Shown here: piece after piece, positions 1 to 64,000 of the stretch
Layout: each line of letters begins with the position of its first letter
Numbering within the stretch: the stretch's first letter is position 1
Assembly (NCBI RefSeq): GCF_021155765.1
Contig: NC_060116.1
Coordinates: forward strand, 11,656,001-11,720,000
Direction of reading: 5' to 3'
From: Diprion similis
Lineage: Eukaryota; Arthropoda; Insecta; Hymenoptera; Diprionidae
Length of the DNA stretch: 64,000 nucleotides
Made by a program: the position numbers and the translations under genes
The notes under the pieces: model-generated
Told to the model about the DNA's origin: nothing
Databases searched by the model: none
The model's input: the letters and a program-made list of their open reading frames with translations, nothing else

Positions 1-2495
1 AATAAAAGCTTTGAAGCGCAGCTAGTCCGCAGAACGCAGGTTATCCATGGATATCCATACCTGAGTGTTTTATATACTCGGGAATAAATTGGACCACAGA
101 GCATGAGTGGCTACGGGGTATATCGGCAGCCTTACAATTCTCTATCGCAAGCTCAAGAGTCGGGACACGGATCAAGGATGGAAAGCCGGAGGTCAAGGGC
201 CTGGTCATCCATACCCAGAGCTTGCGGTTTGCCGACAGATGGAAAAATGTGCGCTGTATAAATTCCGGTAAGATGAAGCAATTTTCACCCCGAAAAGTTC
301 CGAGAAATTACACGCCTTATTTTTTGGACGAGTGGCTAAACGGAGAAAGTAAGAGAGAGAGAAAGAGAAAACGAGAAATTGAAAGAAGTGGATGGGGGAA
401 ATAAAATAGCATAATTAGAGTGAAGTAATTACTCGGTCTCGCAGACATCCGAGGCGAAGGTAAAGCAGAAAAACACACACACATACACACGCATGCACGT
501 ATTTATATACATTGTTGTATGTGTAGCGTGTATACCTATCTACTGGCAATTTTGCTTTTTCTCTTTTCTCTAGTACAGCTAGATACAATCTGGAGTCACG
601 CCAGTCGGGGAACGTGACAGTCTGACTTCGTGATTCCAGGATCGTGTTTTCTTTCGAAAATAGAGACAGCTAACCGGCAACGAGCAAGGAAAACCAAGAG
701 GACCACAGTCCCCGGGAAAATCACTTCCGTTTGATTCTACCAATTTCGAGAAGCGGCATAGAGCATCTGACTTTTGTGTACCTATCTAAACTCGCTAGCC
801 GTTGCGTGTCCTAATTAAGCAAACCCTCTCTCGGGAACGAACCGCTTTGATTAAGGGGTAGAATTTCGTCGCCTATGCATGCATGTCCCGTTTGCCTATA
901 CACATATCTATACCCATGCACGCCTCGCTGTCTGTATCGAGGATTCTTCGCTAATTCTAAGGCGAATACGTTCAACCGACTGAAATGAAATTGTATACAT
1001 ATATTTTTTCAATTTTCTTTTAATAATAGAAAATCTGCGGTTCGTTTGTGGAAGATCGATAGAAGAAGAGGATGAATACGAATGAAAAAAAAAAAAAATA
1101 AAAAAAAAGATGAAAACGAAGAAAAAAAAATAAAAATAAACGGAAAAACCTCACGGTCCTTGGACAAAGAAATCACGCTGATAATAATAACAGAGAAATC
1201 CTGCCGCTATATTGCGGTGTGTATTGAAGATAGCGTGAAATTAAAAAATTCTGCGCACGGTATCCCGTCGCGTTTTCTCTTTTCTTCTTTTTTTTCCCCA
1301 CCATATATATTTTTCACATAAAACACGTCTTCTCTCGTCCACTCTCGCTCCCTCTTCGTTCATTTCTTTCACTCGCCGCGGGAGAGAGATTCGTTTGAGA
1401 TAATGTATAAAAAGGATGTTATACCAATGGCACCTCGCCTCTGTTTCTGTACATACGTTTATTTGTTGACAAATATTTTCACACGGCAAACAAAATTGTT
1501 TATCCAAAATTAATTCCTGCCCGGCTGTAGCACGAAGCTCGGACCAACTTTCGAAAATCACGCGTTTATGTATCAGCTCGCATACACGAGGCTGTTCAGA
1601 CGTACAAATGATACAGCCACCTTCGTTATAAATATCGCAGTACCTCGTAAGGTCGTAAAACGAAAGATTGGCCAGGGAATACGGTGGTCGTGGCTAAATG
1701 GAAGCCTCAAAATATAATTCTGGACCAGCGCGCCGGAGGTTTGGGAAAACTCTTGCCGAACAGAAATTACCCATGGTTATATCGCGTGTATATGTTCGCG
1801 GGTGCGTCTAACCGGGGAACGGGATACATACAAGATAATTTTTCCGCTTTTTGATCCAGTGACTTTGTCCGACTCCCTCCCTTGCGTCCCCGCAAAGAGA
1901 GGAATAAATGTCTGCTTAGGGGATCTGGGAAAACTCTGCGGGAAAAAATACCCGCCAACTGTGTATATGCATATAGGGAATAAAAAGTTGCTGTTTGTTT
2001 TCATTTGTTACTCGAAACCGTTGTGAAATCGTAAAACCTGGCCATTACTATAATGAGAGAAGATTTCAAAGATTAACGTTTCACAACCATTAATTTTCAT
2101 TCCTTCACCCCGCCGAATCGCCGAAAAGTTTCTCGTTCTAGGGCGAAATTAAACACTTCTCTCCCTCGTCATCCTTTTCCTCCCATCTCCGACTCTCCTT
2201 CGTATTTGAGACTATGAGCCAGAGAGGAACGGAGTTTAAAAGAAGAGGGACGGAGTCGCCTCGTTGACAAACTCCGACGTCGAAGTCTCTTTACTATTCA
2301 TTTCGAGGACGCGGTACCGCTTCTGGAACCTTAAATTGGCTCAGCTTTCAAAGCTCATTAACAAAAATATACTCACCCAGTTTTGGTCAGAAAATTTTCT
2401 GAGTGGGGTTGCCTGAGCAAACATTGATCTGTGTAGGTATAGCAATGCTATTTGTATAATATAAACATATACGTATATATTATATATATATGTAT

Positions 2496-2521
2496 AGAGA
2501 GAGAGAGAGAGAGAGAGAGAG
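2496..2521. repeat. (AG)n microsatellite
   Basis: About thirteen uninterrupted AG units, directly after a TA-rich stretch (2,470-2,495). Confidence 0.95.
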
Positions 2522-5500
2522 GGGAAAGCGTGTGTATATTAATACGCAACTTGGCTTTTCCAGCAAATCAACTTTTGTCGCGTTTAGTATAAGTCCCAAA
2601 TGGAATAATTCACAAAACTGTAGAACCAGAGTCCAGGCAACCTCCTCTCCTCTCTCCTCTCTCCTCTTCACCCGTTTTTATCCCTTTCCCTCTGACCCAC
2701 ATCAATAACTACACCTTCATCAACAGGTGAACGAACGAAGCAAAGCATATATTGCAGGCTTACCCAGGACTATCACCCCATAGACTATATACCAATTTAT
2801 TTATCGTGAAAATCTGCCACTGAAACGTTGTTTATTTTTTACATGAAATTTCGTCGTTCGCAAATTACAGCCCTTTGAAATTAGCCAATACGGTATATCA
2901 TTCGATGACTCGTCAAAAGAGCTGACGAATCCGCATTTTATTGGCATGCGCTCGGTAGCTATCCCGAGCCATCAGATGCTTCCGCATTGATCACTTTCAA
3001 AAGGATGTAATTTGCAAACGACATATTTCTTACGTCTTAATGTAAAAAGCGTCTCAGTCGCCACTCGTCCGCGTTTCCATGACACGATTGATGATTGATT
3101 TCAAACTGCAACTGATTCGGGTGAATTGATTTAATTTTCACAAAAGGGGATAAAGAACGAGCGAAGTAGAGGAAGTGCGAAAGTGAATTCGACCGCTTGA
3201 AGAAACAGCATTGAGCGAATCAGGAGCATTCCACGACGAACATAAGTTGCGATAACAATTCCATTAAACAGAAAGGAAAAAAAAAAAAAAAAAAAAGAAT
3301 GATTTCGAATCTGCTAGTGGAAGGCGTTAGCTATCTGCAGAGTGAAAAATATCTACCTCCGGTTTTTCTGCCGCCAGGTAGGACATTAACGGCATTTGCA
3401 TCCCGGGCGAGAATGCCCAGGAGACGCAGATGGGGTGACGCAAGGGTGACTGCGAAATCCTTTCCCTAGGAGCCAAGGCTGGTGGGGTACAAGGTTCACG
3501 GAATCGTTCCAGAATTTATGAAACTCCAACGATTTCGTCTAAAACGTTTCGAGACGTGACTTGCCTGCGCTTTACTCGAGACCGGAATCGATATCTCTCG
3601 TCCTTCTGCCCTAGCTTGGACGCTTTCGACCACCGCGACACGTTCCTTCCACCCCCTTTTTTCTCTCTCCATTCCATCTGTCTGTCCGTGCTCTCGTTTT
3701 TTCCGAAAAGTTCATTAAAAAAATGTTCTCTCCCCCCCCCCCTTATTCCTCCTCTTTCCCTCATTCACTCCATGCACTGATCCACTGAAACGCTAATGCG
3801 TTTCCGATTCGCTTCGAAAGTTGACGTACGTACCGTGGAAATTGGACGAAATTATTCACAGACGACGTTACACAGTCGTAACCATTTTTTCGCCCCGGAC
3901 CCGCGGTGATCAGTGATTCGGAGAAACTGGTCGCAGCCATTTCGTTTCTTCTTCTTCTTCTTTCGTCAGCAAATTCGAACCCAGCTAGGATCGACGTAAA
4001 TAATAATGATCTACGGAAGTGGTAGCCAAAGAACGAGAGTGCAACGTTAACGAAAATTTTCTTCTGTGCAGAATATAACGCTTGTGAATTAAAAGTTTGG
4101 AATTTTTATCACTATCGTTACATCCCCGACCGTGTGGCTCAAGGCTCGAAGTGATAAAAGTACCCGCGGGAAGAAAAGTGTTAAAGTGAAACAGTTTTAC
4201 GCTCTCACACCAAGAACGAGGGAAATTCTTATCGCAGCTTCTTAATATCGCGAAATGAGACGTAATTTGCATGGCACCTTCATCGGCCCGTTTTATATAT
4301 ATAGGTATAATATAGCCATGCTGCGATCGCACCTATTTAGAGAATACAATCTTAATGGAAGATCTCGACCCTGTTAAACGTATCTCTCGACGCGTGTCAC
4401 GGATTCCGATAAAACTGATCGACGTTACGGACAGATAAGCGATAATCGATAACTCGATCTCTGATTCAGGACTCGAACTCCTCGTCTCTGGTTGTCTTAT
4501 AAAAAGTGCAAGTGGAGGGTCAGTGGATCAGGGAAACCACCGTGAATTGAATCCGACATTCACCAGGTTAGTTCAGTCATGTAGTTAATTAATTATTTTC
4601 CGAACCGAGATCGATTTCTTGGACGAAAATAAATTGAACAAAAAACAAAATGGTTGAGGTTTTCTAGGACTTGTTTCACGCTTATCGTGGCTGGAGAATA
4701 GCGCTTTTTTTTACTCTGGGACCCTAACAAATCAAATATTTAAATGACACATCGTAAGCACTACTGATTCTAGTTGTTCTTTTTCCCTCGTTCGTTCGTT
4801 CGTTCCGAAAACTTGATTAACTCATCGTCAGACGGTAATGAGAACATGATAGAATCCGGATATTCTACGTTTATCAATTACGCTATCAACTCCTGCCGGT
4901 ATCCGTAATTAATAGTCCAGAGCTGCTCTGACTAACTCGATACACGGAAGTATAATTTCAAAGGAGTAAAGGTCGATCGTTCGATCGTGACGGATTGAAA
5001 TTCGGACGCGTAGGACGGACGAATCGTCGGTTTTCGACGACTGACGAGTATTAGCGTGTTTGCAGGAGATACTAAATCGATCCACGTTCCGACCAGCCAA
5101 TTAACTTCGCAGGCACTGATCGCGAATCGATGATAGAGCGGTGTTTGATGACGGGAAAACGTGGCTCGTGATCGGAGAGAGCGAGACTTACTCGTTGATC
5201 CTCTTATACTTACTCGCGGCGACGATTATTGATTTCGACCAAGGATGTACCGAGGATTGATGTAGTGCTGTATCCACAGGCGACGAAGACTCGACTTAAT
5301 TCTCGCCAGGGTTTTCTTCTCCCTTAACTTTTCTTACCGTATAATAATCTCGGCAACTTCACAGCAACATGAAGAATAAGTTCGTTCGAAGGATCAAACC
5401 AGGATCCAAAATAATCCCCACCATCATTCCGTCGGGTGGATTTCTCTTTATACCCTAAAACTGAAATCTATTTTGCTTATTTAAATGCAGCTACTGAAAA

Positions 5501-7650
5501 ACTGGAGCAGCGTGTAATAAGGGAAGGTGTGATTTTCACATTCCACAAAACCACGTGTACCGAATGCTTTATTTGAAACTATTGAAAAGGGATGAAAACT
5601 TGTACTTCGATTCCTGGAATCTCTGTCTTTTTTTCACCGGGCCGAAAAGCATTCGGCTCGTCTGACCATCGATGGATTCCGTTTGTATCTGGACGAAGAA
5701 AATTTCCCCAGAAGTGTTTTTTCGGAGATGAAAAAGTGAGTAAGGTGGAAATGATATTTTGATTTTCAATTTCATCCCCGTGACTCGGTCTCGCAGGATG
5801 TTGACAGTATTTTCGCAGTATGCCTCCACACGTTTACACAAGACCGTCGATGTCCTTCGATATCCATAAGCAGATTTTGGGGGTTGACAGTAAATTCATC
5901 CCAGCATCCTCAACCTTTTCAAGCCCGCCTTTCTGCCTCCCCTATATGCAGTAAATATTCGAATGCGTTATATAGAGTACACATATGCGTATGTACACAT
6001 AACGCATGTATGTGTTACATGACGGTAACGAGTTAAGGAGGAAATTATACCGTTGATTAACTTTACCTCACTTTTTTTCTTCGTTGAGTGCAGACCTAAA
6101 AATATGCTCCTTGAAATGTATAATGGAGAGTAAAAAAAAAATATTTTGATATTCTCCGTAGAGCTGCAAAACTTTCTCTTCATGGTTAACAATTCAGAAA
6201 ATAAGCCTCACTCAATTCCCCGATTTCAAAACTCCGATTCCAGGATAAAGTCTTTTATCCATCTGATGATTGCGTGATTTTTATGTTCAGTTGAAAAATG
6301 AAGCGTGTATTATTGGGAGCGTAACCAAGTCTGCGATTTGCGTAAAGATTTCGGTTACCAAAAAACTGATGATCATTAATCTTCAATTTTTTTTTCTTGA
6401 AATCTTATTCTTTATTTCAAACTCCTCTTTATCTCTTAGAGTGAGAAATGCATCGTTAACTAATTGCGTGGATTTCAACAACTCTACGGAAAGTTATTGC
6501 AGCAGCAGCAGCTGAAGACCCAAAGAAAAATTTTCTTCTGTAAACGACGAGGCGTTTTTCATCTTTGAAACCAGCTGCCTTGTAGACGGGAAAAACAGTG
6601 CGAGTGATTTTTTAAGCTCAGGTTGCGTAATGATATTTTTCTCTAAGCTCGGAAGGAGAATCTTGCAGAGGGATGAAGGAGGAAGAACGTCGTCGCGATG
6701 GCGGAGAGAGAGAGACAGAGGGACGGAGGGTGTAAAAAGTGGCGACCACGACCCGTCGACGTCCTGCGTTTGACAAATAGAACGAAACTCCTTATTCCGT
6801 CGGCCACGCTGCCGTTATACGTGCCGTGTACGTTGCCGGTGACTCTTAACGAAGACTCCCGGACTTCTCTTTTAATTAAAGAAATCAGACCAGCTGTTGC
6901 CCGCCGCTATATCACCCCGAGATGCGGGAGTAAGAAAATGAAAAAAAGAAAACGAAAAAACTTTCCGAGCGTGTTATGTGCGGCTGGACGTCAACGCCCT
7001 CGAGAAGGGCGAGATCGGTCTTCTGCACTTTGCAACACGTCGAGATAAATTCTTACTTCCGGTAACTCTAACAGACAGTCTGTAACTGTTTTTATGTTTT
7101 TTTTACTAACCGAAAATTATATACAATTTCTCTTCTTTATTTCATTACGGTTAAATCGTACTATATTTTATTGTAATTATAGCGATAATTTTATGTTCCT
7201 GGAGCAATAAATTCGAGTCGACTAAAAAAATTTACTGAACTGAAAAAAACAGGTTCAGAGTTTCAAAAACTTTGTTCCTTTAATTCCAACTATATTTTAA
7301 CCATACACATTTACTGCAGTTTTAGGCACAGAGGCCATGCAAGGCTCATCAGCCGCTGGTTATTTATGTGCAAATACGTAGTTATATGTACGCATAGGGA
7401 ATACACCTACGGTTATACCAGCCAATCTTCTGCCTCGCCCAGCGCAGAATTTATAAGCCTTTCCAATTAAGTCTTACGTGCCTGGAAGACAAACGCTCCT
7501 CCCGAGTCGTTAATTGTTAACTTTAGCGCCGCGCCCGCTGCTGCCAGGAGTGATGAGGGGTCCAAATCCTTGGCAGTTCGGAACACCGTCGCGTCGGCTC
7601 GGCTGCACGCTGCTAGAGGTCTTATAGGAAAATACAAGAGTTAAGAAATC

Positions 7651-7676
7651 GAGAGAGAGAGAGAGAGAGAGAGAGA
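7651..7676. repeat. (GA)n microsatellite
   Basis: Thirteen GA units in otherwise unremarkable noncoding DNA. Confidence 0.95.
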
Positions 7677-10600
7677 AAATCAGTTTTGCGAAAAGCAAAA
7701 AATCGCATCTTTTTCAAACGCCATTATTATTTCGCGACAATTCCCATGAGATAAGAAGTGTTCAATTGGCGACCACGTTTCGGGATTCAATATCACATAA
7801 TCGCGGGGAACATTTGATATTTTCGCTACCGGTATCAGCCAATAATTCCACCAGGCGTATCAGCTTGAGTTGTTTTTCCCATTCCGGATGCTGACTCAGG
7901 CGATATCTGAACTTTTTCACCAAAGTCACGCAGAGAATGGGGATGAGAGATTATTACTTATACCGCGTCAGTCAGTTTTATCGCCAATTCACAGTTTTTG
8001 CGGTGTCGAAGCGACACGCTGAGGTGTAATCCTTGAGTAAAGATATAATTATTGACCGACTGAGTAAAACTTTATAATATAATCAGCTGATTGCAAGCAT
8101 AGAAAGAAAATGCAATTGCATTCTACTCCGAGAGTTGCAGGTGAATGAAAATACATTCGAGGAACGGTCCGTAATTTTATTTTCTGATTTTAATTTCGCT
8201 CTAATTTTATCAACTTTCTCTTCCTTCATAGTTCGCGAAAAATAATTTAGCAACGGGTCCAGAAAAATCGTCGAGATATCGCTTAATTACGGATCCGCTG
8301 CAGGTCCTGTGTATAATTGCGGTGATTGCGCGAATGCGTGCGGAACCGATTCAATCCATACCCCAATTCGCTGGATATAATCAGGGGTGAAAAATAATTA
8401 GAGGCCAGTAATCCTCGCCTGCGAAATTACTCGGAAATAGTGCAGGGCTTTCGCGCCATGCGCATTGTACCAAAGTTTCGCCGTCTCAAGTTCCCAGCCT
8501 GTGATAACTGCAAGACAGAGTCGTCTTATCCTGCAGCACCATAATCACCCTGCCGATAGCAATCTAATTTCCGGGTGATGGGGTGGCTAGAAGTTCAGCT
8601 GTAAAATCTTATTTCACGCAACTTGACGTACCTACTATACTTTATACATATAATACTTTAAATTACTTCCCTCACCACGAGGCGTTGGGTAACTTAAGGT
8701 GCGTTCACAACTCGTAAAATACCGCGAATTCACTCGACGTCTCGCAGTATCAAAATAACGCATTGACCATCCGGCAAGAGGCAAAAAAGAGAGAAAGAAA
8801 TATCTTGATAAAAATTCTCGAAGAGAGAATAATAAGAGTGCATAAAATTCGCGATGAAATATCAGGTCAATAGAATAAAATAATATTATACAGTCAAGGT
8901 GGAGACGAGACATTTGCATGACGATCCTCGTGGTATGGTGGTAATAATAAGAACGAAATATCTTGAATTGGTTTGATGAAATAACTGAGGAACGAAAAGA
9001 AGTGTACGTGTATAATACGTATTTATGTGTAACTGCGAGCCAAGGTACATTATCTTTTGATTTCAATAAAATATGAGACCATCACCTCGGCCTAACATCT
9101 CTTTCATTCGCATTCCTCGAGCCACTCTTACCCTGTTATTTTGAAGGCACTCGACAGTTGGGACATTAGTCGTACGGCCGTATTTCTCGTTACATATATA
9201 TTATAAACGGTTTTTCTTGCGAGGAGCATTGACAGCATCGACTGAATAAGTATATGTAAATTCATACTTGTATTATACGTGATAGATAGAAAATAATATA
9301 TCGGCATAATAACACAAAAAGCAAGTGAATAATTTCTCTTACCATAGAAACTCTAGTAGATTATAAAGTCCGATATTTCTTCTATACAGTTTTGATAATT
9401 TTTTTTATTTTCGTTCCCTGATTTTCTCCCTCAATTTTCACTTGTAAATTTTTTGTAAATTTTTTCCTTTCTCCTTTTTTCCGCCTTCCATTTTTTCCTC
9501 ATTGTAATTTACGGTGGCCTGAATTCTCACGCGATGCTCCCATGTAATCGAACCCTCATCCGTTCCTTTTATCCTCCACAATTTAAACGATAATTCCCAG
9601 CCGAACCTCGGACATATTTATTTGTTGATTAAATATTTGTTGAATAAATTTATACGATGTATATAGGTATGTGTACATAGGTGTAGGTATTCACACGCAT
9701 ATACCAAAGGCTGGTACAAGGCGAAGGGAGTGAGGACACGCGGAAGAATGTGGAGAACATCCGTCGGTATAACCGGGGGCGAGAAAAGCAATTTTTCGAA
9801 AGAGCGGACGGGTGGTTCAACCAATCGACGCGGGTTAAATAACGGAAGAAACATCTAGTCCGTGGAGATAATATTATACATCAGAGGCTGGACCATTTTG
9901 CCGAATATTTACCGCGTATTCAACAGAGTCTCTCGATATTTTCACCGTGGGTGTTAACCGATAAATATTTTAACTTTGCTGTTATCCGCCGAACTACGTT
10001 CCGCGTGCGTTCACATCGCTCGATTATGTATGACGGCAAAAATCGGGATTCACGGTTATGGCTAAATTCAGTCTTTAAACGTGCGGAAACAATTTTTCGT
10101 ATCTATAACTACTCCTGAAAACTTCCACCTACTGGAACCGGGCTCTTAAAAATAAGTATCCCATCGATTTTCTTTCCTTTTTACTTTGAGAAGCATTTTG
10201 AATCGTTATTGTTTTCAGGAATACTTCGTTGTTTGTATCCGTTATTCGTATAATGCCGCAAAACTACGGACAAATTTTGCATGCCGGAATTTATTAGCTT
10301 AATTCAGAAAATATTAATGAATAAAGAAAGGTGCCTACATCACGTGATGATATTCACGAAATTTTAGCAGAAATAAGAAGTTTTCAATAAAATTAGATCT
10401 TTTTTTTCTCAAATCGATTAATACTTGAGTTATAATTATCACTCACTCGTGACGTGCTTCTGAAATACATATTGAAATTTAGAATTGCCGGAGCAGTCCG
10501 ATGGATTTTAGCTAATCGAAAACCGTGATACTTTCTCAAAAGATATATCATTTCGCCCGCGAAAAAGTTCCGTTTTAAAATGAAAATATGACGAAATGAA

Positions 10601-13600
10601 CGTGCATCCACCCGGGATAACGGCGTGACCGCAAAAATCGTATATCTCTGGGGCTGTTTCGCCGTTTAGTAGAATCCAATTTAAAAGCGTCGTGAGCGCA
10701 GCAAAGCGTGCAGAGAACTCTGTGTACGTGGACCTGGAATTGCAGTGAGTTTAGAGCCGAGAACGGAGTCGTTAAAAAGACGGTTCTGACGAGGCGAGTT
10801 ACGTCTGAAACGCGCTTCCGTACTCGCTTTCGAGGGTGCAGCCGTTGGAAATATTCCTCGTAATCCAAATTCGTAAAGCGACACACGCCATGCTCCTCGT
10901 GAAGGATTCGCCGCCATTGCGAGGTGAAACCTGATCACAAATTCTTGCCTGTAGAATTCCCTTTCCCAATGACCAATCCGATCAGTCTTGGTTGTAACAC
11001 GGGGAGCGTAGGTAAAACGCGTAACGGAGCTGAGATTTATCGCCGCCATCATTCTCAAAGATAGGCTTCCGTTTTTTACGAGAATTTGCTTGCGTGCCAG
11101 CTGTTGTATATGTATACACACGGCGTGTAATCTATCCGATATACATACTTTGATATCTCTCTGTGGAGGTAATAAATAATAATAAAAAAAAAGTAAATCG
11201 TTCCCCTTCCCCCCTTCTGGCTTCAGTTTACCTCCCATTTTATACGTCAGCCGCAGCTTCGTCAACTGACATTAATATTTTTCTGCTCACGTACATATGG
11301 TGCCCGATTCTTTTTAATATCGCTGTAATTTAAGGGCGGCCGGCGAGGCCGCGCCGGAGGGCCGGTTTTCAAACATTTTTATTTCTAAATGTATTCGAAT
11401 CAGCTTTGACACACGTATTTCACCCGTGAGAATAAACCTTCTGTCAAAATTTCAACCCGTTTCTACCATCGTTCGCAGAGATATCACGGATAATGCTTCT
11501 AAATATGGGCCGTGCGATTTTGCGAAATCCTCGTTGCGCCGCCGTAAGTGTAAGTCTTGACATTTTTCACAGAGTGTTTTTCGAGGTATATAAATTAAAT
11601 ATAACGGTAATACCGCGAAAAGGCGACAATGGAAACGGTCATTTGAATGGCCACGATTATCGAGAAAGCTCGCGTCACGTGACCCGCACCGGAACTCGCG
11701 GACAGCGTTGACGTCGACTTTTCGACGTCTCAAGTACCCGGAGAAGTAAGAAAAAGTCGTACGTCAAAACTTTTACCCGAGAATGGATAGGTCTAAGCGG
11801 TGGAAAAAGTTTTGTTTTCTTTTTCATTTTTGTTTTGTTCTTGTTAACCCCCCACCAGCCTCTCTCGTTATATACTGCCCCTGACATAATTCATCTCTTC
11901 CAATTAGATTTGAATATTATTCCGACGGGCGAAGAAAGTTAGTTGAAACTAGGTCGGTTTTAAATATTTTCATTTCCAGCTTCTTTTACCACTGACCTGC
12001 TGCGTGACGCGAAAGATAGAAGGAGAACGAATAAAGGGAATATGCGGCTTGACAAAATGAACAAAAAGTATATTTTCCAACTTTCTTTCGACCTCTCTTC
12101 TTTTTCACACACGTGTAATTTTAAATTATATCGTATATAGTATAAGTGCGGAAAAAGATGGACGTGAGTAGGTTTTGTGTTCACGTTTACGAGTGTACTT
12201 GTAGCGACATTACAAAAATTACATGGCAAAAGTATAAAATTAAACAACCTCCATTGTATAATCATCACCGATGTTTTCCCTGAATGTAGCTAATAAGATT
12301 CGAATTGCTAAAATATCGTCGCCAATTTTAGTTTCCGCAGTCGTGATAGGAGATTGCCGGATCGTCCTGGGGCGCAATCCTGCTTTAGGATTATTTAGAT
12401 TCATTACATTTGCAAAACGTTAAACAATTAACATCGCCGGGAGGTTCGCTTCTTCTCCATTCGGCATGTTACGTACTGTGCCTTTGTGCCTGGTGCGCTG
12501 CTCACCAGCTGCAGAAGTGAGAAGGGGAGGCGAGGAGAGAGGAAAATTGAGGCAGAGCAAGAGAGAGAGAGAGAGACAGGGAAAGCGCTTTTGCTGCTAA
12601 TCTATGATTATACAAGGACCAAGTGAAGTTGGTTCTTATTAACCGAAGAGCGACGCCGTTCTTATCTATTTTATTCAGCCGTCATCAGGAATCTTATATT
12701 ATATTATATGCGAAACAATATTTCACATCCATGACGTGAAAGTAATTACTCGCAAGAGACCCAGCCGGTTATTTATATCTATTTGTATACCAAATAGTTT
12801 TTTAATGTTGTGTTCGTGCCATTTTCATCACCCCTGCATATTGCACTTTTCGCCGCAGCAGTCACGCAAGAAATATGTTGTCGATATTAAGCCGGGAGAT
12901 TGAAAGGAAAAAATTTCCCTACGTCATGATAGCCTGTATAAATTTTCTCGCTTCACGAAATATTATTGAGGGGATTGTAAGGATAAATTTTTTGCACGCG
13001 ACTAGCGATACGCCACGGTACCCATACGGTTGAGAAACGCGCGAAAAGTTGGCGCGGGTTATAGAGCAAGCCACACATCCGAGGGTAGGATACACCTGCA
13101 GGCATGAAACTCGTTAAAATATTTCGCCAGATGGTTCATGGTTCTCTAGTAAATTTACACAATTTACCTTTACGTCGGCTGAAAGCTTACGTGCGTATGT
13201 ATTTATTATTATCATACCATATTCATATCCTGCCTGCGCCGCGTTTGTTTTTCTTTCATCTCGAAGCGAGAGGGAAAATAAATAAATAATAATGATAATA
13301 ATAATTTGATACGCGCCTGAGGTAGGTAAGTATACGGTACAACATACGTGATCACAACAGCGTGACACGATGAGAGTAGGAAGGTACACCTCCTACCTGC
13401 ACATAATATCATCGCGATGTTAAAAAAATGCGAAGAGAAAAAAAGCGGGAGCGACGCGACGATGGGGAAGGAAAGAGAAAAGACAAATAAATTGGGGAAA
13501 AAAATTCACCCCTCGTGTACGTGTGCATATAGCTGGCTTGCAGGATAACTGGGGAGCAGCTTTTCGAATTCATCAGGCATAATATGCGATTGCCAGGAAC

Positions 13601-15113
13601 GTCTTATTGCTGCTGGCACGCGGTGTGCGGGAATAGGGTGAATCCGAAAGAGACGAGGGGATGAATAAGGGATGTAGGTAGGCGTCGCGATGCCCTTTCT
13701 CACTCCTCCCTGCATATAATTTTATGTATAGCTTTTCGTATGCATATTATATTTTTTTTCCTTCCGTTTTTCGAGCTTAGCTACCCACAGCGTTTGTCGT
13801 GTCGCCCAGCTGTCCGACGTTCGAGCAAAGCTGCGAAACCTAATTCCTAGGACCTGAGTGGGTATCGCAATAAGGGAAGGTGGTTTTTTTTCTTTTGTTC
13901 TTTCAGAAAATTTCTTATCATTCTCCCTCTCTCGATACGTTGATAATAGAACTGGAGCTTCGCAATCAGTAGCAAGGAACCGCACGATATCATCGTTCCG
14001 TATTACCGGAATGAAATTTTTACGGTCGAGTTTCGGGGGGCTTACATTTGAAAAATGACGCCTCCTCATTCACGCACGAACACACCTGTGTGCAATATAC
14101 CCGAGTGATACAACGGGAACACACACGAAACATTCCCTTTTAGCCTGGTATAAGCCATTCGTACGTATTCTGTACGCACGGAATTTTCTCATCATTTTTT
14201 ACGAGTCCGTACGATTAGCGGAGCCGGTGTTAATAGCGTTTTCGGCTGAGGGGAAGCAATTTTTTTTCTGTTTTTCGTTTTCTCTACTTCATTTCATCCC
14301 ATTCTTGATCGCTGAATATATATATATATACATATTTTTCTTTTAGTTATCTTCCTTTTGTTGTGCTTTAATTAGCGATAAACTTCGCACGAAACACGCG
14401 ATATAAAATCACGTTGATCAACGAAAAAGAACGATGAAATCTCTTTCTGTCATGCAACTACACTGCATACAATGTATGATGAATAATTAAATATATGCTA
14501 TCTATATCTATATCGTCTTGGAATGGATATTAAACCACGTAGCAGGAATAATAATAATAACGCGCGAAAAAATTCTAATATCGGTTTTATACACGGTGAA
14601 TTTGTTTTAAAACCTCAAAATCACCTTTGGGCCAGTTAACATCCGCGAGTTAAGCTCGTAAATTATTCCTGTAATTCGAGCAGATACGTTTTCTTGATTG
14701 AAAAATGTATTTCATCGCATTTAAAACGTGGGTTGTAAGCTTTAAATTACACACTCTGTACGCCTCTACCCTTAAATACTCAAACGTTATTAACACGTAG
14801 ATTCATACATTTTTCTTTCTATCCAATCTAAATAAAAATCTAATACCAAACGTATTATACAAGAAGTGAATAAACGGAGCTTAAAAAAATTCAACCGATT
14901 TTTCAATATCACTTCATATAGACAAAGATTTATTTTATGATTATTCCTGTTATAAATTACTGAAATAACTTGTTAAATTCGCGTAACAAGTGTTTCAATG
15001 CATAATGTAAATATTTTGTCAAAAAATCGTTAACAGTTCTCCGGGAATTGTTTGAAATTTCTATAGAGTGAGGGGGACGGTGTTTGATCATCATTTAGAC
15101 GGGGGAGTAATAA

Positions 15114-15188
15114 GAATAATAATGGTAATCCTGAGAATACCTATAATGATTACTATTATTATTACAATTATTATTACCATTATTATTC
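15114..15188. repeat. AT-rich stem-loop with 16-bp perfect arms
   Basis: The arm at 15,114-15,129 (GAATAATAATGGTAAT) has its exact reverse complement at 15,173-15,188. The 43-base interior is itself rich in ATT/AAT units and can pair further. It may be a hairpin grown from an AAT microsatellite or a small degenerate inverted-repeat element. No coding potential. Confidence 0.7.
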
Positions 15189-16185
15189 AACTCGAGGCAA
15201 TCTTGTACAAGGAATCGGGAAATTTGGGGTAGTAATGACGTTAGAAAGACGCGCCACCCCGCCGTTGCATACTTCCGGCCAAGGGAGGAACTGTCGCCGT
15301 GTCGTCACGTCCAATTACACACCCCACGGGTAGGCTTGTCCGCCTGGACCACCACGTGCGCGGTTGACGTCGGAATATACTATAGTTCAGCGACGCCCTC
15401 CTCCCCCCACGAGAACTGGGAAGCACGCTCGTTCCTCGAAGATTTTGTTAAGAGGAAAAAATCGATTGTAAGCAACCCGTTTAACAGGGGGGGGGGAAGG
15501 AGGAGGTGAAGCTTGGGCCGTCTAAAATTGTATCAATTTTAAAATTATTTTATTTTAAAGCAAATGAAAACACTTGGAGCGATATTAGGTTGAGGGCGTT
15601 ATTTTTTATAATTTCAAGAACATTTAAAAATTTTGTTTAGTGAAATTAATAACAAAATGGTGGCATGGCGCATATAAGTGGCGAACGGGGACGTTTTCAA
15701 TCCGTTACCGCAGATTCTTCGGTCAATTTTTACCCGATCGACGTGAAGTTTTCACATAATCTTTCAAACTTGTTTATCGATTCGAGCTCGTGGCTAGATT
15801 TTTGAATTTCAATTACGAAATTTTTTTTATAAAGAAAAACTCCAAAATGTTCTTCAAACTATAAATAATAAAGCTCTCAAGCTAAAATTGCTGGCAGCGT
15901 TTTCATATTGTTTGGAAAAAAAAACTTTTTAAAATAGGTATAATTTTAAACCGTCGAAGCTGTAACCCCCCCTCATTTAACACCTGATTATAACGTTGCA
16001 TGTTTCGTATTAGTAGACTTGACTCAATTCGTTGAAATAAAAAAAAAGGAAAAAGTATTAATAGATGTCTTATGTATGAGTGAAAACAAAGAAATAAAAT
16101 AAAATGATAATATGAGAACCTTGGAAATATTCTCTGTATATTATACCGAACTGAAATCCAATGCCATGGAGCGAAAGGTCAGGGA

Positions 16186-16202
16186 GGGGGGGGGGGGGGG
16201 GG
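16186..16202 (+). repeat. 17-base G run
   Basis: Uninterrupted run of guanines on the plus strand, the longest G run seen in the window. Homopolymer runs of this kind often have uncertain assembled length. Confidence 0.9.
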
Positions 16203-19200
16203 CACGGCTCGAGATGATTTCGATTTGACTGTATGTTTCAGGGAGCCTTTCCAGGTGCAGGGGCGGGGTTCAAGGGGGAGAAAATCGCGCACTCTAAGTC
16301 TCGTATCTCCCGAGGGACGTTTTCCCGTCGTCTTCTATCGCTTCGATTTATTGGCAGTTTTTTTCCAACCCCCCCCCCTCTCTACGTCCCTCGACCCGCT
16401 TTACGGTGGTTGAAAAATTGCGTGAAATCCTGCGTCTTGAACGAATCAATTCCAACGTAATTGAAAATGCTTTGCAATTTTGCAGAAGGGTTTTCATGAT
16501 TTTAATGATTTCGCAATCCCGCTTTACTTCCCGCATTTTCAACAGCTTGCGACCTGCGCAGCTAGGTAACGGAAAATCACATTCTCCTCTCGAGTTTTCA
16601 GAATTAAAGTTAGGTCCGGTGCAGGGTATTTATAAGTAAACGCGATCGAAAGTCTAAAAGCGAAATGGTTGCTGAAAATGTCGTCATAGCGTAACTCGTA
16701 TCTTTGTCTTGTGCCTATTTAATTCGGTTCACACTCTACTCGACTGGCATTTCATTCGTTGAAATATTATTAATACACTTTTATCTACGGAACTGTCAAC
16801 TGAATGCTTCCGTTTTGTCCAGCTGTTACGAATGATTTGCAGTCCCGTTTGCGAAGAGAATAATTTTTTTCGAGTTTCACTTGAAGCCTGTTTCAAATGG
16901 CGACAAAAAAAAAAAATCGAAAACAAAAGAAGCGAGAAGCCAAAGAAAAAAGAAATTCAAAGAATACGTAACGTTTGCATTATTTACAATTTGCCACTGG
17001 ATGTACGGTTCTTTTAATGCTGTCAAAATTTTTAATTTTAATTTGCTAATTACACACAGTCCGCATTCCTGGGGTGATAAAAAAAATTAATAAAAATAAT
17101 AATAACTCGTGAGGGGTACGTGTCACGGTGTCGTTGCGGTATATATAAGCCTCAGAGATACACAAATCCTTGTTAGTAATTTGTGGAGCCTTCTACGCAT
17201 GTGAGTCTCGCATATCAAGCTTTAAAGCTCGAGTCGATGACGCGGGCTGCTTCTGATGTGGCAATTAACTTTGAAATCGAAGACGTGCCGACAATGTTTC
17301 GTCATTATCGGAGAAGTCGCTCAAATAGACGAGTGGGCAGACAGGTAGCTCAACGATACGAGGATGACGAGGGTGAGGTCGTCAGGCCAGGGTGTCGAAT
17401 CTCTCTGGAACCTGCGTAAGAGCCATGTTTCTCAGCGTATTCCTTAAATGGATAACGCATAATAGTAATACACACACGCTATATTGTATTAAACAAATAT
17501 ATCATGTAGGTACAAGTATTGTCTACATGCCGATGAAACGGGGCAAATTGGTTCGCGAAAGCGATGCTTAATGTCAAGGTTCATCCCTGTCATATTATAA
17601 ATCTTGATCGTCGGTTAGATAGTCTCAACATAATACGCCGGCTCATGTACACGCGTGTACTTATACAGGCATCCGCACTCACACCGAAACCCGTGAAAAC
17701 TCAACCGTGATTAGTTATCTGCGTCCATATTTTCATACGGACAAACGTCTGGAATGATTATACGTAGATGCTGCGGAACTCGCGATACTATAACAGTAAT
17801 AATAATAATAATAATACAGTTGAAGGCAATTGTATCATGTAACTAGAATCGCGATTACGATACTCGTTAATCTGATTACAGGAATCAGTTCGCGTTGACT
17901 TTGTGAGACGGGGAAAATGTGGACCAAATAACTGTGGAAATTTTTTTAAAGAATTCCACTGAATGCCGATGGTTCTTAGTCCGGTGTCAATGTCATTTGC
18001 AAAGTAGCGGACTGCCGTATAAAGCACGTCGCCTTTATTGTGTAGACACGATATCGGCTTTCAGGTATTCCTTCGTAAATCGAGCATTCCGTCAAAGCAT
18101 TGCCCCGGTCACATTCGCTGATTGTATTTCCAGAGATCGCTGTTTCGCTATTGCGAGTCATCGATATCCCGTCTCAAGAATCCGAACCCAATTGAAAGAA
18201 CATGTATTCGTCTCTGGAGAGGCACGTCAGCGTCACGTTAGTTTTGACGAAACTTTTACTCCGTAGAACAGAGTGTATAACGTACGTTGGCGGTAAAAAG
18301 AGCTTTCACCCGAGACTAGGTACCGCAGAGAAAAAAATGACACATCTTTCTTTCAAAAATCAATGTCGATATCGCTTTCGGTTTAGAGACGGTGAAAAAT
18401 GTTCGCGCCGACGCGAACCGACTGGACGTAGATCGATCGACGCAGATTGTATGTAGATTTAATTTATTAACTATCGTATCTCGAAGCCGTTAGTACGTGT
18501 ACTTGTTCGAGCAGCTGATTGCGACTCAGCACGAAAGGCTCGTGTTGTAGATGGAAGCTCTGGCCACTCTCGACCCCACTCGCTTTTGTAATTCATTTGA
18601 CTCCCATTTGTTTCCCAGACGAAGCTCCGTGCGTATGCCTTTACCTATCGGGGGACGAGGAAGTCGTTCCAGGTTTCCGAGATGTCAGTGATATCACAGA
18701 CGCCTCTTCGGCTCACCGGCTTACGGACATTAATTCAATGGGGCCAATTCGGGCCTCCGAATGTCGACGGCATCGACCCGCGGCTTGCAAGCTCTCTCTG
18801 CATGCAGCCGTCGAAGAGAGCCACGAGGACTGGGTCACCGGGAACAGGAGGAGTGGCGTGTAGTGGAGCTGTTCCTTAATTCAGGACGATATATACCAGC
18901 AGCGCCAGGTTCGCGTTAGGTAATAGAGAGGCACGTGGCCTCCTTAGAGTCCCTCCAGACCTAGACGTCCTCGAGCATGCATGTTTATGACCCGAGTTCC
19001 AACGACGAATCGCCGGATTCGCTTCTCGGCTCTCTAGATCGTCCGCTCGACTGTCTAAGACAGAGCTTCTGTCCCCCTCGTCTTACACGGTCCCATGAAT
19101 ATTGAAGCGAAGGCTATATAGCTTGTCCGGATGCCTTGCTGGCAAAAGCCGGATAAATGGACAGTCCTGAATACATATGGATATGTATCCATATCCATGC

Positions 19201-19981
19201 ATATGGATGCAGGACGCGTGCATCATCAGGCCAGGATCAAGGTCGGTTCTGGGAATTTCATCGTCGATCTTCCTTTCGGATCTAACTCATACATCAACCG
19301 TCCGATGTAATCCTTGAGCGGCGATAAAATGTCTCAATTACTTTAACCCACGGATTCTCTTTGATTCGTCTTTCACCCTCTGATATATCCGTTTCCGCAT
19401 ATATCTCACTCCACGCCGGCTGAAACCTTTACTCTATTGTTGCCCAACCTTATTTTCGTAATCGTCGAAAATCAATAGAAACAATTCGGTTCACAAGTAT
19501 TCTTACAGATGCAACTTCACGACTGTAACAAACTCCTTAACTTATACGCCTTCAATTTACTTTACTTTAGGCGTTTTCTTATATACTGGGTCTAATTAAG
19601 TCGTTCTAAGTGAAATGGAAGTGACGCTCTAAATCATCGTCGTTTCACTTTCCTGACGGTATTCTGTACCGATAGCGTGATGCATAATCGATTTGACGTT
19701 TCAAAGCGTGGAACTAAAGCTCCGTGTAACGACCTTGGACCTAATCTAAGATGAGGAGATCTCGTGAAAAGTAGTAAAGTTGAGTCCGGTAGTTACCTCT
19801 TAATGCCGCGTAGGTATAACGACTGTAATATCTTACGTAGGTGGGTATATGGGAGACGACGCGAACGACCGCAAGCATAAAGCTCGGCTCTGTTACACCA
19901 GCTCTCGAACCAAGTTTCGACAAAACATCGTCGAGTTGACCGCATGCAGCGTCGACATATGAGAACGACACTCGACCGCAC

Positions 19982-20023
<42 letters not shown>
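19982..20023. repeat. (TAA)n microsatellite
   Basis: About fourteen uninterrupted TAA/AAT units. A minus-strand open frame through it encodes poly-isoleucine and is a repeat artefact. Confidence 0.95.
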
Positions 20024-20024
<1 letters not shown>

Positions 20025-22190
20025 GACTAATACCGCGCATTGAGGTGGATAGGCTGCTAGTCTGCAGCAGCGGGAGAGAAGCTGGAAGCTGATTCCTCGA
20101 CAAATGTGTTTACATACGCCTTGGTTAGCGTTAAGCACGAAATAGAGGTTCAGCTGTAGGAATTCCGGCTTCTACACGGATCGCGTAACCCCGTGTAGGT
20201 ATAACGTGCGATACCGAATTCGACCGAAACATGCCCTACATTCGCGATCATGGTGAGTTCACGTCACAGGTAGGCAGGCACCACGTCGGATGGTTGAGCG
20301 AAACCATCGTGGTTGGCAGACGTCATTTCGTGCCGAGATGACGCTGGTGTTCCAAAGTTAACTGTCACACGGATACACTGAGTCAGGCAACACGATTTGC
20401 CGCTTCCACCTGCGATAGATACGCAAATATTTGTGTTTATGTGTACCCTGTGCCACTGAACTATAAGCTCGATGCTGCTCCATTCGTCGATACCGCTGGC
20501 GAACAAACATAGTTCCGTAAGCTTGGCGCATGCAACCAGTGTTTGTGAGAAGATCCTTGAACTCCCGTAGGAATCGGCTATAAGTATCGCTTCAAGTTAT
20601 TCGACGTCTCTGGTGAAATTTGTCGAAACTTTGCTAAAGTCCGATACTCGCGACATGCGACAGAGACGGAATTTGAAGACGATTTTCAACTGAAATAGAC
20701 GTCTGCTTTTTCAGAAGACGGTGCATCTCTGGACGGAGTTTTCTATTCCTTTAGAAGCTTTCGCTGACAATGGGGGAATTGAGTGATATCTCAAAGCGAC
20801 CTGAATCGACACCACGATCAGTATAATAACCTCGTCTGCTTCGGGACAATCGAGACTAGATGCCAGCAATTATTCTCGTCTTCTTATAAGCGACCCTGAT
20901 GGTATACCGGCGGCAGTATCGCGATTAAATCCAACTCGGTACTTCGTCTTGAGCGTCTAGACGGCCTGAGCTGGTTATTGATCATCGTTAAATAGGTAAA
21001 CTTTTACCGGTAATAAACTATTATCGCACTGAAAGGAACTCGACAAATCGTTGGAAAGAGCGATACGGCTAACGAAAGTGTTTTCATTCTATTTCGGGGA
21101 GCCAAACATTCTCAAGGGTACTATACATACAAGCCGGGTATGATATATTGTGCGAAGATTGTATTATACCTATATGTACACATATGTATACCTTCGTATG
21201 TATATATTCCCTCCGCGTTGACCTATCAGGCATTTTTTTGACCACCGGATAGACGGTCGAACTCGTGGCCACTCCCAGTATCAAACGTTATCCACTATCG
21301 TCACCGATCACATGTACTAAAGTGCACATCCATATTACACCAACGGTTCTATGGTGAGTCCATTTTTCGAGCCAAAATCGAGGGTAGAGTTTATCACATC
21401 CCGGAGTACCGGATTCCAATTTATACTCTCGAAATGTGGAATCCAGTTCACCGATCAGCTTCGAGGACAGGATTTACTTACGTAGAATAAATTTCACAAC
21501 TTTGCTTTCTGTCTTTCTCTGTCTCTCTTTACGACCATTTATACATTGAATTTTAATGTCGAATGCAGTAGCCGTGTGAGTACTTATCCCTGCGGATCAT
21601 ACGGCTCACGAGTGAAGGAATTCATGAGATGCGAAACCGTTCGAAAAGTTATAATGCGACAGGTAAAGCTAAGCAGCTTCGTGGCCGCGAAGCAAACCGC
21701 GCTGAAACGTTGTTTCCGAAGGTTATTACTGAAAATCTTGTTCCATTACCGTCACACGCCCGAACGAACCTGCCGTGTTTCTGGTCGCCTACAGTGTGGT
21801 GTAACTTTTGAATCATGTTGCGAATATCACGAAGCTCACTTTTCACGGTAGTCGCAAACATCAGGTCAAATTAGTAAATATTTGAGTAAAATTCGTTGCG
21901 AGTGGCGATTATTGAACTCGAAAGAATAAGAAGATAAAATGGAAATTGAAGAAGATTATAATCACAGGGTCGTTTTTAAGTATGGGAGAGGTAGCAGGTG
22001 CATACATGAGAATACGGAGGGTAAGGATGAAAAAGATAGCGCCGCGGTGAAAAGCGGTGGTAAATGACGGTGACGGTGTTTAACGTTAGAACGGAGTGAG
22101 ATCCACTCAACGAAATGGTTATATCATTCCCTAAGAAAAATTCAACCGCTTTTCCAGTTTAATATGTCACTGGAAGCGACACCGTGTTAG

Positions 22191-22231
22191 GCAGCCAGCA
22201 GCCAGAAGGCAGAAGCCAGCAGTCAGCAGTC
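22191..22231. repeat. Degenerate GCCAGCA/AGCAGTC short tandem repeat
   Basis: Five to six imperfect 7-base units related to GCCAGCA or AGCAGTC, downstream of the Dop2R exon donor in the gene's own orientation, and therefore intronic. Confidence 0.7.
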
Positions 22232-22345
22232 ATCCACTTGACAACCACCAGCTAACGGCTCCTCAAGCAGGGAGGCTGCAAGCTCGCAGACTCTCGGATA
22301 AAAAGTACGCGTCTAGTAGCGTTACTCTCGCAAGTAAGTATATAC

Positions 22346-22383
22346 AAAGAAGAAGAAGAAGAAGAAGAAGAAGAAGAAGAAGA
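22346..22383. repeat. (AGA)n microsatellite in Dop2R intron
   Basis: About twelve AGA units (CTT on the receptor's strand), roughly 130 bases inside the intron after the coding exon's donor. Confidence 0.95.
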
Positions 22384-22510
22384 TGAAGACAAAGTATTTC
22401 AATTTTCGGGAGCATTCCCGCGAGCGTTTCTCCTTCCTGCGTGTAAGGAAGTAAGGAAAACTTAATTATTGCGAGGGTTACGAGTAACAAGGAAAGAATT
22501 GCCGGCTCAC

Positions 22511-23233
22511 CAGAACGTAGACCGCAAACGGCATGACCAGGACGGCGACGAGGAGGTCGGCGAGGGCGAGACTGACGATGAAGTAGTTGGTGACAGTCTG
22601 CAGGGCGCGTTCGCGAAAAACGGCCAGTATGACGAGGACGTTGCCGAAGAGGGTGAGGCAGGGAACAACGACCAAAATCAGGGCCCACCAATTGTTAACG
22701 TTCGATTTATCGACGTCAGATTCGTCGCACTCGACGCGGCCCGTCCCCGTGGAAATGACCGAAGTGCAGCTTCCGTTTCCGCCGGTGGTTAAGTTCAGGT
22801 TGGTCCCCTCGTAGTAAGACGTCAGGTTCGAGAAGGCCGTGTAATTCAGTCGGTTAATGTAGTCGCTTATGTCGTCGAAGACGAAGAGGTCCGATATCGA
22901 CGCGTAGCTCTCGTTCCCGGACGTCGACGCCGACGGCGAAGAGACGGGCGGACCCGGCGTCGTCGAGTCGTTTAAAAGCCCCCCGAAACCGGCCCCGAAG
23001 TCGACGCTCAGGTCGGTGGTATCCTCGATTCGCGAGGTCAGGTTCGTCCTGTAGCCCTCCTTATCAAGCTCCCCGAGGACGTCGCCGGTCTCGTTTCCTC
23101 CTCTCGCCCGGGGATCGTAGAACCTGTTGCTCGACCGAGGCTGTGCGTCGTAGTGACGCGTGATGCTGCGAACTGTTGCGTTAATCCTCGCGGCCAGGTT
23201 GCTAGCGGGCGACGACGACACCTTCGGCTCCAT
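22511..23233 (-). CDS. Dop2R: D2-like dopamine receptor, first coding exon (partial gene)
   Basis: This exon encodes the N-terminal part of an aminergic G-protein-coupled receptor that I recognise as the insect D2-like (Gi-coupled) dopamine receptor. ATG at 23,233-23,231 gives 241 residues in exactly whole codons. An in-frame TGA at 23,365-23,363 precedes it, so the upstream non-ATG extension is not needed. Residues 1-180 form a long extracellular tail with many N-glycosylation sequons (NAT, NET, NLT, NDS, NES, NYT, NGS). TM1 is about residues 182-206 with the family's GN (N198). TM2 is about 216-241 with the LALADLL core (D226, the conserved sodium-site Asp) and the MPFAVY motif. The frame ends CTG then GTGAGC, a good donor, at the place where insect homologues continue into the first extracellular loop. 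TM3-TM7 and the DRY motif are not in this exon or seen elsewhere in the window. The exon is clearly more GC-rich than its surroundings. It could be a closely related aminergic subtype, but the TM1-TM2 text favours D2-like. Confidence 0.9.
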
Positions 23234-24828
23234 GCTGTCTCGGCCCGCCGCCCTTCGCCTTCCGCTCTCTTTCCTATTCGCCTCTATTTCATCTAACGCC
23301 CCAATCAAATCACGAGATTTTCGATTCCCGAGCCCACGAAGGTCCCCGCGTTCTGCTCGCCGTCATCTCCATCTGCACACCCAATCCACCTTGCGCGAGC
23401 TTCCGCCCTCCTTTGTTGCTCTTCGATCGTCCCTCTTTTTTCCTTTTTTCCTTTTTTCCTCCTCCTCTCCCAGCTACGCGTTCTTTTTCACAATGTAGAA
23501 CTCGGCTTTTACTGCCCCGAAGAGAACCGACCCAACCCAACCTCCCGACCACCTTCACTCCACTTCGTCATCGTCGATCGGGAATTTTCTTAAAACTCAC
23601 TCCGTCCACTTCTCATCAAACGGAGACGGTCGTTACCTGGAACAGAAAGAGAACGATTCTCGTCAAACTTCTGCATGTAACTTGTAAAGGAGATATAGAC
23701 TCTAATCCTTTTCAAGGCTTGAACCAGAAAGCGTACGACTGGTTTTTATAGCTACACGTGTAACGCTGAAAATCTCTCTTATACCTGAAAGTAGAATTTT
23801 GTTTAAAAAAAATTATAATAACATCGCCTGCCGACTACATTAATCGAATTCTACAATCGCAACACGTTTTCAAATGTTTTATACGTATTATTTCTTCCAG
23901 AGTCACCTTCCTTCCATCTTCTCTTTCTTTCATCCGTGAAATGACTAGATTTCGGTCTCAAGATTCGGGTGCCATTTTTTATACACTCGCGGTTTTTATC
24001 GGTGTATCTCGTACGTGGCTGCGGTGGTGATACCACGAGACACGGAATCACCGCTCTATCGCTGCTCGACTCGGTGGATGAAGAGAAGAGGAAAAAAGGG
24101 AAGAGCGAAAGAAAAAAAATGGAGCTGAACGGAAATTACGTGTGATTTGCGCTCCAAGGCCGCCCACTCGACCCACAACCGTAGCTGCGGAGAGATCAGC
24201 AATTGGATCTAGAATCGCAGTAAGGCGCAGGTACGTATCTACAGTGAAGGTAGGCCCTTCATTTAGCTAAGATCAGCACCGAGATATATTTTATGCAACC
24301 CTTAATTTGCATGCGAGAGCCTGTCCCACAACCCCTTCCACCTTGTCATTTCAAGGACCTTCCACGCATCCATCGTCGTTTTACCTCCCCGATATACCTA
24401 TGTAAGGAAATCTTCGTAATTGTTTTTCTTTTCAATTCAAGTGATATATTTTCTATTCATCCCTCTTACCCTGACCAGTTTCACGACTGTTATCAAAGTA
24501 GGGAAAAACAAAGAAAATAGAAAGAAGCAACCCTGCACCAACAGTATGGTAAAACTTTTCCTCCATTCAAAGGCGTCCATATATCCCCGTCGTAACGCGA
24601 AAGGACATGTATATGTGCAGTGTGTATACAGCCACCTACCGTCGGGGGTAGTAAACCATGCCTTCGAGAATCACCATTCAAATCGAATAGTCAATATATA
24701 GTAAGGAACGTGAGCGTGAAGGATCAGCGAAAGGTATTTGCGGTTACGATCCATCCGACACAGCACGATATACGACGCGAGATCTGCAGGAAAAACACAT
24801 ATGATTGTGGTGCAATGGCGATGGGAGG

Positions 24829-24861
24829 AAGGGAGGGAGGGAGGGAGGGAGGGAGGGAGGG
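24829..24861. repeat. (GGGA)n microsatellite
   Basis: About eight GGGA units. It creates false Gly-Arg-Glu repeat frames on the plus strand and Pro-Ser frames on the minus strand. Confidence 0.95.
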
Positions 24862-27800
24862 TTACGAATGGTCCAGAGGCCGCAGATCATCCTCCCCGGC
24901 TGGTTTGCCATCTCGACGTAGCTCACGCTGGGAGTCCTCCTCGTAAAAGCTTCCTGCAGAAGGAAGCACCGGGGGTAGATATTATTATGGCTACTCTCCA
25001 CCCCTCCTCTGCACCCTCAGCCCTTCGTAGCTCGCGGCAACTCATTCCGTCGTCTCATAGAGCAAGCGACTGGATTCAGACCGTCGGGAGCCACTTAAAG
25101 ACAGAAATTGCCTCATCCATCCAGCGACTCAGACGTGATACCGGGTTTCCGTTGGATCCTTTGGCCCTTCGTTCTTTTCCTTGTTCCAGTGCTGACCCTT
25201 GTTGCAGGTACGACTTCGAAGGAACAGACGTCTGCTCGAGATGAAGCGTTGCAGCAGCAAGTGTTTTGGAGAACTCGGCAGCTTCTTCGGGAGAGTTTGC
25301 AATCTGATGTGAAGGACGGGGACCATCCTTGAATCGAGCGGACATCTCGATCGAGGACTTCACCACTCGAAATACTACGAGTGGACCCAATTTTGCTTGG
25401 TCTAACTTCGAGAGCGACTTGGACCAACTTCACAACTAACTTCAATTGCGACTTCCGCTTGGAAGTGCAGCGGTACACCTGACTTGAAGTGTGCATGGTT
25501 AACCTTAACTCCTTGAACGAAATGTCTCAGGGCGCAGGCAGCTCGTACGGTATTAACAAACTGACTGCGGAAAACACTCTCGAGGCTCTTTCTCAGTGGT
25601 CGACTGGAATTTAAACCATTCCACGCCAACGTTCGTAAAAACATCCTTGCCCATTCCAGCAGTCGGTATTATCCTTCGTTCCTGAAGGGAATCCTTTCCG
25701 AAACGACAACAAACGTCGCGGGTTAAGCACGCGGTTATGTAATGCCCGGAAGTAACTGTTTACTAAAGTAACGAGGATGATATTCAATGGAATTATGGAT
25801 TCAGGTAATATTGATTATTCGATCGATTTGTTAAGAGGATACCTTAGAAAAAAAACGAATTTTTGTTTTATGTTTTGCTTTTTGCACTTGAAAATTGTGT
25901 GAATCGGATGCGAAGAAATTTCGTTCTTTATTCAACATACGGTAAAGCCGTGGAATTCTGGTTGACATTGTGAAGGGAGAAACTGTGACGAAGGGAGCTT
26001 TTCGAGGAATACCAATTTCAGACATGATTCAAACCACTAGCGAGACACTGCATGAGTACAATCAATTCAAACAGGTAGGATAATACTTGTTTCATGAAAC
26101 TTTACGGATAGTCAAGATTTAATGTTCATAAAAAAAATTTGCAGTTTGACTAACGTGTCCCCTTTTACATCGTCGTTAAGCGAACGATTTCTCGGCATGA
26201 TAATTTGAGAGAAAAACGATAATATGTGTCTTCGGACTCGTTTCGGTTGTTGCGATATTTTCGTTCTTTTCATTTTCGGCCTTTTTCTTTTTTTTTTTCT
26301 TCTTCCACTTGCTTCGCAGAACAAATGTCGTCGTCGAAGCGAGAGCGTCTATTCCCGACTCGCGGTATTTTTATTTTTTTTATTTTATTTTTTTTTCTCT
26401 CTACTTTTCTAAGCGACGTACATCAAAGTTTGCCTATTCAGTCCCGACCTCCAGACGAACGGTTTCTTCGCGAGTAAATTCCAAACCGAATTCCAACCGA
26501 AAAACATTCGCTTGGGCTATGCAGAATGGCTGCGGAGAATTCGTAGCCAGACAATTCACCCGAGCGACTTACAAGGATGTTGAGAGCAAATCGTGCCGTC
26601 CACGAAAACCTTATATTATTTTCGGAAATGAAGCTGACAGTCCCTAAACGGTTTAGCTTCTACTATTCCATAAATTTAACGTAATGTGCTGCCATTAAAT
26701 CGCTGCCGACGCGACGTGACTCCGAAGAAGCAGTGAAGAAGGTAATATTATATACCTACAAATATAAAAAATACTCGAAACTTTGTCACAGAGTAATAAC
26801 GGGAAAAAGAGTAAAGGGTGAGATTTTAAATGATCCAAATTTTTCTAAATCCGGAAAAATCTACGTAACTACGTGTATTATGTAATATTATATACTCGTG
26901 CACACTGCTACGTACGAGTGTCGAGTCAAAGCATAACTCGTAATTTTTCAATCCTTCTAACCAGAAACTGAAACTTGCATGCAACTAAACGTTCACCGGT
27001 AAACAGAAATTATTTTTTATCGTGTCGGATCGCGGCGTCGACAAGACGGGATCTAATCGATACAAGAACCCAGGACCGCGGAGCAGTTTGCTATAAAAAT
27101 ATTTTCCCAACGAACGAAAGTGACCTGGTCCTATTTCGTCAACAAGAAAACAGTCGAAGAAGAAGTGGAAGAAAATTAATAGTTGACGTACAGTTCAAAT
27201 TTAGATATATAGAATTGTATTTTGATTTACTGAAATTTTCTATCACTTTCTCGAGTCTTTGGTATATTTGTGAAAAAATGTGTCGTTAAACTCGATGTGA
27301 TATTTAGAAATCAAGTTTTTCTCGACAATCTGACCAAATTAGCTTTAGGCATGCATAATTCTCACAGTTAATCGCTTGAAACGCTTCCAGAAATAACTAA
27401 TTGCGTGAATATATGTAGAAGTGGGAAATAAGGGTGGATAGAACGATCCTGGTGCAGTATCTCGTTGTACCTACTGCAGTGAGTACAATATAGGTATACT
27501 TAACAGGAAAGCAATTAGACTAAATAGCTAGTCCAATTAACAAACTAATTCTGGAAGTCAGTTTTGCGGATGCTTTTTACATACAGCGTTATGTAATCTT
27601 GAATACACCTGAAATACGATGTGTAGTACAATTTACATGAATGGCAAGAAAAAAAAAAAGAAAAAAAAAAACAAGAAAAGAAATACGCTGGAACCAACTA
27701 CTTTTTCCCGAAGCAATTTGTTCGGCTAAATTCAAAATATCATCGACAAAGGCGAGATTGAGAGAAGAATTGCTGTTTCAGGTGGCGGAGAACTGAAGTG

Positions 27801-30090
27801 ACGCCATCGCGTCTACGAGCTGCCGCTGCAGGGTCACCTTAGATAAATTAATGAAATAATTACATAATTAATTACAGACAATTAGCGCGAAGCTCTACTA
27901 ATGACGCCTGCTCCCCCCTCGACGCCGTACTCGCTTTTCCCCACCCGCCGAAAGGGGAGGAAAGGAGGAGGCGAAGGGGCCGCGAAGAAGAGTCTTGCAC
28001 ACCCAGAAAATTATTTTAAGCCCGTAAAATTGGTTGGGCACCGAAGAAAATAAAATACCAGTAGACATGTTTATATATAAATATACATGTATATATACAT
28101 ATACATATATATCCACAGGGTACGGAGTTCTTTTTCAAAATATATTGCCTTTTCCTTTTTACGGAATTAACGACTGCGGCTTTTAAGCCTTAATGGTCCG
28201 AGTCGGGGTTGGAAAAACGGAGGGGGAGGAGGAGGATATGGTGAAAAAAATAGAATAAAATTTAAAGAAATGAATGAAAAAAAAAGAACGAAAGGTAAAA
28301 GAATAAATTTTTTATTTTCGTCAAATCCCAGACGAGGCATGGATTTATTTGAGAGAAGACCTGCGACTTCTCTTATACAGGAATACATGCATCTAATCTA
28401 GTATATAAACATGTATTAGGTGTAATATATATTCCGGTGTATCGCGTATACAGCCTTTGGGGTGCTCTGAACAGATGGAATTGGAAACCCTCACGATTTT
28501 CGCAGGAAAAGGTGAAAATTCATGCGCACAACATACTTAGGCGATTCGGAAATTACCTCCCGACGTGTTTTCCGGATTATTATATTGCACGAATGAAAAA
28601 AAGTAAAATGAATAATAGAATAGAGTGAAAAACAAATCTCGACTTCCTTCACCCTGTTGTATTATGCATCGTACAGCCACCCATTATCACACGTGTACAG
28701 CTCTCGCAGTTTCGCAAATTTCCATTTACATATGCATACTCATGTTTTCTGCCGCATCATTATGTACAACACATCGGGACTGCCTAGTACTTGAGAAAAT
28801 CGTGTATACGTGTGCGGGGATGTTTTTGCGTATTACTCGCTAGACCCAGTCGCGTGTGTAACTATCGATCAAAATGATGTTAATATGCACAGAATTACGT
28901 GTGTCACGAACCATGTTCGAAAGCTGTTAGCTGGACGATTAAATACGAGAAGAGAAAATTAATATACCTACGTACAGCAGGTATATGATTATGTATATTA
29001 ATTATATGTATATTACATACAGCGTCAGGTTACACTACAGTCAAACACACGGTTCTCGTGTCGTTCGATTGAAAAGTCTCGATCACCTGCATAACGACGT
29101 CTTTCAGCGAAATATCATGATAATGATGATAACGATAATAACAATAAGCGTAATAATTCCCATTGGAATATCGTCGAACGTCTTGATCGCCATGATGGTA
29201 TATGAGCGAGCGAATCGCTCGTAGCGAAATGGGGTGGGTCTCAGGATGTACGTAGAGAAACGATTTGGTGTATAATAATGCATGGAAGCTCCAAAGCTCT
29301 CGCAAAATTGCCGGCGCGCCGAGCTCGTAACGGTTATTAGATTGGATATATGTTATAACGGCTGCAAGTACGTAATTTATGTTGGAATGAGCGACGTTAC
29401 AGACACCCGTCGACCCACTGTCGAGAAATATTGAAATCCAAGTACTTTCCCGCTACCGTCTCTTTCCAAGGAAATAATTAAGGAAGGAAGAATAAAAGAA
29501 TCAATGGCGGAGAGTAAAAGGGTAGAAGAATGAGAGGAAGAAGCGACGTTGTTCAAGATCGGACAATAAAGTTATAGAAGCAAGACTTTGTCACTCTTCG
29601 ACTCTCTCCTATCCTCTTCTCTCCTCCTCTCTCCTTTTCTTCCTTTTACTCGTTCCTTATACACTTGACATTTGCACAAAGTGAGAATTAATTGAGTTCT
29701 TCCTATCTTGTACAGATATCGCGCTTAGCCAATTAAGAGCCCTGCAGCCTCCCTGAATAAGGGTAAAGGATCCAAGGACGGTAAATGTACGTTTTCTATA
29801 TGGGTATTATCTAACGAACACGCACATCGTCGTCCCCCCGGGGAAACTTCGGGGCAATCCTTTTCGGCCAGGACAATAAGATATACGGTATCTGGCCTCT
29901 GCACGCGACTTTGTATCCTGCGGTAAAAAAAAAAAAAACGAATGAAGAAATGAAGAAAATTTCCTCACAATTTATCTGTTTATCGGAATGACTTACCACT
30001 TTTTTTCATTCTTTTATTATCGTTTCTGTGTTTCTCGATCGAATCTGCAAATTTTGATCCTTTCTTCCTGGTCCTCGATTATTGCCACCG

Positions 30091-30116
30091 TTATTATTAT
30101 TATTATTATTATTATT
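30091..30116. repeat. (TTA)n microsatellite
   Basis: Eight to nine TTA units. A second TTA tract of similar size lies at 30,667-30,691. Confidence 0.9.
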
Positions 30117-32072
30117 CTCTAATTTATGCACTATTATTTACAGCGATCACGGATCTCGAGACATTTTTTAAAATTTCAATGACACAGGTTTGAGGTTTAT
30201 CATCAGTCATTGTCGCGGATATTTTTCTTTTGCTTTAGATACTTTTTATCGTCTGATAAAAATAATTTCCGCTCTTTTTACTCGCACTTTGTTGTCCGTG
30301 ACACACGTGTCGTACACTTATTATAAACGCCCCCGAGATGCATAGAGATATTAGGTATCAATACGCAGGAATTTCCGGGCACGTGTAAAGTGAATAGTTT
30401 ATTTTTCCTCTTTCTGTAAATCAATTTTTTCCCTCCTGAATGGCGAGAGATTCGCCCGCGCTTCCCATTCACGTACGAAAATTGATTCAATATTTTTCAC
30501 TCTGATCGAAAAGTTACTTTCCTAAGGCTATTGCCGGGGTTTCTCTTTTATACAACCAAGAAACTTTTCTACACAGATCGCGTGTGTACAAAATAATATG
30601 TTATTGAGAAAAAAAAAAAAAAAAAAATAGGAAATACAAAGTTAATCGAATGTAATGCACGACTGTTATTATTATTATTATTATTATTATTCGGCTACGT
30701 ATCGTCAATCTTTCTCACTCCATTTTGCCGTTGGATTAGTCGGTTTTTATACATTTTTTACGAACACTTTTTTTTCGTTTCGGTCTTTTCGTCAAAAGTT
30801 CATGCACCGTTTTTAACTTTATCAAATTCGTTTAAAACGGCAAGATCTAGAACATCGATATTTGCGAATTATAATTACGAAACATACACACTTCCGGATA
30901 AGATTATATATAGATCTTGAAATTTTATCAACCTTTCAATTAAACAACGTGTTTTACAATTACAAGCGTGTGTGTGCAATTGTGTATTTGTGTATGACAA
31001 TTTTCCGTACGATTACACGAAATATTACGACACGCGACGAGAAATATTAAATCGTACACTTACTGCAATGATAACGGTATAATTACTCCCTCTCAATCAT
31101 CGTTAGTGAAAATGAATAAAAAAACATTAGTAAATACATCTCGTTAAAATCACGCACTGTCCGTGAAAACGCACTTTACGTATGACAAGTAGTTTACATT
31201 GTTATAATTTAACATCCAGCGACTCTTCGTGTGGCGTGAAATATTATTGCTTATAGTATAAACAACTGTAATTCACATTTTGCACGAAAATGAGACGATG
31301 CTGAGAAAGGCAAAGGAAAAATGATCGAAACGAAAGTTATAGACACGAGAGAAGAATAATGAACCAAAATTTCGTTCAACAAAATTGAAAAAAAAAAATA
31401 AACAAACAAACAAAATCAAAAAAACAAAGTGAAAAGCTCTCCGCTGTATTAACCGTGACGAAAATTCACACAACCGAAAATCCACTCTCCGGTTGACGGA
31501 CAGGTCCGCGTCGAGGGGAGAAAACGGCAGTTTTCTAAAAAGGTTTCGCACTCGCTCTCCTATCCTCTTCTCGTATCTCCTCTTCCCGACGCCCCCTTGC
31601 TGATCCGCTTCAGGGTTGTCTCCGAAACGCGATTAAGAGGGTGCCAAGCACGATGCCGGCATCACCTGTACCTCGACCAGCCAGCAACCGACTGTGAGAC
31701 ACACGACCCTCTGAAGCCAAACGGGGTTATACAGTCTCCCAAACCATCCCCATCCCAACCCCCGATTCCCCACCCCCGGAGGATCGTCGAGAAAGCTTCG
31801 AACGGCAACCGCGACGCGGAGTTGCTCGCAGTATCAACTTTTGCACCTGCATATAAATACTTGTAACTATATAATATCTATAAATGATATGCGTTAGGGG
31901 TGCTTTCTTATTTTATTATTCTTTTTGTACATTTTTTTCTTCACTTCGTTTCGTTTTTCAACAATTATTACGTACCTCGTATACATACGTGATATACAGA
32001 AGCATATATGAGAGGAAATGTATATATATGTATACATATGTAAGTATCACGGTCGAGGAATAAGATTTCCTT

Positions 32073-32090
32073 GGGGGATTTCAGTCCCCC
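32073..32090 (+). repeat. Short GC hairpin
   Basis: GGGGGA and TCCCCC flank a 6-base loop, making a perfect 6-bp stem in AT-rich DNA. No gene context, so no role is assigned. Confidence 0.5.
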
Positions 32091-32503
32091 ATCCCTGTGA
32101 CCCTACACCCTATGCGGAATTATTGAATCAAGACGAATGACTTGTGGAAACGATTGTACATGTATAGTCTCATTGCGCGAGGCATTTAGGCGATTTATCG
32201 ATCAATTCATATCGGAGATTCGATTTTTCAATGGAAATTCAGGACACCTGATGAGCGTGTGAAATATGCATAAACGACATTACGTTTATTGAATTGTGAA
32301 ACAAAATCAGGCCCTGTTATATGTATATATACCCATATAAGGGGGTTACTTTTGTCAGGCAAAAGATGTACCCTCTTCCTCCCGATGAGGGGTAAATTAA
32401 GAGAGCTGCCGATGACGTTTCTCCTCGACACCAAACGGTCGGGGAATAGACCGCGACAATAGGGGCGTAAGCATCGTTTTTGGGGGTGCGCATGAGCGCG
32501 ACG

Positions 32504-32523
32504 CCGACGCCAAGCGGCGTCGG
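32504..32523. repeat. 8-bp perfect GC stem with 4-base loop
   Basis: CCGACGCC, then a 4-base loop, then GGCGTCGG. A compact perfect inverted repeat in noncoding DNA, function unknown. Confidence 0.6.
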
Positions 32524-35115
32524 TATTGAGTGGCCGCTACATAATGTATTAAATATGGCTTTGGAATATTTTCTCCCCCATCCCCGTCCCCGTCCCTCGA
32601 TCGCACCATTGCAGGCCTTTTGCTGGCCTTTCTTTTCGCCGAATCTCTCCGGCTACTTTTTACCCCTGTATTATTCATCTACATGCATATTTTATTGTAT
32701 ATATGTATATATCTACGTACACATATACCTAAATCTATAATGTTGTTGCATGTACCTAAATGTACGCGGTTTTTTTTTTCTTGCGCTTCGCGTATGCTCC
32801 CCCCTTTTTTTTTATTATGTCGATCTGGATTTTCGGTCCAGGGTGCTGCCTTTTTCCGACCTCCCGAAGGGCCGCGACGGCGACGACATTCTTCACCGTT
32901 CTCCCTTGTTTATGTCAATATTAAAACAAGTCCTAGGTATACAGGTAGGTACATGTATACCTACTATAAGTCTCTCTGTCAAAACCGCCGAGATGCGGTT
33001 GAAGAAAAGCTCGAGTAAAATGAGGCTGCACGGGTTTTCCACGGTTTTTCTCTTACTCTGGTTATTCACTTCAACGGTAATCTTACAGTTATAAACCCTG
33101 GTTTATAATAATCCACGTGACTATATTCAAAAAGTAAAATAAATAAATAAATAACCACAATTTTATGTGTAATACTTTCGGATGATTGCCATTGGACGTG
33201 GCATTTAATTTTAAAGTGTGAGTAAACTCTGACGACGACTAAAATTTATCTAAATTTTCACAGTACGTGTTTATTTTTCTAACGGATCATTTTTTCAAGT
33301 TTATCCTTATTCCATACTTTTGTATTCAGTATAAACTATCAAATTTTATGATTTGCAATGTCATTCGTAATTCATCGCAATTTCACATAAAAAATTTACT
33401 GATTTTTATGGAGAATCATATTTATCGTATGCTTTTTAATTTAAAAAAAATCTTTAAATAACAGAATTAAGCTGATCAAATTGTTGAAACAATTGGTTAA
33501 CTTCATGCGTCTTAATTTTTTGATCTTAAAAACGCTAACTCCAGGCGATCAAGATCTTTTTATTAGATAGAATCAGAGAGAAGAGAACGTGCAGGATGAA
33601 AGTGTTTCTTTACTTAATGATCAATTCTCGCTTTTACCTAAGCTCTGTAACGCATTTTTTATGTTCGCTTAGAAATATGTGATACATCTACGTAAAGTAA
33701 GAACCTCTTAAGGAGATGACTGTATATTTATTTGAAACCAATTTGGGGTGGCTTGCCGGTCAAATTTCGAAAAAGTAAAAAATAAGGACCACCCTAATGT
33801 ACAGGACGAAGGAGATCCGCGTAAATACGATGATCGCTACCGATTTCATTACAATATTATTATAAATTTAGAAATGAGTTACAGACTGGTATATCCACTT
33901 CATTGGAAACTCACCTTGTTAAAAAAAAATTTTTTTTTGACAGATTTATATCGTAATAAAAATGATAATAACCATAATAATCCGAATAACAATTACTACA
34001 AGAAGCGACGCGTTCCTTCTTCTTGCCGCAGGATGTGTACGACCCAAAAGCTTATTCGGCAGCTGCGATGCTAGCGGGCTGTAGAGAAGAAGCCACTGTG
34101 AATATAAATTAAATTGCAAATTCAATCATTCCTTTCGCAACTTTCTCCCGCGTTATATAATAAAAAAAGAAATAGTTTTTCTCTCACCGGCGAACAGCCA
34201 TAGAAAAAGCACCGCTCTCCACGTCGTCCTTATTTCTTACATCCATCCGCCATTTTACCTGGATTAATATAGATATAGATATAGATACAAGGAGTGAAGG
34301 GGGGGGGGGAGAAATAAAAGAAGAACATTTCACTTTAATCTCGTTGCTGAGAATAATCGATATAATTTCAAACGAATATATTATGCAATATCTATTCGAA
34401 TTCGCGAGCTTGCATGCACTAATTTCATCCACCGTTAAAGTGGAGCCATTTTTTTCCCCTCGGCTCTCGTTTCGACGGGTGTAATTCCTGGGCGTAACGT
34501 CAAATCGACGTTACAAATGTCACCCGAAACTTGCCTGCGTATCTATGGTGGAATTACGCATAGATATAAACATATACTGACGCAGAATATCGCGACACGC
34601 GATTCGACGCTTTGCAAACAATAATAATCCCATGCCCAGTGAGAGAAATAAACGCGTAACGTAATTCCACGACGCACAATACAAACGAGAAAACTCTCTC
34701 TTGAATCAGAGCGAGTTAGATTCGACGTTTCGTTCGAGTTGTTACAAATACCTCCTCCACGGCAAACATAGATTTTCACGTGTCACACGAATCTCCTGTT
34801 TCATTCCGTCTCATTATACGACGGACATGACTTGATTCCAAAGACGATAAACGCGCAACGTCAGAACAAATTTTTTTAAAAGGCGACAATTTTTTTCCTT
34901 GAACTTTGATAAATTTCTCGCCCATGGCTACACGCGGTTACAATACGTCAATTCGATGCTTATTGAGAAGTGTAAGATACCTTTCATGTCGTATCAGGGA
35001 ACATCGTTTACACTGAAAAACTAATGTCAGACCTTTTTGGATAACGGTGTGGTCGCCTTTGATTTTGCGAACGGATAAAACGTATCATTAGCCAAAGTAT
35101 ATCCGCACTCAGAGC

Positions 35116-35147
<32 letters not shown>

Positions 35148-35152
35148 ATATA
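35116..35152. repeat. (TA)n microsatellite
   Basis: TA repeat interrupted by a single TT step near the middle. Confidence 0.9.
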
Positions 35153-36507
35153 ACACGCTAGCTGCAGGGGTAGGTGAATGAAAATTGACCGAACTCACCC
35201 TCTGCGATAATCATACACTTACTCCTGGGTACTCTGTGTCGCTTTTATGTTCCGTTCAGCCATCAAGTCGATGGTTATACATTATATATGCCTCTGTTGT
35301 GTGTTGCGAGTGGCAAACACTTGTTAATATCTACACTGCAGGCTTGTTTGCTCGTTTACTTGATGTCAAGGCCACCTAGTAGGTCAGCCGACTGCTGCTA
35401 CCACAACGGGGTGGAAGGTGGTTCAGGTACTGCAAGCTTGACTGAAATAAGGGCTCTTCTTGTTATGTTTGGAATTTATGAACAGGATCCCGAGCTAACA
35501 TCGTCATGTTCAAATTTTTTTCTAGACCCTTTGTGGACTCGGTCGGTTGGTTGAAAAATTCTATTTAGGAAATCGCAGTCACCTAATATTTCGAAAACTT
35601 GAATATTTCCAAAAATTCCAACGAATTCAAATAGAATTTGACAATATTGATGATTTCTGATTTGCAAATCGTTACACTGTCTGTATTCAGGAATAATTCA
35701 TAACTTTGCAAATCTGTACGAAAAAACATGCCTAGACCTAATGCTTTCTATACACATCACACTGTTAGTCCATAAGCAATGCGGTATTAATTATCGTCGT
35801 GTGTTTTTGCGATCGGAGAGATACAGGTGGTAGCGGTTTTGGGTTGAGCGAACCGTGAGGCGGTGCCATGGATCTGCAGATTCATCACGGTTAGACAGAA
35901 GGTGAAGTGAAAGAGAAAAAGATAAAACAACAAGATAAAAAGAAATTTTTAATTAATGGAAGGAGTACAAAAAAAATTTGAAAAACGTGGAAAACCCCGA
36001 CACGATTACGAGTATGAAAGGTACGTAGGGTTACCCTTTCAGTGTTAGAGTAATTGCTGGGCAGGACCTCGGAGGAAAACAGAAAACGAAAATGAAAAAA
36101 GGGGAAGGAACATGGCGGCGTGTTAATCGTGGACCACGATATGAGGCTGGTGTTATATGGGTAGCTTCGTGGTTAAAAGTAAAGCTTGATCGCATACATA
36201 AACGGTGCTGAGTCGGCCAGGGAATCAAAGTACTTGCATAAATCCCCGAGTTAATCACGCAATGGATCTGAACGCGTTACAGAGCTCGTTTGCAAACCTG
36301 GAATGACTCGTTTAAAACGGAAGTTGAAGATTTTTATTCGTGTAGTTATTCGACGCCGCGATTTTCTCTCCCTGTAATAAAAATTGCAATCGGTTGGAAT
36401 TGCGGTGCTGAGAAGTGATGAAAAATCGTCTTGAGATCGATTTCCAGCCCCCTGAAAAAAAGACAGAAATTTTTTAAATATCATCTCATGAGTGATAGAT
36501 TTTGGTG

Positions 36508-36536
36508 AAAAAAAAAAAAAAAAAAAAAAAAAAAAA
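36508..36536 (+). repeat. 29-base A run
   Basis: Longest A homopolymer noticed. No retroposed sequence with target duplications was recognised beside it, so it is called a simple repeat. Confidence 0.85.
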
Positions 36537-39500
36537 CAATCGCCGATTTTCCCAGGAATTGGTATGCATATATGCATTATACGTATCGCGAAGAAAAACT
36601 TTAGCCATTTCTTTCCTTCGGCAAAGCCAAGCTTGCGTATTTTTCACAGGGCTTATCGAATCCTCGGTATTTTTACTGGATTTTTATTTTCGATTCAAGG
36701 TCCGACGCGTCATATATCGTAATCTAACATGCAGTATAATATGCACGCGTGCACATTTCGCACGGTCTGTAGATAATTTGAACTTTTTCCTTGTGCGACT
36801 GAATGGTAAATTTCCTAAGGATTCTTTAATCTAGAATTATATCTGGCGGCTGTGAAAATCCCACTGGTCTGTGAAAAAGTGTGAGGTATACTCGACATTG
36901 GTATATGGCTTTCGACTTCGACTTCGTTTCATGTATATTACACACGCACATAGATATATGTAATACGTACGTTGCACATTGAAAGCGAAACGCTGATTTA
37001 TTTCCAATTGAAATCGGTATGGATTTTCGAAAAAAAATGACCACGTCCTACCGAAGATTATATGTATAGTTGAGTGTGAGAAATAATGTGAAAATTTAAT
37101 ATCAACTCGTGAAATCGTTCGTTATACTTCGTACAGCAAAATGCTCTTGATTCGATGGTTTTATCTCCGAATAATCAAGTGCTCCAGAGGCATGGAATGA
37201 ATGGAGGAAAATCAGACGCGACTCTTCAGTTTCATGTAATTGGATTATCTTTAAATTTCAGTAAATTATTAAGGATTCGAGCGATGTTAAAATCGAGCTG
37301 ACAATGATCGTTGTACATGTATGTTTTTCAAATAATAGAAATACACAAGTTCTTCGAGATTCATTTCGGTACACTGCACAACAATGAAAATCCGGTCTAC
37401 ATTTTGAACAGCATTTAACCTGCGGAGCAATTATAATGAAAAAAGTTCTTTAAAACGGCATGAGAAAAGAACTTTGGGCGAAGAAATCAGCCGACCGTCA
37501 AGACCGACTTCAAAGGATTTCATATTCCGTACTAGACGCATGTTTGAAAAATTTCTCCGTTGCAGACTCGGTTCCATTAGCTCACGTATATATAAATCCA
37601 TACAGAGAATATTACATATATTTACATTTGATTATTCGTCTACCTTCTGCAGCTGTCCTTCCCGCGCTTGATTTGAATCCCAATATGCTGCAATAATTTA
37701 TCTCTATGTAAATAAATTTGCGACGAGAAAATTCAAGTTTTTTATCATACAAACTGCGAGAGCTGAATCAACGCGAAGGTATATTGCAATAACCAAAATC
37801 TGACATTCTTTGGAATCCAGTTGAAAACAAAGAGCAGTTTTTAACCGTAAATAAAAACTTGCTGCACGTTTAGATTGTCCGACAATTCTGCGTTCTTGAA
37901 TTATTGCAAATTAGCACAAGTAACATGATTTCACAGGTATATACATATAAACCATTCGCAAATTAATATCTATAGCTATGCGTTAGTCGACACCATTTCC
38001 TGTATCATTTTCCCGCGTTATTTTTAGTTACACGTAATTTCCTAATTAGCCAGCAGCATCACGTGTCGAAGGATATTACTGTGTTCGTTTGCTCGAGGCT
38101 CAAGTCGTTGATAATCACAGCTGTATACATTCCGTTTGACGGTTGTACATTAGCGTTATCGCATAGCTTGATTCTCATAGCAGAATATCAGCTTACAATA
38201 TATCTGCAGCTAAATTCTAATCCCATTAATTATTGAATTTTATCATTTCCACTCATTCAGCTTCCACCGCCACGTCTGCATAATCTGATAATACGTACAC
38301 ACACATGTTTCACCGCGAATCAATACTTACACGCGTACAATTCTCCTCTGCCAGCTGTCAACATATGCAACCAAATGATAAAATATATGTACGTAAAACC
38401 ACAACGTCAAAATTATTTTCTTTCAAAATGTTAAAGAGAACGAGAGCAAAATAACAGCAGGTGACTGAAAAATCGCGTGACATGAATTTGAAAAAAATCA
38501 AATTATCGCACAAATGACGCATCTATGCAATCTAATGCCAGCTGCATATATGTATTTAAGTTGTGATACGTGAGGATAAACCTGAAATATAACAGCTCGA
38601 TGAGTCGCATTGAGAAAGAAAAAAAGATACGGTGATATGGAATAGAAGACTGAAAATTTACAATCTGTATATAGCTCTATTCCTAGGTAGCCGACGACGA
38701 TGCGCGAAAACGTCATCGAGCCGTATTATAGACGAGTTGCAAACGTGACCAGCATTAAACTGACATCATCGTGTCGGCTGTCGCGCATATGCCGTAATCG
38801 CATTTGGAACTATGGTCTCAGGGGTGTACAAAGCGGTTCAGGAGAGACCGGACTTTGCTCGCTTTCATTCCCGCTTTTGCGAGTAAAATTTTGCGACGTA
38901 AGCTGTTATTGAATCGAGTGTGGCGCGTTTTTCTCTCTGAATAAATGAAAAATAATAATTGTTAACATATGTTTGGAACTGTAATTGACACACACGATAA
39001 TCAATAAAAATTATTAGTTAAATACGCCGAATTTTATATATAATAGTGGTTTTTACACATTTGTCGAGACACTCGACGTGAAGTTTGAACGATTGGTGAT
39101 GATCCATCCAGTTCAACAATTGATTTCGTATTTTTTCCTTATTATAAGTGGTTGATGGATGTGAAATACGTCAATTAATTTCTATCTCACGGTCGTTAAA
39201 ACGAATCCGCTTGACGTGTGTTAGTGAGCAATTTGTACGTCCAAAATCGTGTAAATAATAACTATCTATAAGGTGTTGTGTGATACGGATGTTTAGGCGT
39301 TAAAAAATCTTATTCATCTGTAATTTTTCTGCTTTATGCTGTATATTCGAACGGATAACAACGCTCGCTGTTCATAATTTGTCGTTTGTAAAAATCTACG
39401 GACAATTAAGCGAACGAAAGGCATAAGACATTCTTGTCAATATTTGTATTCAAATTCCGTCTGAGCGGTGAAAATCGATTCTCGAAACAGTGTCGTGTCG

Positions 39501-39559
39501 TATCGTTTTTATTCCCGTTCTCTCTCGACTCAGAGCTGTGAATATGCAGTTGAAGCTCG

Positions 39560-39699
39560 ATTGGTTGATCGTCTGGCCGCTAGGGCGGCAGCACCTACCA
39601 ATCAAACAATGTCAAATGTCAAATCAAACCAATAATTGACAAAGTGTTGCAGCGAGTCGCGCAACCGATTGGATTATGCATACCTATGTTGTATAAAAC
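39560..39699 (+). promoter_or_regulatory. Candidate bbx promoter: CCAAT cluster plus TATA box
   Basis: Four CCAAT boxes in both orientations (39,560-39,564, 39,598-39,602, 39,629-39,633, 39,668-39,672) lie within about 115 bases. They are followed by GTATAAAAC at 39,691-39,699. A start site about 30 bases on would give a 5'UTR of roughly 650 bases before the bbx ATG at 40,379. The start site is inferred; no transcript data are available here. Confidence 0.5.
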
Positions 39700-40378
39700 T
39701 CTGATACCAATTGTCGAGACATGTTGTCGGATTATCGGCCGTTCGTTTACGCCGTGTTTCGTATAATCACGGTAGGAAAATTAGGCGTGTTTTAGGGGTT
39801 AAACGACGATCAGCGGTTGAAGAAAAAAACCGAGTTTGACGAGAACTATCGAAGCGGCGAGAAAATTGCAGGAATTCTTATTGACACGCGAGTGACTGAG
39901 TGAGGATTATTTTCGGGAGTTTTCATACGTGGAAACGAACCGCTCCGTGGGGCTTGTGACTTAGAAATACGGGGATAATACGCTCGTTAAAATTGCAGCA
40001 AAATCTTGGGCCTCGAGATACGGTCGTAATGTCAGTTTCAACTTCAAACGTTCAATTGAGCGGCACGCGCGCGCATTGGCCGAAGCTTTTCACAACAATC
40101 AGCTGATAGCGGAGGGGACAGAGACAGACATTTTTACATCAAAGTCCCCGAAAACACTTTGGATTTGACGTTCGCTCGGTGGGCGAAGTAGGTTTTTTTT
40201 CATTCGAATTTATATAATAAGTGTTTGAACGTCGGTTCTTGTACGAAGGGACATATTTTGTGGAAGTTTGACGGGAGTGGTGTGATAATTGAAATAACTC
40301 TCAGTCTTAATTCATAACCGAGGCTGACGGATTTATCGGTATTTTGCGAAGCAGCACATTATGCGCTAACTTAGTGAA

Positions 40379-41164
40379 ATGGCTGCCAACGAACAACGTC
40401 AAGAGGTGAGTCTTTCTTCTTGTTAAGAAATGAGAATTGGCTCGTTCAAAGGTTGATTCTTCTCATCCTCGGCCGACACGTAATCCCGCATACATTTTAC
40501 GGTCAAATGATAAAGCAACCGTCTTATCGGCTGGTCAATTTCTGTGAAAATCATCGGAATTCGTTACCGTGTCATCGCAGAAAATAAAGCAACGACAGGC
40601 GACTGCGGATTAACCTTGAGACTTTGAAGAAATATTTGACAAATAAAAACCGACGAGCTATCGTCGCGAATTACTTTATGTCTGCTGTAATACGGGGCGG
40701 ATATATTCGCCGATTATTTGCCACAACTCGTTTTCAGAACCTCGTCAAATCTCGTTGATGAAAATTTAGTACAAAATATTCACGTACGTTCGAGATCGGT
40801 GATATTCAATTCGTGATATTTACATTCCTCGCAAGCAGCTGTCATTTTGTCATTGCGACATGTCACGGCTTTTCTCTTATTTTACAACACCTATAACGTC
40901 GGGGAATGATCAAATATTTCTCACGTTACGGCTCCACCTTTTTCACTCCCAATTCGTCGCCTAAATTCGACCGAATTTTTTTCTCTCTTTTCCTTACTCG
41001 TCATCCCAGCTCTCCAACAAATAAGACCGAAGCTTCTATAGCACCTAATATTCCTAAATGACTCAACAACAATACAGAAACACGGCTTCGACGAATTCCT
41101 TTACTTTGTCTACAATCTCTAATCAATCTGACAATATTTTCTCATATTTAACTAACTTATATTA

Positions 41165-41200
<36 letters not shown>

Positions 41201-44200
41201 GGCAAACGGAATTTTCGAAAGCGAATGAAAGTCGTGACAAAGGAATAAAATTAAAAATTAACCAAGTAACGACATTTTGGTAACCTTGTATCTGGGAGTT
41301 TGCTTGTCTTCTGTTGAAAAAATATCACCTCTAATACTAAAAATAGGAGCAATATTTGCCAAATTCTACCACTTCACATCTCTGCACTAAGAAGGCTGAA
41401 GAAAAATTCTCTTGTCAGATACAGATGACCGATGGCTGTCTTAGGATTTTCAAACTATTTCACATATGCTCTCGTCGCACCTACACGTCGTTTGGAAAAA
41501 ATATGTATCATATTAATATTTGGTTGCTGTCAGTTTGCGAATTACTGTTTTCATAACTCATGACAGTCAACGACGTCAGTTTTCCAAGTTATGTCTATCT
41601 GAACATTCTTCAAACTGTAAAGAATCACAATCTTTAAGAAAACATATCCAGCTACGATAGTGGGGATCGTTGAGTGCGTTGGAAATGAAAATAACAACGA
41701 AACATCTTTGTCCATATTGCTGATTCTTTGATAATTGAGGTTAGAAGGCTGCCACTAATGTCAGCATTAAAATCTGGGTATAAAAATAGCAGTTAGCTCA
41801 ACCATGTATTTAGATGTCTGGAAACATCCGAAGAACATTTCTGAATTTATATTCTTTTATTCAATACCTTTATTTGAAAAACTTTGCTCTTATTCTAATA
41901 CAATAAAAGTTTTTTCTCTTTCAAAAAGAGTACTGCATGCAACAATTTTATATCTTCCCATAGAATTTTTTATGTTTTTCAGTCTCGGTCTTCTTTCTAA
42001 TCAATTTCTTCCTCCAACATATGGCAGATAAAATTATAAAGGGCAGTCTAAATTGTTTCAATTTAGTTTATCAGTACCTACAATTTAATGCATCAAGTAA
42101 TTACACTTCAAGAATCATGAATTTTCTCAACCTTGGTAAAACTTTCTCTTTGTGAACTCTGTTACATTAAGCAGTTTAATAGGTTTCATCCGTCACAAAT
42201 CAGTCTTCCAAAATTCCTTGTCATTTATACGTATGTTGATGAAAATGGTTGTGTTTTTTTTAAATATAATTTAATATTGAATATTTCTTATTGCTAGTCA
42301 TAGTACCACATCTAACATTTTAATAGATGTTTCAGGTGTCTTACTTATTTTTCAATGCATAAGACAATCATGTTTTCCTCTCGAGGTATATTTATAGATC
42401 CAAGAAAACAATATGACAAGTATTGCATGAAACTTCTAATAATACTTGATAAAATTATATCTACTCTACACTTATTAATCGTTGCTTTGGAAGTAGGTTT
42501 GTGAAAAATCTTGAAAACTCCTCAAATGTACTATTGTAAAGGGACGTGAATGAAAATTTCAAATCGAAATTCTCATCTTAAATACATGTTTTGCAATTAG
42601 GTCATTCAACTATTTTTTCAACCAGTGACACCAAATTTCATTTCTGTTGAATTTAGCAGGAAACTTATTACTTCATAATGAGCCTGATAAGTTTTAATTA
42701 AAACTGAGTATCGAACGTTTCTCACTTCAAAAAAAAAAGTCAAACAAAATGGAAGTAGCCAATTTTTGGTCATTCATTTTCAAACGATAAGTCAACAAGT
42801 ATTTTGCTGATGAATAAATTGTTAACACATGGTAACATTAATAAGTGGGTAAAGAAATAGATTAACATTTCATGCATATGATAAACAGGATCAAAGGGAG
42901 CCAGCGCATCATGCAAGGCGTCCAATGAATGCATTCCTAATTTTCTGCAAACGACATCGTGGCGCGGTGCGAATTGGCTTTCCACATTTAGAGAATCGCG
43001 CGGTAACTCGTGTGCTCGGCGAATGGTGGGCGACTCTTCATCCTGATCAGAAACGTTCTTACACCGATCTTGCGCAAGAGGTAGGAGATAGAATAAGTGG
43101 AGAACAAAAATTCAGCAGCTGTTAATATATAGCCGATATAAATTTAAGCTGTTGTCGACGCAATGCTTTTTTTGTATTAAAATTATGCCGAGCTAGTTTG
43201 TAGTGAGAATACGTTTAACTGATAGATTCATGGCTGTTTGCCAACGTTCAATAAAATAACACGGTTGGTTTCTTTTTTCTTTCAGTACAAAGATGCATTT
43301 CTTAACGCGAATCCAGATTTCAAATGGTACAAATTACCTGCACCACCATTACGCACTTTGACAACTCGACCAACCAATAAGAAACAAGAATTGGATTTGA
43401 GTGATCAGCAAGCCCAATATTTGAACAGCTCAGCGTCAGAATCCACAAAGATTGATAAGAGAGAGGGACAATCGATTCAGCCTGGAAAATTGGCAGATGA
43501 GTCTCAAATTGGTGGTCTCAGTTCCCTTTTTACCCCACAAAAAATAAAAACGGAAGAAATTTTGCCAGTAACAAACGGTACAAATAATATTACAAATGAT
43601 AACGACGATAGCATACCAAAACCTCCGAAAAAACGGTGTACCGAGCTTCCACACCCCGTCAGTCAGAAAAGGGAAATTAAGATCAACTTGTTCGGTGAAA
43701 AAAAGAAAGAATCCAACAACAATAATCAACAACTTATCGTAAGTTGTACTCTCTAGGATGATGTTGTACATAAAAAAATATTTATTCTCTTTCCTCTCGG
43801 AACTTTCATTGAAAACTATAACATTAGTCCAAAGGTCGCCATTCAATCTCAGACAAGTATTGAGTAACTCTTTTTTCGCATACAGGGTGTTGATAATGAG
43901 AAGAGTGCCAATAATTTGTACTACGAAGGTGCAGGATCGCCTGAGGAAAGTACTTTTCGGGGAGAGAGAACCTGCAAAGGATTACGTTATCAGAAATTTC
44001 TTGCAGAACAGTCGCGAGCTATCGGGCCACCTGGACAGCAGACAAGGCGAAGAAGAGCAGCTGAATTTCTCAGGTATTCTAATTTCCGTTTTCAATTTTC
44101 GTCTCATCTGATCATCTGGTTGTTATTTTACACCGTTGATATTGTTAGGTGAAAAATTTGATCTACGTTATTGTTTCTAGTCTCGAAGAACAAACAATTG

Positions 44201-45102
44201 AAAGGAGGAATTCAATTTCTTCAAATTTCAGTGAAAAGACTGACTCCGTGAGCAGCGAAGGCAGCAGTAGCACTCGAGGTGAATTAGAACATCTGGTGGA
44301 AAGGTAGCCATTTTTTATTCGCACAATTATTGAGGCCATTAAGTATTTTCTATGATTCTTACTGCTAATTGTAGTGCTGAGGGAAAGCTCGAGGCTTCAA
44401 AACCAGAAGAAACAGAGATAGAAGAAGCAGGTGGTCAATTGCAATATGAAACTTGGACCCCTCGCAAAAGATTCAAGGCTGAGTGAGTAAGAGAGCCGTG
44501 GCACTCGAAACAGATTTTTTACCTCGTTCAGGAATAGTTTCGTTAACAAATTACATATTTTCACAGAGATTTCAATTTAGAAAAAAAGATAGAGGCGCTG
44601 CCATCTCTGAGCTTAGAAGAATTCCAAGAAAAGAAAAAGCAGCAGCGTATCAAGAAGAAAAAGATCTTACAAAAATCAAACCACAACAATTTGAGTCAAG
44701 AACATAGTAATTGGTCAACCATTAAGCAGTCGAATGACGTATCAGAAAGAGCATTATTGGTCGGAAGTCAAAAGCGAAAAGCACGAAAGCAAAGCATCAC
44801 GCGTAATGCTGGAGCAAGCTGTGCAGTCCAAGGCAGTGAAAACCAAGACACTAAAGGTATGTGTTCGAAAAAAATGTTCAAGCATAGAATAAAAAAAAAA
44901 CCAGTCAAATTAATTATGCAATGCCTTATATTTTCATTCTGAATTGACTTATTAATGACATGGTAGTTCATCATTTTATTCTAATGTGAAAAAATTTCAT
45001 TCAAATTTAATTAAACCAATAGAATGGGGTACAGCTCCGGACCTTGGTGCACTGGCCTGCCTTGCAGCAGTTGCTGCCGACCGAACCAAACTCACAAAAT
45101 AA
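40379..45102 (+). CDS. bbx: HMG-box transcription factor BBX (bobby sox), 8 coding exons
   Basis: Nuclear sequence-specific HMG-box protein of the bobby sox/BBX family. Exons: 40,379-40,405; 42,889-43,080; 43,286-43,738; 43,886-44,073; 44,232-44,303; 44,375-44,482; 44,567-44,856; 45,023-45,102 (TAA at 45,100-45,102). All join in phase at GT-AG sites, giving 469 residues. The ATG has a good context (GTGAAATGG). The HMG box is about residues 19-85, starting RRPMNAFLIFCKRHR with EWWATLHPDQKRSYTDLA, and is split between exons 2 and 3. Family signatures after it are NPDFKWYK, QIGGLSSLF (about 147-155) and ALPSLSLEEF (about 357-366), followed by a Lys-rich stretch suited to nuclear import. The end is EWGTAPDLGALACLAAVAADR. 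The protein looks shorter than vertebrate BBX. Exon 5 has a second in-frame acceptor at 44,180 (start 44,181) that would add 17 residues. The first intron is about 2.5 kb. Confidence 0.92.
41167..41198. repeat. (AT)n microsatellite in bbx intron 1
   Basis: About sixteen uninterrupted AT units inside the first bbx intron. Confidence 0.95.
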
Positions 45103-45210
45103 TAATGCCTCCTCTAAACTTTGTATGAGAGTTCGAATTAACTTAACGTAATACAACCCCCAACACCACCAAAATATGTAATTTGATACTACACACATAC
45201 AAATATATAC

Positions 45211-45338
45211 GTACCGTGAATATTTCTCGAAGCAATCTCGTCCAGGCACTCAAGGTGATACTGTGACTTGCATCAACTGCTGTGAGTTGGGCCCAACTGT
45301 GAGAACGAGTGAACTCCTTCAAGGTATATTCACGGTAC
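45211..45338 (+). repeat. 128-nt imperfect hairpin in bbx 3'UTR
   Basis: The 13-base arm GTACCGTGAATAT (45,211-45,223) is exactly complementary to 45,326-45,338. Pairing continues inward with mismatches (CTCGAAG with CTTCAAGG, then CTCGT at 45,237-45,241 with ACGAG at 45,305-45,309). A perfect 14-base palindrome, AGTTGGGCCCAACT, sits at 45,285-45,298 in the terminal part. It begins 108 bases after the bbx stop codon. It could be a structured 3'UTR element, a microRNA-like precursor or a decayed inverted-repeat transposon. It matches no microRNA I recall. Confidence 0.6.
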
Positions 45339-45969
45339 ATATTTTATACATATATATATATATATATACACGAATATAAACGTTATTATCATTGTTATTA
45401 TTGATACACTATTATGTCCCATTAAATTTATGAAACTTAATATAAGAAATTTCGTTAATATACATATAGTGATAGGTGACCGTATAGTATAGGTAAACAG
45501 GGATATTTTTAAAATATTTTAATACGAGTTACGTTTATACCATAGTTATTACCGCAGCATGTACCTAACACCATTTACCAATATTATTTCTCCATCGTTA
45601 ATCAATTCTTACTATTCGTTTACGTGATTTTTGATAATACCAGATTCGTATGGATATTTGGTTTGAAATTTAATTTTGAGTCTTGTGATTATTTGCAGCT
45701 TTATATTTTCTTTCAAGTTTCCTTCTCTCTCTCTCGCTTCCGAAATTTCTTTTTCGCATTGCTAAAGAAACGAAAAAATTTATAAGTATTGCAAATTTAT
45801 TTATTGACATAGTAAATGTCAATGAACATTGATGTAATGCTGGGTATATGCATACCCAGTTTTATTTTCTGTCCATACGATCGGTATATAAACGAACTAG
45901 CCGGATGTCATGGTGCTTCGACGTTTTCTTAAACAGCATAGTTGATTAGTGAATATAGCATATAGCGAG

Positions 45970-45970
45970 A

Positions 45971-46017
<47 letters not shown>

Positions 46018-46044
46018 CATATATATATATATATATGTATATAC
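45970..46044. repeat. Interrupted (TA)n tract
   Basis: TA dinucleotides interrupted by ACATA/TGTA units. Confidence 0.9.
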
Positions 46045-47753
46045 GAATAGACATCTTTTCAAAGAGTTGAATAAGATATTCAAATACATAATACGATATA
46101 AAAATTTTATACGGAAGATGAGATCCATTCTGAAAGCAAATTTTTCAATAGTAGAAATTAGTCGGGTTTGTCTGAGATTGCTGTGCCCGTATTTAAATCT
46201 AATGGGTACCGAATATCTCTGACGTTTCTGTTATGTACTGTTGACTGTAGCAATTATGATAATAATAAGAAGTGTTATTATTATGCAACAGCTATATAAA
46301 TTATCCTGACTGTACTCTGTAAACGTTTGGTGTACGCATTGCAGATAGCTGGCACACAGTATTACAAAGTCTACTGCAGTTGGGACGGGGAAAAAAACAA
46401 ATACAAAATGAGGGGATAATTCTTGTTTTCGAAAGAAAAATAACTCAAACAGTACCAACAAAAAATACAAGAAAGATATAATCAAAATGTATAAACAAAC
46501 CCTATAATACGTATATACATGCGTATATACGAATACTTACATATATTTTGTAACGATAAGACTACTAAAACTAATATATTTGAATGTATATTAATAATAT
46601 TTATATCAACTAACATATATAGAATTAAGATTTTGTGGATGCCAGTTTGTTGGCACTGGTGGAGAAAGTAAGAGACTTGTCTGTGATTTTGGCTAAAAGG
46701 AATTTTTAATGTTTTATATTTTTCTATCAATTATATCTCTTTAATTGTGTTAAAAACAAAAAATTAATTCTGGAAGCAATTTTAGATTGTTAAAAGCGTT
46801 TTTTTGAAGAATTTTAGAAACAGTCAACTTTGGTTAATTATTGTGTAGCTCCAGTGGGCCTATCTCTACAGATACTTGCTTATACCAATCATGTCCCTTA
46901 TTCCCTCTTTTCCTTTTCTTTTCCTTTGTTTCCCCATTCCTAGTACCAATAAAGGCCATTAAGCTGGCTGTCTTTAGTATTCTTCTATCAACGTTTGAAG
47001 CAACCAACTGTTAATAATCTTTTGTTGGATGATTATAAGGAGATATGTATTATTCTATTTGAAACGTGCCTTGCAAAGATAAAAAATGTACCGATTTACA
47101 AACAATGACCAACATGATTTAATTTGATTGTAAAAATTTTTTTTCTCAAAGCTAATTTCTATCGGTCCTTTGTATATCAATCTACATACTATACAAAATA
47201 CACTATTACGATCTGCCGAATTATTCAAACATTATGGAAAGCGGGTAGTTGGATTTAAATGTTTAGTCGCAAGGGAGAAGAAGGAGATAAAAGATGAGGT
47301 ATTTTGAAATTAAAATTTTTCAAATTTTATAGCACAAAATCTGTGTAACTAGCTTTAAAATATATAATTTACACAAGCATATATATATATTGTATACTTG
47401 TAACATATTGTATACTGTTTATATAAATAAATATATGATATTTTGATGTAACAATTTTAACATCTGCTTTTGAACACTAACTACAGTTAAAGCGAATCTC
47501 AAACTTTACCAAAAATGACGTGTTCATACATATTATCCAGTTATTACCTAATTTCAATAATTTAACATTTAGTTTGTATTCATGAATTAGTTAGAGAATT
47601 TCATACAATATTTTTATGCGGGTAATAATATCAATAATCGATCGATTCAAAAGCTGAACTTAAAATTCGGATGGACGCCTCTTCAGTAAATAATAAGATC
47701 TAAAACGCTTGAAAGTTATCAAAGATCCGCAATAAACTAATTTATCTGTCAAA

Positions 47754-47985
47754 ATCAGCTGATCTTGATGCGCTTCGGGAACAGCTGACCAAGAAAAATA
47801 ACAGCGAAAATGCTGCCATCTGCCGTATTCCGCAAATATCTCGAAATAACGGGAATAAGTTCTGTCGCCATCTTGCAAGCAATGACACATCGTCGCTCGT
47901 CGGACGTGTTTAGTTTCTCGATAAGGCCTGTGGGGACTGGAATCGTTTCGGGATTGCTGAGTAAATTCAATGATTCCTCGCAGTC
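47754..47985 (+). promoter_or_regulatory. Candidate Ypel5 promoter and 5' untranslated exon
   Basis: E-box palindromes ATCAGCTGAT (47,754-47,763) and AACAGCTGAC (47,780-47,789) resemble the insect core-promoter motif AACAGCTGTT. Two GCCAT elements follow (47,815-47,822 and 47,867-47,874), of the type bound by YY1/Pho. A donor-like GTAAGT follows 47,985, and an acceptor (TTACAATTACAG) ends at 48,180, so an untranslated first exon spliced to 48,181 is likely. The minus-strand open frame here lacks recognisable content and is probably incidental. Confidence 0.45.
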
Positions 47986-48210
47986 GTAAGTTCGTCGCGA
48001 GGAAGTGTTGATCAGTCGAAATCGTTCCGCCGAGGTTTAACTGCGGAACCTATATAATTTTGGACAGAGGCTAAAAAAAGGTCGGTAAATTCAATTCGTT
48101 AACTATGTTTACGTTCGGCCGTGTATCGGCTATTTAGCCCCCCTCCATTGACTTGACATTTGCTTTGTTTACAATTACAGATCAGCTGGAATTCGATTAT
48201 TTCGAATAAA

Positions 48211-48677
48211 ATGGGGGTTATATTCCTCGAACATATTGGAGGCGTTCGTCTATTCTCCTGCGCTTCCTGCGACACGAATCTAACGAATCGAAGCCAATTG
48301 ATTAGCACTAGATTTACGGGGGCGACCGGACGAGCCTTTCTGTTTAATAAAGTGGTAAACCTCAATTACAGGTAACTGCTCAACGGAACGGAAACGTTTG
48401 AAGTTTCTTGATTTTTATGAAACGTACGAAAAAGCAAATTATTTTCAATGTCAGGTTACAGAATCTAATTGATTGAATAATGCTTAGCGAGGTACAGGAC
48501 AGAGTCATGCTAACGGGTCGACACATGGTGCGCGATGTCAGCTGCAAAAATTGTGATGCCAAACTTGGATGGGTATACGAATTTGCAACGGATGACAACC
48601 AGCGGTACAAAGAAGGTAGAGTCATCTTAGAGAGGGCGCTTGTCACTGAAAGTGATGGAATGGGCGAGAATATCTAA
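48211..48677 (+). CDS. Ypel5: Yippee-like protein 5 (YPEL5), 2 exons
   Basis: Small Yippee-domain protein, known in animals as a subunit or partner of the CTLH E3 ubiquitin-ligase complex and as a very conserved zinc-binding fold. Exons 48,211-48,371 and 48,488-48,677 (TAA 48,675-48,677) join AG to C in phase and give 116 residues, close to the roughly 121 of vertebrate YPEL5. The Yippee zinc ligands are two CxxC pairs: CASC near residue 17 and CKNC near residue 70. The strings [20 protein letters not shown] and [19 protein letters not shown] are near-invariant in the family and identify the YPEL5 rather than the YPEL1-4 branch. The ATG at 48,211 matches the family start (MGxIFLxHIGG). It lies between bbx (same strand, upstream) and a convergent HEAT-repeat gene. 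The broad family-wide conservation makes this the safest call in the window. Confidence 0.97.
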
Positions 48678-49265
48678 TATTCGAGCCTACAATTGGAAGC
48701 GAAACGGTGCTGAGCGTCACAGGTAATGAGAAGCTTTATTTGACGATATATTTCTCAGAATGGAACGTTATCCCAACAAAATTGGTTGGGGTTGTTGCCG
48801 TTAGCCAATGCGATGAAGCTTGTGTTGATATTAGTCTATATTACCTGTGGCAGCAAGCATCCATCCCTGTAGAATATTTGTTTGACTTTAGTTAGAATTG
48901 TATGTTTACTATGATATTTATACATATATATATATATATAAAGTTTATGTTGATTTAAGCATAAAATGTGATGATTTCCTTCGATATCCTGTATCATGTC
49001 TGTCATTCAGAATTTTGGGTTCCTATCTCCACTTTAAGTCTTCGTCAGAATTTGATGTTTAAAACTAGATACAGGATGTTTAAGTATGCTTTAAGAAAGC
49101 AGTAACTGTTCAGAAGTCACAGATCTCAGTAATATCATCCAATTTTTCGAGCAACCATGCTGGTAAGAGAAAAATTTAGAAAATGGAGGTACAAGACCTG
49201 AACAAGTGACTTATATTTATTAATGTTTTTTATACATAAATATCTTATATATATAGGGAAATAAA
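48678..49265 (+). other. Ypel5 3' untranslated region
   Basis: Noncoding after the stop codon. The first strong plus-strand poly-A signal, AATAAA, is at 49,260-49,265. An open frame at 48,707-48,895 is within this UTR and shows no family resemblance. About 650 AT-rich bases with nothing recognisable separate it from the convergent HEAT gene's 3' end. Confidence 0.55.
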
Positions 49266-49921
49266 TGTAAATCTTTATGCACGCATTTTACTCGATTTGA
49301 ATAATTTATTTCAATTATTTTTGCCAATTTGCGTAAAATGCAATCCATAGAATATTTCATATCCAGTTAATTATAGCACCAAATTAAGTCTAAACTTTGC
49401 TAGTTCTGCTTCTCGAGGATCTTATCCTTCACATTGACTGAATTTTTCGCCCTTTAGATATGACAAACACGTTCCAAATTTCATGTTCCAATACATAATA
49501 ATAGAACATGTACATCGAAATTGGAATTTTTATGCATCGATATTTTTTATTTTTTATTATGCAAGATTTACAAAGTTTATAAAATTCAATTCTTAGAATG
49601 CAAAGAGGTAAAACAGGAACATGCTGATAGATATACAGTTATTAAAATTGTATGAATTGACTATGGATTTGGAAATTCTTAAGGCGCTCTTGAAATTTTG
49701 GCCATAAAGCACACATACATTATATGAAACATATAATAAATTAATTTGTTTTATAAAGCACGCACACTCAATTATGCGTTGGATATTAAAAATTGATTTA
49801 TAATTCTAAACTTGGTCAGTTCAGTATAAATTTGTCTTGTCTAACTTTGGCGTTATAACGGTGCTATGTGGATATTTGCATCCAAATGATGAAGATAACT
49901 GAAACAATAATGGTGCATGAC

Positions 49922-49927
49922 TTTATT
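49922..49927 (-). terminator. Poly-A signal of the HEAT-repeat gene
   Basis: AATAAA on the minus strand, about 135 bases past the stop codon of the 50,062-52,882 gene. It implies a short 3'UTR. Confidence 0.6.
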
Positions 49928-50061
49928 TAGTTACGGTAAGAATTGTTCTATTCAGTACAATAATAGTGAGCATCTGGCACTAATGTCACAAGTGACGAAC
50001 AGATACAGGGCTGCGTAAAACGTTAGTGATAGCAATTCATTCGGTTAAATAAATTAAACAT

Positions 50062-52882
50062 TTACCTTGGATTGTATGATTGCACCTTTGCACGCAGTAT
50101 AGAGGGACCAATGAGAGAGCTCAATGTATTTAGACACTGACTAGCAGCACTGGATGTGAGTGCATTTTCACTTTCTAATGCATAGAAAATGGAATCAAAG
50201 AAATCTTGCACTAAAGATTTCGTATATTTTTTCCCTATGCTGGTACAAATAATGGGAAGTGTTTTGCACAAATTTTCTAGTAGCTGCAAATGATTGCTAT
50301 AGTGACGCAGCTTTGAAATTTCAGCGAGGAGCGGTAAAATTTCGGTCACTACATTTAACGCAGGTCCTCCAATCATTGCTAGTTCTCCGAGTAGATGTAA
50401 ACACCTGACAAAAAATTTTTTCACTCGTGAAAATGGCATAGAAAATTCCATGAAAATCATTAAACTTTCTTTAGATCGTAAACATTTGGGTATTTTGTAT
50501 ACTAGAATAAATATTAAATACCCATCTGCTAGCTCCCATGGCTCGCTCGGTTTACGCTTCACGTGATCTAAATCAGTATGTCTGTTATACTTATACATCT
50601 GTGAACGGATTTATCTGTTAGAATATCTGGATGGGAAAAGATTCATCATTTTATTAGTGTGCATGCCCAGAAATTTTTACTTACCGGTACATCATCGGTG
50701 GGATCTGCAACTTGCGGACATCTACGAGTACTCGTATAATTTGTATTTAGCTTAGAGTTAGGCTCTGAAAATAGAAGACTAGAGTCTGGTTGGTTCCTGA
50801 CACCATTCAATCCCGCTACCATTCTTGGATGAACTTCAGCCAGAGCTGAAGTGCCATAAGCTCTGACTATGTTACTTAGTCCAATAGCTGCGTCCTGGCG
50901 TACACTTGCAATTGGATCTTCCAAATTCCGGAAAAACATAGGATACAAACTGGGAAGAGCCTTTTGAGATTCTTGCGGAAAAGTCTGTATCAAGCTGCCA
51001 CAAGCTAAGCACGCAGCTGGAATTTTATATGAAGATTAAATTTCCAATATTCATTTGAATCGTTACAGAGAAGGGCTAGAAATTAAAAGATATTACCGTC
51101 TCGGACTGGCCAAAAATCATCTTGAAAACAAATACCAAGTGCAGATAATAGTTGCTGAACATGTGGACGAACACATTCCGAATCAATTTTCGTTGCTAAT
51201 TCTGCGATACACGAACAAGCTGCCTCTCTAACTGCATGATTATCGCTTTGTGTTGTCTGAATATAAAAATGAATTATCAGTTTGCGAGGAAACTAATTCA
51301 GTGCATTAAAATGCATGTCTCAAATTTAACGAACTTACTTTTATGTAATAATTGACTGTTTCGTTTACAAATCTTTCTACTAGCGCTTTACCATCGGGAC
51401 CTGTAACTTGTCTCCAGGTTTCTTGTGAATAATTCCTAACTCCCTCAGCTACATAGTACCTGAAACCATCAGATTTGAATTGACATGGTGGAATTAGGCC
51501 GAGTAAGAAAAAGTAAGTCCTTCATTTCGCACCTGTTTAAACAAATCTTTGGTAAAAGTTCAGGATAATATGCTTCCCTGGACTTGGCCATAGGTAAGGC
51601 GACCAAAAACTTTCTAGTTGCAACACTGGCTGCCAAACGAACTTGCGACCAGTTGTCCGATAGGCCAGATGATAAATTGTGGGCAAACTCATTGCCGTAT
51701 GTATTGATAACAGTGTTATCACACTCACCATAATCTAGTAAAAAATGTTCTATGATTGTATTTCTTTAAATTTTAGTTTGTGACTTTAGCAGAGAATGAT
51801 GCTTACCGTCCACTGCATTAGTCACTAACGAAGCACAAAGATAAAACGCAGCTTCTCTAACAAATCGACAGGAGTGCTTGGTGCTCCGAAACACCAAATT
51901 CAACATCTCAGCGTCAATGAATGGTTGAAATTCATGACCACATCCTTCAGCAATATTTTGTAGACATTTTAACGTTGTTTCTAAAGCGGTTGACGAGTCA
52001 CCTGTTTCCTGATGGTCATTTATGTCAATTGAACTCTGTTTAGCATATTGTAAGAATCGGAGGGCAAACAATTTCTTTCTCCAATGGTATTGATAAATTG
52101 AATTTAGAATATCCGGAGGAAAACAACTTCCTCCTGATTTTTGGTGATGCAGAATAAGGTAATTAACAGACTACTATCTTACTACAGCTTTACTCACCGA
52201 GCTGGATGCAATTTTGTGCATAATCTGTTGCTGATCTGTATTCTGAGAATCAATTTGACTCGATAGGAGATTAACAAGGGACGTTTTTATCTCAGAATAC
52301 AAGAGAGGGCCTGCTTTTGCGCAAAGTGCGCCCAGAACTTCCCCTGTGACCAGAAAGTTAGCATTACTATTATGTCAAAAAGGAAAGCGTGATAGGTATG
52401 CTAAATAGCGAAACATAAACAGAACAAATAACTAAATGAATAGGTAATCGAAAAGCGGCACCTCTAATGTATTCTAAAATAAATGACAGTTGGTATTTTG
52501 AATACGCTTACACGGAATTGAAAATACTTTTATGGCAAATAGCCAAAGCGACAGTTTCAAATTACATACCGGCGGCTATTCGAATTCGTGGCTCATCGTC
52601 AATTAGGTACTGCAAAGCTGTGTCCTTATACTTATTTATAAATAGTTGGTCGTGTTCATTTTCTATGTTGAGATAACTAACGACTATTTTAGTGCCTAAT
52701 AAGCAGCCATATTTCGTCTCCCACGACGCCTCTCTGTTTGCAGCTGCGGCGATTAAGGCATTTTTGAATTGTTGCACAGTACTTTGGCTCGAAGCTGGCA
52801 GTATTTTATTTAATTCAGATATTGCCTGATCTCGCTCAAGTTTCATGGGGCTGCATAGAAGGTGCAATATTTCATGCGACAT
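50062..52882 (-). CDS. HEAT/armadillo-repeat protein, 9 exons, not identified further
   Basis: A 640-residue all-helical repeat protein. Exons in transcript order: 52,882-52,570; 52,343-52,198; 52,035-51,807; 51,734-51,533; 51,459-51,339; 51,256-51,097; 51,016-50,685; 50,598-50,522; 50,404-50,062 (TAA 50,064-50,062). All phases agree at GT-AG junctions. The ATG at 52,882 follows an acceptor at 52,914; joining it to the likely upstream untranslated exon (donor after 53,084) puts a TGA directly in frame, fixing this start. Repeat-like stretches include DDEPRIRIAAGE, RFVREAAFYLCASLV, NWSQVRLAASVATRKFL, NHAVREAACSCIAELATKI, FWPVRDAACLACGSLI and ASVRQDAAIGLSNIV, typical of HEAT helices with a conserved Arg/Asp pattern. 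Such proteins serve as scaffolds or karyopherin-like adaptors, but I cannot name an orthologue. The acceptor of exon 3 (AAACAG at about 52,036) has a weak pyrimidine tract and is the least certain join. Confidence 0.8.
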
Positions 52883-53084
52883 TGTTGGAAACGATGATAA
52901 ATTGTGCAATGTGTCTGAAATCGGAAGGATGAAGTCATGAAGTATTTCGTTCATAAATATGCCCGTTTATCACGTACTCGAACAACGCTCGAAACGCGGC
53001 AACAACAAGGTAAATAGACTGAAAATATTGTGTACATAAAAAAAGAAAGGTGTTAATTCAAACTTTGACAGTTGGGCACTAACC

Positions 53085-53400
53085 TCAAAATTATTTGTTT
53101 CTGATGAGAATAAGGCGTATTGAAGGGCACATTTCGTCTCGGAGACGCCGGCGTGAACCACTGAGACTCGAACTATAATAAAACAATATTTTACGAGCCG
53201 ACAATACGGCTTCACGGGGTAAAATTCGTAAATTTTTTACGTGACAGAAGACAGCCAAGCTCCTGTGGCATTCCAACGTTCTCATTGGCTGGTGCACAGC
53301 ATCTCTTCAATTCCGGGTTTCAATTCGTCGAATGCAAACGAGAAGATGGCCGCCCTAAAGTTATCAATTGCTTAGTGCGGTCACGTAGGCCAGTCGGCAG
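53085..53400. promoter_or_regulatory. Shared promoter between the HEAT-repeat gene and smaug
   Basis: The HEAT gene (minus) and smaug (plus) are head-to-head. The gap holds an inverted CCAAT (CTCATTGGCT at about 53,280-53,289) and AAGATGGCCGCC at 53,344-53,355, a YY1-type element often found at housekeeping gene starts. The HEAT gene's untranslated first exon, by its donor (GAG then GTTAGT), ends at 53,085-53,084. Exact start sites cannot be placed by eye. Confidence 0.45.
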
Positions 53401-54684
53401 ACACAAAAAACGCCTAAAATGTTGTAATACCCTATTTTCGTGAGAATTTTCTGTGGTTAATCGTGAAATCAGTTATCCTCGTTACTTGGGAGACGGTAAA
53501 CTTTCATATTGCATTACGTAGGCTAAGATATTAGTGCATAACAAAGCTGGTATCCCGTAAAATGATGTTTCCATCGCGTTAATGGCCGAATCAGAAAACA
53601 GTCTGATGAAAATCAGTAAATTCTTTCAACGTATAACAATGATTAGTACATTATTGTTTACAATGCATATATCCTCAATGGATAATAGTTATTGTTGATT
53701 TTGTTATTAGCTAGCGGATTATTTTATCTAATAATACCGTCCTGTAATGTTTGTCTTTTTTTCTCTCTTTCTCGTTTTTCTTCTCTTTTTTTTTTTTTTT
53801 TTATCTTCCCTCTGCGTATCTACAACATAAATTCAACGCCCGAAGAATCTCGAAATACGATCGTATTCCCTAGACGCGTTCGTGCTTTATCTATTTCACG
53901 ATATTTCCCAGATTTTCTTCTACCATTTTTCATATATCTTTCGAAGAGAAAGTTGGTAAATCTCGCTTATCGCGCTGCGGCCTAGGTGCGTAAATTTCTG
54001 ATGCCATTGCACTCCTAGAATGGAAGGCTATAAATATACGGGGTAAACAAACTTGACCTCAGCACTTTTTTATCGATGTATGTACATGTATGCGTATGTA
54101 TTTGTTGAGGTTAACCAGAATCTCTCACTGCAGTTCGATGTACAAATAAGCGTTATTAGATATTTTACCTCTTTATCGAAACTCAGTAATGAATTTCTTC
54201 TGAAATATCAATCAGCTATTAGAAAAAAAAAAAAAAAAAAAAAAATTCCTTGTCTTCCTTTATTTTTCTTGATCAATTTTAAATGTTTTTTCTCTTGATT
54301 CCAATGCAAGTACGATAAATATAATTAATATTATTATTAAGATGATACACAAAAACTGACTCCATGAAATTTTACTGACAGACAGATAAATGAATTTTTC
54401 ATACTTTTTGTAAATATCTTCTCTCCCGGAATACAAATTAACCTCGAATTAAAAAAAAAAAAAAAAAAAATGTCACAACTAATGCAATTTATATAGATGT
54501 TATCTGATTTTTATCATGAGATAATTTTTAGCACACAATAACTTTATTCTGTAGCATCTGTTTCAATATTACGTTCACATAAAATTGTTAATAATACTGA
54601 CGACCCTTACTTTTCGCCCATCGAAATATATGTATTTACTCTTGTAATATGAATTTTAATTTGTATTTCTTGTTTATTTTTCAG

Positions 54685-54871
54685 ATCTTGGCACAGCATA
54701 CTGATCAAATAGTTCGTCGAATTGAGCTATCAAGCGGCTTCCAAAGCCTGAGGACATACAAATATAAATACATATATAATTCGGCATCAGTATATGCATA
54801 CATAGATACAAACGCATCATCAATTTTTGCTCGTTATCATCGGGCAAGACTTACACGAAGTAGGGGGCACA
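54685..54871 (+). other. smaug 5' untranslated part of the first coding exon, with a minimal uORF
   Basis: Acceptor TTTATTTTTCAG ends at 54,684. Between it and the smaug ATG lies a three-codon upstream reading frame (ATG-CAT-ACA-TAG, 54,795-54,806). A further upstream 5'UTR exon must exist between about 53,370 and 54,600, but I cannot place its donor. That gap holds poly-A and poly-T runs only. Confidence 0.55.
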
Positions 54872-57527
54872 ATGAAGTGGTCTCCAGGCGCCCTATTTTG
54901 CGAACAGGTCGGAGAGCTGACGCGCGTTTTTTCTCAATGGAATGAATGCGAGCAGACAGTCGTGCTCTACGCTTTATTGCGTCGCATACCAGCTGTGCAA
55001 GCCAGATTCTTGGCCCAGGCTGTGCAACATTCACTCCATTCTGTTTCTGAGCTGAATTCACAGGAGCTAAATGCAAACAATCCTGGTAATTGATCCTTAC
55101 TACAAATTTTCAAATGTTGCACTTTTAAAACACAATCCAAATCGATCAGATTTGGGTGTTTGCTTTGAAATGATTGTTAGGATATTTGTTATTTTTCGTT
55201 TACATTTTTTGTGTTACTGTATTACAGGGTTCATCAATTCTTTGCTATCTGAAACAACGGAGACTGCTATTAATCAGCTTTTGACTCACCTTCCGTTGCT
55301 GCGTCCAGGAAATTCGGAATGCAAGCAGTGTTACTTAGTCGCTATACCAGAGCTGGTCAGCCACTGTGTCAGCACTGGACAATACACAGAGCAGACTCAA
55401 CAGCTCCTGAGCTACACCTTGATTCATCCAGCAATAACAAGTCAAGATAGACGGTCGCTAACCCAGTGGTTGAGGCACCTTGAAGAACGTATTAGTGGCA
55501 CACCCCCTATTCACAGCCTTGAAGAATACACCACAACAACTCCCAGGTCAGTCACGTGCCCAAATTCACTTGCTTTTGCATCATCAGAGAAATGAATGGT
55601 AAAAATTATCATCTTTGAATAGTGTATCAAATAGGTAATTTCTTCTGTGTTCATAGATGGGATAACATTTGGCCACGTACCTCAAAGCAGCACCAGCATC
55701 AGCAACAGCAAAACGAGTCAACCAACATTTTTGGTGCTCATCCAACATCTACGTTCAATCTACAGTATCCATCTCCTGTCGCTAGACAACGTCGTTCAAA
55801 TAGTCTTACACCACCAATTGCTGCTCATCATCTAGATGTGGTTGATCGTTCCAACAATACAACCACCATAAACAGGCACAAGCCACGCAGCTTCAGTGTG
55901 TCTGGCGATCATGCAGGTAATTCTTTGTCATTTATATTTAGGTTACTGTGATTTCGTTTGTAGTGGTGAAGCAGTTGTTTCGAAAATTGGAACGTATTAA
56001 ATAAAAACGGAATTTTCTTCGTTTTTTTTTTTATAGGAAGTTTACTTGGATTAGGTCCTCTCAGCCCCCAAAGTTCTTGTGCTAGTAGCGGCAGTGAAGG
56101 CCGTTTAGACGAAGCATCTACACGATCAGTGGCCAGCGGTATGAAAGGTTTGTTTGTCTCATTCCTCTTCTACGTGTACAATAGCTTTAATTTTTTGCGG
56201 CTGTCAATTAATATGTCTTATTTTTATCATATATGATTTTATTTGGTGTCCGTATCATATTAGATGTAGCTGCTTGGTTGAAAACGTTGAGACTACACAA
56301 GTACAGTTACTTATTTGCCACACTGAGTTATGAGGAGATGCTCGAGCTCACTGAGGAGCGATTGGCCGAGCAAGGTGTGACTAAGGGTGCCAGACACAAG
56401 TTGGCTCTATCTATTGCTAAGCTACAGCAACGCCACTCAACTTTGTTAGCACTGGAACGAGATTTACTTCAGCCAAATCGGGAGTCTAATCAACAAGCTT
56501 CCTTCTCCCAAGGGCAAGGCATAATTGCTAATGCATTGGATGAATTGAAAGTTATTGTAGCCACACCCATGAAACCCAGTCAAGAAAATGATCCCTCAGA
56601 TATTCCGACTCAGTTCACCAAAGTTGTGGGTAAACGTATGTATACTTGGCGAATTTGCTTATCGAGAAAAGTTTCAGGTACGTTAATTTACAGTGTAACT
56701 AAATTTTTATTCTTTTCTCTCGCCGCAGTGTGCAGCCGTTTGGCTTTAGAAAGTGTGGATGAAGGGGTACTGCTAAGCTGTGTTACTGTTCTGGAGAAAG
56801 CATTGCAGCACGACTGTTTTACTCCTAATCAAAAAGAAAAAATCCAACAGTGGCGCAGTAGACTCGGAAATCCAAGACCCACTCCCAAGTAAGTATCGTT
56901 CAAACAAACAATCAACTAGAGACTCTTTCTTATTTTGTATATTTTTACCATGAATTTTTATCTATGCGTAATACATATTATTGCATTCCAACTAATAGAT
57001 GGCAGCATAGCTACGGCTACAATAACAGAAGATATTGTAACCCTTCGCACCATAATCCGCACAATAGAAAGCCGAGTCTGAATTTGAGCCATGTTAACAA
57101 TGGTCATGCACACAGCAACACGTTTACATTGAGTCCACATAGAAACAGCATTTCAACTCCGTATCTTCAGAACAATCAAAATCAGAGTTTGACTCAGACT
57201 CAGAACAGTTTGCATCCGCTGCATGTAGCTGAGAAAAGACCTAGCTTACAGGAAACCAGTTTGGAGGTAAGGAATTTATTTTTTTTGTTTGAAGGAGGAT
57301 TTGTCTCGCATACAATATAATGGTAGAGATAAAACTTTGTTTAATATGTTTGTCGATTTTAGCAGCTGCAAAAAAGTTTACAACGCACCTACAGCGCTCC
57401 AAGGGACAATTTCCTGAGCCACTCGATGAGTCCATCGGAGACAACAGATCCTGAAATAAATTCGCGCCTTGAATCTCTCTGCCTGCGAATGACTGAGCAA
57501 GCCATCGGTGGTTTCGGTGAGGCCTAG
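54872..57527 (+). CDS. smg: Smaug: SAM-domain translational repressor, 8 coding exons
   Basis: RNA-binding post-transcriptional regulator of the Smaug/SAMD4 family, which recognises hairpin Smaug response elements and recruits deadenylase and repressor complexes in the cytoplasm. Exons: 54,872-55,085; 55,228-55,546; 55,657-55,916; 56,037-56,147; 56,264-56,635; 56,729-56,888; 56,999-57,266; 57,363-57,527 (TAG 57,525-57,527), all in phase, 622 residues. The N-terminal conserved region reads ALFCEQVGELTRVFSQWNECEQTVVLYALLRRI, then LLTHLPLLRPGN and QQLLSYTLIHPAI (Smaug similarity regions). The SAM domain is about residues 302-358 and includes the RNA-contacting GVTKGARHKLALSIAKL. The following helical part (LDELKVIV to FTPNQKEKIQQWRSRLG) corresponds to the PHAT region. 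The C-terminal third is His/Asn/Gln/Ser-rich and low in complexity. Start chosen because it is the first ATG in frame and an in-frame TAG lies upstream. Two splice sites are ambiguous (exon 5 donor, exon 8 acceptor). Confidence 0.95.
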
Positions 57528-60500
57528 TCCTTAATTATCATCATCGCAAAAGTAGTAAGTCTATATTATGATTGATTATTACTATATCGTAGTTAATTAG
57601 TATTACAGTTTAATCTATTAACTAATAATGCGGTGTCTTACTTTGGTAGCTCATTTCATAAAGTAATATTGAACTGACTGATCAAAATAGTTGCTAGAGT
57701 TAATTAATAAGCACGCACGAACGGACGCGTACTGGCCCACTCAAATATAATAATTGTACAAATGTCCAAAATTTGTGACATAAATTGTTGAAATCGCAAT
57801 TTTTTTCCTGAAACAGTGAACGGGTTTTCATCATTATTTGTAAATCATATTTTTATTACACTGTAATTGTATTATTTACGAATCGACAGAATTTGGCAAG
57901 CCAAATGCTATTAGAAAGATAGATTCTTTCCCTTACTATCTATTTACTATAAACTATATAGACGTATATAATAACGACATATGTGTATATATGTATGTAT
58001 ATAGTACAAACATATATGCGTACATATATACATACGTATGCATAGTAATAATGAAAATGAAAATGAAAAAAAAAAAAAAAGAATTGTAAAATACAAAAAT
58101 CAGCTGTACGTTATATTGCAATATTGTTTTGTGTTATCCATTTCGGGAAATGGAATCTTCTGATTTTAAGCGCTGAGAAGCATTAAGCGATTGCGTAATG
58201 CAATTCATTTTAATCAATGGACTGATTTTAACTTTTATTATTTGTGTTTGTAGAATTTGATACTTTCAAGCCCTAATAATCTGCACCATAATGTGCAAAG
58301 TCCCTATTTTTTTCAGTCGGACTGTAGGTAGAATATTAGCAGCATTGTGTTACGTATTGTGTTTTCGACTTCTTCGAAAAAACACACAATTTTATATTAT
58401 GTGGACTGAGACTGTGAAGCTAGATTGCTGGCATGCCCAAAGAATCATGTCATTTGCATCTCGAAGATAGTGTTCGTCATATTTGACGCTTTAGACTTGA
58501 TTTTATGCTGAGAATTAATTGATCAAGAATTTTTTTTATAAATTCTTACGTAAGCATAACAACTGAAATTGACATTTGAAACTTTATATGGTGATGAATA
58601 GTTAGTAGCAATATATTTGACAAGTGCTATCTGACGATAAAAGATTTAGAATAGTAATCATTGACTCAATCTAAAACATTAAGAAAATACGTTTTGAAAT
58701 GCATAAAAAATATGGGATACTCTGCAGTCTAGCTTTTATGCTTGAAATCTGTCGCTTCTTATTGTAATTGTGAGTATAAAAAGGATTTTTTTATTTCTTG
58801 ATTTTTAAATTCAATAATCATCTAATGATAATACAACAGACGGCGTTTTGCGACGATATCTTAACGATGTTTTCATCCATATAAAATCTACTAAAGTTAT
58901 TCTTAATTAAATGAATCGATGAATAAATAATTAATTGACTCGATGAATAAATAATTAATTGAGTAATTAGTTAATTGAATCATTCACTATGATAAAAAAA
59001 AAAAAAACAAAAAAAAACGAAAAAAAAACACGAAAGACTGACAATTTCACGCGTTTCGGTAGCTAAGCATAAAATGGAAAAAAAAAGAAAAAAAAAATCT
59101 TATATCCTGATTAAGCGAGACTTCTCTTTCATTAACGTCCTACGTACGCGTGAATGAAACAATTGGAAGACTGCGGAAGGAAAAACCTGTCAAAATAATT
59201 AAAAGAATTAGAGAGAAAGGAAGTAATCTTAGAATTTAGACTAATTGATTGAAACATTATATTCTATTATATATTAATCAACGTAAGGTTACGTGGTAAT
59301 TGTTGGTACAGCTTTGTTAATGGATAATTAGTACCTATATCTGTGCATGATTTACGTTTCTATAACGTCATTTGTCTGATAATAACTGATGGGCGGTTTG
59401 AAATCTGAAGTGTATACCACACTATTGACATTGACATTACCTGCAACGTGCCTATCCATAGGCTGCATTGAATGATTTTTATATATTAATGGACGAAAGC
59501 AAGTACACAAAAAAATGTAAACAAAAAAAAAAGTAAAAAGTAAATTGGAAAAAAAAAAAAAAATGATTTGACAAGTACGATGTTGTCGATACCATTGACA
59601 CGTAGCAAAAGCTATCTCCGTATAAAGATCAGTGCACAAATGAAGAAGCGTACATAGAAGAAAGTCGTTGGTATGTTGCTGAGTACGTAGCGAATTGAAG
59701 TTTTTAGAATAATTGTAAACTGTAGGTAATTTTCTTTCACTTGGTTATGGTGAAAAACAATCGCTAAAAGTAAAAATAATGTTTGGTCGCTACGTACTGC
59801 GATTAAAGTGGTCTGCAGTGCTGTGAGAATGGTTATTGGCAGAGCTATGCCGAGCAATTTTCTGGGGTACACTTAAGCATTTGAGATAGGAAAATTATAA
59901 TGAAATATTTAATTTTTACACCCAGTTTGTTCGTTTGGTTCTCTTTTAAACTATCTTTAATATAATTATTTGCATATCTTTTTTTAAACATGAAATTCGA
60001 TGACACTAAACGAGCTCATTACATGTATACATATACAACTACACATACTACAATATATGCACTTATGCACGTACATATAATATTTACGAATTCTGAGATG
60101 ATTTAAAGCTAGTCAAACGATACGTTTCTATCAGCTAACTACATTGTTATTGTTATTTTTTTTTCTTTTCCTTTATCATGACACTGTGCATCTTACATTT
60201 TTGAACAAGACGTCTTGTACACCGTACATATTATTATTATTATACTGTAAACAAGAGAGTTAGAAAAGAAGAAAATATATTTAAAAAAAAATAAGAAGAC
60301 TGCTCCTATGCTATTTCTGCAATTAATTATGTCATTGTATAAGTAATCGAAAGAAGAAACACTAATCTATGAAGGCAGGACCTAATTAAACAGAGGATGT
60401 GAGAGACTTTATTTGCAAAAAAGAAAAGAAGTATATGAAATGATACCACACTGCTGACTGGTCGGATATTTTCACTTAATATTTGTAAATTTTATAATTA

Positions 60501-60770
60501 TAATTATTATCATTATCATTAATATTATTATTTTTATTAATATTATTAAACAGTCTTCGTTCAACGATATCATAACCACGAGTTAGATTAATAATCCTAT
60601 ATCGCGTGTAATGCACGGAAGAAAAGTGCTTAGTTGCGTAGCCGCCTAAAATATATTACGAGCTATGATTTTGTCTCGTTTCGACAGTGTTCTCAATCAT
60701 TTACATAAACGGCGACCATTATTATTCTTACTATTATTATTGTATTAAAATGAATTATTACACATGTATA
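57528..60770 (+). other. smaug 3' untranslated region (long, end uncertain)
   Basis: More than 3 kb of AT-rich noncoding DNA follow the smaug stop codon with no open frame of interest. It holds TGTATATA-type Pumilio-like motifs around 57,985-58,000, poly-A runs, and a 23-bp tandem duplication at 58,916-58,962. Several AATAAA-like signals exist, but none stands out as the true end. Confidence 0.4.
58916..58962. repeat. 23-bp perfect tandem duplication
   Basis: The unit at 58,916-58,938 (starting TCGATGAATAAATAATTAAT) is repeated exactly at 58,940-58,962 with a period of 24. Each copy contains an AATAAA hexamer. Confidence 0.85.
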
Positions 60771-61679
60771 TGAGGGATTCTACACGAAGTCGGCCACTTT
60801 TTTTTCGACCAGATCTTCATTTTCAGATCTATCCCCATAATTGGGTATATGAAAGTCCTACTGAAAGGCACTCTGCGTATTTTTTTTGAGATTTTTAAAT
60901 TCATTATTTTGGAAAATGCCATTTTTTTCAAATTAATATATCTCGGACTTGAAGTAACTGAAAAAAAATGCTCCACATAAAAGTTGTATTTTTGTGTAAG
61001 CTTTTGAGCAGACGACTTGAAATAATTTTCACGTTCCGGTAACGCTGATTTTTTACCAAAAAAATTGGAAATTATTTTTTTATTCAAAAAAGGCCACTTT
61101 TTTTTTGCTGAAAAAATTACAGGGTCTTTCAGTATGTCTGACGATATCACGAAAAAATCGCAAGAGTGGCACCGCCGGAGGTTCCGGTATAAAAAAATTA
61201 ATTTGTGTGGTTTCATTTTTTTACCCTAGAACCTCGATCCGAAAACCACACAAATTAATTTTTTTATACCGGAACCTCCGGCGGTGCCATTCGGGCGATT
61301 TTTTTGTGATATCGTCAGACATACTGAAAGACCCTGTAATTTTTTCAGCAAAAACAAAGTGTCCTTTTTTTAATAAAAAAATAATTTCCAATTTTTTTGG
61401 TAAAAAATCAGCGTTACCGGAATGTGAAAATTATTTCAAGTCGTCTGCTCGAAAGCTTACACAAAAATACAACTTTTATGTGGAGACATTTTTTTCCAGT
61501 TACTTCAAGTTTCCGAGATATATTAATTTGAAAAAAAATGACATTTTCCAAAATAATGAATTTAAAAATTTGAAAAAAATCACGCAGAGTGCCTTTCAGT
61601 AGTACTTTCATATAACCAATTATGGGGAAGATCTGAGATGGTCGAAAAAAAAGTGGCCGGTTTCGTGGAGAATCCCTCA
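60771..61679. mobile_element. 909-bp foldback (palindromic) element
   Basis: Two arms of about 440 bp, 60,771-61,214 and 61,241-61,679, are near-perfect reverse complements separated by about 26 bases. The tips are TGAGGGATTCT and AGAATCCCTCA, and the flanks are TATA on both sides, consistent with a TATA or TA target duplication. Similar but spurious reading frames occur on opposite strands of the two arms (PHKLIFLYRNLRRCHS), as expected of an inverted duplication. There is no transposase, so if mobile it is a non-autonomous hairpin MITE or foldback element. Arm divergence is a few per cent by eye, suggesting a fairly young insertion or duplication. It lies between smaug and the secreted-protein gene, possibly in the smaug 3'UTR. 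Confidence 0.85.
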
Positions 61680-62425
61680 TATATGCATATATCTACGCAG
61701 ATATATATAAATATATATATAAGTCGTACTTTGGAATGTGGCGTTTTCGACCGTACATTTGTAATTCTATACGTTACAATATATACCTATATATCTATAG
61801 ATTTTATTTTCAAACGGAGTAGCTTCAGCTAATTGATCAAATTTTGTGCGAATATCTAAATTTGTATTAAATGTAAATGAATAAATAACTATCTGCATCT
61901 ATCACTTATTTAAGTAGACGTGGATATGATGATGTGCTACAAGTGAACAGTCGCAAACGCACTTTTGCAAAATTAGTCACGTAAGCTGGACAACTTGTAA
62001 AATATGCAATTTTTGTACTGCCGAAAACACGAAGAAAAAAAATATTGAAAAACTTGCAAAAAAAAAAAAAAAAGGACGAACATTATTCAAATAGTCAGAG
62101 GGTACACTGAAATTGTAACGCGAAAGAACATTTTTCAATAAAAAAAAAAAACAATTATTATAAAACAAAATTTTCGTATACAATAATCGTATTTTACACG
62201 TAAATAATGAACATTTGTATTTGTATAGAAAGTCACGGGAATAACTGCGTTATTTTCTAAAATACTTCACCTGTTTAACATGAAAATAATGTTTAAATCT
62301 GAATCTGAATGTCATTAACACGGTTTTATATAATGTTACTAAAGAAAATATAATAATAAAATTTACCTCGTGTTGCGCGTATTCGAATAATGGCAAATTT
62401 CGATTATTTTTCACGATTGCTATTG
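61680..62425. other. AT-rich spacer / 3' flank of the secreted-protein gene
   Basis: Poly-A runs and TA-rich DNA. It must contain the 3'UTR of the minus-strand gene ending at 62,426; a minus-strand AATAAA is seen at about 61,804-61,809, but nothing nearer is clear. Confidence 0.4.
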
Positions 62426-63237
62426 TTAGTGAAGTCCGTAATCGTAGTCAAAATCGTATTGATCGTAGTATGCGAACGGTTCTGCGATATTGTTGATTTC
62501 AACGTGCTCAATATCATTTGACGTATACGGATCTGTAAAATATTTTTTCATCAATGATTCTCACGATTCTGTGTATACTTTGTCATTTAATTATAATCAA
62601 TTTTATTCCTATCGTCTTACCTGCGTTGTCAGAAGCGAAAAAAAGATCGTCGGTATCGTCAACAATAACAAACGGTAATGCTTTTGTAGGCGAAATTTCA
62701 TACTGCAGTTCTAAACAAATATAAAATGAAAAAATAACGAGCAAACTTGGGTTACGGACGTAAACTCAAAGTCACCCCGTACTATGTCTGTATAGTAAAC
62801 AAGTTCAAGTTCGAGTTTACGCCGCCTTATCGCTCTGCACAGAATCGAGCCGGTTTCAGTTTCATTTTGTCTGCGGCCGGGTTGGGATCTATCCAAATTT
62901 CTTACCGTGAAGATTGTGTGACCGAGTGTTCGGCTTGTTCCGGTTTTCTATGTTTACGTTTTGATAGCTAGTCGCGCCGTGGCCATGATGGACTGTGTGC
63001 AAGTTCGGAAAGTTATTCTCCTGCAAGGTGTGATCAACGATACTTCGGGTGATTCTTCCGGCCCACGAAGCAGCGATCATCATCATCATCGTGCACAGCT
63101 GAAAGGTAGAATATCAACGTGAAAATACTTCTAGTTTTTAAAAAATTTTTACGTCTGTAACCATGACTGTACGATTGATTGTAATCATGAATTGGTTATA
63201 CAAATTTTTACGGACAATCACTCACTAATAATTTCAT
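62426..63237 (-). CDS. Small secreted acidic Tyr/Asp-rich protein, 4 exons, unrecognised
   Basis: Exons in transcript order: 63,237-63,226; 63,098-62,906; 62,710-62,621; 62,532-62,426 (TAA 62,428-62,426). Every junction is GT-AG and phases match, giving 133 residues. Exon 1 codes only MKLL. Joined to exon 2 it makes a signal peptide, MKLLLCTMMMMIAASWAG, with cleavage likely after about residue 18. The middle is His/Asn-rich (HTVHHGHG) with a few single Arg sites (GRITRS, NTRS) but no Lys-Arg dibasic site. The C-terminal half is strongly acidic and ends AYYDQYDFDYDYGLH, the kind of Asp-flanked tyrosine cluster that is often sulphated in secreted proteins. No cysteine framework is present after the signal peptide. 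I do not recognise the family. It could be a neuropeptide-like precursor, a gland product or an extracellular matrix peptide. The reality of the gene rests on an open frame across four exons with good splice sites. Confidence 0.72.
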
Positions 63238-63879
63238 AACGACTCTGCTGCGGTAATTTTACCCCGCGATGATAACTTTGCGAATATGTATCTTCTACTG
63301 AGCACAATCTTCCCGTAACGAGCCGTTTTATGCAGTTTGTTTGTTAGGAAGTTTCGTAATACCATGGGAATGAAACGTACTAGAGTCTTGAAATCGCTGC
63401 TCTATCAGCATGCCTATGGGAAATATACCATAGAATGGGCCCCTTGCATAATATTTTACGCGAATTGGGATCACTCGTACCGCGTATAAAAGACCTTGTG
63501 AATAATTGTATGAATTCTGGTAAATTCGGAAAGAGGTTCTTATTTCTTTCAAAAACACTACGCGTTTGCTCCAAGTTCGCGTCATCGAGGCAACTTCGAA
63601 AAATGCATCGTTTTTAGTGTGTTGTATAATAATTAAAAAATACGAGTAACAAAAACTCGGATTCGCATTCAGGCTTTTGAGTCTCTAAAGTAAATTATTC
63701 TTCCCCATTTAATTTAATTCGTTGGAACAATTAAATACTGAAAACCTTTCGTAAGATTTCCGCGAGAATTTACCGGATAAATTATTATCAAACGTTGCGA
63801 AAGAGCGCTTGTTTCACGTATGTATATACGTCATGTGTAATTAATGAATGGATACTTTGCTCCGCAATCGGATACTTAC

Positions 63880-64000
63880 CTCCATTATACACTCTTAACG
63901 ATTTCACGCAGCGATTGCGCTATATTGCGCACGAGATCTGGGTTCGCACCTCGAAATACCGTGAAAACACGTGTCTTATTTTCGCGTACTTGACCCATTT
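63880..64000 (-). other. End of a minus-strand exon running off the window
   Basis: On the minus strand the sequence ATAATGGAG is followed by GTAAGTATCC, a near-consensus donor, so an exon probably ends at 63,880 and extends beyond the window. It may be an untranslated first exon of the secreted-protein gene (next acceptor candidates around 63,250) or part of another gene. If spliced to 63,237 its ATG-GAG would open a short upstream frame out of phase with the main one. Confidence 0.4.

Follow-up and report, generated by a model that had tools for sequence, protein, structure and literature searches.

The window, by which we mean the whole 64,000-nt stretch of Diprion similis contig NC_060116.1 analysed in this work, carries a large foldback element downstream of a putative smaug gene. 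Pfam matches to SAM_1 and to part of PHAT support the presence of a Smaug-type gene on the plus strand, and the frame closed by the TAG codon at 57525-57527 ends in what we take, by recognition, to be the C-terminus of its product (Table 1). The element starts 3,244 nt past this stop codon. Hexamers AATAAA occur before the element at 58922 and 58946 and beyond it at 61880, 62137 and 62355, ATTAAA is present at six places before it, and a further AATAAA lies within its right arm, the mirror of which starts at 61079 on the minus strand. Beyond the element a minus-strand frame resembles the last exon of a convergent gene; the minus-strand AATAAA at 61803 is located between this frame and the element, outside the latter. 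Judged from these sequence features, the element may be intergenic or may belong to a long smaug 3′UTR. Rfam returned nothing at gathering scores in 57500-62500. Elsewhere in the window the minus strand carries an exon for a GPCR of the rhodopsin family whose N-terminus is long (22478-23362; Pfam 7tm_1, E 1.9e-13), and a frame with weak HEAT-type Pfam matches at 50062-50610, the best of which, to Huntingtin N-HEAT, has an E of 3.8e-5 and falls short of the curated cut-off.

Table 1 Features of the putative smaug 3′ region and of the foldback element (window coordinates)
Feature	Position	Strand	Basis
Open stretch with smaug SAM domain and part of PHAT	56212..56892	+	Pfam SAM_1 E 8.7e-8, PHAT E 1.4e-5
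Frame ending at the likely smaug C-terminus, stop TAG 57525-57527	57363..57527	+	frame read
Left target-site duplication ATAT	60768..60771	.	sequence read in register
Left arm / terminal inverted repeat, starts GAGGGATTC	60772..61213	+	repeat search, fold, 12-copy alignment
Asymmetric spacer, 29 nt	61214..61242	.	repeat search, 12-copy alignment
Right arm / terminal inverted repeat, ends CCCTC	61243..61678	-	repeat search, fold, 12-copy alignment
AATAAA hexamer in right arm, candidate polyadenylation signal	61372..61377	+	hexamer scan
Right target-site duplication ATAT	61679..61682	.	sequence read in register
Frame like the last exon of a convergent gene	62426..62560	-	read by eye

Structure of the foldback element

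The foldback at 60772-61678 is confirmed as a real structure, a near-perfect palindrome of 907 bp flanked by ATAT on both sides. In the repeat search inverted pairs covered most of 60767-61213 against 61243-61683, those in register being 83-95% complementary, and blastn self-comparison of the window (E up to 1e-5) gave a single pair, which spans 60767-61683 and is 90.5% identical across 937 columns. The longest inverted match found by self-comparison elsewhere in the 64 kb was 70 nt. The self-inverted score of the foldback reached 1201 bits, whereas none of 200 sequences obtained by dinucleotide shuffling of 60001-62600 exceeded 49.1 bits. The repeat search, the self-comparison and the shuffled controls thus bear out the large near-perfect foldback with arms of about 440 bp described in the first-pass annotation, which had given the spacer as 26 bases; the innermost arms were measured 29 nt apart.

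The arms, about 440 bp each, are 95.1% identical over ungapped columns, and the left one contains near 60812-60820 a 9-bp insertion that is absent from the other 11 aligned copies described below. As a single RNA strand the element is predicted to fold end to end, with an energy of -651 kcal/mol. The tandem-repeat scan of 60760-61690 detected no tandem array at a score of 30 or more, and Pfam returned nothing at E up to 0.1 for four frames of the element itself, the longest included.

Family members and their insertion sites

Screening the genome from which the window comes (269 Mb, 60 contigs) with one arm had been proposed in the first-pass annotation for copy number, terminal repeats and target site; done with the left arm, it revealed a multi-copy family. 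The counts being lower bounds, at least 40 matches fell into 24 places, of which at least 21 were at 79% identity or more and three near 70%. Sixteen of these 21 places matched on both strands and hence hold two arms. An end-to-end alignment was made of the twelve copies whose two arms are complete or almost complete, although the right arm is shortened in L019 and L027 and the left tip of L013 is damaged; the remaining nine places hold internally deleted or truncated copies or single arms. The 29-nt spacer is common to all twelve aligned copies, in which it is identical or nearly so, and since it is both conserved and asymmetric it serves as an orientation marker. The arms differ from the family majority sequence by 1.2-4.0% in 11 of the 12 copies, the twelfth (L027) representing a divergent subfamily at 15%. 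With values of 2.6% and 2.8% for its two arms the window copy is ordinary among the close copies. A 38-nt piece of the arm had no exact counterpart in viral contigs. L063 (C1:16420000-16424600) holds another foldback, related to the window arms at 70-74%; two long minus-strand frames in this stretch resemble, by eye, a hAT-type transposase.

The ends of the family, read in register, are GAGGG...CCCTC with a 4-bp target duplication. At the window site the tip had initially been read as TGAGGG with TATA flanks, but in register the tip is GAGGGATTC and the flank is a 4-bp duplication of ATAT. Flanks were tabulated for 26 elements, 15 of the window family (family A) and 11 others with related tips. 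Identical 4-bp flanks were found in 20 of the 26, including 12 of the 15 family-A copies with both ends examined. The exceptions in family A are L012 and L019, with one base different each, and L013 with its damaged left tip; outside it they are L050, L057 and L065, the last with flanks GTAT and ATAT that differ by one base. Most duplications are ATAT, and a few sit in AT repeats. ATAT duplications alone cannot separate a 4-bp from a TA duplication; the pairs GTAT/GTAT (L015) and ATAA/ATAA (L024) in family A and ATTT/ATTT in a second family, family B (L049), match over 4 bp and therefore argue against duplication of TA.

Paralogous sites that lack the element exist for two copies other than the window's, L009 and L024. 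L009 (C2:19026243-19027416) interrupts an older palindromic repeat, about 230-260 bp long, at its middle, and the joined flanks of L009 match about 10 uninserted copies of this repeat almost end to end at 65-72% identity. Since a gap of 22 nt falls at the junction, the alignment supports an uninterrupted paralogue but not the exact duplication. At least 49 further genome matches (65-85%) were recorded for the same joined flanks. For L024 the joined flanks are 80% identical to a paralogue that lacks the insertion and in which the target bases themselves have diverged. A genome search with the joined flanks of L022 recovered only its own flanks and no empty site. Multiple copies, defined tips, target duplications, paralogous uninterrupted sites and frames devoid of Pfam matches uphold the view, already put forward in the first-pass annotation, that this is a mobile, non-autonomous element.

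Sequence variation between the arms

Strong or regular homogenisation of the arms was rejected, given that the arms of one copy are about as similar (95.9% identity) as a left and a right arm taken from two copies (95.5%). Traces of rarer events are present. At 17 columns L009, L010 and L013 agree on different alleles for the left and the right arm. In L014 the alleles are swapped at nine of these columns (15-279) and unchanged at one (446), and both arms carry the right allele at one column (63) and the left allele at six (287-390). The spacer of L014 keeps the common orientation. The likeliest reading of this copy is an inversion isomer, produced by a crossover between the arms that inverted the middle, with a conversion tract in addition; independent conversions would be a less simple reading.

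L014, L016 and the window element each carry one change that no other copy has and that appears in both arms. These three cases compare with an expectation of 0.23 (Poisson P 0.002, if sites are independent and the same base arises with a chance of 0.6). A permutation test on shared variants gave 9 against 2.5 in the inner third of the arm (P 0.005) and was not significant for the outer third (P 0.50), the middle third (P 0.75) or the arm as a whole (P 0.16). Occasional exchange is thus likely, on modest support, in which the two arms of an element would recombine with each other, mainly near the centre, flipping the middle and copying variants from arm to arm.

A sister family with a larger middle

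A search with a 20-bp tip pattern, allowing up to 3 mismatches and with the reversed pattern as control, gave 81 hits against 3 for the control and revealed several families with a related tip. One copy of family B, L049, measures 4.1 kb; internal frames lie between its terminal inverted repeats (TIRs), which are about 337 bp long and 97% identical. A stretch of 243 residues of the longest frame has at least 148 matches in the same genome. Motifs of L049 such as CDF...NY, SDGA and HGKG.CDG are ones that we take, by eye, to resemble a DDE-type catalytic core; a search of the literature for a transposase motif string had no hit. The three L049 frames had nothing better than E 0.05 in Pfam, the best PDB match of the longest frame was only at E 0.07, and no relative of it was found in viral contigs. 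From their context and from the motifs judged by eye, the L049 frames appear transposase-like.

Internal deletion is the standard route from an autonomous transposon to a miniature inverted-repeat element (MITE). The six other two-armed family-B copies at 97% identity or more in the arm search are all internal deletions of L049, about 97-99% identical to it and of four different deletion structures. Family B and the window family are alike in the GAGG tip, the ATAT-type duplication, the long TIRs and the occurrence of internally deleted copies. They differ in that the similarity of the tips extends over only about 20 bp, the arm searches reporting no match between the families, and in that family B keeps a larger middle and one copy with transposase-like frames (L049), whereas the window family has almost nothing between its arms. 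A family-A copy with a transposase between the arms was not found among the best candidates of the arm and tip searches. The facing tip pairs that were read lie about 420-1,030 bp apart, except for one 15-kb pair; considered as a possible transposase-bearing copy, this pair proved to belong to a large inverted duplication.

Two further arrangements were observed in the course of these searches. A lineage that includes L065 (C14:799800-804300) is about 50% identical to the family-B protein stretch; its matches, at least 38, all cover one range of the query (76/77 to 178/179), and most of them contain two TAG codons. L065 lies in an element with TIRs of about 540 bp and a GAGCGG tip. L029 and L030 (C1:15855998-15872418) form a large inverted duplication with arms of 6,705 bp that are 99.985% identical (one mismatch) and reach both ends of the fetched stretch, and a middle of about 3 kb with frames resembling, by eye, a PIF/Harbinger transposase. 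Such a structure would be a giant palindrome of very recent origin or else an artefact of assembly.

Discussion

The window element is most probably a near-palindromic Sola2-like MITE, composed of two long TIRs from which nearly all of the interior has been deleted, a reading to which we assign a probability of about 0.8. As in MITEs generally, dispersed copies with conserved ends, TIRs and a duplication of fixed length go together with empty sites (L009, L024) and with no transposase coding of its own. The duplications ATAT, GTAT, ATAA and ATTT are AT-rich and 4 bp long, which agrees with the ATAT, AAAT, ATTT and AWWT target duplications given for Sola2 in PMC3627910. The examples in that study have terminal repeats of 12-21 bp, as compared with about 440 bp here. 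Sola2 is among the superfamilies to which iMITEdb assigns insect MITEs; consensus sequences above 800 bp were dropped from that survey, so that an element of 907 bp would be missed there (PMC5199201).

By comparison with family B, the window family is best seen as an extreme product of the same deletion route. The interior of a long-TIR transposon would have been almost wholly deleted, leaving two TIRs of about 440 bp that nearly touch. A transposase made elsewhere would recognize the GAGG-type tips and insert the element by cut and paste into AT-rich 4-bp targets, with ATAT duplicated at the window site. For this family we infer that it derives by deletion, belongs to Sola2, moves by cut and paste and takes its transposase from elsewhere.

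Assignment to the MITEs of the Tc1/mariner type, with tips TGAGGG...CCCTCA and duplication of TA, is what the first-pass description of tips and flanks would suggest, but it is improbable. TA does adjoin TGAGG/CCTCA in most copies, because the commonest 4-bp flank is ATAT, but under a TA duplication the pairs of L015, L024 and L049 would call for mutated tips or no duplication at all, and on these pairs duplication of TA was rejected. In Pfam, moreover, no mariner transposase matched the L049 frames at E up to 1. It is about as improbable that the element is a classical Foldback (FB-like), with arms grown by internal tandem repeats and no relation to the family-B transposase. The arms of FB hold tandem repeats. 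In overall shape, with long inverted arms, a short middle and frequent lack of autonomy, the FB, Galileo, Tetris and Tm1 foldbacks do resemble the window element; its arms, however, are free of tandem subrepeats in 60760-61690, which led us to reject this assignment, its arm length and spacer are common to the aligned copies apart from the L019 and L027 deletions, and its tips and duplications resemble those of family B. According to PMC4079207, foldback shapes may have arisen independently in different lineages, which would allow for such an origin, and most foldback elements seem related to Mutator, with exceptions; the tips and duplication of the window element point instead to a Sola2-like source.

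A role for the host deserves equally little credence. The repeat would in that case be a hairpin-RNA locus, kept for dsRNA formed by read-through from smaug that yields siRNAs against the family or alters smaug expression. The near-complete predicted fold and the position downstream of smaug speak for it, as do inverted-repeat hairpin loci which, according to PMC5392987, give rise to esiRNAs in Drosophila culture cells; a long RNA hairpin is common to those loci and to the window element, in which it is only potential. Yet the divergence of the window arms falls within the range of the other ten close copies and so gives no sign of special preservation, and the AATAAA hexamers upstream of the element could end smaug before it. 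Mirroring of one arm during assembly is scarcely credible. Inverted duplications do arise in that way, and a suspicious one is present elsewhere in the assembly, but the two arms disagree at some 5% of sites, and the same architecture recurs at other loci, with distinct flanks where these were read, both of which make a mirrored artefact unlikely.

Returning to the Sola2-like MITE, we found no description of a Sola2 foldback among the open-licence papers listed by literature searches. The window element adds a long-armed, almost fully palindromic family to the apparent Sola2 lineage. Its RNA may have consequences of its own, and a long shot among them is that read-through from smaug produces dsRNA of up to 440 bp, giving siRNAs that would silence at least 20 other copies in trans, and that the symmetric internal AATAAA and the hairpin tune the 3′ ends of smaug. 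If that were true, recombination between the arms would keep the hairpin usable over time, and if smaug RNA includes the element, it would lend itself readily to testing how insects deal with long dsRNA in a 3′UTR. The spacer-marked copies constitute a natural record of recombination between the arms of a palindrome, with one likely inversion isomer and a few candidate tracts, and the sister family B, in the same genome, shows how such elements arise by internal deletion.
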